Shown here piece by piece: positions 1 through 64,000 of a DNA stretch of 64,000 nucleotides; within the stretch, counting starts at the first letter, position 1, and each line of letters opens with the position of its first letter. Made by a program: the position numbers and the translations under genes. Location of the stretch: assembly GCF_000143535.2 (NCBI RefSeq), contig NC_037316.1, positions 868,001 to 932,000 of the forward strand, read 5' to 3'. The DNA comes from Botrytis cinerea B05.10 (lineage: Eukaryota; Ascomycota; Leotiomycetes; Helotiales; Sclerotiniaceae). The notes beneath the pieces were generated by a model. That model made no database searches. It was not told the origin of the DNA and worked only from the letters and a program-made list of their open reading frames with translations.

Positions 1-216
1 TTCAGGATCATCTCCTCGAGATTTCCTCAAGGATACGGCTTCTGATCTCTTCTGTTCTACTACATCTCGGTCTGCTTTAGTCTTCGCAAGGACGACCCCA
101 TCCTTTGTATTTGAGGGAGAACTTTTGGCATCATCCTTTTTCGCTGAAGATGAAGATGAATGGGTGTATGCGTTTTGCTGATCTGATTCTATCGGAGCTG
201 TGTAATTAACCGACAT
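1..216 (-). CDS. 5' part of an unidentified protein gene, running off the left edge
   Basis: An uninterrupted minus-strand frame starts at the ATG at 216-214 and stays open for 72 codons to the window edge. The protein begins MSVNYTAPIES and continues hydrophilic and rich in Ser, Lys and Asp, with a run of five serines around residues 20-24, so the visible part looks disordered. No domain is recognisable. The region upstream (217-1035) holds no better start in this frame. It could instead be a chance open frame, since 72 codons is not long, but the composition (charged, low in Cys and Trp) is that of a real N-terminal tail. The rest of the gene lies outside the window. Confidence 0.45.
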   Translation of the reverse strand, partial: MSVNYTAPIESDQQNAYTHSSSSSAKKDDAKSSPSNTKDGVVLAKTKADRDVVEQKRSEAVSLRKSRGDDPE

Positions 217-1035
217 GATGGCCCGTTTTCCCTTCGAGTCTAATCGTAGTTGAAAAGTTTCGTTATGTCTGATGTCAAATTCTTTTTTATTGAAATTTGC
301 TTGGCTGTAAATGCTTTTCGAGAACAAATTGGTATGAAGTGTTGAACGTATGTTAAACTGAAACTCGATACGTGCGTATCGGAAGCTACCTGAGCTGCCC
401 AAAAACTTTGAATGATGAAAGACAGGGGGGTCGTAATGGCAGATTCCAGGTTTAGATTGAGTACTGATCACTCGCACAACAACTAACAGACAACTCAAAT
501 TGCTTTGTTTGGTGGGGTGATAACACTTGTCATAGTAGAGAATTTGTGCGTCTTGAGATTCGAACTCAAGAAAGATTCGAAGACGCTATTTATAAGTTTC
601 GCGAGGAATTAGACACATCAACCACGTGTGATGCAAAATAGCCCGTAAAGTACCTTAAAAAATAGAACACCATTAGTTTGTATCTCCGTGGCGGGAGATA
701 TGGCAGTACTGGTGTCGTAAAGTTGATCGAAAAGGAACCCAGAAAAGAAAATGTATTAACGTAGGTGAATGGCCTCAAGTCATTAGCATACTGTATCACT
801 CTTAGCGAGAGGGGTGCCTCAACATATAATAATTGCTTCTTCTTGTATATAGTTAGCCCTTTGGACTGAATACAATATAGACAATTAAAGACTACATGGT
901 GTGCTACGTCATCTGTACTCTTCCTACACAATCAGAAAGTATCAGAGAAAAAGATCTCGGACAACAGAAACGAAAGGTCCAGAGAAGGAAGATCCGAAAA
1001 TTTTCATAGTGATCAAATAGGTCAGAAGAGCCGAG
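217..1035. other. Intergenic region between divergent genes
   Basis: No coding sequence is supported. The 113-codon minus-strand frame at 590-931 reads as hydrophobic low-information sequence without domain character. The stretch probably contains the promoters of the left-edge gene and the BTB gene. Confidence 0.5.
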
Positions 1036-2015
1036 ATGGGTACAAATAATGCCAAGATATCATATGAAAGACCTACTGAGGTTCAACAGTGAGTAAAAGT
1101 ATCCCCAGATCTAAGGATCACCAAAGACTGACTATTCTCGAGGTTTATAGATTCGGAAATGGTTGATATCCACGTTGGAGAGGATGAGGATTCGGGTCAC
1201 TTCAAGCTTCACAAATCGATTCTCTGTGACAAAGTTCCATACTTCGAAAATATGTTCAATGGAAACTTTATAGAAGGTACTACCAACTCCGCAAGTCTAC
1301 CTGAAGATGATCCCGAAGTTTTCAACATGCTTGTCTCCGTAAGTATTGTTTCCTGAACTGTGATTTAACCAAGCCTACTGCCCTACACCTTCTACAAAAT
1401 ATACATCCACTGGCAGATGATAGTACTTCTGCAATGAATTGAAGTGCTATTATCATACTAAGAAATATTGTGTTATTCATATCATCATCCCTTCGTTACA
1501 TACTGACGGCTTGTTCGCTATAGTGGATTTACTCAGACCAAGTGGGCCCGCTGGAACAAAAAATAGGCGACGATGGCAGATGGTGCGTTGGAAACCTATA
1601 TTTATTAGCAGACAAGCTCTGTCTTCCTGATTTGATGAACCAAATATTAGACGAGCTTACATTCCACATGGAGAGGAAGAATTGGATACCACGCATTAGT
1701 ATGACGCGCAGTCCAATCAGTATGGAAAGTCTCTATAACTGCTCGCCCCGCAAAAACTGTGGGATGTTTCGACTCACTGCCTCTATTATATGCTATCTTC
1801 TATGCGAGGCACAGGGTGCAATTTATCCGAAGTATTGGCCAACAGAAGATATTGACGCGTTTCTAACAAGCCACGACGACTTGAGACACGAGGTTTTCAA
1901 GATGATCAGAGCCCAACGTAATGAGATGGCTTTCGAAGAGCAAGTGTTCTATCCAGGATGTCGGTTTCACGAACATGAAGAGGGCCAGCCTTGTTCTCAG
2001 AGGACAGCTAGATGA
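1036..2015 (+). CDS. BTB/POZ domain protein
   Basis: Three exons fit: 1036-1088, 1143-1338 and 1524-2015 (246 aa). Intron 1 (54 nt) has a GTGAGT donor, a CTGAC branch and a TCGAG acceptor. Intron 2 (185 nt) has a GTAAGT donor, CTGAC and TATAG. Phases match at both joints. Exon 2 encodes the start of a BTB fold (DSEMVDIHVGE, then FKLHKSILC and VPYFENMF). Exon 3 continues with YSDQVGPLE and the hallmark LYLLADKLCLPDLMNQI. The C-terminus ends in a Cys/His-bearing tail (CRFHEHEEGQPC). BTB proteins dimerise and many serve as Cullin-3 adaptors; plant-associated ascomycetes have large families of short BTB-only proteins like this one, mostly of unknown function. The partner and target are unknown here. 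The 17-residue first exon is the least certain part. Confidence 0.75.
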
Positions 2016-2858
2016 TGATTGAACAACGATCATAAGAACCGCCATTCTAAGATTTGAGACTTTCCTTGATATACACGCATTGCTTTGACGGTTTCTGTTG
2101 TCGCAAAGTTGATTCCAACGTATATCTGTGATTCCAATTGATATCAGGTGAAGTGAAGCTTGGAAACCCTCCCAAGATAAAGTAGTAGAAGCTCGGACCG
2201 GCCAAGCCGGAAGTAGTCTACACGTGACCGTAGATCATTCCCCCCTCCCCCCGCCGTCTTCCATCACTACCATCTCTGATCATCAATAGACGGTCGAAAC
2301 CTCCATTTTGCCATGCCCTCGATACACATGTGTACAAATGTGTTATGCAGTTTCCAACAACTACAATGCACCGTCTTCCCGTCCTACGCTCCCGAGATTC
2401 CTACTCGTGTATGCACAAGAATCTAATGCACAAGACGAGTTAACTCCGACATCCGCTCTACCCTCCAATGACGTCATCCCTCAATTGATAGCTACCCCTG
2501 TGCGAGCAGATTGGGCTAGAATTTCGGGAAGAACCAAAACCAACACAAGGACGAAAGCTTATCAAGGAACATCGGCACCACCCTTTGACTTGACGTCTCT
2601 ACTACCAAAATAACCTTTTAAGAACCACAAATTTATTGTGCCTTTTTCCAAGTTTCTGCTCACTTCTCTGGTGTTTAATACTTTGCTCTCGTCCAGTCTT
2701 CTATACTTCATTCGTACACAGACTTCTTACGATTGTGAGGTTATTGTCAATTCACAAGTCAAAGGGCAGCTGCGATAAGGGATTCCATCCAATATCTACA
2801 CAAATATCCCCAAGCCAGAACCAATTCTCCCCAGACCAACCAATTGATTTCTCTCAAG
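2016..2858. other. Intergenic region and leader of the phosphate carrier gene
   Basis: A C-rich tract lies near 2238-2265. The 101-codon frame at 2308-2613 is not convincing. The last ~200 bases before the ATG at 2859 are pyrimidine- and CAA-rich, as is common for highly expressed fungal genes. Confidence 0.5.
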
Positions 2859-3929
2859 ATGCCTTCTCTCGAAAAAGCTCTTCCACAACCTAAGATCGAG
2901 CTATACAGTGGAAAGTACTTCGCAGCTTGTGGACTTGGTGGTATAATTGGTATGACCCCTCTTGTTTACCCCTCCATTGACCGTGGTCTATCCGCAATAC
3001 CGCAACTAACAGTCTCTTCCTTTCAGCCTGTGGTCCAACCCATACCGCCGTCACTCCGCTCGATCTTGTAAAATGTCGTCGTCAAGTCGACTCGAAGCTC
3101 TATACCTCCAACCTTAACGCCTGGTCCAAAATTTACCGGGCCGAAGGTCTTCGCGGAGTCTTCTTCGGATGGTCTCCCACATTCGTCGGATACTGTTTCC
3201 AGGGCGGTGGAAAATACGGTTTCTATGAAGTGTTCAAATATTTATATGGCGAGAAATTATTCCCACATGCAAATCAAACGGCAATTTTCTTGGGTGCTAG
3301 TGCTAGTGCAGAGTTTTTGGCCGACATGGCACTTTGCCCATTTGAGGCTATCAAGGTCAGGATGCAAACTACTTTGCCGCCTTTTGCAAACAGTTTGAGG
3401 GAGGGAATGTCAAAGGTTATTAAAGAGGAGGGCTACGGAGGGTGAGTTTGCTCTTCTCTTGCGATAGATCTCCTAGAATTCGGGAATGTATGCTAACTGC
3501 TCCTAAAACAGACTTTACAAGGGACTCTATCCTCTCTGGGGGCGACAAATTCCTTACACAATGGTGAAATTCGCAACCTTCGAAACCACCGTCAATAAAA
3601 TCTACGCTTACTTGGGGAAGCCAAAGTCCTCTTATTCTGGTCTCCAACAAACCGGGGTTTCTTTCCTTGGTGGTTATATCGCTGGTATTGGTTGTGCTGT
3701 TATCTCTCACCCAGCAGATGTTATGGTCTCGAAACTTAACAGTGATAGAAAAGCTGGAGAGGGAGCTGGAAAGGCTATGACGAGAATCTACGGAAACATT
3801 GGATTTGGAGGTCTTTGGAATGGTTTGCCTGTCAGAATTGTAATGATTGGAACTTTGACAGCATTCCAATGGTTGATTTATGATAGTTTCAAGGTAGCAT
3901 TGGGGTTGCCCACTACAGGAGGACATTAG
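2859..3929 (+). CDS. MIR1: Mitochondrial phosphate carrier (SLC25 family, Mir1/PiC type)
   Basis: Exons 2859-2949, 3027-3441 and 3512-3929 give 307 aa, close to the roughly 311 aa of yeast Mir1. Introns have GTATGA/TTTCAG and GTGAGT/AACAG ends. The three signature motifs of the mitochondrial carrier repeats are present: PLDLVK at residues 41-46, PFEAIK at 135-140 and PADVMV at 236-241. The sequence around the first repeat ([19 protein letters not shown]) is diagnostic for the phosphate carrier, as are [13 protein letters not shown] and [12 protein letters not shown]. It imports inorganic phosphate with protons across the inner mitochondrial membrane for ATP synthesis. The start is the first ATG in frame, preceded by CAAG. 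The inner-membrane location follows from the family; no long cleavable presequence is visible. Confidence 0.96.
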
Positions 3930-4300
3930 ATTAGACGGTGTTAGGTAAAAAAGAGTTGAATAAGGATGGGGAGATGGCGATCTGGGATACGGAGTCGGCC
4001 GGATGGATTGGCTTGGGTGCTTTAATGACATATTAATGAAATGAAATGAAATGAAATGAAATTATTTATACAAGATACTCTCTAAAATTCAATTATTGAT
4101 ATCGTTGATGGAGTAGATGTGCATCTCGCGTACTGGTAGCACGCAGCTCTAAAAACAGAACATCCGATTAGGAGTGTTGTTTGATGTAATGCTCTCTGGT
4201 CAGACATATCAAGCAAGTTCTTTAGGGAAAGGAAAGTACCTTGAGATGAGCGTATCAAGTTGCAGAGCATACTGAGCTCAGCAGAGGATCATCTATTGAA
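3930..4300. repeat. 3' flank of the phosphate carrier gene with an ATGAA pentanucleotide repeat
   Basis: Five tandem ATGAA units lie at 4036-4060, about 100 bases after the stop codon. The rest of the segment shows no coding signal. Confidence 0.6.
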
Positions 4301-4992
4301 CCTTCTTTTTTGTCACCATCTTTCTAGATTACGGATATGATGAATGGATAGGCGAACAAAGTCTCTCTGCCGAAGCAATTCTTCAGTTGGTCCATCTTCT
4401 TCTCATGTCTGTTTTGATTTCAGGAAGCTTTGATATATGGTATCGAGGCACCCAAATACCCTATCACGGGGTACAGACTTCATTCCGCGGAGTGATGCCA
4501 AATCTGGACGCCTTCAATTCGACTAAACGTGCTGGAATATTGAATCTTCGTCCCCATTTCATTCTTCCGAGTGCAGACCTGCTATCCTTAGAAAGAGATT
4601 GAGACTACAAGGGCTTCTTGACCAGTGGCGCATTCTGCGAAGGGGTATCTGGCAATGGTCGCGTGAATTTGGCTGATTAGGCCTGGACGACGGGTTCAAG
4701 GTGAAGATTTGTTTCGGGAACTCTGAGCATGACTCGATGGGTGAGATAAGTTCGTAAAATGCTTTATGTAGAATTCGACGAAGAAAATCTCTCCATCCTC
4801 AATCAGTTCGTTATTACCCCTTCCTCTGACTAAATGTAAAGCTTGGTTTCATAGGTGGCTGTGTACTATCTTCCTACGCTTGGTCCGCAGAAGCAGATTG
4901 TTGAACTCAAGCCGATGGGTGAGCGAGAGCTCAAAAGTTTGGAATCTTATAGAAAAAACTACTTGATTAGAAACTATGACAATGGCTTGAAT
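4300..4992 (+). pseudogene. Possible degenerate or multi-exon orphan coding region
   Basis: Several short, protein-like open segments follow each other in changing frames. One at about 4300-4602 contains YGYDEWIGEQSLSAEA and FDIWYRGTQIPYHG. Another around 4553-4678 contains LRLQGLLDQWRILRRGIWQW. A short one near 4683-4755 contains FKVKICFGNSEHDS, and one at 4855-4992 contains VYYLPTLGPQKQIVEL. A candidate intron (GTGAGA donor near 4740, TTTCATAG acceptor near 4855) lies between the last two, but no combination of consensus splice sites that I tried gives one continuous frame. It may be a decayed gene or a gene I cannot assemble. The product is not recognised. Confidence 0.2.
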
Positions 4993-7426
4993 TCTTTTGG
5001 ATTTTGAGACACATTACCAGTATTTCCACGGGAGCTTCACTATATTCAATATTCAAGACCCTTCATTCAAGAGAGTCGGTCTGCCGATCCAGCTATACTC
5101 TTAAATCCCGTGTCATTGTGAATTGCGTAGGCAATGGCTCATATCATTACCAGCTTCATCAGTCGCTTCTCCTTCGAACTATTTTATTATCTTTTAAGAA
5201 GCTCGTATATAATCGCGCTTCTATTTTATCGCAGAAACTGATTCAATCCACTTTATGTGTTAATGCTCTGATGATCAAAAATTTCGAGCTTTGTATGTTC
5301 ACCGAGTGCCCTTTTTGGCGTCAGCGGACTCGAAACACCGGGGAATTTTAGAGTGAAGTTTGAGAGCCCAAAATAGCGAGGTAGTTTTGGCAGGACAAAG
5401 ATCTGGTATATGAATCGGGGAGCAGAACGTGGATATGGATTTTGTTTCTTTGGGAGTTATAAGTAAAGACTGGATCATGATCATTCGAAAAGTAGTTTGA
5501 GCCGTGAGCCCAGATGATTAGAACTTTATTTCGCTCGGCACTTGTAGCCTGTTGATTTATGGGCGGCAAATGGTTCCCCTATATCCACTTCACGACAGGC
5601 ATAGCGTGATTGTTCTTCTTTATCGAATTCCGCAGGGATCCGGGCGAAGTTGATATCATCGTCAGCATACTTTGATTGATTTGCTCGATATAGAAAGTTT
5701 TGGTGACTTCGTTAATGTGACGGAAGAGACGATCCTGGGAGAGCGGTCAAGTGTTTTCTTTGATGCTAAATCGTCGAGACAGAAGTGATTATCTTGATTT
5801 TCGACTCATCTCCTTCAAACAAGAAGTCTACATTGGTCGAGAAGATACTAAAGTTGAATCAGAGCGAGCCATGATCATCCTCGTTGGAACTTGAGGTCTC
5901 AAATATAGGCGTGTCATACTTATCATTACTTCTGAAAGTCTTGATGGGATCGAGGTCGAAGTGCCCATTCAACCTACAACTCAATCGCACAAAGTACAAA
6001 AAAAGGCATGTTGGCCATTAAATATCGGATTGTGTGTTATATTCGAAGTTGAAATGTGAATACATAACCAACTGCCGATTTGAATGAGAGTCAAAAGTAC
6101 AGGCTGTCGTTGCTTTGGCTCCTTCCTATTTCATCTTCAGCTCCCATTTTTCATTCATTCTTCACAAGCTGCCACTTACTTATGTAGATATCTAGAGAAC
6201 CTGACAATGAAACCCTTTGTGACATTGAGCATTAACATCAATAATCAATATTCTCATCTACTTGCGCATGTATATCTACTTAGTCATTTCTGACAATTTC
6301 ACATAATTAGGAATAGTCACATGATTTATGACTGGAGTTACAGAGGACTACTTGTTCCGAAGACTTGCACACTATCACTATTTTCCTGAAAACTGAACTT
6401 TTCCTATTTCGAGTGTCGAATGCGCTACTTTTACTATGATCAGTATGATCGGCAATGAATGTTCAAGAAGGTGACGAAGGAGCAAATACTTTGCCCTCTT
6501 CTCGTTGATCTGTTTGCCTTGTTTGTATAATTAGCTAAACTGCGTTTCATCTTAGTTTGGGACCAATTATAGTTTCTTAAGTTTTTTTAACTGCCAAGAG
6601 ACTTCATTGAAATTAGTCATCCTTCTATGTCGACATTACTTCCAGCATCGGACACACACCACCCAATAGAAGTTTTCTAGGAGTACGAGGAAAGTTCAAT
6701 GGGATCAAAGTGTACGCTGAGCTTGCGAGCCTGATGGTGGGGATTCGCATATCAGGTAGAAGGTTTGTGGGATCTGCATACCTTCACTTCGTACTGTCAT
6801 GATAACAGCGCCCTCTTTACGCCTATCTAAATGAATTTTCGATTTCCATGATGTGATATGTGACCTTCGAATTTATTCGATATTTTAATCCATTAGTGCC
6901 AATTGACCAAATAAAGTTTAGCCCACCCCACAAAACCGTTGGGAGTTGCCAAAGTGACAGCACTCTCCTCAACGTTCGTCGATCTTTTTCATAGACTATA
7001 CCTATTCAGAGCATTGAAAATTTTATAGTATGACTTTCTTCCGATTTTTCATCGTTTGGTATACCACTAGATCAAGACCTCTATATCTAGTTAACGTTTT
7101 TCTTCATCTTAGTATCGCTGAGGGGTGATCTCTCCTCAATCGAGTTTACTTGGAAGCTAAAGCTATCGAAATGGCCATGGTTTTAACACTAGGCTTCTGT
7201 TAGAGAATTACACATATATACTTGAAGTTTTCCTCAATTTTAATCTGGCTTTTCTTTCTTCTTTACAATCATCACTCAGTCCAGGAGAACAGTTCATCAT
7301 TTCAAGCTCGCTTCTCTAACTCATACTATTATCAACTTCAAGACTTCGGTTTTTAAATCAAAAGTCCATTCACATCACATCACACCATTCTCAATTCCAG
7401 TAACTTCAACACCCAAGATTGTCACC
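4993..7426. other. AT-rich intergenic region
   Basis: No gene is supported over about 2.4 kb. Frames of 60-115 codons (for example 5004-5351) have no domain character and the base composition is AT-rich. The final 400 bases are probably the promoter and leader of the gene at 7427, with a TC-rich stretch at 7240-7330. Confidence 0.5.
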
Positions 7427-9088
7427 ATGGTCAGATCGACAAGCATCATGGCTGCGATACTCAGCCCCGTCAGCCAGGCAATTGGTATTATCCTCTTCAT
7501 GGCTGCGATACTCAGCGCCGTTAACCAGGGAACCGGCTCTACCCTCTTCAGATATTTCAATCCTCCAGGTCATTTATGGAACTCTTCACGCGCTTCTTTT
7601 ACTAAAGAGGAGTTATTATCGTACCAAGGTCGTCGTCAATCTTGGGCTATCTTGCTATTCTTATTTGCATTTAGTATGAGTTTCATGCCATTTGTGTTGA
7701 GAATCTGGGATGGAAGACGTAACAAAACCGAGCATGAAGTTACCTTGCAAGCGGAGACGAAAGAAGACACAAAAGCGAAAACAAAAACTACCAAATTGAC
7801 CACATCTATCAAGTCCACTAAAGTTACGAAAGCAGAAAGCGAGACGAGCGAAGCTAAAGAAGCGAGATCCACAAAAATCGAACCTTCTGAGAAATTGACA
7901 CAAGGGGACCAATGCGATAATTTTAGCACACTTTTCAACATGCACGTGGAAATTGCCAAAACTAAAAGCGCATTGGAAAACGAGCAGGAACGGGTAAACC
8001 GTATGGAACTAGTTATGGAGTCGCTCCAGTCACAAATTGATGTCCTACAAGCCAAATCGACAGTTAAAGACGAAGGAGCTAAAAATAGAGCACAGGCGAT
8101 TGAGGAGGATCGCCAAAGACAAACTGATATCTTGACAACAAGAATCATGACCCAAGAAGCAAAAATGGAAGAGGTTTTAGGGAGATTAGAAGAAAATGAT
8201 CGTAGTCATGAGGCAATCGATGTGTGTATTGAAAATTTCACAAATGAAGCAGTAAAGACAAAAGAGGAGCTCAAGAGATTCGATTGCCTCGATAACAAGA
8301 TAAATGAGGTGGAAGACCTCTTGGTAGATGAAATCAGCAATCTTGAGGAAGCAGCCAAAGATAATCTCGAGGAGTTCAGGGCAGATATACTGAGCTTGGA
8401 GAATTATTTGGCGGGGGGGTTTCAAAATTTAGAAGATAAGAAGCATAGCAGAGAATCCGAGATTAGAAAGGATATTAAGAATGGAGTGAAAGAGGAATTG
8501 AGAAGAGAACAAGAGAAAAGGGAGCTTGATGAGTTTTGGGAAGAGAGATTGAAAAATGTGGGGTCTAATATGGAAGAGGTGGCAATAAATGAAGAAGTTC
8601 AAGATGAGATGAAGGAGGAAGTCACAAATACTGTCCCTACGGTAGAGCGCTCCTCGCAAACAGAAGCTGAGACTACAGAGACGGGAATCAACCAAGAGAT
8701 TGTAGGAACCAAGGGTGGAGATAAGAAACGCGAAACCGATCCATTGGCCGAAATTGAGACTCAAGAGACGAAATCCAAACAACAAGTCGTGGAAACGAAG
8801 GACGACGCCGACAAAACCCCAGAAACCGATCCATTAACCAAAATCGAGACGATGATAAGAGAAAGAGAGCGTCACCCCAATAGATCTGTTGACCTTGCTA
8901 TGCATTTCTATCTCATTCGAGAAAGATACAAAATTCTCGAAGATCTCGAAAGGGAGGAAAATGGCGCCATAGAAGATCTTGAACAGGGAAAAGATGGTGT
9001 TATGGAAGATATTACGGACACACTCAAGGATACGGTTGAGGGGGAGGAGAAAGGGGGTAGTTCGGATGAAGATTGGGATCAGGTTTGA
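7427..9088 (+). CDS. Two-TM coiled-coil protein with duplicated N-terminal segment
   Basis: A single intronless frame of 553 aa starts at an ATG in a near-perfect fungal Kozak context (CACCATGG). Two hydrophobic segments lie at about residues 7-32 and 73-94. Residues 100-150 are Lys/Thr/Glu-rich. From about 160 to 400 the sequence is a long, highly charged coiled coil with no Pro. The C-terminus is acidic (EEKGGSSDEDWDQV). The first hydrophobic segment consists of two adjacent 17-residue copies (starting at M8 and M25), both beginning MAAILS. A second imperfect repeat near residues 435-490 shares ETDPL and KIET/EIET. This looks like a membrane-anchored coiled-coil tether or scaffold with a long cytosolic or luminal rod, but I do not recognise an orthologue and no function can be assigned. 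Confidence 0.75.
   Translation: MVRSTSIMAAILSPVSQAIGIILFMAAILSAVNQGTGSTLFRYFNPPGHLWNSSRASFTKEELLSYQGRRQSWAILLFLFAFSMSFMPFVLRIWDGRRNKTEHEVTLQAETKEDTKAKTKTTKLTTSIKSTKVTKAESETSEAKEARSTKIEPSEKLTQGDQCDNFSTLFNMHVEIAKTKSALENEQERVNRMELVMESLQSQIDVLQAKSTVKDEGAKNRAQAIEEDRQRQTDILTTRIMTQEAKMEEVLGRLEENDRSHEAIDVCIENFTNEAVKTKEELKRFDCLDNKINEVEDLLVDEISNLEEAAKDNLEEFRADILSLENYLAGGFQNLEDKKHSRESEIRKDIKNGVKEELRREQEKRELDEFWEERLKNVGSNMEEVAINEEVQDEMKEEVTNTVPTVERSSQTEAETTETGINQEIVGTKGGDKKRETDPLAEIETQETKSKQQVVETKDDADKTPETDPLTKIETMIRERERHPNRSVDLAMHFYLIRERYKILEDLEREENGAIEDLEQGKDGVMEDITDTLKDTVEGEEKGGSSDEDWDQV
7448..7549 (+). repeat. 51-bp tandem duplication inside the coding region
   Basis: Unit 1 is 7448-7498 and unit 2 is 7499-7549. 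Both start ATGGCTGCGATACTCAGC and both end CTCTTC. The unit is 17 codons long, so the reading frame is kept and the first membrane segment is lengthened. Confidence 0.8.
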
Positions 9089-10257
9089 TTTCAAAAAGGT
9101 TTCTGGGAATTTGGAAAGTTTGGAAAGTTTGGAAGTTTTGGGTACAATTAACATATGTATGTGTATATACATACATACATACATACATACATACATGTAC
9201 GCGAGAAGAGTTTCTCCGGATTCATCTTCATCTAATGTAATGTTTAATGTTTAAAGTCTAATGTCTAATTTCTAATGTCTCATATATAATTATTAGAGAG
9301 AATCAAAGAATCAAAAATAACACAACAATGTCCAAAAATAAATAACACTATGAAAAGTAAATTATCGAAGAACCAACCACAAACCACAAAGAAACCAAAA
9401 TAAATGCATCGACTACATAGATCTGTAGAGTCGCCAAACCAAAATTTGAAGCATGGGCAATCTAGGTAAGCGCGACGATTCAAAATAATTCCCGTTCCCG
9501 ATGCCCTTACTCATTCATACCTACACACTCAATCCCATCCATCTCCTCCATCCCCTCCATCCCACACCACCACCATCCACACACACACATCAAATCCAAA
9601 TAAAAAGACCCATACAAGATTGTTTAGTCAAATCAAGTCGACTCAAATCCTCACTAACTACCTAGAAACAATCCAAACATCCAATCTATTCCATTCCATT
9701 CCAAATAAGATACAATACTCTCCAACTCCAACTCCAACCATTCCCATAATAAGTACCAATATATATATCATACCATATCGCGTAGAATGATGCTGTTGAA
9801 TATCTAGTAGATATGAGTTGAGAATATAGTATGGTGTAGTGAAGCTGTGGTGAGATTATGAGGCGTCATTTCATTAATCCAATAGTCATAGAAGTCACGG
9901 ATGATACAATGTAATCGATTGCGTAATGTCGAAGTCTGACTGGGCCATCAAATTTTGAGAAGTGAGGGATCATAGGCGATACAAAGGAAGATTTTATGAT
10001 GGGAGTGAATCTAATCTCATGATAAAATGCTAACAACGATGATATCGTCTTGAGACAGTATAATAGAATAGAGCAAAAAAAAAGTTGAGATTGTAAATAT
10101 AGCTAAGCTAAGTATCCATTGAAATATCATATCGTCATAACCCATATCCGTCCGTCCATCCATTCCGTTCCCAGTTCCCACCCGAAGCTATTTATCTAGC
10201 CATTGCATTCTATGCTTTATTGAAGAATACATTCTTTCATTCCAACTCCAAAACGCC
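9089..10257. other. Intergenic region between convergent genes, with simple repeats
   Basis: It contains a GGAAAGTTT repeat (about 9111-9140), a CATA tetranucleotide run (about 9169-9196), TAATGTCT-like repeats (9234-9282) and CATCC/CCAAC-rich stretches (9530-9760). No coding region is supported. It holds the 3' ends of the genes on both sides. Confidence 0.55.
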
Positions 10258-11247
10258 TTAGATGTCAATTCCATCAACAACAATACCCTTCTTCCATTCA
10301 TACTCCATAAACTTAGCAATCTCACCAGCAGTCTCTTCATTCACCATAACGCTGACAAGATACAAACTAGCATCAAGTCCACAGGTAATGGCTCCAGTGG
10401 TGATGACTCGAAGACCACCAAGACGTAAAGAAGCTCTGCGAGCATTACTTTCACGACGAATGTTTGATTCCTTCCAAGCATTGGAACCCTTACGAGCATT
10501 TGATGGACGTCTAGCATCAGACTTGCGACGAACATATTGACTCTCTTCTGGGGAATCAATATCAAATCGAAGATTATTCACCACGTATCTTTCCTCAACA
10601 ACATCACAACGTTCTGCTAAGTCTCTTTGTGCGGCTTCACTATTGATATTCTCGAATTTGGCAAAGTAGTCTGGGTGGGTGGTAGCTGAAAGACCGTGAA
10701 GGATACCTTGTTGAGCAAGGAAGAGAGAACCAGTACAGATGGAGAGAAGTGTGCGTTCCTTCTCAGGATGTTTCTTCTGCAAATCAGAGAAAGCTCTGAC
10801 GAGACCAAGCGGTTCAGCTTTGTTCTTGAGGACTTGATCAGATCCACCACCTGGAACGATGAGGATGTCGTATTGTGAAAGAGTGGCATAGGCATCTTTG
10901 TAATTGAAGTGAGCACGGAATGCAGCTCCTTGGTTGGAGATAGTAAATTCCTCGGCAGCAACGAACTTGCAATCGAATGCCTTGGATTCTATAATGATAG
11001 AGTTGGAGGTTAGCAATTGAACAAACGGAGGTGGTGAAAAGCAGATATGAGAAGCACACAAAGAGGTATGCACTCGACCTCAAGTATATTCAGTTATCAT
11101 AAGAGTGAATCGATTGAACTTACTTGGATCATTGACATCATGCTGAGCACGGCTGAGGACTTCAAGGGGACCGATGAAATCCAAAGCATCCATGCCAGCA
11201 TGAAGTGTGAATAACACTTTGATGATAGGAATTTCTGGAGTTGACAT
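10258..11247 (-). CDS. DJ-1/PfpI (GATase1-like) family protein with an RRxS repeat insert
   Basis: Two exons (11247-11124 and 10988-10258) give 284 aa; the 135-nt intron has a GTAAGT donor and a TATAG acceptor, with matching phase. Family marks are FIGPLEV with Glu29, the glutamate that pairs with the nucleophile in this superfamily; YDILIVPGGG at about 81-90; and the nucleophile elbow SICTGSLFLA with Cys126, followed by GLSATTHP. The C-terminal part (ITTGAITCGLDASLYLV, then EYEW) matches the isonitrile-hydratase-like branch often annotated as ThiJ/PfpI. Members are glyoxalases, isonitrile hydratases, proteases or redox sensors, so the reaction cannot be fixed. Unusually, residues 195-228 form a hexapeptide repeat inserted before the last conserved block. 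An N-terminal ATG inside the intron would give a shorter, wrong start. Confidence 0.88.
10429..10530 (-). repeat. 18-bp coding minisatellite giving RRxSNA hexapeptides
   Basis: Six consecutive hexapeptide units occupy residues 195-228 of the DJ-1-like protein: RRKSDA, RRPSNA, RKGSNA, WKESNI, RRESNA and RRAS (last unit partial). Codons differ between units, so the expansion is not recent. Four of six units fit the RRxS protein kinase A consensus. Confidence 0.85.
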
Positions 11248-14200
11248 GATTGCGACTGAAGAGGTATATCAAAACGATATGATGTTGAATTGATCGAGCT
11301 GTTGAAGTTGTGGATGAAAATTTGCAGAAGATGATTGACTTGTTGATGAAAGTATAGGATTGAGATTAGATGGATTGCAGATGAGGGGAGGGGGGAGAAG
11401 AGGTTATAAAGTATGGAAAACAAGGTCAAGTCGTACGAGCAAGCAAAAGATCACCATATTCCTCACGTGTTGGATTGAAATGCGGGGTAGCTATGAGGAG
11501 GACAATGCACTTTTCCCTTTCAGGCTTAGTGTCTGGATCGGACAATGCGGGGAACATCCCCCCTGCTCCCTTCTTGTTCTCCTTCTCCTCTCTCTGCCCT
11601 TCCTTTTCTTTTCCCCTAGATACATGTCACACGCGACAGCGACAAGCATTCCAGCCCTTTGACAATATGTCATCAAGCATCGAAGCATCAGCAAAGACGG
11701 ACAATCTTTACTCTATGCATACTTCAGAACAGCCAAAAATGAATATCATGGACGACTACTGCCGACTTGACGACATGACGATACCAGACCCACCCAATCA
11801 TACCATAATTTGAGATCATTCGATGGTGTGATTGGGCAATTGAAACGCGTATTCAATTGGCTTTTTAAGGTTCAAACTCATGTATCCAGCTATGATAATT
11901 CCCTCAATTTATGGATCTTGGGATCTTTCCTGTCGTATCAAAACGCTATGGGCCATCGCGTGTTGGTAGCATCGACCGATTGTTGAAATGCTTGGCGAAG
12001 TCATGATTGTGTTGGGTGATTGGCCAGAATCGCTAATAAGGTTGCGAACTCTAGTTGCTGTCCATTGTCGTTGTTGCCGATTGAGGTATGAACTCACAAC
12101 TATCCAATGTGAGGTGAGCTCGAGTCATGGAATCGAAACGAGATATTCACCATGGTATTGTGATATCCAATTTATTTAATACCAGGGTCCCTTTACTCAC
12201 GTACTGTTTGTACATGGAGAAATGACATGACCAGTGTCTCTGAAGCTTCGTCTCCTGAATGAAGCATGTATATATCACGCCAGCAACGCATTCATTCTTT
12301 GATGTTTCACTAGAAATTATGCAGAATCATGTGACCTGTTTCTGGCCTTCGTCGACCAAACAGCAACAGGGACGATAGCTTCCATAAATTCTCGTCCGCC
12401 AATTGCTCAATAGAGATTAAAGCATCCAAGACAATTATCTCAATCATGAATTATCTCGCCTAAAAAGATTTGAGTATTCATTTTATATACATGTCCATCG
12501 CTCAGTTTATCAGTGTCTTCAGTCTGGCGCTTTTTGCGTTTCCTTTATTTCTCTTTTCATCAGCTAGCTGCTGGTTAGACATTTATGCATCATTACAATC
12601 ATTGGTGACCAGTCTTAGTCGAAGTATGGTTGTAAGAGAACTACATTGTTGAGTAATTATGGCTATTAGCCTTGCTCGGACGAGGCAATGCATCTATCTT
12701 TCATATCATCCATGAAACACATTCGGAATGTTTGTTAATACAAACCACACCGTTCTCCTGACGCCCTTGGGTCCATTTGAGGAAGAGAACCGTCAATCTC
12801 GCTCGCTGGAAGATGAATTTGGAAGAGCGGATGCCTCGGATGCCACTCCCAATCGTGGACTGCTCTAGCCTTAGTACTGTCTTCATTGCGTTGGAGGTGG
12901 TTATAGTGAGGATTTTGAAATCTCAATATGACGATTCGTGGGTTACAAGCACGGGAATATCTATGTCTGGTTGATGTAAGCGAAATTCAATGAAGACTTT
13001 AGAGGATGTGTTCTTATACTTCGGTGAGCTCAGAATAATGGGAAGCCGCATTGTGTCAACATAAGTTTATGAAGTTTTTAAAGAGCCGAGACAACAGCTT
13101 TCGTAGTGAGAACAATAGTAGGAGCTCAAGTAAATTATCCATTTAGTTGAAATCAATCTAATCAGCGAAGTATGGGTCTTTAAAATATGGTATGCCCCCC
13201 ATCTTCCTGAACTAAGTATGCACACTAACAGTCTCCAGTACCTCACTCCCTGACTCTCTAATCACATAACCCCTTCCGAAAATCTCCCTTCCATCTAATT
13301 ATTTACAGTGAACTAACCCGCTTCCTAGCCATAGAGTCCCAATTTCACTCTTCCCCCTCTCATCATTTCCATCGAGCAATCATGCAAAGTCAAATAATGG
13401 AAAAGGTCCTACTTTTGGATAAACGAAAATGAAGTCAAAATCCACGAGACTAAGCAACCAAGACTATATCATTCCCCGAAAACGAATTCGAAAGAATTCA
13501 TCACCCGTGTTTTGATTGAAATAGCTCTACTGATGTGCTAGTCTTCTGACTAGAGCAATCGAAGACCTGAATTGGTCAACCCGAAGTACACGGGAGCTGG
13601 GCTGAGAAGTCTTTGTGGAATCATCATTATTATCGAGAACTGGTATATACACTTTCTGCGTTTTGTAGATATATATTCGGTATATGGAGACTGGGAAGGA
13701 AGATTGTTTAGGTAAGGGAGATTCCAAGATTCTTAGATTCCGTAGCGCCAATTTTTGATTTCTTCTACAAATCACCTTCTGATATCCAACTGTATGACAT
13801 GAGGTACCAAAAATCAAACACGTCTGTAGAGAATCTAGATAACGAAGGTTTCATGTGCTTTTTGTTTCTCTTTCTTCTCCTGGACCAGAACCACCAAACC
13901 TTGAATGCATATACAAATATATACTTCGCGCTTGAATCAACACACCAAAACAACTCACGGTACATGGATAATTGAGGAAAAGAAACTGAATTTCACGTGC
14001 AAACACTCACGAGGTCAGCACTAGCAAAGCACGTGAACCAGAGCTCTCATTGTCGAGTACTTCAATTTTTTATTGAAGTCTCTATACCCAGGAATCGGCT
14101 TTTATTGCCTACCTCAGAATCAAGAATCAATTCAAATAATTCTACTCTAGATCGAGTAGGTTCTCTGGAAACCCCTCCAGATGGGGCTGCACATTTGCCG

Positions 14201-14547
14201 AGTGAGGTGATTTTGGGAAAGGTGCCAAATTTCTTTCTTCCTCGCATTTTCCCCATGTCCTTTTGTATCTTCTTGTACAAAATTATGGATATCCAGCTAA
14301 TACACTATTACCTTTCCACAAAGTGCGACAATGCGCGATAGATGTAAATTTCAATGAGGCCCCTAGTCGTGATATTGTTCGACAGAAAACATTTCTCGGC
14401 GACACAAGTAGAGTCGCCAAACAAGAGGAGACTCGAGCGGGTGGATCGCACCACAAGCGCCATTATTGGCAGCATTATCGTTTATCATCATTGATGATGG
14501 CGAAAACCACATCGTGGGGTGGTGTTTTGTTCCGAGTGCGCTTTCAT
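11248..14547. other. Intergenic region, 3.3 kb
   Basis: No gene is supported. Frames of up to 114 codons (11360-11662, 11475-11813, 13527-13817, 13997-14341) lack domain features, and several overlap antiparallel frames of the same length. The first 300 bases upstream of 11247 are the DJ-1 gene promoter, with A/G-rich sequence at 11380-11410. Confidence 0.5.
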
Positions 14548-15407
14548 TCAGACCAATTCCATTTCTCCCCTCTCAACATGCTCTTTAATATCCGACCATC
14601 TCGCAATCACAACTTCCCCTCTATCAACATCTTTGATATCATCACCATCTCTCCCTCTTCCCAAAACAGATATGCTACCACCATCACCACTAAATTCTTC
14701 GTAACTTCCTGTGCCTCTTGCAAATACCGCTGTATCTTCATCCGGTCCACTGATCATCGAAATACCTCCGGCTTGATCGTTCAAATTCTGCAACGTGCTC
14801 GGAAAACTTCCCAAAAAACTCGACAAGTAATGGGTATGGAGTAATTGTTGATGTCGTGTGGCATACGCAATTTCGGTCTCCGATAATCTGGACCGGAGGT
14901 CTTCGTTACTCAGATAGTGTAAAGTATGCGCATCAATCTACAATATGCAAGTTAGCAAATGCGCATCCACGCTGTGCACGTTATGGAACATACATACCTT
15001 TGCGATCCTAGCTCTGACCAATCCTCTGATTAAATACTTCCACCTCTCCAACTCCGTCTGTAAACATATAAGACCAAAATTGGTCTTCGGATCCATGTCT
15101 CCGGTTAATTCCTCTACCTTCTCGATTTGCTTTTTGATTCGTTCCGTCACTCGTTCGACAAGGTTATTGGGAGGCCATCTATTATCTCAGCAGATGTCAG
15201 TCCCGATTGTAAATAAGGATATCGTAGGACGCTTGAGGTCGTCGAGGGTGGTGAGAAATAGGTTAGGACCAACGGTAGAATCTCTGGAGCTCCACGCTCA
15301 TTAATCCAAGCTCTTGTTAAAGCCTGTAGGTCTGCTTCGGGTGTATTGGAATCTCGAGGTCGCAATGCGTCCTCGAAAGAATCGTTGAGAAATTCATCAA
15401 TATCCAT
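14548..15407 (-). CDS. SLD5: GINS complex subunit Sld5
   Basis: Exons 15407-15274, 15178-14998 and 14937-14548 give 234 aa. Intron 1 (95 nt) has a GTTGGT donor and an AATAG acceptor; intron 2 (60 nt) has GTATGT and TGTAG. The protein begins MDIDEFLNDSFEDAL and contains the fungal Sld5 core: LTRAWINERGAPEILPWPP across joint 1, then ERIKKQIEKVEE, DPKTNFGLICLQTELERWK and RGLVRARIAKIDAHTLHYLS across joint 2. Sld5 is one of four GINS subunits (Sld5, Psf1-3) that join Mcm2-7 and Cdc45 in the CMG replicative helicase. The C-terminal domain is longer than the core fold, with a Gly/Asp-rich loop (SGDGGSISVLGRGRDGDD) before the final DRGEVVIARWSDIKEHV strand-helix. The unusual GTTGGT donor is supported by perfect restoration of the family's ILPW sequence. 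Confidence 0.9.
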
Positions 15408-15549
15408 TATTATAGAAAGTATGAATTTGAGGGACAGCAAAAAAGAAAGTTCTTGCACTTGTATATAATAATTGTGAGATTTAATCATCCATGCGACAAT
15501 TGTAGAATATTTGATATTATATTAATCTCAAGCGCCAAGTCGCGGGGTC

Positions 15550-15570
15550 GGCGCGTTTGAGCGCGTTTGA
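15550..15570. promoter_or_regulatory. Paired MCB-like (ACGCG) elements upstream of SLD5
   Basis: Two direct copies of GCGCGTTTGA (on the + strand) at 15551-15560 and 15561-15570 place two AAACGCGC elements about 145-165 bases upstream of the SLD5 start. ACGCG is the core of the MluI cell-cycle box bound by MBF in fungi. The role is inferred. Confidence 0.45.
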
Positions 15571-15953
15571 TATTGTGGGTCTCTCAGCCGGCGGATCTTA
15601 CTACTTCTATTGATAGATACGAGATTCAATGTTCAATTTCAATTTGGACAAAGTGTGGAATTTATAACTTATGTATTTTGTCATAAGGTTATTGGAGGCA
15701 TAGTATAGAATGAAGAAGATTGAAGTAGAATCTGAATATCTACAATTTGACTTCACAAACACATCATAGACAAAAAAGTCCAGGCTTTGACTCCAAAAAT
15801 TGCGGAGCTCTAAAATCCATAATTCAGTCGCTTACCTAATCAGACCCAGACCTGGTGCTCGAGACCTCAAGAAAATGAAATAGCAAAAAAATATGAACAC
15901 CACCCATCAACTGTCTTCCTCCATTGCGATGCTAAATCAGTCAAAAAAAATGC
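15571..15953. other. Intergenic region between the SLD5 promoter and the U6 gene
   Basis: No coding or RNA signal was seen in this AT-rich segment, apart from A-rich runs near 15943-15960 that are T-runs on the U6 strand. Confidence 0.5.
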
Positions 15954-15956
15954 AAA

Positions 15957-16109
15957 AAAATTGGTAGCTTCTCTTTGATTGAGCGTGTCATCCTTAGTGC
16001 AGGGGCCATGCTAATCTTCTCTGTATCGTTTCAAATTGACCACTATTGAAATTGTTAGTTTGGATGTTGATTGCGAAAGAATCGGTAAATACTTACAATG
16101 CCCGAAGGC
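15957..16109 (-). ncRNA. U6 spliceosomal snRNA, interrupted by an intron
   Basis: On the minus strand, exon 2 (16042 to about 15957) carries the most conserved U6 sequence: GGTCAATTTGAAACGATACA, the ACAGAGA box leading into AGAAGATTAGCATGG, CCCCTGCAC and AAGGATGACACGC. It ends in a seven-T Pol III terminator (15960-15954). The 5' end of U6, a short GCC-UUCG-GGC hairpin followed by ATT, lies 54 nt further upstream at 16109-16097. Between them is a sequence with a perfect GTAAGTAT donor, a CTAAC branch site and an AATAG acceptor. Joined, hairpin-ATT meets TGGTCAA exactly as in fission yeast U6 (UUCG hairpin, then UUUGGUCAA). A TATA box lies about 30 bases upstream of the 5' end. U6 forms the spliceosome's catalytic centre with U2. 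The internal stem-loop appears to have one extra T (GCACT rather than GCAC before AAGG). Confidence 0.93.
16043..16096 (-). other. Spliceosomal-type intron within the U6 snRNA gene
   Basis: The 54-nt insertion begins GTAAGTATTT, contains CTAAC 14-18 nt before its 3' end and finishes TTTCAATAG. Length and signals match the protein-gene introns of this window. It lies just after the 5' hairpin, outside the ACAGAGA and internal stem-loop. A weak B-box-like stretch (TTTCGCAATC) is in its middle. Confidence 0.85.
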
Positions 16110-16132
16110 GAAGAAGAAAGTTACATTTAAAT

Positions 16133-16140
16133 TTATATAG
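16133..16140 (-). promoter_or_regulatory. TATA box of the U6 gene
   Basis: CTATATAAA on the minus strand begins about 30 bases upstream of the inferred U6 5' end (16109). This is the spacing expected of a TATA-directed Pol III U6 promoter. Confidence 0.7.
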
Positions 16141-16703
16141 TACCTCAACAGCCCAAATATCAGGCCAATAAATTTCTGCAACCACAAAAAAAAGGTTTCC
16201 ACCACGACAAGATCATATTTGCCATTGTCCCTTCCATTCGATAAATGTTTCGATGAACCTCCAGGAATTTTCTCGTCGCAAACATTTTTCCATTCCGTTA
16301 TTATCGTATTCTGACAATGGCTACACCGGCTTTCTTGGATCTTCGCACAAGTAATGGTGGGTTTGGCAACGATTGCGTTTCTATCACATCAACTTCTGCA
16401 TTCGAATGGCTCAACTTACATACATATAATGAGTGGCAGACTGTCGCCTACATATTTCCTCTTTCATGAAACCAATTGCCAGTATAGTCTGTATGGAGGG
16501 TAAGACATGTTGGTACATGCTTCTGCTCACACAACCAATACCTTTCTTTGATCTTCGATAGAGGTCTCTTCACTGCTTCGGTGCCCGATCATCCATTCAA
16601 TCATTCAATGAATATTGAAAGCATTTCAGAGGAGACACCCAATTGACAGCTTCAACTCCTCGAAACATCGTGGTCCTGTGTACAATAGAAGTAAGTTCCT
16701 TGC
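16141..16703. other. Intergenic region
   Basis: No supported gene. Short frames only; the sequence is mixed and without notable repeats. Confidence 0.45.
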
Positions 16704-17106
16704 TTATCTTGGGAAATAATTTGTGGTTATGTTGGAGGTGGGGTAGTAACCCCCCGCGTTAGGGCTAAATGTGGGTTTGAAGTAACCGCCTCGAGACCGC
16801 ATAGGAGGCCATGTAAATGTAGCATGTTTAATATCAGTCACTCTCTCAACTATTTTCAAGGCATATGGTTGTTTTGTCCTCGTTGCTTTCCGGGGCTTTT
16901 GTGACATAGTCCCAATCATCGATGAAGTCTCATCCTGGGTAAATTAAAACTCCATTGCTGGAATTACCGCTCAAAGTCTTGGTGAACCGTGAGCAATTTA
17001 TGAACCCTATATATACACATTGTATCATTGGTAGGGCTGAACATACTATCGGCTTGCCCTTCATCTTGTTCACCGTTCTGTTAGACCTCGAACAATATGT
17101 GGTCAT
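16704..17106 (-). CDS. Possible small basic protein (96 aa)
   Basis: Two segments can be joined: exon 1, 17106-17047 (MTTYCSRSNRTVNKMKGKPI), and exon 2, 16934-16704, separated by a 112-nt intron with GTATGT donor and TACCCAG acceptor in phase 0. The product is basic, with KPRKATRTKQPYALKIVER and a Gly/Tyr/Asn-rich end (GGYFKPTFSPNAGGYYP). No domain or signal peptide is recognised. The gene is predicted only because two frames join cleanly at good splice sites; it may be spurious. It lies 0.6 kb from the U6 gene. Confidence 0.3.
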
Positions 17107-17621
17107 GTTGTCCAAGGTGGATTGTAATAATTGATAATTTGTTATCTGTGATCTCGGTCACATCGGTGCATTATCCAACTTGGATTAGAACATTACATGG
17201 CTTGTCATTCAACCTGGAGTGGAATATCAACGATGTATCATGTAATAGAATGAAGCATCGAATGTTTACGTTGGAGTGAATTTGCACTATTAATGAGTAA
17301 TACATTGCTTGGAATCAAGGTATTAGTACTCATTCCGGGGACTCTTCAACACCTTATGACTGTGTTTACCTGTGTGAATAGTATGTGATATTCTATTTAT
17401 TTGATTATTTATAGAATCCAGGCTTCTTGAATCACCATGTGAAGCTCAAAATCTGTCTACTTAAGCTTCGAGATCCCCTCGAATGTGAAATGGAAAGCAG
17501 AAGCAATCAACCATTTACATACACATATATCCTTGAGCTTACCATACTTCACTCATTGGCATCTTTGACATCTCAAAAACACCTCTTCTTTCTAGCAATC
17601 TAAATTTCTTGGTTGTTTATC
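17107..17621. other. Intergenic region and leader of the 203-aa protein gene
   Basis: No coding signal. The last ~100 bases are pyrimidine/CA-rich (ACACATATATCC, TCTCAAAAACACC), typical of a fungal 5' leader. Confidence 0.45.
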
Positions 17622-18233
17622 ATGGGAATTTTTGATAAGAAAAAGGGTGAACAGAAAAAGTCCCACGGGGCCGCCCAAGCCGTCAAGATATCCAGGCCTA
17701 TAAAAGCTGAGAATTCAATGATGTTTCATGAAGAATCAGATACCAGCAATCCTACTCAACAACACGCTCGCAATCCTGACGCCCCCCTTAACGATACAGG
17801 TTATTCATCAACACCCGATCACTCTACCGGCCATGGCCATCCCAACAGGGCACCTCAAGACCTTTCCAGATCAGTCCCCAACAATCCCCACCAAGCAAGC
17901 CAAGCTTCTTCATACCCAGTAAATCACCAGCAGCCGGCTATGAACCACAACCCAGCTACCAATAACCCCAGGCCCATTCGATCTAGCGGTAGGCCCAGAG
18001 GCCAGAATCATCCTCGCCCCACCAAACGCAATGCTGGAAATTCCAGTTCATCCAGACCTTCCTCGGCTCATTCTGGAGCCTCTTCTGCTAATGGTCCCCT
18101 AGATGACACGGAAGTCACCTCCCAACGTGGCTCTCGTGCCTCTAGCGGTAGTCGTCACTCCTCCCCTCCGTCGTCTTCTGATGAAAATCCTTTCAAATAT
18201 GATGACGGTAGGTACGCCAGTGTGTTAAAATAG
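17622..18233 (+). CDS. Disordered Ser/Pro/Asn-rich protein, unidentified
   Basis: A single frame of 203 aa begins at the first ATG (MGIFDKKKGEQKK) 3 codons downstream of an in-frame TTG. After a basic N-terminus (to about residue 30) the protein is low-complexity: rich in His, Pro, Asn, Gln and Ser, with serine clusters (NSSSSRPSSAHSG, SRASSGSRHSSPPSSS). It ends ENPFKYDDGRYASVLK. Asn-Pro-Phe near the end is an EH-domain-binding type motif, but one copy proves little. Gly2 could be myristoylated, but residue 6 is Lys rather than Ser/Thr, which weakens this. GC content rises relative to the flanks, supporting coding. No function assigned; no signal peptide. Confidence 0.6.
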   Translation: MGIFDKKKGEQKKSHGAAQAVKISRPIKAENSMMFHEESDTSNPTQQHARNPDAPLNDTGYSSTPDHSTGHGHPNRAPQDLSRSVPNNPHQASQASSYPVNHQQPAMNHNPATNNPRPIRSSGRPRGQNHPRPTKRNAGNSSSSRPSSAHSGASSANGPLDDTEVTSQRGSRASSGSRHSSPPSSSDENPFKYDDGRYASVLK

Positions 18234-19569
18234 GGCTGGCAATGCAAAACTACTAGGTTGGAAGCGAAACTTGGGCGGTGTTTTTGTTTTGGATATATAA
18301 AAGGGTTAAAGGAAAGTTTGGGTTTTAAGATATCTGGCTGACATTGGTTCGTTGGTGTTTTTTCTTGGGATTGGGGTTTTTTCTTACAATTAATTTTTCC
18401 TAGGAATGGGAGTCAGTTTGGAGGGGGGCAAAAGGGGTTGTTTTCTTTGGACTGGAAGTCATCTTTTTTTTTTTAAATGTTATCCTTTCACGTTGCTTTA
18501 TTGAAAATTGATGGGCTAATACATAATTCGGGGTGGTTTTACATACTTGCGGGGTAGGAATTCGCACAGTTGGACATAGTGGGCGACTATTTGGGCGAGG
18601 AAATCTATTTTGTATGGAACTCGATTAGTTCTTGGCACGAACTCCATTGTTTTGGATCAATCTATGTTTTTACCATACTAAACATTTTTGTTTCAATCAA
18701 TGCAAAATGAATCACGTAACGGAACCATTGGAAATGCTCCTACTCAAGCACGACGGACGCGAATTATGTGCGGAAAAATGTGAGATCTTAAGGGGGTATG
18801 AGGGAATGAATTAACATGGGCAAGAACAAGTCAGAAAAATTAAAAGGGCTAAAACCTGCCGGTATTCTCCTGCTTTTTCCATTTCGTTGTGTGGTAGTCG
18901 AGTTGGCGAGACTCTAGTGGCGTATCATTCGAAAGCATGAGTTTTTAGAGCCGACTTTGCAGGCAGGTACACAGATCTATTCACATTCCATATATATCGA
19001 AATGGAATGGAATTAAAAGGCCCAATCATTTACAGCGATTAGAAACTTAAATCAAAGCGATATGTAACTGTAGGCGTCAACTGTATCCAAGCAATCGGCC
19101 TTTATTAACCAAATATACGAGTTTCATACTCCACTCAAAACACTTCTTAGTGAATTCTAAATAACTTTAGAATTTCAATCTATCAAAAACCAGATTTTGT
19201 AAGCTTAATATTAAGTATTTAACAAGCAGCGCAGTACGGACACAAGCGGAGGTCTTAAGGGGTGTAACTTTAGCGAGCTCATTTTTTTCAACACCGAAAG
19301 AGCCGACAAAGCTGATCAATCATAAACAAATCTCGAAAATAAAAGTAAGCACTAATTACAAGCGCGTCGGCATAAGTTATATAAAGAGGTCTCCGTGTGT
19401 TTTCCCCTGCAACTACTAATCCCATCAACGATTTAAATAATTCCAGATACAGTTAAACACCGTCAAAACCAAGCATTCCACTTTAGTAATACTCAGACAC
19501 CAAATACCAAACCACAATAGATATTCAAAGAAACATAGTGGACAGCCCCTAAGGAAAATCACACAAATT
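18234..19569. other. Intergenic region
   Basis: The first part is G/T-rich (3' flank of the preceding gene, 18240-18480) with long T and G runs. No coding region is supported in the remainder. Confidence 0.5.
19378..19385 (+). promoter_or_regulatory. TATA box upstream of the RSWTG protein gene
   Basis: TATATAAA lies 185 bases upstream of the ATG at 19570 and is the best core promoter match in the region. A C/A-rich leader follows. Confidence 0.4.
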
Positions 19570-19950
19570 ATGGAAGACCCAGCAACAGCACAGTGGAACA
19601 TCCACATCAACTCCTCCGACTTAATCAAACTCAAAGCCGGTTACGAGGCGCCAGATATGAATCACAGATGGGAAATCACCCCTAAGGAAGCCGATGAGAA
19701 TGGAATCATATATATCCACATCAGTCGCAGCTGGACTGGAGAAGATCATTTTATACTTTCTATAAAACCGAGTGCTGAGGATGGTGCGGAGATCACGTCG
19801 ATTACGTGGGATCAGAATGAGGGGGAATGTCGGAGGGATGAGGAGTTTGCAAAGAAGGAGGTGGTGATGGTTTGTAGGATGATGGTTAATTGCGAGTTCG
19901 AGGCGCTGCCGATTTATGATCCGAGGGTTTTATGGTCTCTGAGGAGATAG
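19570..19950 (+). CDS. Small conserved-type protein with RSWTG signature (126 aa)
   Basis: One intronless frame from MEDPATAQWNIHI to WSLRR. It shows the pattern L-x-A-G-Y-E-x-x-x-M-x-x-R-W (LKAGYEAPDMNHRWEI), a short acidic loop, IYIHISRSWTGEDHFILSI, then alternating beta-type sequence and a predicted C-terminal helix (DEEFAKKEVVMVCRMMVNCEF). From memory, a family of short uncharacterised bacterial and fungal proteins shares the G[YF]EP-x3-M-x2-[RK]W and RSWTG blocks; their function is unknown. The predicted fold is a compact alpha/beta domain with no signal peptide or membrane segment, so likely cytosolic. Isolated between non-coding stretches. Confidence 0.7.
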   Translation: MEDPATAQWNIHINSSDLIKLKAGYEAPDMNHRWEITPKEADENGIIYIHISRSWTGEDHFILSIKPSAEDGAEITSITWDQNEGECRRDEEFAKKEVVMVCRMMVNCEFEALPIYDPRVLWSLRR

Positions 19951-22900
19951 TTTTGGGGCGCGTGGTTAAGGTGATATTACTACTAAGTAATGAAAAATGG
20001 GGGAAAGTTCATGGAGTAGCTGTATTGATCGATCTGAGGGCATTCGTTTTGATTTGATTTATACACATATTTTGCGGAAATCTTGCACAAAACTGGATTT
20101 GACAAAGCTGAGTTCGTCCAATGATTTGCCCAATATTTTATGCATCATTAGACTTGTTAATGGCAAGATTTAAACATGACTCTCACCACATAAAAACACT
20201 CTCCTTTCCTGAAATCCTCTCAAGTAGAGGGTTCGTACCCAATATTTTCCAGGCTATACATAGAGGAGTTCATTTTTCTTTAGAGTTACAAGATTTTGTC
20301 AGGGCCCAGGACATGGATTCGTGATATTTGACTGATGTTTGGGCGGGAAATAGGAGATTGATTGAAATGAAGATAACAACAAGATGCAAAAATTGACAAT
20401 TAAAAAATCAGTCGTTTTAATTTCGTCTTGTTTTCATTCTACTCAGAAAGACTAGACCTGCCAGGATATGGAGCGAAGACAAATGACTAGCTACTACAGC
20501 ACTGACTTAAGCGTGTTCTCATCTTCTTTGTCATGGATTCCGGTTTAATACACCATATCTAGAATATAGATCTCTCATATACTACAAAGACTTACTTTAC
20601 CGACTTTTGGAGGGTGGAAATAATGCTCAGGTATTACTAGTGAATGAAGTCATCCACTTGCATTCAGTTCGCATTGTCGACCTTACAGAACTCTATTCAC
20701 TCGTCTGTCAATCCTCTAAAAAATGGTACCTCTTTCCTATCTTTTTTGAGGTCTCGGTATATAGGCTTCCACCCTTCCTTGTTTCTGCACCTAGGAAAGT
20801 AGGCATTTCAAACCGGAAAGGTAAAAAGACTGGCGAGGAGGATATCCTGCACCCAAACCACAAATTGGCTTATGAGGTAATAATTCGCGTAAAGTCAAGT
20901 ACAGACTCTTCCTATCACCGCTTTGTGAGATGGCACCAGACTTACTAAGAATGTAGAACTAAAATGATACTGAAAAGTTACATTGGACAACGGGGTAAAT
21001 TAGATCCGCAGATTTTACACCGTGAGATCTAGATTTTAAAGCCTAAACCCCGAATTCGATTAAAAATAATCCAAGATTACTATAGGACAACCGCTGATCC
21101 AACATCGCAAAGTTCTAAATCAGATGTGCTAAGACGGAAGAGCTCTCAATGGTTTGGAATAGGCTGGCAGAATGAGCAACTTCTATAGAAAGCGTATGCA
21201 GGCTAGGGAAGGTATGGAGAAAAGAGTAGGCAGCATATTGAATCCATTTAAATTCCCCATTTATCACGCGCTCCTTCCCCTGCAATACCTGTATGGTTCA
21301 CCCTCAGTCTTCCGCCAACAAGCACAACCCCTCAGCTCATCTCATACCCTCACCCACTAGCCCAACACTAATCCAAAGCCCTTTTCGCGCAATACATAAG
21401 TAGCTCTTCTTATCATTCTCGGCGTTTTCTACTATTCTCATCTCACTCAGACACATAAAGATGATATGAACGACGATCAAATGTTGAGTGAGTTTGGGAC
21501 ACAATTATTATTACCACTACTCCGTTCTCAGGAAAATTGGAAGGATGGGATGGGGAGCAAAATTGGGACCCAAAAACTGTAGTGAAAATGAGATGGAAGT
21601 AGAATGAGAGCCTAGGTGATAATAACTCATGACAACAAAAAGGGATTTATAGACGGTAGTAGATAGATAAATTGTGTGATTATATCTCGTCCCAAATCCC
21701 GTCCAACCCGTGCTCATCCCTTCTTCAAAAACAAACAGACATCCCCGCGACTAAACCTGATCAGCAACCATCAGTTGCAGACCTCATAATTACTCCCTAA
21801 CCATTGTGCAGTTTGCTATTTGAAACACAAGGAGTAGGAACTTTATAGTGCTTCACTGACCTCTTTCCACTCTCTACAGCAGACTGAGGAGTAGTGTCTA
21901 GCAACGCTGACAAGCATAGCATATTGAGCCAACATTCTTACATGATACATCGTTAATGTGGGCGAGGCTGGTTGTGAATAGATTAAGGTATCTCGATCTC
22001 CACTTAGCACAGTATCTGACCGGACAAAAGAAGATGTAACCAAAAATTCAAGAATCAACAGAGAGAATTCAAAAGCGGAAAATGACAGCGAAGCCCTACT
22101 TCGGCAAGGACCTCGGACATGGTAAGAAACAAATCGGAATCTTCTCTCGAAGTCTGAGCGACCATAGAGTATGAACGGAGACACATTACTCATAAAGGTT
22201 TCGTCTACACTACAGAGAAAGCACATTTCGAGCTTCATTTGTTCGCACGTATCGCTTGGATAAATTATGAAAGCCCCAGACGACGAATTTTACCACAAAC
22301 CCTTTATCCCCAGAATGTGAAGTCGGGAGGATGAAACGATGAACCTACTACCGCATAGTTCTTTTTTCCTAATCTTCTCTATTCACTAGATCTCACTCCT
22401 GCTCACTATCATTCCTCTGCCTCTCCTCTTTCGTCACCTTTCCCTATTAATAGCACATTCTCTGCTAGGTTCTACCACCTCCATCTATACGATAATTAGA
22501 GACGAAACACAGGATAAAAGGAGAGAAATACATATGGCATTCATCCACGTGGACAATATCCCGTTTCCATATCAAAGGCTTGAACCTATCATATTCCTTA
22601 AGCCTTCAAGTCTTGATGTCTAAATCACTTGATAAGAACAAGCAATAATTTAAAAAGCACGATAAGTGTGGGGTGGTTGACAATAAAACTAAAGATCAAT
22701 AATTTCCATCACTTATTTCTTCTTTTCCCCATTCACACCATCAGAACAGTATCTCAACCACTTTCTGGCTTGCAATATCTGTGCATTCGAGATTAACGAC
22801 AGTCCTACCTATGTTACAGGGCGGCAGAAACTCCCAGCAGTTCCGTATAGAGTCATTATCATGGAAGAAGGAGGCCCTCTGTATGCGTCATTCTTTTCAA

Positions 22901-25900
22901 TGCTCTTCCGCTTCCGATTCCGCTTTCAGATTTACTACAATCTTTGCACTCCAATCACCACCGTTGTCAGGAATATTTGCCTTCCATAAAGTTCCTTCGT
23001 TAATCCGCTAGATTTTCCACGTCTTTATCCCGCTCGTCATAAATCACTAGATTGTCTAACCACCAGTCTAAGGAGCTATCCCCAAAATCTCAGTAACCCA
23101 ACAAATAGTCTTCTCATTCAGCTCCAAAGTGCCTGATACCTACTCATTTACCAGCATGCTTACCCTTTATATTTTTTTATTATATTAACTTACTCGTCGC
23201 TGAAGATCGCTCCTTCACCCCCCTCTCCCGTCACCCATCGTCATATAAATGCCTCTTCCCTTTAAAGCTCTATCTTCATGATGACGCCAGGAAACACACT
23301 CACGCATTATGAGCAGTGTAGCTCATCTTTCAATCCTATAGAAATCCATTATCTTTTTATCCATTAGCAAACAATTTTGATATTGCGTGTTACATCCCAT
23401 CTATCTGTATTTCGTCGGAAATCTCGAATGGTTTAACCGAAGAGTAGACATAACAATGAAATTGACGATGACAGCAATGATGATGACAATGGTGTTGACC
23501 AACTCACAGCACTTGAAAGTTGACAATCGTCTCACAACAAAAATTCAAGACAATACAAAGAAAATATCACAAGAGAGAGGCGAGGGATAGAGGATAATAA
23601 AATCAAAGTCGCCCAAGACTCGTACCAGTTTCTCATACACTTTGTATCCAATTACCCTGGTGTCCTTTTCTTCAAATCTTCAATAATTTTATGCAATTCA
23701 CACTTGGAATGATTAGTCAAGAGGTTATCTTATATAATAAGACCAGAAGAAGAGTAGAAGGGGAATCATAAGTATTTGGGCACACAAGTGAATTATGCCC
23801 CGCATCACCCTTAAACCTCGCTCTTTCCCTCGCACAACCAACTTCTTCACCATCCTCTCGCTTCTCCTTTTCCCTGACTATCTCCTCTCACAGTCACCCA
23901 CTAGAATTCCACAACAATTCATCATATAAACTCCTACTTCTTCAGATAACCAGCGAACAAACTTACAGACTTCACCCGCGAACACAAGGGAACATGCCCA
24001 TCCCAAAACCCCGGAACTTAAAGTAAAACATCTTGTTTTCATTCATAAACCATTTTCAACTCCCCAGGAACAATCTCACCTTTTCTTGCCACAATCCATG
24101 AGATTTAGCAGAAGTTTCAAGTACTCTAGAAAGGAAAAACTGCAAAATAGAGGGAGCCAATAACAACAACAGAAGTAAATAAGCCTCAAATATCCATAAA
24201 GAAGAAGATTTACTCATAAACTAAACCATAACAACAAAAATATACCAATCTCAATCACGATAACAACAATAGTGTTAGCAATCAATTCTACCCCTCCCGT
24301 CAGCAATGGAGATGTTGAACGCCCGATGTTGCACCGGTGTCTGATGCATTGCATATGTTGACTTTAGAAGACTATCCACCACTTTGCAGAATTTCTCGCA
24401 TGTTTCCTTCTATTATTGGATATCAAGTGAGGAGAAATTCCTAATAGAAAGATGTATCCTCTTGTATTCGACAACGTGTAGATTCGAGAGGGAGAATCAG
24501 ACGACTTGAACAAAGAATGAACAAAGCCTTCCTCTCATGGATATTCCATTCATCAAACTCATGACGCCATCACCATAACTGGCGGTGAATATCCATAATG
24601 GAAGATCGAACGCATGGCAAACGGGTTGAAAATGATGTAATGTGAGATGTAGGCTGGAGAAAGCTCTCTGGAGGCAAATTGATTTTCATAGATGAGCACA
24701 CCTACCACCTATCATGCACCAATTGGTTATCGCCATGATAACATCTTAACCCCATAATCAAAACGACAACACAACATTGCCACCCCTCAAGTTCATGTCC
24801 AAGTCCTCCACCACGATCATCCGGTCGATCTCCCCGTCTCCATTCGTATCCTCCATTCTTGATCCTCCACCCACCAACATCCGCAAACTCTATCCTTCAT
24901 CCTCTTACCCACCCGCAATCCACAATCTCCAACCCTTAGAAAATTCTCGCCATCACGTTCTTTCTCGTCAACACATACCGACGCAGCAATGCGGGGTACT
25001 TTTGCATTGCATGGCATGGCATGGCATGACATGACACTTGCCATCTCACAACACCTCCACCCCTAATCCATCCATCTCATTGCATGATACATCATACATA
25101 CATGATTCTATTGAAAAGCAGCTGCAAATGCAATCCATCCACTTTATATACATTTCTTCACCAACCGACACTTGCGATTCATGCCTCCCTAACCGACCGA
25201 TAATCCCCCCCATGCACGCGTGCCGCGTGCATCAATAATTTTTCTCCTCCCAAAATATGCAATGCAATGCAGACGCAGATGCAGATGCACCTTCCATAAT
25301 GCATATATATATACCTAGATAGATATCATACATATACATATCATGATATCAATCGTGGCACTTGCACTTTCTTCTTATCAAAAGACCACGAATGGGGTTT
25401 TTTCCATTCGTCCACGATAGATAGATACTATGAAAATCATTTGAATGTAGCGGACGGGATTCACGAAACATCATGCGTAGCTTTTAGAAAGAAAGAAAGA
25501 AAAACAAAAACAAAAAAAACTCTCAAAATATAACTCTGTCGAGTCAAGATGATAGCATAATGACAGTATACTATCTTCACGTACTTTACTTACTTATCCT
25601 TGATAATAGGATCGTCCCTCGAATTTGATACACACGGTGATCATCAAAAGTTACAGATTGATATTCCGAGTCCTTACTGACCCCTTCCTCTTCTTCCTTT
25701 ACCTTTTAGGCATTTCCAATTCCATTCAAGCTTATAGTCAGTTCATTCGATCATGAATTAATTCTCTTCTCAACATTTTTTCTTCTCCCGGTTTGAGGAA
25801 ATCAAATAGATGAATCCAGGGTCCGATCAGATCATCGTTGTTCCTCCAACGCAAAATTAATCCCATCCCATCTCCACTCCACTACACCTACCCCCTCAGG

Positions 25901-26557
25901 TTTCCGCAGCGACGAACGAAACGGCCGGTCAGATAGTGAATCCCCATTCCACTGGTCCGACTCAGACAAGACAGGAGAGAAGAGAATACCAGGGAAAAAA
26001 AGAAAAAAAAAATGGGAGAGCTTGTTTCAAGGTTGGGCGACGAGAATCACGAGCTCAACTTACATTACCTCACGAGCATCAAACGAAAAAAGAAGATTTT
26101 TGAACATCTTCAAGTCGAGTCAACTTGCCAGCGAAAAAGCAAGAGTCTAGAGAGTCTAGAGACTCTTGTAAAACAAAGGGTCCTTTCACGTATTGTTTAA
26201 AACATACTCTAGACCCAGGCGAAATGAAACAGGCACACAGAAGACACACTTCAGAATTTGATTGATGCTAGGTATGTGTATAATCGCCGGTTTCCCCAGA
26301 GATTGGGTTAAGGGGGGACGTGAATGTGGAAACCCAAATTTCCAATATATTGAATTTGGGTTCGTTCAATCGTGTCGGTCGTGGTCGGTCGGTGTGGTGA
26401 GTGTGTCAAGTAAGTATAAGTCGGAAGTAAAGTAAGTCAAGTCTGTCAGGTCTGGTGAGTACAGTTATGCCATAGTTCCATAGTTCCATAGTTCTTGGGC
26501 TTATTGAAAGCTTTGGGCACGGGCATTGGCATTGGCATATGCCTTTCTAACCCTATT

Positions 26558-26595
26558 GTCTTGTATCCCATCCTATCCTATCCTGTCCTAATAGG
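26558..26595. repeat. CCTAT pentanucleotide repeat
   Basis: Degenerate tandem CCTAT units (ATCCTATCCTATCCTGTCC). A related CCATCCTAT run is at about 27187-27215. Confidence 0.5.
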
Positions 26596-28203
26596 TATCC
26601 TACCGGTCTTCCATCACCGACGGCCAGACCCAAAGTGTAGATCCAAGTTTCGTCAATTTGTCCAAAAAGAATGTTCATTTCCGATGACGACGAGTAAGTG
26701 CTAGGTACCAAATCCTTCCTGACTGTGCTTGTACACAAGGAAAAGTTGTACAAGCTTCATCATAAGTATATTCCGAATAGACTGAAACGGGTTGTCATAA
26801 AAAAGTGCAGGCCGCCATGACAGATTATGTATATATATGTCACATACTCCATAGCTATGTACATCGCTCAGCAGCTAACAAATTTTTCCACCCAAGTACG
26901 ACGTGTATATTAACATCATACGGCTAAGAGAAAAACCATCACGAACCATCATGAGCCATTTGTCACCACTTCGGCCATATATCCACTCGATGTAGCAAAT
27001 CTACGTAGTAATTCGTAAAAGATCTTCAAGTTCCAAACCCCAGACTCTGATGGATCTGACCATTGCACACATCTCGGCAAGAATAGGAAAAAAAAGAAGC
27101 CCCAGAATAAAAATCTTTCTCTACCACAGCAACGGTTTAGAAAGTTAAAACAAACTCCACTTGCACCGAGCGGAGCGAGAGCCTGCCATCCTATCCATCC
27201 ATCCTATCCATCCATCGTTCGTAAGAAAACTTCGTTTCTTTTTATCCCTTCCCGGAGGAGTGGGAATCCGCAGTGTGGATATTGATATCCATTCATCTAT
27301 CCGCTTCACCTCACCACCAACTTAGAGTGGTAAAAGCAAGAAAAATCAGGGTCCCATCCAAAACACACCCCAATTTTTTTATAGAGCGCACATTCGACCC
27401 GAACCCCCCCACAATCCAGCAACCGAAACACCCGTGGTACATACCGAGAAACAAACACCATGAAAACCCAATTCACTAACTTGGAAGAAATAAAAAATAA
27501 TAAGAATAATGAATGAGTGGAACTCCACCTTTTTCTTCCTTTTCCTCTCGTTTTTTCTTTCTAGAATCATTTCCCATTCATCAATGATCTGAGCCTTCTT
27601 ACCTATCTAGGCATACCTACCTGTCTTTAGTCTCCTTTTTTTCTGGGAGCCAGCGGAGCGGGGCAATGCTCATTCATACTAAATCTTTTTTTGATACAAG
27701 CTTGAAGCTATAGCTGTAGCTGTAGCTATGGCTTAGCTTAGCTTGCGTCTTCGTACATGCCGCGCAGAGATCTAAATACCGGCCCGGAAGTGTGCAAATT
27801 GTAGATTCCAGATTCCAGATGGATGCATGTAGAAAGAAGCATAAAGGGACCAAGACACACAGGTAGCTATTCATATATACATACACATACACATACACAT
27901 ACGTGTATAAGGATATGTGCATACGTACATAATACATAATATGCATGCCTGCACATCCAACTCCAACTTCACAAACCCGAATAAATCATCCGCGCTAGCA
28001 AGACTCAGACGACGAAGAGAAATGCACCGTCCGGAAAAGATGATGGACTGTTCTTCATAGCTAGCTCGGATGGAACGGACATCTCCCAAGCTTTACTTCG
28101 CTGCGGGCTTATTACATAGTCCCCTTCGCTCTCCCCTTCTCGAGTCGCCTGCAGACTGCAATTACATACCGCGTCCCTACAGAATGTAGATGCGGGCCGG
28201 GTA

Positions 28204-28227
28204 GCTGGCTGGCTGGCTGGCTGGCTG
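28204..28227. repeat. GGCT tetranucleotide repeat
   Basis: About five consecutive CTGG/GGCT units. Confidence 0.7.
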
Positions 28228-29313
28228 TGCTTTCCACATCTTGCGGGCTGTGCACCATACATGTAGATGCTACACAAAATGCACCACGTAAATGCGAGGA
28301 AGAATTCTCTTTCCCTGAAGCTTTAATAGACATATATACATATATACATACAAACACACAAACACACTAGAACCTCACACCAAAACGGTACAATCCAATC
28401 CGATCTACCCAACCATCCCGAAAACGCAATTAATCATAACTTACTTGCACCGCAAACGCAAAATCCCATCAAGCAAATACCTCCTCCCCTACGGAAAGTC
28501 CCTACGGAAAGTCCATGTAAGTAATACCTGCAGAAGCGAAGCGAACACGCCTACATTCCGACCTACCTACATGAACAAAAGAAGAAGAATCCAAGACCAA
28601 CCTGCAGAAGGAACCCAAACACGGGTATCGCAAAAGAAAGAGGGAGGGCAAGAAATAAAATAAAAGGGAATTTAAAAGAAATGCCGAAGGGGGTCGGGCG
28701 GGATGATTTACCCATTTCCCATTTCATTTCCCCGTTTGTTCTTTCGGCATTGCGATATTTTTGCTTCTAGATTGATTGATATAGCTACCTATATATATAC
28801 AATACAACCAACACAATACAATACAATACATACAATTCCAACTTCCCTTTGATCAAGACTCAGAACATGAGGAGGATGTTTGCTTTTATTTTATTTTTGT
28901 TTCGGGGTGTCTATCACCGAGCTACAAATTTGGGATTTTGTCTGATCGTATGTATCGTAGAGGGATGGATTTATTTAGCTTAGATCCTTCCTTCCATCTC
29001 TTCTGCTCGTTCCTCTCCCTCCCTCCATCTACCAAGAAAAGAGAGGGAGGGCAGGGCGGCTCATGCTTGATATTATTCATCTCCTCGTCATCTCCACTCC
29101 ATCTCCATCTCCAGAACAAACATAAAATCATAAATGTAAAACAAAATCATAAATTCGATATTATCCATACTATCGATAACTCTCCTCTAGGTTTCTTCCG
29201 TCCGTCCTACTATCTTCTTATCTTGCAATGCATGCATCCATCCATCCATTTATCCATCTACCTACCCATCTATCTATCTGACACCCAATAATACATCCAT
29301 CCCAATATCCATG

Positions 29314-29344
29314 ACTGCCTGCCTGCCTGCCTGCCTGCCTGCCT
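29314..29344. repeat. CTGC tetranucleotide repeat
   Basis: About seven consecutive CTGC units, followed by four AAACGC units at 29355-29379. Confidence 0.7.
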
Positions 29345-29646
29345 TGCGAAGATCAAACGCAAACGCAAACGCAAACGCAAATTCCCAAACCCAAGACATT
29401 TTCGTTCCCTCCCTTCCTTCCTTCCATTCATTCCACGATGGAATGAAATGCCGAGTACGGTAGAACTCTGATCTGAGTTTCTAAATTTGGTCTTTCTTCG
29501 ATTACGATGGCGAAAATGGATTTGATGATTGATGCCCCCGATTTTCTTCGCCCGCCTAGGAAATTGAAGAGCGTGTGAAACCGTCCGACCAGTCAGTGCG
29601 TCGCACGCAAAAAGAAAACTCTCTCGTTCATACTATAGACCATCTA

Positions 29647-29692
29647 TCTAAATCATCTATTTATCTATCTATCTATCCATCTATCTATCTGC
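29647..29692. repeat. ATCT tetranucleotide repeat
   Basis: Imperfect run of ATCT/ATCC units. Confidence 0.6.
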
Positions 29693-30161
29693 ATGCAGTA
29701 TGAGGCATCTCTGGGTTCTACAGGTACTCAGTAAAAGAAGATAGACGAGAAGACTCTAATTAAAACCCTACCCAGCAAGAATCAACCCCCCCCCCCCTCC
29801 TCTCTTCTCATCTCTCCCACCTTCCCAGCTGAGAAGCATCCCAACCCACCATTTCCAGCCATCTTCTTTTTTTCTCGGGATCTCTCACATATACCTATGG
29901 TATTAATAAGGATTTAAATCCCCGGTCGCTTTGACGTTGCGGGGTCAAAGTGGGAGAGAGCAAGAGAACCTCCCAAAAGAACCACGGAAAGAATTATGCT
30001 CTCTTGGGCTTAAAGGTATCACGCACACAATCATCACTCACCACTCACCACTCAGCTCCCTCCGTAGATACATACAGTCATCCTAAGCTTAAAGCTCGGG
30101 ATATATGCAAGCCTCCGAAACTACGGGCGTGAAAGGTATGTCCACTTTGCTGCATTGCATA

Positions 30162-30213
30162 TACACACACACATACACACACATACACACACATACACAC
30201 ACATACACACACG
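30162..30213. repeat. CA-rich minisatellite with a ten-base unit
   Basis: Four to five copies of ACACACATAC in tandem. It creates the artificial Cys/Val-rich minus-strand frame at 30078-30689. Confidence 0.75.
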
Positions 30214-31069
30214 CATGTACATTGCATATGAGGGAACGAGAGCATCACAACACCGCATAGCATAGCAACCAGTTTGTTTATTGATAAGAGCAGAAGATAT
30301 AAACAATGCAAGATGCACCACAGAGGGGAAGCGAGAAAGACGTGAAAAGTAAGAAGATTTTCAACATCTCCACGAGATTCCAATCTATGATAATGGAAAG
30401 ATTTCAAATTCCCATCTGGAAGAAAGAATTCGATGCGGGGTAGAGAAGTCCAACATAAGACAAAAAGACCAAGCTTTATTTCATTTCCATCTCCGAAGAT
30501 CTGCAATCTCTGCGCACATCGCAAAAGCTCGTGACGTCGTTTCCATTTGGCGAGAGTGGATTCCCGTTTGTTTATTGCCTTGATAACTGACACGTCTTCC
30601 AAGGGAAATTTTCTTTCTTGCATTTTGGCTGGATACATATTACACACCAAAGATGCCGTTATTCTGGTTGTTGAAGCGGAAAAGTCCACAATTAATGGAT
30701 AAGAGAATAAATGGACTCATGTAAAGAAGGCGGCACACTTGCATAGCTGACATATCATTGTACTTCTCAAGCACCATCCCGTTCCTTTGCCGTTTCCGAC
30801 ACAGCAAAGATCTAATCTATGGCCGGCCTTATATCGTGTAGCCGCCGCGAGTCAAAACCCCGGCTGACATATCGGACCATGTTGAGGAATGTCATTGGTA
30901 GAGGAGGAAAGATGTCTCTCAGCTTGGTTGAATATCCTTGCTATGTTTATTTTTGATAACTGATCGATGATGATTGCTCATATCAGACATGAGACCAGTT
31001 GTTCGATCAAGATAGAGCAAAAAATCCATAAGCTCTGTGTTGTCAAAGTTCTCATCTCCTTTTGTTTAG

Positions 31070-31598
31070 GGATACCCTCATAGAATTCAATGTTTGGACA
31101 AAACATAACCGTCGCTTCCAGAAAATTCATACGGATACTTTACGAGAATTTGCCAATGACATCAATTTCTTGCCCGGAAATCGAAATCTGGAGTGAGAAT
31201 CGAAGAAGGAAAGTATTAAAGATGGAGATAATTTGATACAAGGTTCCTACTCTCGGAGCATTTAGAACAAAATCTTGATTCCTTGAAAATCTGGCCTGTT
31301 TTCAAGGTTCTTGTTCCGTTTCTACAAAGTATACGGTACAGTGTACGAAATAGACAAGGGGGGCAACATTCAATTGGTACGAAGCAAGGCTCGAGAGTTC
31401 AATGTGGAGAACACAAACAAAACGAGCCAACTTGACAAGGCTATTAAAAACGTTGAACTGGCCAGATCCAGACTTTGTTTCGAATTGGGAATATCTTCTC
31501 GTGACATTGGCGAGTCAATCGCTGTGAATGGTGGATATATAAGTATATCCAAATATATGATTTTCCTTTCTAGCCCTGAAAGAAGGTTGGCCGAGTAG
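31070..31598 (+). CDS. 3' exons of an unidentified gene, or a gene relic
   Basis: Two exons fit: 31070-31192 and 31307-31598, joined across a 114-nt intron (GTGAGA donor, TTCAAG acceptor) with matching phase. The first starts after a TTTAG acceptor. Together they give about 137 residues, including LIEFNVWTKHNRRFQKIHTD, NFLPGNRNLE, YGTVYEIDKGGNIQLVRSKA, KAIKNVELARSRLCFELG and SSRDIGESI, ending RRLAE. The composition is charged and helical, very unlike the chance frames nearby. No upstream exon with a start codon could be identified, so this is either the end of a gene with short distant exons or a truncated fragment. No family is recognised. Confidence 0.35.
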
Positions 31599-34500
31599 CC
31601 TTGTTGAGTTCCCAGGTGATTGATCCTTGGATCTCCTGTTGATATTAATCAACGATGTAGCCCGGTTGCTCTATGACCATCTTCTGGAAAGTTGAGATCC
31701 TCTTTTCTTTGAGAAAAGGAGACAACTCTGAGGCAAAAGGATCTCGATGAACTCTAAGCCGCGGTGGAGTCAGCAATGACAGTACTCCTCACCATTCTGG
31801 AAACTAGAAGGGATCATTGGCTTATTCGTTGACTTACGACATTATGTTACCCGTTGATAATCCCCCAAATTTCCAGCCTGAGCTGAGCTTCGTCTCCTGA
31901 GACTTTTAGTTTGTCCGCGGGAGCGAATTTCGGCGTCGGTCGGCCAGGCTACCAAACTCATGAGATGACAATCAGCCAAGCGTCCCCTAGATATCCTCGG
32001 AGGAGATGGGCTGGTTTGGCAAGGCTATGAACATGGTGATACGAGCCATGGGTTTAATAATCGTAATGAGATTTGTATCTGTAACTTGTTCGTACGGGAC
32101 ATCCGATAAGAGTGATTTCTCCAATCAATCTTCTCGTCCATCTTCACACTGGTTGACCTGGACACCCACACCGCTGCTCAACTCGTCCCCTCATGTTTCT
32201 GATTGAGAATCCTTCGGTTGGAAAGGCCAATGCATCACCATACGGAAAGCCATCAGCTGATCTATCAGCGACGACGACGATTGATGATAAAAATATAATT
32301 GACACTTGGCTCGATACCCCGGGCGGCTACATTAGAGGCCACATGGAGAACACAATTTTATGATTCTGCCTTGTAGAGTCCGAGAGCAGAAACACATAAT
32401 GGCGATGGGACAAAACTGTGGATAATTTTATGCGTTTTCCATTCTCATAGGTCGACCTCTGGTGAGACTCCAATTTGAAGGATTATGTCCGCGCTTGATG
32501 GTCGAATGGGATGTACAACCTTATGTTTATATTGCTGGACCATGGAGACATATGTAATTACTCTCCATAAACCTTGACACAATTTCAGATAGACAATACT
32601 GTCGCACAAATGCTGCCTATGATATGATACAAAAAGTGTAGGCGCTCGCAAATCCAGCCATCTGGCCTTCTCGCTTTCATCAGGGGTACCGACCAGTATT
32701 GTGCTTGCTCTACGGATGGAAATAGAACGCCCTTGATTGAATTGGGTGGTCTTTGCCTTGATGTAGAGAGCACCCAGCAGACATGGAGAAAACTGGCTCT
32801 CTCAAGATACCGGGAGCAAAAGCCCCAATGCAGGTGACCCTCTGACGATAAGGCTAAATGATATGATTTGAAAAGTTGTTTGTAATTGAGGGGAGACGCG
32901 TTTTGGTAAATATTTACTTTCACGCTTTGTTTTCGCGCCCACTATTGCGATGTATACTCACTCGCATGTACTCTCGATTGTGTATCGTCCGGAAGAACCA
33001 AAGAACGAACGGACGAATGAACGAGTAGCGTGTATCAACACCAAAGCGGGAAGACAATCACACTGGCCAATACCAAAGGCAGAAGGGAGCTAGGATGGAC
33101 AACGTGATGCAATGGAAAGCTACGAAATACAATCGATGCATGAAACTTAAGACGCAAAAGCTTAAATTTCATAAACCTTGTGCATGCCCTGTGCATTTTG
33201 CTGCGCTTTTCCTAGACGATCTCGAACTGACTTGATCGGGCAATAGTTGTCTTTGCTTTCACAATTGATTCATTGTTCACACGATGTTCACGAGATATGA
33301 ATGGATGGATGGATGGATGAATGCCTTTGATCTGATTTTGGATCTTGATATCGATATCGACGTTGATGGAATTCTCTCAAATGATACCCACACACACACA
33401 CACACACAAATACATACCTAGGTAGACAGGAGTGTCCTCTTCTCCATCAATATCAGAATGTCATGTTCATAATGAAGGATAACGAAAGGCCAGCCTCCGC
33501 GATAGCAGCCAGTGACAAGAACGAGAATTGGCATCAGAACCCAGCATTTGCGAGTTATACGTCGAGATACTATACATTAATCTACCACCAGGAAGGAGCA
33601 CACCAAGGTAAATCCCACATGCAACCTACATCGTTTTTGCTTCTTCATCTCACCACCACCATGGTCCCCCCTTCATTGCTTTCCGAAGCCAACATACTTA
33701 CCAGCATTGAATATGGCCAATATCATCGAATCAATTGTCCTTCTATCAAAAACCATCTCGATGAGCTTCTAACGACATCATCAATCTACATGTTACATAT
33801 CTGATTCATAACCTCCTTCTGTGCACAATTGATCCATATGAAATACCCAGCGGCATATCACTCAAGGTCACCTGCAGAGCATAAACCAACCCATGCTGAT
33901 GTCTATTTCTCACTCAGCAACCATATATTATATTTGATGAACCAATCCATAATGCTTGATACTCTCGCTCCTTCGCCGCACGACGACAGCCCACCTCTGG
34001 AGTCCTAACTCATGGTCCTCTGGTGCTATTCGCTTTTTTCTTTCTGCGAACTAGGTAAGGATTCTTAGAACCGATGGATTCATGGATCCCCATCAAAAGC
34101 AAGGTACCAAGTAGGTTGGCGTCGACCCATCAGCAAGGCTAGAAGCTGACTAGGTGAGGAGCTGTGTTTTAGTTGGTTGCTGTGGTTGATGTCTGGCCTA
34201 GCTGTAAGAAGTAACAATTAAATATTCCTCCCCCCTTCCATCGTGTACGAGTTCCAACCCTTTACTGCCCAGTTCCCAAGCAGATCCCCGCAGCCAGGAG
34301 ACAAAGCTAGATCCAGGATGGCATTAACCACATTCGTAATCTCGTAGCTTTTGGCTTTCATGGGGCATGTCCATAGGAGGAAAGAGGTCAATTCTATCGT
34401 GCCATTCGTTAGAGAGCGGTTTGACCTGGATGCTTTTGAACCCACCAAAGCTACCTGCTGTTACCCACTTCCCTAGTGCTTTCACCACAGCCCACGCTTC

Positions 34501-35810
34501 ATGTGAGGATCACGATATGAGAAATAATTAGAGGAGTTAAGGTTAGGATTAGGACTAGGAGGGTAGAGTTAGCAAGCATGGCGCGAATGGCAAGCATAGC
34601 AAGCGTAGCAAGTGCAGGTCAACGAAGCCAATCGAGACAGGTTAAAGGGCAGACAGTAGCTCTCCATCGTCGGTCTAGTATTATTTTGGCTACAGTTTGC
34701 TGATTGTGTCTATTACAAGAGGAGCAAAAGAGAGGAAGAGGGACGAGAGATAGCATAGGATAGAATAGAACAGAACAGACCTAGGCACTTGGACATTTAG
34801 ACATTTCGACATTGTACGTACCGTTCTGGGTATCCCCTCACCTCGTCTCGCCTAGCAAGCTCCCTAGCAGCTACCTGGGAAACGAAATATATTCACTCGT
34901 TAAAATAAAAAATAAAACGAATCGATCTCCCTGACAACACCAGAGCGACAGGACCATCCAAGGAATAGAATTGTAATGAGAAAATGAACTCCACTGGCGA
35001 CACCACTTGATACCACTAAATCCCGATTTTTCTTGTTTGCTTGGATAAAGCCTTAGCTGATTCGAATTCTTTTATCTTCAACCAATTCGCACTTCTCAAT
35101 TCCTCTTTTCCTCTTCCTATCACGACCACACCACTAACCCGTTTGACTTTCGACTGTCGACCCTTCCCTTCCCTTCCTTCTCTTTGGTCCCCTTAGGTTC
35201 GTCTTCTTCAACTGGACGCCACCACGCCAGAGATCCCTTTCGACAATTCCGTTGTGGTATTAAACATACCAAGGGAACAAGAAAATTAGAAAAGGCCATC
35301 TCTCCCCCACACCAACCTTTCTTTTATATGTGAGAGATATCCTCGACCAGGGCTGCTCATCCTGCGAACCTCCCATTAGACCTTTTCTCCCGACGAATCG
35401 ATCTCTCGACCTTAATCACGACCCGATCCTCGAGCAATAAACCGGTTGAAGCCACCAAATCCAATCGTCGACCGGAAAGGACATACCAAACGGCAACACA
35501 ATCAACCCGACAGGTTTCGATGCACCAAGCATTCCAGTAACTCCCATCGGACAACCTTTCAATCTCGACAGCTCCTCTTGAACCAAAAGCATTCTACCAT
35601 TGTTCACAGTTTGTATAGCAACGACATCTGGGAATATCCTCCCCATTTGATTGTTTGCCGTCAATCTGATCTTGGAACTCTCTACATTAATACTACAATT
35701 CATAATCACGTCAACGGATCTTCCCTGCAGTGGACTTCGGTTGCATCAATTCAATTGATAGTATAATTTAGAGCAGTCAATTCACCTCTTAATCTCTCGT
35801 CCCGTTCATC
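31599..35810. other. Long region upstream of the CDC25 gene
   Basis: No gene is supported over 4.2 kb. It contains GGAT (about 33303-33320) and CA (about 33388-33408) microsatellites. The last kilobase is C/T- and CCA-rich, like a long 5' leader. Frames at 32006-32206 and 35446-35766 show no domain; the latter begins at a non-ATG codon. Confidence 0.45.
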
Positions 35811-37643
35811 ATGGAGTCTTCACCCATAGCTGCAATGCAGCCTTCATCATTCATGCCAGCTTGGGCCAGAAATGATATGTATGCCTCGCACCCGCACGCA
35901 CACATGTCAAACGTCACTGCAAATTCTTTCGGTCCCGGTGCTTTCGACTTTCGGGATTTGAGCATGAAGCATTCTGCCAAAGCAGATTACTTCTTGGTTA
36001 AACCTGTTCGTGGTTCTTCACCTACAGCAAGCTTGGCGGCAGATCTATCTCAAAACTTTCACATTGACATGAGGTACATTCAATTCAAACCTGTCCCCAG
36101 TGTGTATCTTATACTGACATCAATTACTTACAGCCCCCAATTGCCAACTCCTCGTCGATCTCTCTTCACATCGAATCTGTTTGGGACATTGGATGGTAGG
36201 GGTAAGAGTTGATCTGCAGGAAGATATGACTGGAGATATTAACAAAATACAGATTGTGCTACTACTCCTCCTTTACCTTCCTCTTCACCAGGTCCATTGA
36301 ACGAAAGAATGGATATATCCCCTCTTCCACATAAGCAACCATATTTCTCTGCGCAAATTGAGATGGCTTCACCTACACCAGCAGGTACACCAGTGGAAGA
36401 TACAGCTATGGGTTCATCTCCAATTCGTTCCAATTCATTGGACGCCTCAAAACCTTTTGGTGCTGAGTAAGTGTAAATTGCACATTCCAAAGATTGGCGT
36501 ACTAATATAAGCTACAGGAGACGCAAAAATGGATTATTACGACCATCCCTCTCACGTACCAAGGGTTTCTCGACGAATGCCCTCCCTCGACAAAACGCCG
36601 ATAGTCAATTGCCTCCCTTCCGCTTCGGTGCTGGAAGCAGCAAGTTGTCTACCTCCACATCAATGTCTTTGGGCGAATGTTTCATGGAATCACCACCAAG
36701 AGAGCGTCCTGAACGTCCTTCGGCTGGAATGATGGGACCACCACCTCGATTGAGCAGACCATTCTCAAGTGTGTCGAGCAGAGTTGTCAATGGATCACCA
36801 ATTGGTAGCCATTCCCGCAGAACATCCAATCCGTTAGTTCGGCCTAGGAAACAATTTCGACGATCCCTCAGCATGTTTGAAAGCCCACAAGATATTGTCA
36901 AAGAAAAGGGAGCTGCGCCGAGCAACTTGGAAACCGTCATGGATATTGATGAAATACACCAACCAATCTTACCACACTTTTTCCAAGAAGGTCAACCTGA
37001 TAGCATTCCTAGAATTGCCAAGGAGACTTTATTGGAAATTCTTGATGGGAAATATGATGATGAATATGACCAACGAATGATTGTTGACTGCAGATTCGAG
37101 TATGAATTCGAGGGTGGACATATCGATGGTGCTGTCAACTATAATGACAAAGAATTATTGACCAGTCAATTGTTTGAAGAAAATATTCCAGGCAAAACCC
37201 TCCTAATCTTTCATTGCGAATACTCTGCACACCGAGCACCTATAATGGCTCGTCATGTACGACAGCAAGATCGTACTACTAACGTCGAGCAATACCCAAA
37301 GCTTTCCTACCCTGAAGTGTATATCCTGGATGGTGGTTACAGTGCTTTCTTTACAGAACATCAAGGCCGTTGCTTTCCCCAGAATTACGTTGAAATGGAT
37401 GCTAAGGAACATGCTTACACATGTGAGCGAGAAATGGGAAGACTTCGACAAAATAGAACCAAGCTCAGCAGAGCACACACTTATGCCATTGGCCAACACG
37501 GACAAATTGATGATAGCCCTACTGCACCCAGTCGATCAAAATCGAGTGGCAGTATGTTAACGACAGAAATGACGAGTTCCCCTATGATGAGCTCTCCTAT
37601 ATTTTACGACCGAGGTACCCCACGAAGACAAGTCTCATACTAA
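35811..37643 (+). CDS. CDC25: M-phase inducer phosphatase, CDC25 family
   Basis: Exons 35811-36073, 36134-36201, 36253-36466 and 36518-37643 give 556 aa; all three introns (50-60 nt) have GTACAT, GTAAGA and GTAAGT donors with CAG acceptors and matching phases. Residues 1 to about 330 are Ser/Pro-rich and disordered, the usual CDC25 regulatory region. The rhodanese-like catalytic domain follows: IVDCRFEYEFEGGHIDGAVN from residue 370, the active-site loop HCEYSAHRAP with Cys415 and Arg421 (CX5R), and the later EVYILDGGYSAFF. The enzyme removes the inhibitory phosphates from CDK1 to trigger mitosis. The tail after about 500 carries more Ser/Pro motifs. The loop has Ala419-His420 where animal enzymes have SER, close to the yeast Mih1 form. 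Gene names vary (mih1, nimT, cdc25). Confidence 0.93.
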
Positions 37644-39327
37644 ATAATACCTTTGCATCTGATTTGGCGTTTAGCATGGCACTGCATTCTTTCACTCGGA
37701 GTTTTTTTTTTTTTTTGGTATTCACAAGTTCGGAACAGATTCCGACAATCAGTACCACAGGTCGTCTAGATACCCTGACCTGTTTTTTTCTACAATTACT
37801 CACCGATTTTCTAACTTCTCGGTCGAGTCTTCCTTCAGTCGTCCGTTTTTCATCTTCGAAAGGTTTTTCTATATCAATCACATTTGCTCTGGCGTATTGG
37901 CGTGCATCTAAAGAGTTCCTGTGTCTTGCTTGTCACACACACTCTCTCATTGTCTAGGTTATTACCTAAACAATGCATTCGACATACTTTTTGAGTTATC
38001 AGCGAGTCTTTTTTTAATATCGATCATCGAGTCGATGCAGCGAAAAACAAACCTTTCTTGGATCAGGAATCCCGGACCACAACATTCTTTACACGAACCT
38101 TTTTTTTATTACCATGAGAACGACCCATAAATGGCCAAAACACGATGACGTTATCAAATTTCCTTTTGCAAAGAAACAAACTTCTAGTCTTGTCATCGGC
38201 TAAAGAATGTTTCAATACTCTCTACATCGACTCAAAATTTTCTACCTCTGGAATTTTTCCAAATCGTACATACAACATACACATACACATGCACCTCAAT
38301 TCTATGGATTCGAAACATTCGATTTGCTTTCAATTCCTTCGACTATTTTCACCATAGACCGGTATTCACTAAAAGTCTTTTTAATATTTCCCATCAATCA
38401 ACAAATCGTTCGCGTCTGGATCTTAAGTTTTACTCCTTTCTAATGATACGTTTGATAGCCATATGTGTACTCGCAGAATTAAGCTTGTTTGCTTTTTCCC
38501 ATTGCTTTTAGGAAAAAATACAGATGGATTGTTAAGAGATAATGATTGACATTAGGGGCTGTCAGAACATATGATGTGGAACAAATGGATGAACAGGAGA
38601 TGAAGAAACTTGTTATGCCTTTTTCTCGTAATACAGTTGATGGGTTGGAAGATGATATTGTAGCTTGGCTTTCTGCTACTTTTGTTGGGGTTGAAAGAAA
38701 CTTACTTTTATTTGTTTAACTGTATGAGTGTTTGGAGTACTAGGAATAGGGAGAAGGAAAATGGAGATGGAGATTCGAGACGTATTTGCAACCCTAAATG
38801 GGTGTAGAGTTTTGTCACATGCTGATGATACTACTACTTTCTACTTACTTACTGCTTTACTTATTCCTCACGAGTATTCTTGAAAAAAGAAACCGTGTTG
38901 AGAGATGATACTCAAGATATGAAATGAAAAAAACAAGTTAAAAATTTATATTATTGAGTTTCTGACTGATTGTGATTGCTTGTGATGTATCAGATTTTGA
39001 TATGAGATACAGTTGATGCAATCAAGTGGCTAGGTGTGGAACTCATGATACGGTATATACAACAAGTAATGCCTTTGCCTTCACTAAAAGCAATCCTCAG
39101 TCTTTCATCTTTCTTTCTTATGGCTACCTAGAGACTTGTTATATATATCCCCTTACTCGCGGAAATGAATTCATCCACTGATTCTTCATTTCCATTTTTA
39201 ATATTATTCTTTTCAGTGTTTTCAATTGTATATTTCTTTTGTTTCATGTATGTAGTAGGTAGGTCGGTGTGCATGTTATATATATGGATGTATGTATGGA
39301 TATATGGATGTGTGATGTGTGATGTTT

Positions 39328-39352
39328 CCCCCCCCCCCCCCCCCCCCCCCCC
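39328..39352. repeat. C25 homopolymer
   Basis: Twenty-five consecutive C residues in otherwise T/G-rich sequence. Confidence 0.9.
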
Positions 39353-39546
39353 TCTGGTGTGAGATAGGTTATTGAGATTGAGGGGAGTTGGAATTAGAAC
39401 TATTACCGTGGGTGGGTGGTTGTTTAAATGGTATGTATAATAAGTTGGGACAGAGGGAGGAGGTAGAAGTGATGGGAGGAAATCAACGAGCAGGATGACA
39501 GAGAAGACGGGTAGGATTTTGTATTCATCCTTTTTTTTTCTTTTTT

Positions 39547-39576
39547 TCTTTTCTTCTTCTTCTTCTTCTTCTTCTA
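39547..39576. repeat. TTC trinucleotide repeat
   Basis: About eight TTC units following interrupted T runs. Confidence 0.7.
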
Positions 39577-39633
39577 CATGGCTGCCTCTATCTCTATTTG
39601 GGCATATTCACTTGCCTGGTTGCGTGATGCATT

Positions 39634-39638
<5 letters not shown>

Positions 39639-39674
<36 letters not shown>
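39639..39674. repeat. T36 homopolymer
   Basis: Thirty-six consecutive T residues. Shorter interrupted T runs lie at 39966-39992. Confidence 0.9.
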
Positions 39675-39675
<1 letters not shown>

Positions 39676-42600
39676 GTCGTTCGGGTCTCCTATTCTATCT
39701 GAGTGTGGATGGATTGTAGATCTGAACTTGACTTGTTTTTGAACTGGGTGCTGGGTGCTGGGTGTTAAAGTTGCGGCGTCGCTGGTGTTGATGCGGTTTG
39801 GTGCTTAATTGCATGGTGCGAGGATACGAGGACCTCTGTCTTTGGGGGATTTTCGAATGAGGTTATGTTGTGTTTATTTGGCGGCGTGGCGGAAATGAGT
39901 TTTGTGGGGGTTGTTTTGATGAATGAATTGAGTGGTTAGTGATGTCGTTTGGATTTTGTTTATTGTTTTTTTTTTTCTTTTTTTTTTTCTTTTTGGCTTG
40001 TTGATTGTTGTTGTCGCTTTTCATCTTGTCTAGTCATCTATAGAGTCTTTCCTTGAGACGCTGGTCTTGATATCTGGAAAGTGGTGTCAATTGAATGCCA
40101 ACGAGATGACTAGAGTATTATTCTCTGAGGGTAGCGACGTCATCCGAAGCCCTTGTCTCTGTGCATGAATGCATAAGATGGACCGGAAGAAAATCTTTGA
40201 GGGATTGAAGCGAGGTTTTTATATCCGAACTGGAAGTCAATTTTGGAAGAGCTAGTTGAGGATGGAAAGAGCGCGGAATGAAAGTGTGAGAGGATAGTGT
40301 TGATTTACTTTTCCGTTTCTGATCAGAGTTGATGTGCCCAATATGAATTCATGATTTTCTCTTGTGGATAGTTGGCGCGATGTCTACATTTGAGACCGGA
40401 GCAGGTTTATGATGGAGGGAGGGGAGGAATATATAAACATGAACTTCTCTTAGTCTTCAACGCAAGCACATAGAGTAAGGACTGTGCTGCGTATTGACAT
40501 GGAGTGGAATGTCTTGCCTAAAAGATGCACACGGTGTTGTATATATCCTGTAGCTAGTATTCATATCTCTTCATTGTACGAATCAGTAGGCGGATATCAT
40601 GGATTGAGATGCAAAGCAAAAAGAGAGGAAGGGAAGAAGAGACATTGACGACGGTAACTGAGTATTTGTTGGCTTTGCTCAAATATTTACATGCTGTTTA
40701 TTCTATTTACTGTCATGCTATGCTACATTCAACTGAGTGAGCTTGCTGCATCTGAATTCGTCTACTTTTTGTTTATTATTATGAGGATTCTCGAATCTAG
40801 ATACCGTACCGTACCATCGTGTGATTTAAGTTTTGATTTACACTCGAAGTCCCCTCGTATCCTTGGATTCGTTTGAAAAACATACGCTATGCGTTTATTT
40901 GCTGCTTGATACTGGGGGTTCTGGTGTATATATACTACTTGATGGCATGACCATACATCTCAAAGTCAGGAGATAGACAGCGGAAAGGAAAAGGGGGCTT
41001 GTGATTAGGGGCTAGATTTGGGTGGTATGTGAATCATACCATGAAAAGGTCAAAGTCTGTGTATGTATTCACTCACCACTCTTCATGTTAGCCCTTTTCC
41101 CATTTGCTTACTTTATATACCTCCTTTTATTCTCTCTCACTCCTGACACCAAGGAAATGCCAACATCATCTTCAATGTCTTTAACGAGACGTCTGGTTTT
41201 AGAGGGTTTTATCCGAAACTAGAGTTAAAAATTGAAGCCTGAAGTTTAACAACCTGTTACTTTCAGACAGTGGTATCAGTGGATATATCGGACTCTCGGT
41301 AGCTGTGCTGTATATCTTATTCACAGATGATGAGTGGATAGTCCTTATATAACAGAAGAGGTATCCAAGCAGGTGATTTATCCACTAACTTATTGACTTC
41401 CCTCGATTCCTTCTACTTCCAGTGTCCACGCGGTATTATCATGTGATAGCTTTTCTTGAATACTGATGTAAACGCTTTCCCGAACAAGATTCTATAGAAA
41501 TAAGATTTCTTCAATGCCCTATGTCACAATGGGCGATGTGGGTGCCTTTGCCTTTGTTGATAGACTCTCGATATAAGTTGTGGTAGCTCGGGTATATATG
41601 AAGAATAATGGACAAATCAATGGTTATAGTAGTAGAAATTTATCATTGCTATCGTTTCCAAAGGCTAGGAAGATGAGAATTATGAAATGATGGCAGATAC
41701 CTAGGTAGTAGTTTTTATTGTCATTCAACTTTTTACTGTCAATCTCCGAACTTTTAGACGATTTTCCAGCTCCGTCGACAACTCAAAAGTCAATATATGG
41801 AAGTCTTTCAATATCGAACACTAACGCTGGGCTAATACTAATAACCATGCCCACTTCCTTGTTACGAACCATCATTTTCCTAATTTCAGGTTTCATTCAA
41901 AATTTGGTTATAGTGTGACAGACTGGGGAGAGAGGTTTATATAACTGGAGAACAAAAAAATGAAGAGGAGCAAATCAATGATTGTCTTCTCGCCAATATC
42001 TTTCCAGATCCCACATTTGGATCCGCTAGCTAAGATACACTCCCATACCCAATCTATATCATATTTATTGTTGAATGGGTACAACTATTGCTTTACTTCG
42101 TCATAATCTTTTGAGCCCATCGAGATTGAGGCAACAGTGATATTCATGACTACAGCTGTCGACGAATAACATCAAGAACGAAAACGGGAACACGAATTTA
42201 AAGAAAAATTAAGTCGTATTACAACTTTTTCTGTCCCACTGGGCCCGCTTTCTGGACACCGTTCCATGAAAGATTTTACTTAGAGGGCTGCAGCTACCAG
42301 TTTATGTTTTGGAGACTGAGGTTGATATCTTTGGACGCGAAGGAAGAATATGAGATGGGTTTTAGAGAGCATTCACACAGAAAAATACACAGGCCGTCAT
42401 CAGGTATCTGGAGCACTTTCTTCAATCAAAGATACCGTGATAGTAGGGACTCGCGTTCGCTTAAAACGTAGCCTTATTCTCCGAAATGGAACTACACATT
42501 CCTTGCTATAGAGAACTTCTTCTAAAAATGAGATATTATTATCCTGTACATTATGATTCATAAACCTTTCGTTTTTTGTTCTCTTTCGAGATTGTATCAA

Positions 42601-42881
42601 GTTCCACAACTATCGTTCTCTCAGTTGACATTCTCCGCTTGGAGGATTCATAGCAAAAGACTGCATGCCGTGAACACACTGCACAGTAAATAATTCAGGG
42701 ATATCATCCGAAATAAGAAAGTGAAAACATAACTCATTGAATATCATCTATCTGTTCGTTATCAAAGTCATACATAATACACATAAAGGTACAATGGCCA
42801 TCCTTTCTGACTCCTAACTCCTTAATCTATCTTTTCAACCACATATCCTAATTCCATAACCGAACCAGAAACTCCTATTCC

Positions 42882-44592
42882 TCAGAGATTAAGCGGATAC
42901 CTCTTTCTAATCTGTCCTCCATACTTATAAATCAAACCTGTTGCTGGAATCATCGCTACAGCTATGAACCCCAGCATAGTATTTCCCCATCCTAATCCTA
43001 ATTTTGCATAAATACTTGGCGCAGCCAATGGTAAAACAGCGCCGAAAAGACTCCTGCTAGCCGTCATAGCGGCTGTTGCACTAGCTGCAAAAAGAGGAAA
43101 GCTATCAATAATATATGTCTGAATAGGAATAAAAACACCCATCATCCCGAACCCGAAGGGAATCAGCCCGATAACTGGTATAATCCAATGAGCGTGTTTT
43201 TCGGCTGACCATCCATACCAGAAAAACGTGATGGGGATGAATAACGAAAAGAAAAGACAGGCTGGTAGACGCATTTCCGGCTCGAAGATACCGTTGTTTG
43301 CGGCGGTCATCCGTATAACTGTCCTGTCGGATATTTTCGTCACGAGAGCAAGACCTGAGAAGAATCCAATGCCAATACCAATGTATGCAAGACCACAAAG
43401 TCCAACACTCCATCCGTATTGCTCTTGAAATACTGGAGTGATTGTAGTAAACAACAAGTACAGTAAGCTGTATGCAAAACAAATATATATCGAAAGTATG
43501 AAAACGATTGGTGACATGAATAACATCTTGAGTGGTCGAAGAAGGCCATTGAGAAGAACTGTTCTGGTACTAGGATCGCCTCCTAAATCATAACAGGATA
43601 ATAGATCTGGACGGTTAAGCTCTAATCGAAGTTTTTGCGTCTTTCTTCGGATTAAAACAGGAGGATAAGTCTCGCGATTAAATATTTCAATGCCAATTGT
43701 TGTTACTGTGCCAGCACAGAATATAGCCCAGAAAATCCAATGCCAGCCAACTCTTTCGGCTATGAAGCCTCCACAGATAGGTCCTATCACAGGTCCAAAC
43801 AAAGGACCGATAGTGTAAGCTGCCGAAGCCGCTCCACGTTGCTCGCGTCGAAAAAGATCAGCTATCACACCACCGCCAAGTGCCAAACATCCGGAACCGC
43901 CAATGCCTGCAAAGAAACGAAATATTATGAGTGCGGTCAGATTCGGAGCAAGAGCGCAACCTATTTGAAAGAGACAAAAGACGATATTGGATGCACACAG
44001 TACAGGTCGCCTTCCATAAATCTCTGATAATGGTGATAAGAAAAGAGGTCCAAAGACAATGCCCAGAAGAAAGACTGTAACAGTAAATGTACTCAGTGTT
44101 TCATTGTGATTGTTGAATGTTTCTTCGATATAAGGCACACCAGGAGCAACCATAGAAGATGCTAGAGGGCTGACAACAGTTATGCTTGATATGAGTCCGA
44201 GAAGAAGCCATTTCCGGCTTGGAGGAAAGTTTTGAGGGTTATCTGGGTCGTCCTGGCCATCCCAACCAATAATGCCTGCATTTAAATCGGTTTCTGGTGC
44301 CAGTGCATCACTGGGTTTGGTATGTGCGGGAATATCGTTCAGTCCAACATCCGTCTATATTCAGTTAGTCTTGGAGCAAACTAGGACTCATAATACATAC
44401 TTTTGGGTAATTAACAAGAGCTATGTCTGAGAGATTTGATGGATCTTCAAACTTGTAACTGCTAACATTACTCTTATGAGTGCTGCCAGTAGGAACTCTT
44501 TCTACAGAGTACGTATGCGATTTATTTGAACCATACAACGTTTCCTCAGATCCAGCCATTCGCGTGTGTCCATGCTCTTGGGCTTCCAACAT
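42882..44592 (-). CDS. MFS drug/proton antiporter, DHA1 family
   Basis: Exons 44592-44401 and 44354-42882, split by a 46-nt intron (GTATGT, AATATAG), give 554 aa. The N-terminal ~95 residues are hydrophilic and end GWDGQDDPDNPQNFP, the common lead-in to the first helix of fungal DHA1 transporters. Twelve hydrophobic segments follow. Motif A is LSPLSEIYGRRPVL and the antiporter motif C region is GPLFGPVIGPICGGF, followed by ERVGWHWIFW. Family members export antifungals, polyamines or mycotoxins from the plasma membrane using the proton gradient; the substrate cannot be told from sequence. The start at 44592 is the first ATG in frame; the frame stays open upstream to a TTTTAG near 44680, so an extra 5' exon is possible. 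Confidence 0.9.
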
Positions 44593-46218
44593 TTGTATTG
44601 ATTGAACGACTTTTCTATGTATCAATAATCGAAGTAATGGTGTGCTTAATCTGCCGCAATATTCTTGATGAATCTAAAAGGATGCTTGTAGACGATGGGG
44701 TTTGGTGGTGCGAACCATAGGTAGGAGCGATTCGCGTAAATGTCCTTCTCACTTTCAATATTTGATCAAAACTCTGTTTTGATAGATTCTGCTCTACTCT
44801 TGGTGCTTCTTGGATGAAATAAATAATGAAAAGTGAGTGGGTTTCGAGAAGAATGATTGTATTTGGAAGCAAATGAAGAATTCGTCCAGAAAGAAATTAC
44901 CTGAAATCGTTGCAAATCATTGAATATGCGAAGAAAAGGGTCCATGAACATCTCGTCGGGCAGCTATTTACACAGCATTTTAGACACATGTTGTCCCTGA
45001 CATCATTGTCTAACCTTCGGATCCGAATATACCCGGACAGAAAATTCTGGCTTACGTTTCTCAGCTGTTGGTAACCTACTGTAATCATTGTATGATGAAT
45101 CAATTAATAGAAGCCGGATCCGACGAATTGATTCGATTTGAAATATAATCTCACGATACTCCCACAAAGATGATTTGAAGCACTATTACATTCACAATAG
45201 TTCAACAGATCGATGCGAAGATAGACTTAAGAGAGTGATGCTTTGCGAGAAGCATTGCTTTCTCTAGCAAAGCAGGTTGGAACCATGCAGGTTACATTGC
45301 AAACCAACAGCAGAACAATATCGAAAGCATGTTGTCCTTGCCACCAAAATATTACAACAAGCAGAAATCCAACATATTCGAACAAGGGGATGGAACAGAT
45401 ATATTTCAAGTGGACTTCACTGTTAATGAGGTTGTCGAGAAGCCTTTCTTGATGAAACTGAGTCCAGTGCATCCAACATCGAAATCCTTGCGTGATGGTA
45501 TTAAAGGCATATCGTATAATCCAATGCTTCGGGAACACGGGCAAACTCCAAGTAGACTTGATACAATCATCGCCCTCTTGATGGTGCCGAGGGTCCACTG
45601 TATCCAACATTGAAAGCCTTGTGTACCATGTTCACCTAGAAGACTACTTCATCGTGTGGCAATAGCAGAAGAACAACAGGTGGAGATGGAAAGTAACAGA
45701 AATCTGCCTACGGTCGCACCGAGGCCAGAAAAGATACCTTGTGAAGGTATTGATTGAAGGAATTGAACGCATTGAGTATCGCAGCGTTGCAGTAGTACGA
45801 GGCTGAGTAATACGTGGGGGCTAGTAACATTTCAGCAGACCCAAATGGTGACCCCCACGTGACCCCGTATCCCACACCTATACCCATCCCCATCTCCCGT
45901 AAACCTTGTGTATCAAACCAACCACACCACAGCCTTCAATTGATTGATTGATTGATCACTGCATAGCCACTTCACTCCATCCATATGGTGCATCATTCAC
46001 CATATATAAATCATCATCGATTGTGCTATCCAAATATGTGAATAAAGTATATCAAGGTTTCAGTGTTCAACATTGCTACAGTACAGTGCACCATCAGATA
46101 CTCATATTAACTTGCTTACCTGCACCCCTCTCACCCCACCACGGTGCTACCTTCCACTGTCCATCATTCGTGATAACAACCTTTACATTTGTCCAAATCT
46201 TGGTAGGACTCTATCACA
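44593..46218. other. Intergenic region
   Basis: No gene is supported. Antiparallel frames of equal length at 45227-45613 are typical chance frames. A TTGATTGATTGATTGA run is at 45938-45955. Confidence 0.45.
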
Positions 46219-47302
46219 ATGGCCAAAAAATCGAAGAGCTCTATTCCGAACCCACCTCGAAGTATTTCTGACGACTCCAGCAATGACGATGGAGCTCCCA
46301 TTTATACACCACCCGAAACTGAGTCTAACGATGGTCCTTCAACCTCAGCTCATGTTCCGGACGCAAACCATCTCCACGACGTAATTACAGGACTTCAAAA
46401 TATCAACCTTGCGCAAGATAAAGCTGGTCAGCTGGAGCAAGAGTCAGACAAGGATATCTCTACGAGTAAAAAGAAGAAGCGCGGACTTCGAATTCGGCTT
46501 TCAGGCAAAAAACTAGTTCCCGCAGATATCGCTGCCAGTAATGTCACTGTTTCCCTCCAGAACCTTGCAGTTTCCGACAAAGATACAAGCAATTTGGAGC
46601 TAGAGAAGATCAACCAAAAAGCTGCAAAGAAAAGAAGGAGGAAGGAGAGGAGACGCAAGGCTCGACAGGCTGAAGAGGAAGAGAAAACCCAAAGTGAACT
46701 ATCCAACTACAAATGGTTCAAAAACGCGGGATGGAAAGACATGAAAGATTTCATGACAGGTCATGGTTTTAAATGGGGCGATGCTGATGATTATGCTGCG
46801 GCAAGTGAGTTGATTAAGAGACTCAAGGAGGATCAAGGTTTCGAGGAACATGCCGAACCAGAACCACCAAAGAAAGAAGTAATCAAGGATGCTTCAGTCA
46901 AGGCAAAGATTGCCAAGACCAAGAAGAAAACTGTAGTCGGCTTGTGGGCAGATTACTTCGGGAATGAAACTCAGCTTGCAAACTGGCAAAGACTTTGCGT
47001 CGATGTTGGCATGGAAGAGATACCTACTAGTATTACCAAGTGTCGCAAGGTAAAAAAAAAATACATGCTCTTCCAATGGTCTTTCTATGATGCTAATATA
47101 CATTTAATAGGCTTTAGGAAAAGTCTGGGTTAACATCTACGATTTCCTCGATGCCAAAGCTGAAGGCAAACCAGTTAAGAAGTACTCTAGCGAACGTGAG
47201 CTTGCTAAATATACAATGAAATCTGGCAAGATTTATCCAAAGGTTAAGGCTAAGGAAGGCGGTCCTGTTAGAGCTCTGTTGGCGCACATTTTCGGACACT
47301 AG
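46219..47302 (+). CDS. Fungal protein with shared C-terminal YFGN/GGPVR domain, longer paralogue
   Basis: Exons 46219-47049 and 47111-47302, with a 61-nt intron (GTAAAA donor, TTAATAG acceptor, phase 0), give 340 aa. The N-terminal ~150 residues are charged and disordered with basic blocks (SKKKKRGLRIRLSGKK; AAKKRRRKERRRKARQAEEE) that look like nuclear or nucleolar signals. A middle region has YKWFKNAGWKDMKDFM. From about residue 243 comes a compact domain: DYFGNETQLANWQRLC, SITKCRKALGKVWVNIYDFL, ELAKYTMKSGKIYPK, KEGGPVRALL. The same domain makes up nearly all of the next gene, so the two arose by duplication. I recognise this as the type of fungus-restricted hypothetical protein seen in plant-associated ascomycetes; no function is known to me. 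Confidence 0.8.
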
Positions 47303-47984
47303 GAACAGATCTATTCAGGTTCTCGAGGTGTCATTTTTTGACATGTTACGCAAGGATGACTTTATGAGCAAATTGATGACATTAGGAAATTTGATTTTAC
47401 AGTTGGGATATCAGGGTTTGGGATAGTATGGATGACTGGGATAATCATAGCGTGTTGGCATGGGATTTGTATTGCGTTCATCATATTGCGTTTGGGCGGG
47501 ATAGTAATGGTCTGGAGTGTGGATAGCTGCATATACGACGCATACACAAGCATTTTGCATGATCTTCTGATATTCTTGTTTGCTTTTACCTTTTATACTG
47601 TGATATCTCTTTTCTTCTCTCTTCCCACCTTGTTTTGGTGCTCTTTATCGTTTATTTTTCTCCATGAAGCTTCCTACCTGCACCCTTCCACCCCTTTCTC
47701 ATTCTGCATTGTTGCACCATTACATACTCCAACACCCATCATCAAATTGCTTGCACTCTTATGAGAGATGCAGCCATCCACAAAGATATTATCAAAGAAA
47801 AATCCAACCATCCCATTCATCCCATGCTCTGAAATTCCCGCCATAACATAAATATCTAACAATCAACATCTAACTTTAGCTCTTCAACCCTCATCCCTTC
47901 CCACCAAAACCAACTTCTCTCCCATCTCCCCACGTGCACGCGCTTACCTTACCAGCTACCTCAAACTTCCCCGCGAACCTCAAG
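47303..47984. other. Spacer between the two paralogues
   Basis: No gene is supported. The frame at 47432-47764 is hydrophobic chance sequence in a T-rich 3' region; the last 100 bases form a C-rich leader. Confidence 0.5.
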
Positions 47985-48513
47985 ATGCCACGCCGTCGCC
48001 CCAATATGGCAGGGGACTTTGATGCCTATTTCGGGAACGTGAGTGATCTGCGGAATTGGCAGAAATTGTGCGCGGATGTGAACATTCCTGGAGCGTGGAA
48101 TTTGGAGAGTATCAATGCTTGTAAAAAGGTTGGTTTGAGCTGTTTTCTTCGTCACGGAAGAGGAGGGGAACTGGTTGGGATTGGGATGTTGTAGTCTGGA
48201 GACTGGAGTCTCGTGTGGTTTCATTGTAAATATCACTATATTTTTACTCTTTACTTCTCATATATCCTCGTCATCTTTCTTGCATCTTGCATCTTCCATT
48301 ACTAACACACCTGTCTATCCCTCCTAGGCACTCTCACAAGTCCACGTCAATATTTGCCAACTGTTGGAAGCCTATCGGGATAACAAGCCAGTGCGCCGTT
48401 TTTCAGATAAGAATGAGCTTCTTCAGTATACGATTGATCATCACAAGTTTTATCCATTAAGTAAGGCGAAGAAAGGGGGCCCGGTTAGGGGATTGCTATT
48501 TAAGAGGGGATAG
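47985..48513 (+). CDS. Single-domain paralogue of the preceding gene (YFGN/GGPVR domain)
   Basis: Exons 47985-48128 and 48328-48513 (intron 199 nt, GTTGGT donor, CTCCTAG acceptor, phase 0) give 109 aa starting MPRRRPNMAGDFDAYFGN. The sequence aligns end to end with the C-terminal domain of the neighbour: YFGN-x3-L-x-NWQ-[KR]-LC-x-DV, then KKAL-x2-V-x-VNI, KPV-[KR]-[KR]-[YF]-S, EL-x2-YT and KGGPVR-x-LL. The intron falls at the same codon boundary in both genes (CRK|AL and CKK|AL), proof of common descent within the window. The protein has no basic N-terminal region of the long form. The in-frame GTG upstream is not used as start because the ATG has a good AAG context. Confidence 0.75.
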
Positions 48514-48801
48514 ACGGGGAGGGGATAAAGGAAGGAGAGATTGAGAGGTGGGAGAATATGGATGGAATGCATTAGGTGGGTGGATAAGGGATGAGAGATT
48601 CACAAATGTCTGAAGATCTTACTTTTGGGGATTCTAGATCTTGAATAGATAGGATGATACGACTGACCTCGACGTTGGAAAAAACTGGAACAAGCTCGGC
48701 TCACATAGTTTTGTGAATTCTACCAACCAAAGACATCGTTTTTCTTTTCAAACAAAAATATGTCAAACCCGACACTATAATCATTCATTACACCTGTCCC
48801 A

Positions 48802-50618
48802 CTAACTTCTAATTTCCCACAACTTAATCTTTCCAGCTTCATTACCAACCGCCAAAACATCACTTCCACTACCAAATGCCACGGATGAAATTCTTCCTAA
48901 TGGCGTATTCGATGTTGGCCAATTCTTATATACTGTACAACTAGGTAGATGTACCAGTCTCAAAGCGTCTTTCTTCCACCTACTGCTGAAGACCAACAAT
49001 TGTCCATCGGGACTAATTTGCAAATGACTTGTAGGTGTCGTTAATTGCAAAAGTCGTCTATTTGGCTCAGGTCTCTCGGGGATTTTTATATCGTTTCCTG
49101 AGATGAAATTCTTGCGATCGTAAATATTAACCACACCACTTTGAGATCCAATCACTACCCAACGATCTCCACCCAGTTGTTTGGGTCCATTTGGTCCACC
49201 GAGTGTGAGGACAGTAGCACCGATAGAACCATCATCATTCCAACGAGCGACAAAAGATCCAGTTTCCATACTCCATTCTCCTACTTCTCCACCCTTTCCT
49301 ACAACAGTTAATCCTTCTCCATTTCTCCACCAGGCGAAATCAGCAACACCATTTTTGCCTTCAATTCGTGCTGACGCAATCCATTGTGTTGTAGTTGCAT
49401 CAAGAATATTTATAAGACCGCCTCCCTTCTTCGATGAGCCAATCAATCCCATATATCGGCCACAAGGACTGAGCTTGAACCTTTCCATAGTCTTTTGATC
49501 ATCCTTATGACCATAAATTCGCGTAACCTTGTTGATCTCTCCAGAAGGAAGATCCCAGATATGGAAATAACGGCGTCGACCAGCGAAAATGATTTTGTCT
49601 CCAGAAGGATGAAGGAATGCGGATGTAGCAATTGGGGTTTTCCGAACGTGAACACTAGTAAGTTGTGGATGCGGTTGTGGATGAGCTGTAGGCGCATAGT
49701 GATGTAGATATAATGTCGATGATGGACCTGAAGAAAGTATGACTGGGTATTCTGGATGGAAAGAAAGAGAAGTGACGGCTGATGGTTGAGTTTTGGGTAT
49801 ATCCCTCGTTCTTTGAATATCGAGAACTTCAGGTCGAAGTTTTGGTCTTTTTGAGGTTGCGGGAGCTTCTTTTGTGAGAGCTCCAGCGTCTTGAAGAAGT
49901 CTTGCGAGGGGTAATGTGGAAAGGTCGGAATCGTCAACGTCCATATCGTTCGAAGACAATGAAGAATCGGAGGCTGCAGATGATCTGCGACGTCGTTTCG
50001 TCGGTCTAGAAGATTGCGCCCATTCTGGAACAGGATTGAGACGCTCAAATTGCATTCGTAGTCGCCGCGTGTACTCTTTTCCACTGACTATATCTTCTCC
50101 TTCATTGACTCTAAGTTTTCTTAATCGAGAATTTCCGGCTAGAGATACATTCAATCGATCATCGTCGCTATCTTCCCAAGCTAGCGCATCTCCACCTTCT
50201 TCGTCTTCAGATTGTGGATGTGGTATTAATGCATCTTGAGGCACTGTGGATGGTCCAGAGTCGAGGAAAAATAGCTAAGAAAGAGTCAATGATTATTCTC
50301 TGTAATTGAGGGACGGATTTATACATCTGCATCGTCAACACCCTCAATTCCAATATCCTCTCGTTCCTCGTCTTGACCTTTTTCTCCTTCCTCATTATCT
50401 TCCGATTCAAAATCCATATCTTGACCCAATTGAGCCGTAAATCCTGCACCATCTCCCAGAACAAGTCTGTCTAATTCCTCTTCATCGGAATCCTTATCCA
50501 TCATGTTCACACTCTCGTTGTCACTGGCACTCTCCTCACTTTCTTGAGGAATTGCCCGCGCATCCTTTTTTGATTTTGCACTACCATTGGCAGACTTTTT
50601 TGACCGTAAGGGAGGCAT
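48802..50618 (-). CDS. UTP18: U3 snoRNP / SSU processome WD40 protein Utp18
   Basis: Exons 50618-50325 and 50274-48802, with a 50-nt intron (GTATAA, TTCTTAG, phase 0), give 588 aa. The N-terminal half is acidic with basic patches, as in Utp18, including WEDSDDDRLNVSLAG, RLRKLRVNEGE and EYTRRLRMQFERLNPVPEWA, a block specific to Utp18. WD40 repeats follow from about residue 215 (VTSLSFHPEYPVILSSG, YFHIWDLPSGEINKV, YGHKDDQKTMERFKLSPCGR) to the end (VAFGSGSDVLAVGNEAGKIK LWEIRS). Utp18 is part of the UtpB/SSU processome module that recruits the exosome-linked helicase Mtr4 and acts in 18S rRNA maturation in the nucleolus. The DUF-like first exon (MPPLRSKKSANG) is acidic and Ser-rich. Confidence 0.93.
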
Positions 50619-51942
50619 TGTGGGTGATTGTATAGTTTATTCACGTACAAATCGTTTTCTCGTCAACTTTTTTTTGTCTGATAGAGAATAAATTTGCAGG
50701 GATACTGTACAGGGATTAAAAGCGCTATGAGAAACGTGATTGTTTTTAGTATTTCATGGGGTGTGCACCTAAGACTACGTGGTAGGTCATATTTTGCATC
50801 CAAGGTGTGTTTTTGATAAGGAAAGCGAACATTTTGTCACAGTCGCACCCTCCACATGATTGAACTAAAAGTATAGCTAGAATACACAGTCTTTTCAATA
50901 TTGGTATCAAATCGAACAACCAATTGTCCATGAGCACCACACGAGACATGGCGAGTGCCTATATTATTGAGAATTCGTGCAGGCCTATGTATTCCCACAA
51001 GACATCGACGAATATAAGGATAGTGAGAATGGAAATATAGTGGTATTTCTGCTCAACGTGAATCAAGCACAATCACTTGTTCTAATTTCAATCCCAAAAA
51101 CGAATCCTAGATGAAAAAAGAAATGCGTATGAGAGGATTGGTCTAGGATAGCGCAGTAGAACTCTAGGGAAGTGAGACGGGCTTGACAACAATGCAAGAC
51201 TGGAGCGCAACCCCTGGGCCGAAGACACTTTCAGACTTAAAGCTCTTTCACTTCTAAAGCAGTGCACATCATCTAATACTGCAAAAAGCTTATGTAGTCA
51301 ATTCAAAAAACTATGTTCGGTTTGGAATGGAAGAACTGTCATAGCTGTGTAAGTGAGTGGTGTTTGAGCTTGATCCAGCGGTGTTTTCCTAAATGAACTT
51401 CTACTATTTGATTTAGTGCCTAGCCTGATCAAGGACACACAACAGCTACAACAGCTACAACAGCTACTTCAACAACTTCTACTTTCCTAGTAATTGATTT
51501 ATCTTTGTCCTTGAACCATTTTCCAATTGGCTTCTTCGATCTTAGCGCGAGCGTTGAATTCAAGTGACAGAAACTTGGATGAATAAAGTACTCCTGAAAT
51601 TCAACACATAAATTCGCTTCGATGTAGCACCATGCGAATAATTCTTTGTTCGCCCTCCGGATCCGTCATTCAAAATGATCTTAGCTATAACATCAAAGAA
51701 GAAAGTTCATGTCGCTTGTTTACCTACAGCTGTCCTTTATCCCCTTTGAACACCGAAATATTTCAACCCATTGTACGGGAAGCTCCAAAAACCTTCTCGA
51801 GTTCCCATCTCTAATTTTTTCCCTGTTGGAACGCTCAACACCAGGCGAATTCACAGAGGTCTGCATTCTAATCTTATAGAAACCTAACCATATCCGTATC
51901 TAAAGCCAAAATATACTCAGATATCTCGATCTTCTAGCAGCC
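50619..51942. other. Divergent promoter region between UTP18 and the SAP-domain gene
   Basis: No gene is supported in 1.3 kb. An ACAACAGCT repeat (three copies) lies at 51440-51466. Frames at 50746-50949 and 51632-51814 are short and featureless. Confidence 0.5.
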
Positions 51943-53055
51943 ATGGCCGGCATCCTGACTAGCGAAGAAATGGCTGAACGCGCCTCAGCCCGACAATATC
52001 TCGAGCGACCATGGCGCAACCTCGACTTTTGCGTCTACCGCTTCATTCCCCCAACTGATAAACGTGGACTTCCCTATGCAGAAATAAAAATAGATGGTCG
52101 ACCACGAGGACTCAATGCCAACAAAGTCTGGGTCGGAGATTTCGCTCCTCGCTGGGGAGAATTTCTTCTCGATCTAGGCGAACCCGTTTATGATATACAA
52201 AATCATCACCCTCTAGTAACACGGCTTGAGGGATACGGACTCGATCAGGGACGTGTTAAAAATAGAAATCTACAACAATTGCCTTTTCCATGGGGCATCG
52301 ATGGCTCACTTCCCGTGCAAATATGGGCCAATGAACGATTTCGCGATAATCACCGCTTACCCTTTGATCCTAAGGGAATGAGTCGTCTAGACCTGCAATG
52401 GGAAGCCCGACGACGCGGTCTTCCCACCAAAGGAAAACGCTCCGAAATAATCCAACGAATCAACCGCCTCGAATTAGCAAAAGGAATCCAAGCCCCTGAT
52501 TTCTACCAACGCGAAGCCCAGCAGCGTCTCGATGCCTGCCAAATCCCTCTCTTCCGCGTTCTCGAACCCCAGGAACCAGTAAAATCTACACCGCAAACCC
52601 CCTTGAAACAACCTCCTTTCGACACGGGCGAGATCGTGCTCGTCTACGGCACCCTAACCGGCGACGACACCACGTGTCTCGTGCGCGACTACGAAGGGAA
52701 CCGCGGACATATCAGTCTTGATTATCTCGAGGAAATCCCATTGCCGTTTGGACTCAAGCTGAACCGACGCGAATTGGTCGAGGTGCTCGATAGATTGGGC
52801 TGGGCGGATGAAGTGGACAAGACGCCTGAGCCGGAGGAGGGCAGCGATGAGTGGAAGGCGTTGGTGGAGCAGAGACGTGCGGAAGCGGACAAGGCGGGGG
52901 CAGAGGAAAAGTGGCATGATTATGATACAAGGTGGAAGGAGGGGCAGAAGAGGAAGAAGAGGGCTGACGATGCGAAGAAGGCGGAGAGGAGAGCGAAGAG
53001 AGCGAAATTGGCAGCGGCAGCGGCGGCGGCGGCGGCGGAGGGCGCGGAGACTTAG
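51943..53055 (+). CDS. SAP-domain protein
   Basis: An intronless frame of 370 aa begins MAGILTSEEMAERASARQYL with a GCCATGG context. Residues 22-135 form an uncharacterised globular region (WRNLDFCVYRFIPP; GDFAPRWGEFLLDLGEP). A SAP motif (GMSRLDLQWEARRRGLPTKG then KRSEIIQRI) lies at about 146-175; SAP domains bind AT-rich or structured DNA and RNA in chromatin-linked proteins. The end is charged with a bipartite nuclear signal (QKRKKRADDAKKAERRAKRAK split over 330-355) followed by nine alanines coded by a GCG/GCA run. The nuclear role is inferred. GC content is clearly higher than in neighbouring genes, in the last third especially. No orthologue is recognised by name. Confidence 0.8.
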   Translation: MAGILTSEEMAERASARQYLERPWRNLDFCVYRFIPPTDKRGLPYAEIKIDGRPRGLNANKVWVGDFAPRWGEFLLDLGEPVYDIQNHHPLVTRLEGYGLDQGRVKNRNLQQLPFPWGIDGSLPVQIWANERFRDNHRLPFDPKGMSRLDLQWEARRRGLPTKGKRSEIIQRINRLELAKGIQAPDFYQREAQQRLDACQIPLFRVLEPQEPVKSTPQTPLKQPPFDTGEIVLVYGTLTGDDTTCLVRDYEGNRGHISLDYLEEIPLPFGLKLNRRELVEVLDRLGWADEVDKTPEPEEGSDEWKALVEQRRAEADKAGAEEKWHDYDTRWKEGQKRKKRADDAKKAERRAKRAKLAAAAAAAAAEGAET

Positions 53056-53510
53056 TGATGGCTTTTACTTTGTGGGTTAGGTTTTTGGTTGGATAGTAGT
53101 TGGTGTGCTGTGGTGTGGTAGAATGGATTTGCTTGTTTGTTGTATGTATTGAAAAGGTGCGATGATATATTAAATTGCATTTGGAAGTTGGCTGAATCAT
53201 TTATTGGTTTAATAAACGCTGTTGACAAGAACAAAACATACTCTGACTCGAAGACTCGCTAAAATGCAGATTAAAATATGAATAAGAGGCCAAGAATTCG
53301 AATCGCTATCTTATTTGGTATCAATGTTATGTTTAGTTATTTTTATCCCATTACACTCCCAGCAAACATCTCGTTTCCACCGGGACGTCCAAAATTCCCC
53401 TTCATTTCAATACTTTTTATGATGCACGGAGTTTTCAACGCCTACACTCCTCAGATGCGAGGAAAATTATGTATCCTTTCCACACAATCAAAGGGCATTT
53501 CCTTAAAATA
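53056..53510. other. Spacer between convergent genes
   Basis: About 450 bases between the stop codons of the SAP gene and COG4. No coding signal; both 3' ends must lie here. Confidence 0.5.
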
Positions 53511-56066
53511 TCACTCCCTAACCATACCCCTAGCTCTGGTCCTTTCATCGACCGTCAGAACCCATACCATCTCTACTTCTTCTTCACCCAACCCCCCACC
53601 TTCAACATTAACCGCTTCCCATTCTTCCTCGTCCATGTTGACAACCATAGCAACCTGCAATACCCTTGCAAAGACATCTCTTAATCCATACTTTCCTCCT
53701 CTCGCGATTACTCCTACAATCCCTCCATAATCTCTTTCCATTCTAGTTGCTCCTAATGCATTCATTTTCCCGCTGTAGTTCCAAACTCTTCTTTCTAGAA
53801 CTCTTGCTAGATATTGAGCAGTTTGCTCTAGGAGGGTATTGAATGGTGTCGTAGACATGATTCTCTGAATAGGTTTCATGAGAGCATCCCAGTGATGTTC
53901 GAAACGACGAGATACCATGTCTTGTAGTATTTCTTGAGGATCATCATCAGTATCGTTTTGGCGAGCTATTTCAGCAAGATCTTCTGATGTAAGGGAATAA
54001 TCTACATCGCGGAATGTTTCGCTTAAGACTGGACGGAGACGCGGTTTAATGACATTATTGAACATTACTTGAAGACCTTCGCTAATCAACTCGTTGGTCT
54101 TTGATGAGAATGTCGCATTGAGACTTGTAAGAGAATTGGAAACGAAAGTGTCATCATGACCATAGGGGAACATATCCTTTAAAGCTGGAGCAGGTGGTAC
54201 ACCTTTAGCTTGAGATGCGCTGTTTGTTTCCGAAGATTGGAGATGGCTCGACACAATTCTGGAAATATAGTCATTTGATACAACGAGACTGTTGATGAGG
54301 ACGATAAAAGCGATAATTCTATCTTCCGGTGGGAATCCGCCTTGTACGAGTGGTCTCGGGTAAGATTCGTCTCGCATCTTGCGTTGAATCATTCCTACAA
54401 AATCGGTTCCCAAAACTCTGCTTATTGCTGGAATAACAGATTCGATTACACCACGTTGTGATGTTGATATGGATCGTTTAAGTACTGTATTGACGATATA
54501 CATAACATCATCAACAGCAGAGATTATATATGGAGCATTTCCATCTATAGGGTTTGATAGATTGAGAGATAATCCTGTAGGAGATTCATCCAATTGAAAT
54601 GCTTTCTCAACAGATCGTCGAAAGAAAAATGTAGTCATAACATTAAATGGATCCTTCAGACGATTTGAGATTTTTCGACTAAGAGCTGACTTGTCTAATA
54701 ACTCTGGCATGATTAGAGGTTCATCCGGGCTAGCTTCCGGATCCTGTAATGGATTAGAAACGACTTTCAGAAGGATTGGTACTGGTGTTGGACTTACTCT
54801 GCATTTGCCACTCAAGAATCGAGCATACAATGACCAACGACCTAACATCACAGCCATCTCATTCAAAAGACCATCTACTTCTTTCATATCCACACCCTCA
54901 TCTTCACTTGCCCTCCCATTAGCAGCCGCTCCAACTGCAGGAGAGCCTGTCCTTGAAATTCCAGTCGGTCTTTGATTTGGTAGAAAGCTTTGCACCAAGA
55001 AAGAAAACGGATAACTTCTCACGTCCGTCAATCTCCTATCGACATTCTTCTCGTCTCCCCATGTATCCAAAACAATCCCACCCTGCACGTCTGCCTCAGC
55101 CTGTAATCTCTCTATCACTCTAACCATCTTCCCGGCCCCGTAATGTCTTTCCACCAACCCTCCATGCCCCTCCACGATCTGCGCAATGTGTTCGAACAAC
55201 CTCGTTAACGCCTGCGCGTAGAAGAATCCCTCTTTGCCTCTCTCCCCTTTGGCCCCTTCCTTTAGATTCTTCCTTGCCGTTCCTGCTACTCCTTGGCAAA
55301 CATATTTTCCATAAACATCCAACCCTACCTCCTCCCTTCCGATCAATGGGAACAATTTAAAGAATCTCGTAACTCTCACCCCATCCCCTTCCTCAGCCGC
55401 CTTCTCAAACTCTCTCAAAAACAATCCGCACAAGCTTTTCTTCGCCTCCTCAATCGTCACGCCTGGCGCATCCGGTACCTCAACACTTGGAACCGTCCTT
55501 GCCGCAAAATTGCCTTCGACAATATGTGCCGGGATCTTCGACGCTCTTGCAATATATCCCGCTGCAGCTTCCCAGTCTTGCGGAGCCCCCATACTACCCA
55601 CCACGCCATTCACACATGCTTTCAATTCCGCGACTTGTTCTACAACGCCCAATGTTTCCTCAACTCGTTTCTTCTCCAAATCCAATTCTTTTACTTTTGA
55701 GCTCAGCTTCTCGGCCGTGCCGGCGGCATTATCAAGCATTCCATTTGAGATCGCCCTGGTATGTATAACATTTGTGCCAAGATGCGCGCGCAATAGATCG
55801 AGTCGGCCGAGATCGCGGGAGAGGGAGGCTTGAGAAGAGATGAGGGATTGGAGACTAGTAGTGATCGCTGCGTCGCGGGTATGGAGGGTTGAGAGTATGT
55901 TTTGGATAGAGGCTAGGGAGGAGGCATTGTGAATGGATGATTGAGCTGATTCTGGAGACGGTGTTGTGGGTAGAGGTGTGAGACTGCCATTTGGGAGGCC
56001 GGGTGGAGGCATTGGGTAAGTTGAGGCATGGGTAGCTCTTCTTTGGGGAAGCTTGGTCGGGTGCAT
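53511..56066 (-). CDS. COG4: Conserved oligomeric Golgi complex subunit 4
   Basis: The frame is open for 851 codons, but 54797-54744 has all marks of an intron: GTAAGT donor, CTAAT branch-type sequence and TTACAG acceptor, 54 nt with no stop. Removing it gives exons 56066-54798 and 54743-53511 and 833 aa, and eliminates an 18-residue insertion (starting VSPTPVPIL) from a conserved stretch. Recognisable COG4 blocks: SLISSQASLSRDLGRLDLLR with the coiled coil after it, RFFKLFPLIG, LIMPELLDKSALSRKISNRL then RDPFNVMTTFFFRRSVEKAFQ (in similar form), and FNNVIKPRLRPVL. COG4 belongs to lobe A of the tethering complex for retrograde intra-Golgi vesicles and binds the SNARE protein Sly1/syntaxin pair. 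It lies next to PMR1, another Golgi gene, on the same strand. Confidence 0.92.
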   Translation of the reverse strand: MHPTKLPQRRATHASTYPMPPPGLPNGSLTPLPTTPSPESAQSSIHNASSLASIQNILSTLHTRDAAITTSLQSLISSQASLSRDLGRLDLLRAHLGTNVIHTRAISNGMLDNAAGTAEKLSSKVKELDLEKKRVEETLGVVEQVAELKACVNGVVGSMGAPQDWEAAAGYIARASKIPAHIVEGNFAARTVPSVEVPDAPGVTIEEAKKSLCGLFLREFEKAAEEGDGVRVTRFFKLFPLIGREEVGLDVYGKYVCQGVAGTARKNLKEGAKGERGKEGFFYAQALTRLFEHIAQIVEGHGGLVERHYGAGKMVRVIERLQAEADVQGGIVLDTWGDEKNVDRRLTDVRSYPFSFLVQSFLPNQRPTGISRTGSPAVGAAANGRASEDEGVDMKEVDGLLNEMAVMLGRWSLYARFLSGKCRVSPTPVPILLKVVSNPLQDPEASPDEPLIMPELLDKSALSRKISNRLKDPFNVMTTFFFRRSVEKAFQLDESPTGLSLNLSNPIDGNAPYIISAVDDVMYIVNTVLKRSISTSQRGVIESVIPAISRVLGTDFVGMIQRKMRDESYPRPLVQGGFPPEDRIIAFIVLINSLVVSNDYISRIVSSHLQSSETNSASQAKGVPPAPALKDMFPYGHDDTFVSNSLTSLNATFSSKTNELISEGLQVMFNNVIKPRLRPVLSETFRDVDYSLTSEDLAEIARQNDTDDDPQEILQDMVSRRFEHHWDALMKPIQRIMSTTPFNTLLEQTAQYLARVLERRVWNYSGKMNALGATRMERDYGGIVGVIARGGKYGLRDVFARVLQVAMVVNMDEEEWEAVNVEGGGLGEEEVEMVWVLTVDERTRARGMVRE

Positions 56067-56289
56067 CTTTAGGTGTCATCTTTTTGGGTGTGGGGTAAGC
56101 GAGAATTTATATTGATGATTTGATCAATAATTCGTTCATCACATTAATCATGACCAAATTTAATTCTTGCGTGTAATTTCTGAAATCATTGTGAATTCTC
56201 CTTACTTTTATTTACTACAATGCATACGCTTGGGAATCTATGCAATACTAAATCTATGTATACAATAGGCATTAAAAGCCATATTTCAT
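56067..56289. other. Short spacer between COG4 start and PMR1 stop
   Basis: Only about 220 bases separate the COG4 ATG from the PMR1 stop upstream of it on the same strand, so the COG4 promoter must overlap the PMR1 3' end. Confidence 0.5.
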
Positions 56290-59200
56290 TTATACGACTT
56301 GACTATACCCACTACCAAGCCTACTCCTACTCCTTGATTTCCACCATTTTCTTGCTTCATCCGCCCAGAATACAGAACTTGTTAAGATAACCAAGCCAAC
56401 AAGATCTGTAAGTGCCAGAGCTTCTGTTTGAAATACTTCCTGAAGCCAGGGGAAGTATATGACTAGTATTTGACCACCAAGACTCAACGATACTGCCCAA
56501 TTGAATAGCTTATTTGAAAACAGCCCAACCTCACCTCTGAGGACAGACTTTGATTCGGAACGACAGTTCAACGCATTGAACATATCGAAAAGAACAAAGC
56601 AGGTAAAGGTCATGGTTGTATCCCTCTTACTGACTTTGCCATCTGAAAGCATTTCGTGAGTATAAACTGCCATGGTACCTAGCATGATGATGGTAGCGGA
56701 CGTAAGGACTCGAGTTATCAATGCTCTTGTAAGTACAGGGGCATTTCTCTTTCGGGGTGGTCGATTCATGACATCTGGATCCACTGGCTCCACGCCTAAT
56801 GATTGAGCTGGGGGTCCATCCATGATGATGTCTAGAAAATCTGTTAGTACGAATATGTGAGACAATACAGAAAATTGACTTACTAATCCAGAGGATCTGC
56901 ATTGCATTTAAGGGATTCTTGAATCCCAAACACGTGCAAACTAAAACCAAGCTAAGTGCCGCAGCACTTGTGCTAAGTTGAAATGTGAGGAAGTTTTGAA
57001 TATTGCTGAAAATTCCTTTCCCCTCTTCGATTGCTTTGAGAATAGTTGAAAAGTCGTCATCAGTCAATATCATATCTGCAGCTTCTTTGGCAACATCTGT
57101 TCCTTGCAAACCCATAGATATGCCAATATCAGCCTTCTTGAGGGCAGGTGCATCATTGACACCATCACCCGTCATTGCGACAATATCACCACGAGCTTGT
57201 AGGGCTCTGATAATTTTCATCTTATGATCTGGACTGGTTCTGGCGAATACGGAAGTATTGGCTATGGCGGCTTGTAGCTCACCATCGGTCATCTCATCTA
57301 TCTCATCACCTCGTAAGACTGGTCTAACTTCTACGGAGTTTACTGAATGAGCACGTGGTTCTGCAATAGGCATACCGAGTTTCTTGGCAATAGCGAGGGC
57401 AGTTGTTTCGGCATCTCCAGTAATCATAATCACCTTAACACCACCCCGCATGAGTCGTCGAATCGATTTCGAAACACCTGTTCGTGGAGGATCACTCATC
57501 CCAACCAATCCAGCAAATGTGAGACCGTTATAGACGTCTTCGTTGTGAGATACATGGTGTTCTAATTTCGAGACTGGCGTTGCACTTCGGCTTGTTGGAA
57601 CCAATGATTTTGCGTGCCTGGCAACTGGGCCACTAGCGAAACCAAGAACTCTAAGTCCTTTAGAGGCAAGCTTTTCGGCAGCTTGTAAAGCTTGTTGTCT
57701 CTTCTCCGCATCCAAATGAACTTCGCGACCGTCTTTTGTAAGGTATGTATCGCACCTTTCTAAAACTCGCTCGATAGCTCCTTTAATATAAGCATGCTCC
57801 TTTGGACTTGATGTACCTTCCGGGCCCAAATCTCCAATGGTAACACCCATCCATTTTCTTTCAGAACTGAATGGAGTTTCTCCAATACGATGTCCCAGAC
57901 CTTCACGGACATCGTGCTCTCTAAATCGATCGAGCATATCAAGCATCGCAACATCAGTCGGTTGACCGACCCACCTGCTTTTTAAGACTTGACCTGAAGC
58001 ACGGCCCTGAGTAGAGGATAAAATAGCGACCGAGGATGCTGACGGAGCATGAAGATGAGTAAGACGCGCGTTATTAGCTATATTTCCAATGCGAAGGATA
58101 CGAAGAGCCACAGTATCGGCTTTGGATTCTACCGTCTCGTCATCCGAATCAACATCCAATGGAGCATCTGCATCGAAATACCACATTTTGACAGTAGTCA
58201 TATGGTTCATGGTGAGGGTACCTGGAGAAGAATCAGTATTTCGAACAAGCTATGTGATATATCAAGCATACCTGTTTTATCACTACAAACAACGTTTACC
58301 GATCCCAGAGTTTCCACGCTCGGCATTTTTCGTACTATAGCATTGTGTCGTGCCATTCGATGTACGCCAAGAGCCAGGGTGACTGTAACAATAATTGGTA
58401 AACCTTCAGGGATAGCTGCAACGGCTAAGGATATCGAAATTGTGAATATATCCAACCATGCTTTTCCTTGAAGCCATCCAACTAAAGAGATTACCGCAAT
58501 AATAACAAAAGAAGCTTGACTTAAGTGGTTCCCTAAATCGTCCATTGAAAGCTGTAGGGGAGTCCTAGGGCTTTCCGTTTCCGATACACTTGCAGCAATT
58601 GTTCCAAAATGGGTATTTCCACCTGTCGCATAGACAATACCTTGACCATGCCCAGATCTTACAAGTGTTCCCATGAAAGCAATATTGGTCGTGCTATTTA
58701 ATGAGATATCCGCACCTACAGTTCCGCTGGCAGGAGATGCATAATCAGAGGGTGTAGGTGGTTCTAGTGAGCTAGATCCGGGTCTAAAATCGGCATGTCT
58801 AGCTTCCGCAGTGATTCGGACAGGTTCATTTTCTCCAGTCAAATTGGATTCATCAATTGTCAAGTCTGAAGCTTTTGTGACTCGAATATCGGCTGGTATA
58901 CGATCTCCAGTAGTAAATAAAACGAGATCTCCAGGAACCAATTTCGATGCCATCGTTTTTTGTGACACAGCTTCTGCCATACTAGAATCCGCATCAGATC
59001 CAGAACCTGCCATCAATGCTTCCGCCTCTGGACGATCTCGGACGCTAGGGGGCCATGCAGGTGTTCTAGGTGTTGTAGTTCTCATTTCTCCTCGTATTAT
59101 ATGCGCATGATTGGGGACCAGATGATTTAATGCCTCGATCGACTTTTCAGAACGATACTCTTGTACAAATCCTACCGTGACCACAATTGTAACTGCAACG

Positions 59201-59703
59201 GCAATACTGATTGCATCATCTTTGTTTCCAGCTATTACCGACATAACAGCAGAGCCCAACAACAATAAAATCAAAGTTTCCTTGAACTGCTTAATAAATC
59301 GAAGCCACAATGGTTCGGGAGGTTCGTGGGGAAGTTCATTCGGTCCTTGATCGTGCAATCTAGCAAGAGCTTCTGCAGGTGTCAAGCCTGATGTGAGTGA
59401 GGTCTGTAATTGTTCTGCGGTTTCTGCGGGCGTAAGACCGGAAAATTCATCTGCTATTGTCTGTTGCGCATTAGTCGTATTAGTCGGGGTCCTTTCTGGT
59501 TCAGCTGAAATTGAGCGTTCACTAACTTTGGCCATGGCTGAGGAGGATCGAGTATGTCTGCTCTTTGAATTGGCCCTGTCCCTTGACCTTGGTCTCGAAG
59601 ATGGCTCTGAAACTGGCTCTCTGCCATTCGCCGCTGGAAGGTTGACCATGGGCAATAAAGCTCCGGAAGGACTGCCAGGTCTTGCAGGGCGCGGCCACGA
59701 CAT
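56290..59703 (-). CDS. PMR1: Golgi Ca2+/Mn2+ P-type ATPase, PMR1 type
   Basis: Exons 59703-58272, 58221-56884 and 56831-56290 give 1103 aa; introns of 50 and 52 nt have GTATGC/CTCCAG and GTAAGT/TTCTAG ends. The first interrupts the catalytic motif itself: DKTG|TLT is restored only after splicing (Asp475 is phosphorylated). Other marks are [12 protein letters not shown] (the membrane helix binding the cation), [23 protein letters not shown] and [21 protein letters not shown] across intron 2, typical of the SPCA (secretory pathway) branch. It pumps Ca2+ and Mn2+ into the Golgi for glycosylation and secretion. The protein is about 150 residues longer than yeast Pmr1: an Arg/Ser-rich disordered N-terminus (to about 80) and an insert at 206-250 in the actuator domain ([21 protein letters not shown]). 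Confidence 0.95.
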
Positions 59704-61078
59704 AACTTCAATTCCAACTTTTCAGAAAACACTTTTAAAGTTTGCGAAAGTAACGAGCAGCAGTATATGCTGTCGTTATGCTGAATGCCTATCACTGAGG
59801 CATGCGAATCTGGCTGGAGCGAAAGAGGAAATGTGGTAAGTTAAGAAACGAGTAAAGGCCACCCACGAAACAAAACAAAAGAGCTCTCCCACCTCCAACA
59901 GACAAGAAATTGAACTTTGAAAGTAGCGTATTTGTGTCCCTTAAAGAATTGGTTGATAGTCTTTTAGATTTTGATCCATAGTAATTATCGAATTACGTGT
60001 CGTCTCCCCGTAATAAGTTTTCCTGCCAGTTTCAAAAAGTAGAATAGTATCCAGTATCCAGGTATCATATCCAGTAGGCAATCAGTCTCTCCAGTGCGTT
60101 GAGCACGGTCGAGGGTTTCTGGCATATCCCTCCCCTGTAGTTAGCTCGCATGCCTGGGCCGGACTTTCTCAAAGGAGCTTTCTAGGCCATGGATGGGATT
60201 CTAGAAGTCCTGGGTAGGGGTTTAAGTTTGAACAAGCACCAGCTAGGGATATACATGTGTGCTCTGTCTCGAAAAAGAGATAGAGCTCAAGAGGACCGTT
60301 GCTCCATACGAACAGCCTCCAGTGAAGTGTTATAAGATGAACACGCACCAAGAAGGTACCTTATCAATTGTATATAACTATATATAGTTATATATATATA
60401 TACATAATTACCCATGCCTTGTACCTAAATGTGTTATGACCTGACTCGCTTGGGTAGGTGTCACTGCGGGTTTATTCATCAGACTTCACACTCTGTCCAC
60501 ATAGCAATTGGCTGATGTTTTCCCTCTTTGTCCATTCCATTTTGCTCGAACTGCATGTGGCACTGAATAACCCGACAGATATAAGTTTTTGTGAAGGTCA
60601 CGTGTAGATTACGGTTTTAGGCTCCAGACCCACTTATTGACCAGGCTTTTAGTCATTTCTAGGTTAGCGTTAAAAATCCAAAATGTATCCCAGCCTCTTG
60701 ATTCTACTTCAAACCTTCATTGCGCAAACATTACCTCCCCACCCACCTATTTTCCCCCATCCTTTCTTAAGCTTTATCACCTGGTCGTCGTCGTCGTCGT
60801 CGCATCCCACTAAAGCATTACAATCAATCCATTGCTACGGCTGCTGTATTGTTCTTTCCACACCTGTTGTTTCTCGCTACATTTTAATTCCGCGACGCGA
60901 TTAATTCACAACAAACGCTTATCCAGAGCTGTCAAAAGCAATATCCTCGACGCGCCATCAAACGAACGAGAGAGTCGACGGACAACAATAGCAATATAAA
61001 CGCGTTTTCATTATTGACTTCACTTAACAAACCCTACATTTCCTCGCGCGAAAGCGCTATACATTTCTTGCTATCATC
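59704..61078. other. Divergent promoter region between PMR1 and RAD21
   Basis: No gene is supported; the frame at 60683-60904 ends in a GTC repeat region (60785-60805). A TATA-alternating palindrome lies at 60372-60402. The RAD21-proximal 200 bases carry ACGCG elements listed separately. Confidence 0.5.
60895..61053 (+). promoter_or_regulatory. Cluster of MCB/E2F-like elements upstream of RAD21
   Basis: ACGCG occurs at 60895-60899, 60950-60954 and as a perfect palindromic ACGCGT at 61000-61005. GCGCGAAA, the reverse of the E2F consensus TTTCGCGC, is at 61046-61053. All lie within 185 bases of the ATG. MBF binds ACGCGT in yeasts, where the orthologous MCD1 gene peaks at G1/S. Confidence 0.55.
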
Positions 61079-63121
61079 ATGTTTTATTCAGAGACTTTGT
61101 TGAGCAAGACAGGGCCTTTGGCTCGTGTCTGGCTTTCGGCAAATTTAGAGCGCAAGTTGTCAAAAAATCATATTTTACAAGCCAGCGTCAAGGATAGTGT
61201 TGAAGCTATCGTCACACCCAATCAAGCACCAATGGCTTTACGTCTAAGTGGTCAACTGTTGCTAGGAGTTGTCAGAATTTATAGTCGAAAAGCGCGTTAT
61301 TTACTGGATGATTGTAATGAAGCTCTCATAAAAATAAAAATGGTACGTTTTAATATTTCAATGTCGTGGGTATAAATACTAACCCCTCCAATCTAGGCCT
61401 TCCGTCTCTCCGGTAACAATGATATCCCCGCCGGACTACATATGCCTTCTCGAGATGCTCTTATGCTTCCCGATATGCTTACTGAAGGAGACAACCTCGA
61501 AATGCCACCGATGCCTGATGCATCGTTCCTTTTTTCCCAATTGGACGAAGAATCGGCATTGGGTCGCAAACGAAGAGGTGCTAGTCGTGATATCAACTTG
61601 CAGGACGAGTTCAACAATAGCCAATTCTTACAAAATAGTGTCGAAGATAACAACGCAGATGAGGACGAGCTTGCTTTGGAACCTTTAGATGATGATCTTG
61701 ATTTGGGTCTTGATTTTGGACTCGACGATATAAACCCTAAGACGACTGGAGCTGATAGATCTGGAGCTGACATTAGTCTCGAATTCGGGCGAGATGCACC
61801 AGCGGCACGAGCTGTTGAAGATGATTTACTCAGTGAATTGGATATCCAGCCACGAGCAAAGGATGTCTTTGATGATGGAGATCGTGAAAATTCAATCAAC
61901 CTCGGGTTCGGTAATGATGATGTTGGATTCCACATTGGTGATGATGATGGGGATATCGACATGCTTAACATTGGTGGAGAACCAGATATGTCTGCTCTTC
62001 CACGTGCTCCAGAACTTGAGCGCCTTCGCATTTCCGAATCGCCACTTTCCGATATCGATGAAACTATTGTTGCCGAAGTTGAGGCAAATCAACAACAAAG
62101 AGACGAATCTGGATTGTTCGCACCAGATGACACGGAACAATCAATCTTCCGCCAACCAGCCCAACGTGCTAGAAAATTCAAACCTTTAATGCCTGACGAT
62201 GATACTACCATTTCCAAGCATGCTATTCAAGAGTTGCAGAAGAATCACGAGGCTATTTTACGTCCTCAGTCGTTTCTTCCCCGTGATCCTCAACTTTTGG
62301 CATTAATGGAAATGCAAAAGAATGGTGGCTTCGTTTCCAATATTATGGGTGAAGGAAGAAGTATGGGTTGGGCACCAGAGCTTCGTGGAATGCTTTCACT
62401 CGATGCTGTTCGTAGGACGGGAGACTTGAAGCGTAAGCGCGATGGTGGTGTTGCTGATTTGGATAATGAGCAAGACCCAGGTGCCAACAAATCACCACGC
62501 TTAGATCTTGGAGAGGAAGAGGATCTAGGTGCCAACCTTGCTGGTGACGTTGGCTTGGGTCGGGATGACACAATGATTGCTGCTGATGGTACAATCATTG
62601 AAATGGGAGGTGGCGATGAATTCAATATCAACATTGACGACGATGAACACAACGCTACCGCCGGTTTAAGAGATGCTCGCAGTGCAAGTCCAGGCAACCA
62701 ATTTGATGAGACAACTGCACCTCTCGTTCACCCTGCGGATAACGGTCCTGTATCACTTGGTACAACTCACGCCGTTCACCTTCTCCGTGAACGATTTGGC
62801 GACGAGGCAGCTAATAGCCCAGATAAGCGCAAGAAGGCCAGCGTTCTTTTCCAGGATTTATTACCAGAAGGCACAACGAGCAAAGCTGATGCTACCAAGA
62901 TGTTCTTTGAAGTTTTAGTACTTGCAACCAAAGATGCTGTCAAGGTTGAACAACCAGAAAACTCTCTAGGAGGACCAATCCGTGTTAGAGGCAAACGAGG
63001 TCTTTGGGGTGCCTGGGCTGAAAGAGAAGCTGGTGGTGAAATTGCTGAGGAGAATGCCCCTGGTCCATCAGCTACCGCACCTTTGTTGGAAGCATCCAGA
63101 ATGGTCTCTGTTTCTGCTTAA
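61079..63121 (+). CDS. RAD21: Cohesin kleisin subunit Rad21/Mcd1/Scc1
   Basis: Exons 61079-61342 and 61397-63121 (54-nt intron; GTACGT donor, CTAAC branch, TCTAG acceptor, phase 0) give 662 aa. The N-terminal kleisin domain ([43 protein letters not shown]) binds Smc3. The C-terminal winged helix ([39 protein letters not shown]) binds Smc1. The middle is acidic and disordered. SLEFGR at residues 215-220 fits the separase cleavage consensus (S/D)xExxR and resembles the sites of budding yeast Scc1; VHPADNG precedes the C-terminal domain. The protein closes the cohesin ring that holds sister chromatids together until separase cuts it at anaphase. A meiotic Rec8 is less likely, since Rec8 proteins diverge more at the N-terminus. 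Confidence 0.95.
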
Positions 63122-63773
63122 GAAAGAAAATAGTCTGTTGTTGTATGAGTACATAATTGAATTTAAGGAAAAGGGAAACGCTGGTTCAGCGATTGGCGTC
63201 AAGGTTATCTCTGTCGTAGGCACAGCTCTTAGTTTATGAATCTGGCGTTTGAGAGTTGATATCCTGGGCGTTATACGAAAGCTTCAAAGCCCAGTCCAAT
63301 TGATTATTGGGGTTTGATTGGGTACTATATGGGCGTGCAACTTGAAAGTTGTGACGATGAGTGATTTAGTAGTGTTCAAACGTATAAATAAAAATTTACA
63401 ATGTTTATGATTACCTGGTCTGTGTTCAATGATGTTTTTGTGATTGTGTCTTTGAAGGATATTTTGTACTGTTTCACTTTACAAATTAATCAGTGAAGCT
63501 ATTTATGCTGTAGTTCTTTTGTCTTGCTGGCCATATATGCAATGCTATCTAGCTCGTTCATAGTAAGGGGGGCTCATAATGGGGGGTCAAAGGGGTGGTG
63601 TCATAGGGAGAGTATTGGAAGATATTCCATATTGCTAGGTAGACTTGTATAGCCTAAACATTTAAAAGCGTACTCAAAAAGCTAATTCAAATTCCACGAC
63701 TTAAAATAAAAGTCTGATTCAATAGCTTTGATATTCCGATAATCCAACAAGCCAAGTTTTCATTCATCAAAAC
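63122..63773. other. 3' flank of RAD21 and intergenic spacer
   Basis: No coding signal. A/T-rich with a GGGG-run (63566-63600). Confidence 0.45.
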
Positions 63774-64000
63774 TCAAGGATTCACCAGGACTGTCGACCT
63801 AAAGCAAAGCAATTAGCCCATCAATTCCACCCAAAAAGACAAATGAAGAAAGAAAAAAAAACCTACTCGCTTTCCCCCTCAAAACCCCTTCCTTTCCCCT
63901 TTCCCTTCTCATCCTTCTCCTTCTCCTCATAAAACTCATCCACATCTACCACCTGTCTCCCCTTCCAATTCGTCATAATATTCTCCCCCTGCGTCCTCAC
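63774..64000 (-). CDS. 3' end of an unidentified gene, running off the right edge
   Basis: A minus-strand frame enters from the right edge (GENIMTNWKGRQVVDVDEF then a Lys/Glu/Gly-rich segment, KDEKGKGKGRGFEGE). It either stops at TAG at 63865-63863, or, more likely, is spliced there: GTAGGT at the stop is a plausible donor, a T-rich intron follows, and TTTAG is the acceptor near 63800, giving the short end STVLVNP and a stop at 63776-63774. The visible part is charged and disordered. No family can be recognised from 40-50 residues. Confidence 0.5.

Follow-up and report, generated by a model that had tools for sequence, protein, structure and literature searches.

The U6 locus and its insert

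The DNA analysed in this study is a window of 64,000 nucleotides (C7:868001-932000) in a genome of 42,630,066 bases distributed over 18 contigs, and the locus of interest within it is a U6 snRNA gene encoded on the minus strand. A scan of the 64-kb window against Rfam returned U6 as the sole family above its cut-off, with the RF00026 model matching positions 16059-15956 at 81.8 bits (E 3.1e-19, cut-off 44). The match covers the core of the RNA, including ACAGAGA, AGC and internal stem-loop sequences that agree with the Rfam consensus, although its 5' stem is built from intron sequence and the true 5' hairpin, with a predicted folding energy of -3.8 kcal/mol, is left out. Pol III U6 genes driven by a TATA box typically have that box near -30 and a T-run terminator, and both are present at this locus, where the 5' end of the RNA is predicted from the sequence to lie at 16109. 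The second exon opens at 16042 with TGGTCAATTTGAAACGATACAGAG, and after the insert the minus strand reads TGGTCAATTTGAAACGATACAGAGAAGATTAGCATGGCCCCTGCACTAAGGATGAC. The coordinates of these features, together with those of the related loci elsewhere in the genome, are collected in Table 1.

Table 1. Features of the U6 locus (positions in the window) and of related snRNA loci (contig coordinates)
Feature	Position	Strand	Basis and remarks
TATA box TATATAA	16133..16139	minus	script mapping; starts 30 nt 5' of U6 exon 1
U6 exon 1, GCCTTCGGGCATT, 13 nt (GCC-UUCG-GGC hairpin + AUU)	16097..16109	minus	sequence and script mapping
54-nt insert, predicted intron; donor GTAAGTAT, branch motif ACTAAC, acceptor TAG (AATAG)	16043..16096	minus	sequence, pattern scan and script mapping
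Branch motif CTAAC; expected branch A at 16055, 12 nt from intron end	16054..16058	minus	counted by eye
U6 exon 2: UGGUCAAUUUGAAAC, ACAGAGA box, U4-pairing region, internal stem-loop sequence, 3' domain	15961..16042	minus	Rfam RF00026 and mapping
Seven-T run, presumed Pol III terminator	15954..15960	minus	read by eye
U6-like stretch (L003 304-406)	C16:1103203-1103305	minus	40.4 bits, below cut-off 44
Best-scoring U2 match (L009)	C14:1593156-1593345	plus	137.9 bits; starts inside intron
77-nt predicted U2 intron, GTAAGT…GCTAAC…TATAG (L009 1441-1517)	C14:1593096-1593172	plus	between …TTAGCTCTCTTTGCCTATTG and GCTTAGATCAAGTGTAGTATCTG
Diverged intronless U2 paralogue (L010 1494-1700)	C3:1543265-1543457 (Rfam match)	plus	73.6 bits, cut-off 46
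U3 gene with 80-nt intron after first 12 nt (L014)	C11:1445230-1445493	minus	delimited by other U3 copy

Several observations point to the 54-nt insert as a spliceosomal intron. When the exons are joined by removal of exactly 54 nt a normal U6 is obtained, and pairwise alignment to the Rfam U6 consensus scored 107 for the spliced form versus 86 for the unspliced form (this and the other alignment scores and base-pair energies given below are each a single computation without shuffled controls). Eight nucleotides of the donor GTAAGTAT can base-pair with the 5' end of the U1 match at L006, which itself scores below the Rfam cut-off. In addition, the branch motif and its 12-nt distance from the intron end agree with the fungal values given in a passage of PMC5832005, namely a branch consensus of RCTRAY with the branch A placed 6-36 nt from the intron end. 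The strict donor-branch-acceptor pattern GTAAGT-N20-50-CTAAC-N3-20-TAG has two matches in the window, with both strands scanned, versus 0.09 expected, a count of at least two being reached in 2 of 100 shuffles, and one of these matches is the U6 insert. The other, at 56832-56883 (minus strand), is presumably an mRNA intron. Counted against the insert are the very short first exon (13 nt) and its last base, which is U rather than G. By its sequence anatomy the insert is a canonical U2-type intron, and its removal from the RNA is predicted. The original prediction, that a U6 gene is split here by a spliceosomal-type intron directly after its 5' hairpin, was borne out, and the coordinates, the 54-nt length and the donor, branch and acceptor motifs that it gave were found to be correct from the sequence and by script mapping.

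Copy number and partner snRNAs

A search of the 42.6-Mb genome for the U6 family, in which 47 of 3381 candidates were scored, produced two matches, only one of which, the window locus, exceeded the Rfam cut-off. When the joined U6 sequence was used as a DNA query against the genome, nothing but exon 2 of that locus was returned and no spliced retrocopy was found. The check that had been proposed for a second, intronless U6 gene thus detected no intact copy elsewhere in the genome by either the family search or the DNA search. The lower-scoring family match, on C16, is interrupted by a GATT insertion that separates ACAGAGA from the stem-loop, and it has CGC in place of the AGC of U6, no TATAWA motif within 90 nt upstream of its core, and a first TTTT that falls ~18 nt past the position of the U6 T-run (counted by eye). 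On these grounds we considered this stretch to be degenerate and rejected it as a second U6 gene. Outside this genome, exact U6 or U2 core patterns had no locus in viral_contigs and one locus in genome_contigs (L015 2289-2312, U6 core). The contig carrying L015 is filed under a Verrucomicrobiaceae MAG and is probably a eukaryotic contaminant.

A single U4 match was found in the genome, and its sequence bears on the identity of its partner. At the positions where the Rfam consensuses have CUUUGCG (U4) and CGCAAG (U6), the U4 match reads CUUAGUG and the window U6 CACUAAG; as CACUAAGG of U6 and CUUAGUG of U4 depart from their consensuses in matching ways, the two fit each other. The stem II duplex formed with this U4 was computed at -22.0 kcal/mol for the window U6 versus -18.1 kcal/mol for the C16 stretch, while the corresponding dimer folds gave -37.2 for an 80-nt piece of the window U6 and -46.5 for a 110-nt piece of the C16 stretch, a comparison that the unequal lengths make unfair. 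As the C16 stretch pairs with U4 on paper, a weak function for it is possible. For the window U6, the predicted dimer folds keep stem II with both the spliced and the unspliced RNA, whereas stem I (8 pairs) forms with spliced U6 and is absent with unspliced U6.

The U6 gene is not the only snRNA gene of this genome with an insert. The best-scoring U2 gene, on C14, carries 77 nt with the canonical motifs listed in Table 1, and joining its exons allows stem-loop I to fold as GCC-UAUU-GGC, which places the intron inside that stem-loop. An intronless U2 paralogue on C3 provides a reference: it aligned to the 5' part of the C14 gene with a score of 65 for the spliced form versus 52 for the unspliced form, and the distance from TATA box to core, which is 71 nt in the paralogue, is 141 nt in the C14 gene with the insert and 64 nt once the 77 nt are subtracted. 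The paralogue itself has a TATA box, is intact in its branch-recognition sequence and can pair in helix II, and it could be a functional variant. Helix II pairing with the 3' domain of U6 was computed at -16.0 kcal/mol for spliced U2, -8.2 kcal/mol with the 3' end of the intron in place and -18.7 kcal/mol for the paralogue; however, the U2 precursor also carries exon 1, which was left out of this computation, and a need for splicing therefore does not follow from these energies. Removal of the intron would return the U2 5' end, which provides the helix II pairing with U6, to a position next to the core. Judged by its motifs, the best-scoring U2 gene is split by a canonical intron of the same class as that predicted in U6.

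Of the other snRNAs, U5 has one match in the genome, and U1 has three (L006, L007 and L008), none of which reaches the Rfam cut-off of 69.5 and the 5' ends of which read AUACUUACCU. Two of the U1 matches are equal at 65.5 bits and differ in upstream sequence and in TATA spacing (53 and 39 nt), and the third is diverged (48.5 bits). The split U6 and U2 genes still match their Rfam models end to end, and a full-length Rfam match is therefore no sign that an intron is absent. The spacing between TATAWA and the 5' end is 39 to 53 nt for U4 and for all three U1 matches, similar to the 54 nt of the U2 paralogue and the 47 nt (to GCTCTC) of spliced U2, and thus no intron is apparent in U1 or U4. U6atac and U12 had no match in the genome, and no control genome was matched in these searches either. 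Beyond the spliceosomal RNAs, one of the two U3 genes is split and the other (L013) has no intron, a count equal to that given for B. cinerea in a passage of PMC5832005, which reports an intron in one of two U3 genes for this species and also for Sclerotinia sclerotiorum.

Proposed processing of a U6 precursor and alternative explanations

The explanation that best accommodates these observations overall, and to which we assign a probability of about 0.9, is that the window carries one intact-looking U6 gene, the Pol III precursor of which contains the whole core and has its intron spliced out. That the locus is a U6 snRNA gene is plain from the Rfam match and from the elements surrounding it; its transcription and splicing, as well as any partial activity of its precursor, are what we infer. 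Pol III would start at ~16109 and produce a pre-U6 of ~155 nt ending in the T-run, from which the major spliceosome would excise 54 nt; the 13-nt hairpin exon and the core would thereby be joined in a mature U6 of ~100 nt. From UGGUCAAUUUG onward the U6 sequence is uninterrupted in the precursor, and as exon 2 holds the U4-pairing sequence, the ACAGAGA box and the sequence of the internal stem-loop, pre-U6 may retain partial function. At least partial pairing of pre-U6 with U4 is probable, and the loss of stem I in the predicted fold of unspliced U6 suggests a precursor that is perhaps partly, not fully, competent. Intron removal would then be a maturation step of the 5' end more than a precondition for the core. 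A passage of PMC10484740 reports that in fission yeast Lsm2-8 binds intron-containing U6, which indicates that a U6 precursor is able to enter an RNP. The original prediction had seen a circular dependency in an intron that must be removed by the machine to which its RNA belongs. Of that claim, the part that stands is that a U6 gene carries a spliceosomal intron, and the dependency itself is weakened by the uninterrupted core sequences of exon 2; the self-dependency of U6 would be real but, judging by the arrangement of its parts, perhaps softer than in fission yeast.

Three other explanations of the locus were weighed against this one. The insert might be retained, such that mature U6 includes it or starts inside it and its GT-AG appearance is a remnant; in the Rfam model a weak 5' stem can indeed be formed by intron sequence, and the U6 core is intact without splicing. 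We nevertheless regard retention as highly improbable: TATATAA starts 30 nt before exon 1, whereas the start that Rfam places at 16059 is 80 nt away from it; the insert has intact donor, branch and acceptor motifs; and the fit to the Rfam consensus is better for exon 1 with its junction than for the unspliced form. Hardly any more credence can be given to a silent window gene with another U6 gene supplying the cell. The only candidate for such a supplier is the C16 stretch, which scores below the cut-off (40.4 bits against 44) and could pair with U4 on paper, but it has the defects described above, including the GATT insertion, CGC, the missing TATAWA and the late TTTT, whereas the window gene has a promoter, a terminator and a full core. 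A further possibility is that the insert serves transcription. The U6 intron of fission yeast carries a box B, and in B. cinerea a box A-like sequence (7 to 8 of 11 positions) is found around the insertion site, yet the intron contains nothing above chance that resembles a box B: the best core match on either strand is 7 of 9, a value of at least 7/9 also being reached by 1696 of 2000 base shuffles of the intron scanned on the sense strand, and matching to the box B consensus gave at best 6 of 11 positions. The scan of the intron for a box B thus lends no support to a promoter role, which we consider very unlikely. The flanks, compared with GGTTCGANTCC without a control, gave a best match of 9/11 (plus strand from 15784) and six matches at 8/11, one of which, on the plus strand from 15856, lies around TCGA.

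With the predicted spliced U6 gene as the preferred reading, there are two further proposals as to how the intron arose and what it entails. One is reverse splicing, by which an excised intron was inserted into U6 RNA and then fixed by reverse transcription and recombination. Such an origin has been suggested for the fission yeast U6 intron (in a passage of PMC10484740), and U6 and U2 both reside in the spliceosome, where reverse splicing would be expected. Against it, no similar intron was found elsewhere in the genome, as searches for a second copy of the U6 intron (skipping common words) and of the U2 intron each returned the query locus alone, though introns diverge fast; the U6, U2 and U3 sites are near the 5' end and outside the catalytic centre; and U3 has an intron yet is a non-spliceosomal RNA. 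We therefore view reverse splicing as possible but doubtful. The second proposal concerns the position of the introns. These lie 13 nt from the predicted 5' end in U6, ~20 nt in U2 (the start of which is uncertain) and 12 nt in U3, and all are in or beside the 5'-most stem-loop, a pattern of three cases that was noticed post hoc. In fungal U3 genes generally, 133 of 138 introns are in the 5' half and almost exclusively in the 5'-most stem-loop, according to a passage of PMC5832005. This arrangement suggests that introns in small structured RNAs may persist mainly where the core stays whole, and the intron sites seen here, near the 5' end and with the U6 core whole, turn this into a testable statement on intron survival in structured RNAs. 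A broader version is that U6, from its single gene, and the main U2, which together make up the catalytic core of the spliceosome, are both products of that machine and share with U3 a common rule by which introns persist only near the 5' end, that their supply would be self-reinforcing, and that the intronless TATA-bearing U2 paralogue would be a possible backup able to restart the loop. We consider this version unlikely as a whole. If true, less spliceosome would lead to less mature U2 and U6, and genes for U6 and U2 that need their own product to mature would give an essential machine a natural feedback loop.

Relationship to known snRNA introns

The U6 intron of fission yeast was reportedly described by Tani and Ohshima in 1989, and fungal U6 introns are said to have been surveyed by Canzler, Stadler and Hertel in 2016 (RNA Biol 13:119), whose title has them inserted multiple times. 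The latter survey reportedly covered 147 fungal genomes and found canonical motifs. According to a passage of PMC5832005, the survey in that paper also included 147 fungal genomes, B. cinerea among them, and as the two surveys have the same number of genomes, the U6 gene analysed here may be in the set of Canzler et al. There is probably no difference in kind between the surveyed introns and the one in the window, which represent the same phenomenon. Other filamentous ascomycetes provide further examples in papers on CRISPR, as passages of PMC9518982 refer to a 'U6 snRNA promoter with 1st intron' in Trichoderma reesei and those of PMC6908651 to two U6 genes in Colletotrichum sansevieriae, one of which 'contains extra regions'. 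Unlike the genome studied here, C. sansevieriae thus also has a U6 copy without extra regions. This type of U6 intron is already known in fungi, as the original prediction had stated and as is supported by the title of Canzler et al. (2016) and by the passage on T. reesei (PMC9518982). A U6 intron in B. cinerea was not reported among the literature matches listed, and the available passages of PMC5569088 and PMC10581693 contain none on U6 introns. The matter has a practical side, since a passage of PMC12804166 mentions the use of the B. cinerea U6 promoter in vectors: if a 'U6 promoter' for this fungus were taken from the DNA preceding the recognisable U6 core, both the intron and exon 1 would be part of it.

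The fission yeast gene resembles that in the window in having a short mRNA-type intron in U6. It differs in the site of insertion, which in fission yeast is near catalytic nucleotides (in a passage of PMC10484740) and here is 13 nt from the predicted 5' end with the core left whole, in agreement with the earlier claim that the two sites are unlike. Fungal U3 introns are likewise spliceosomal and lie almost exclusively in the 5'-most stem-loop, but U3 acts outside the spliceosome and its introns therefore entail no self-dependency. For U2, titles and abstract openings among the matches listed, whose coverage excludes most subscription journals, announced no intron in this fungal group. Takahashi et al. 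reportedly found in 1993 an mRNA-type intron in the U2 gene of Rhodotorula hasegawae, near the conserved branch-recognition region. That species is a basidiomycete, and its intron near the branch-recognition region differs in location from the one predicted here in stem-loop I. A U2 intron may be less familiar than one in U6, and the intron predicted in U2 of this genome, together with the 5' position shared by these introns, may be what extends beyond the U6 introns already known.
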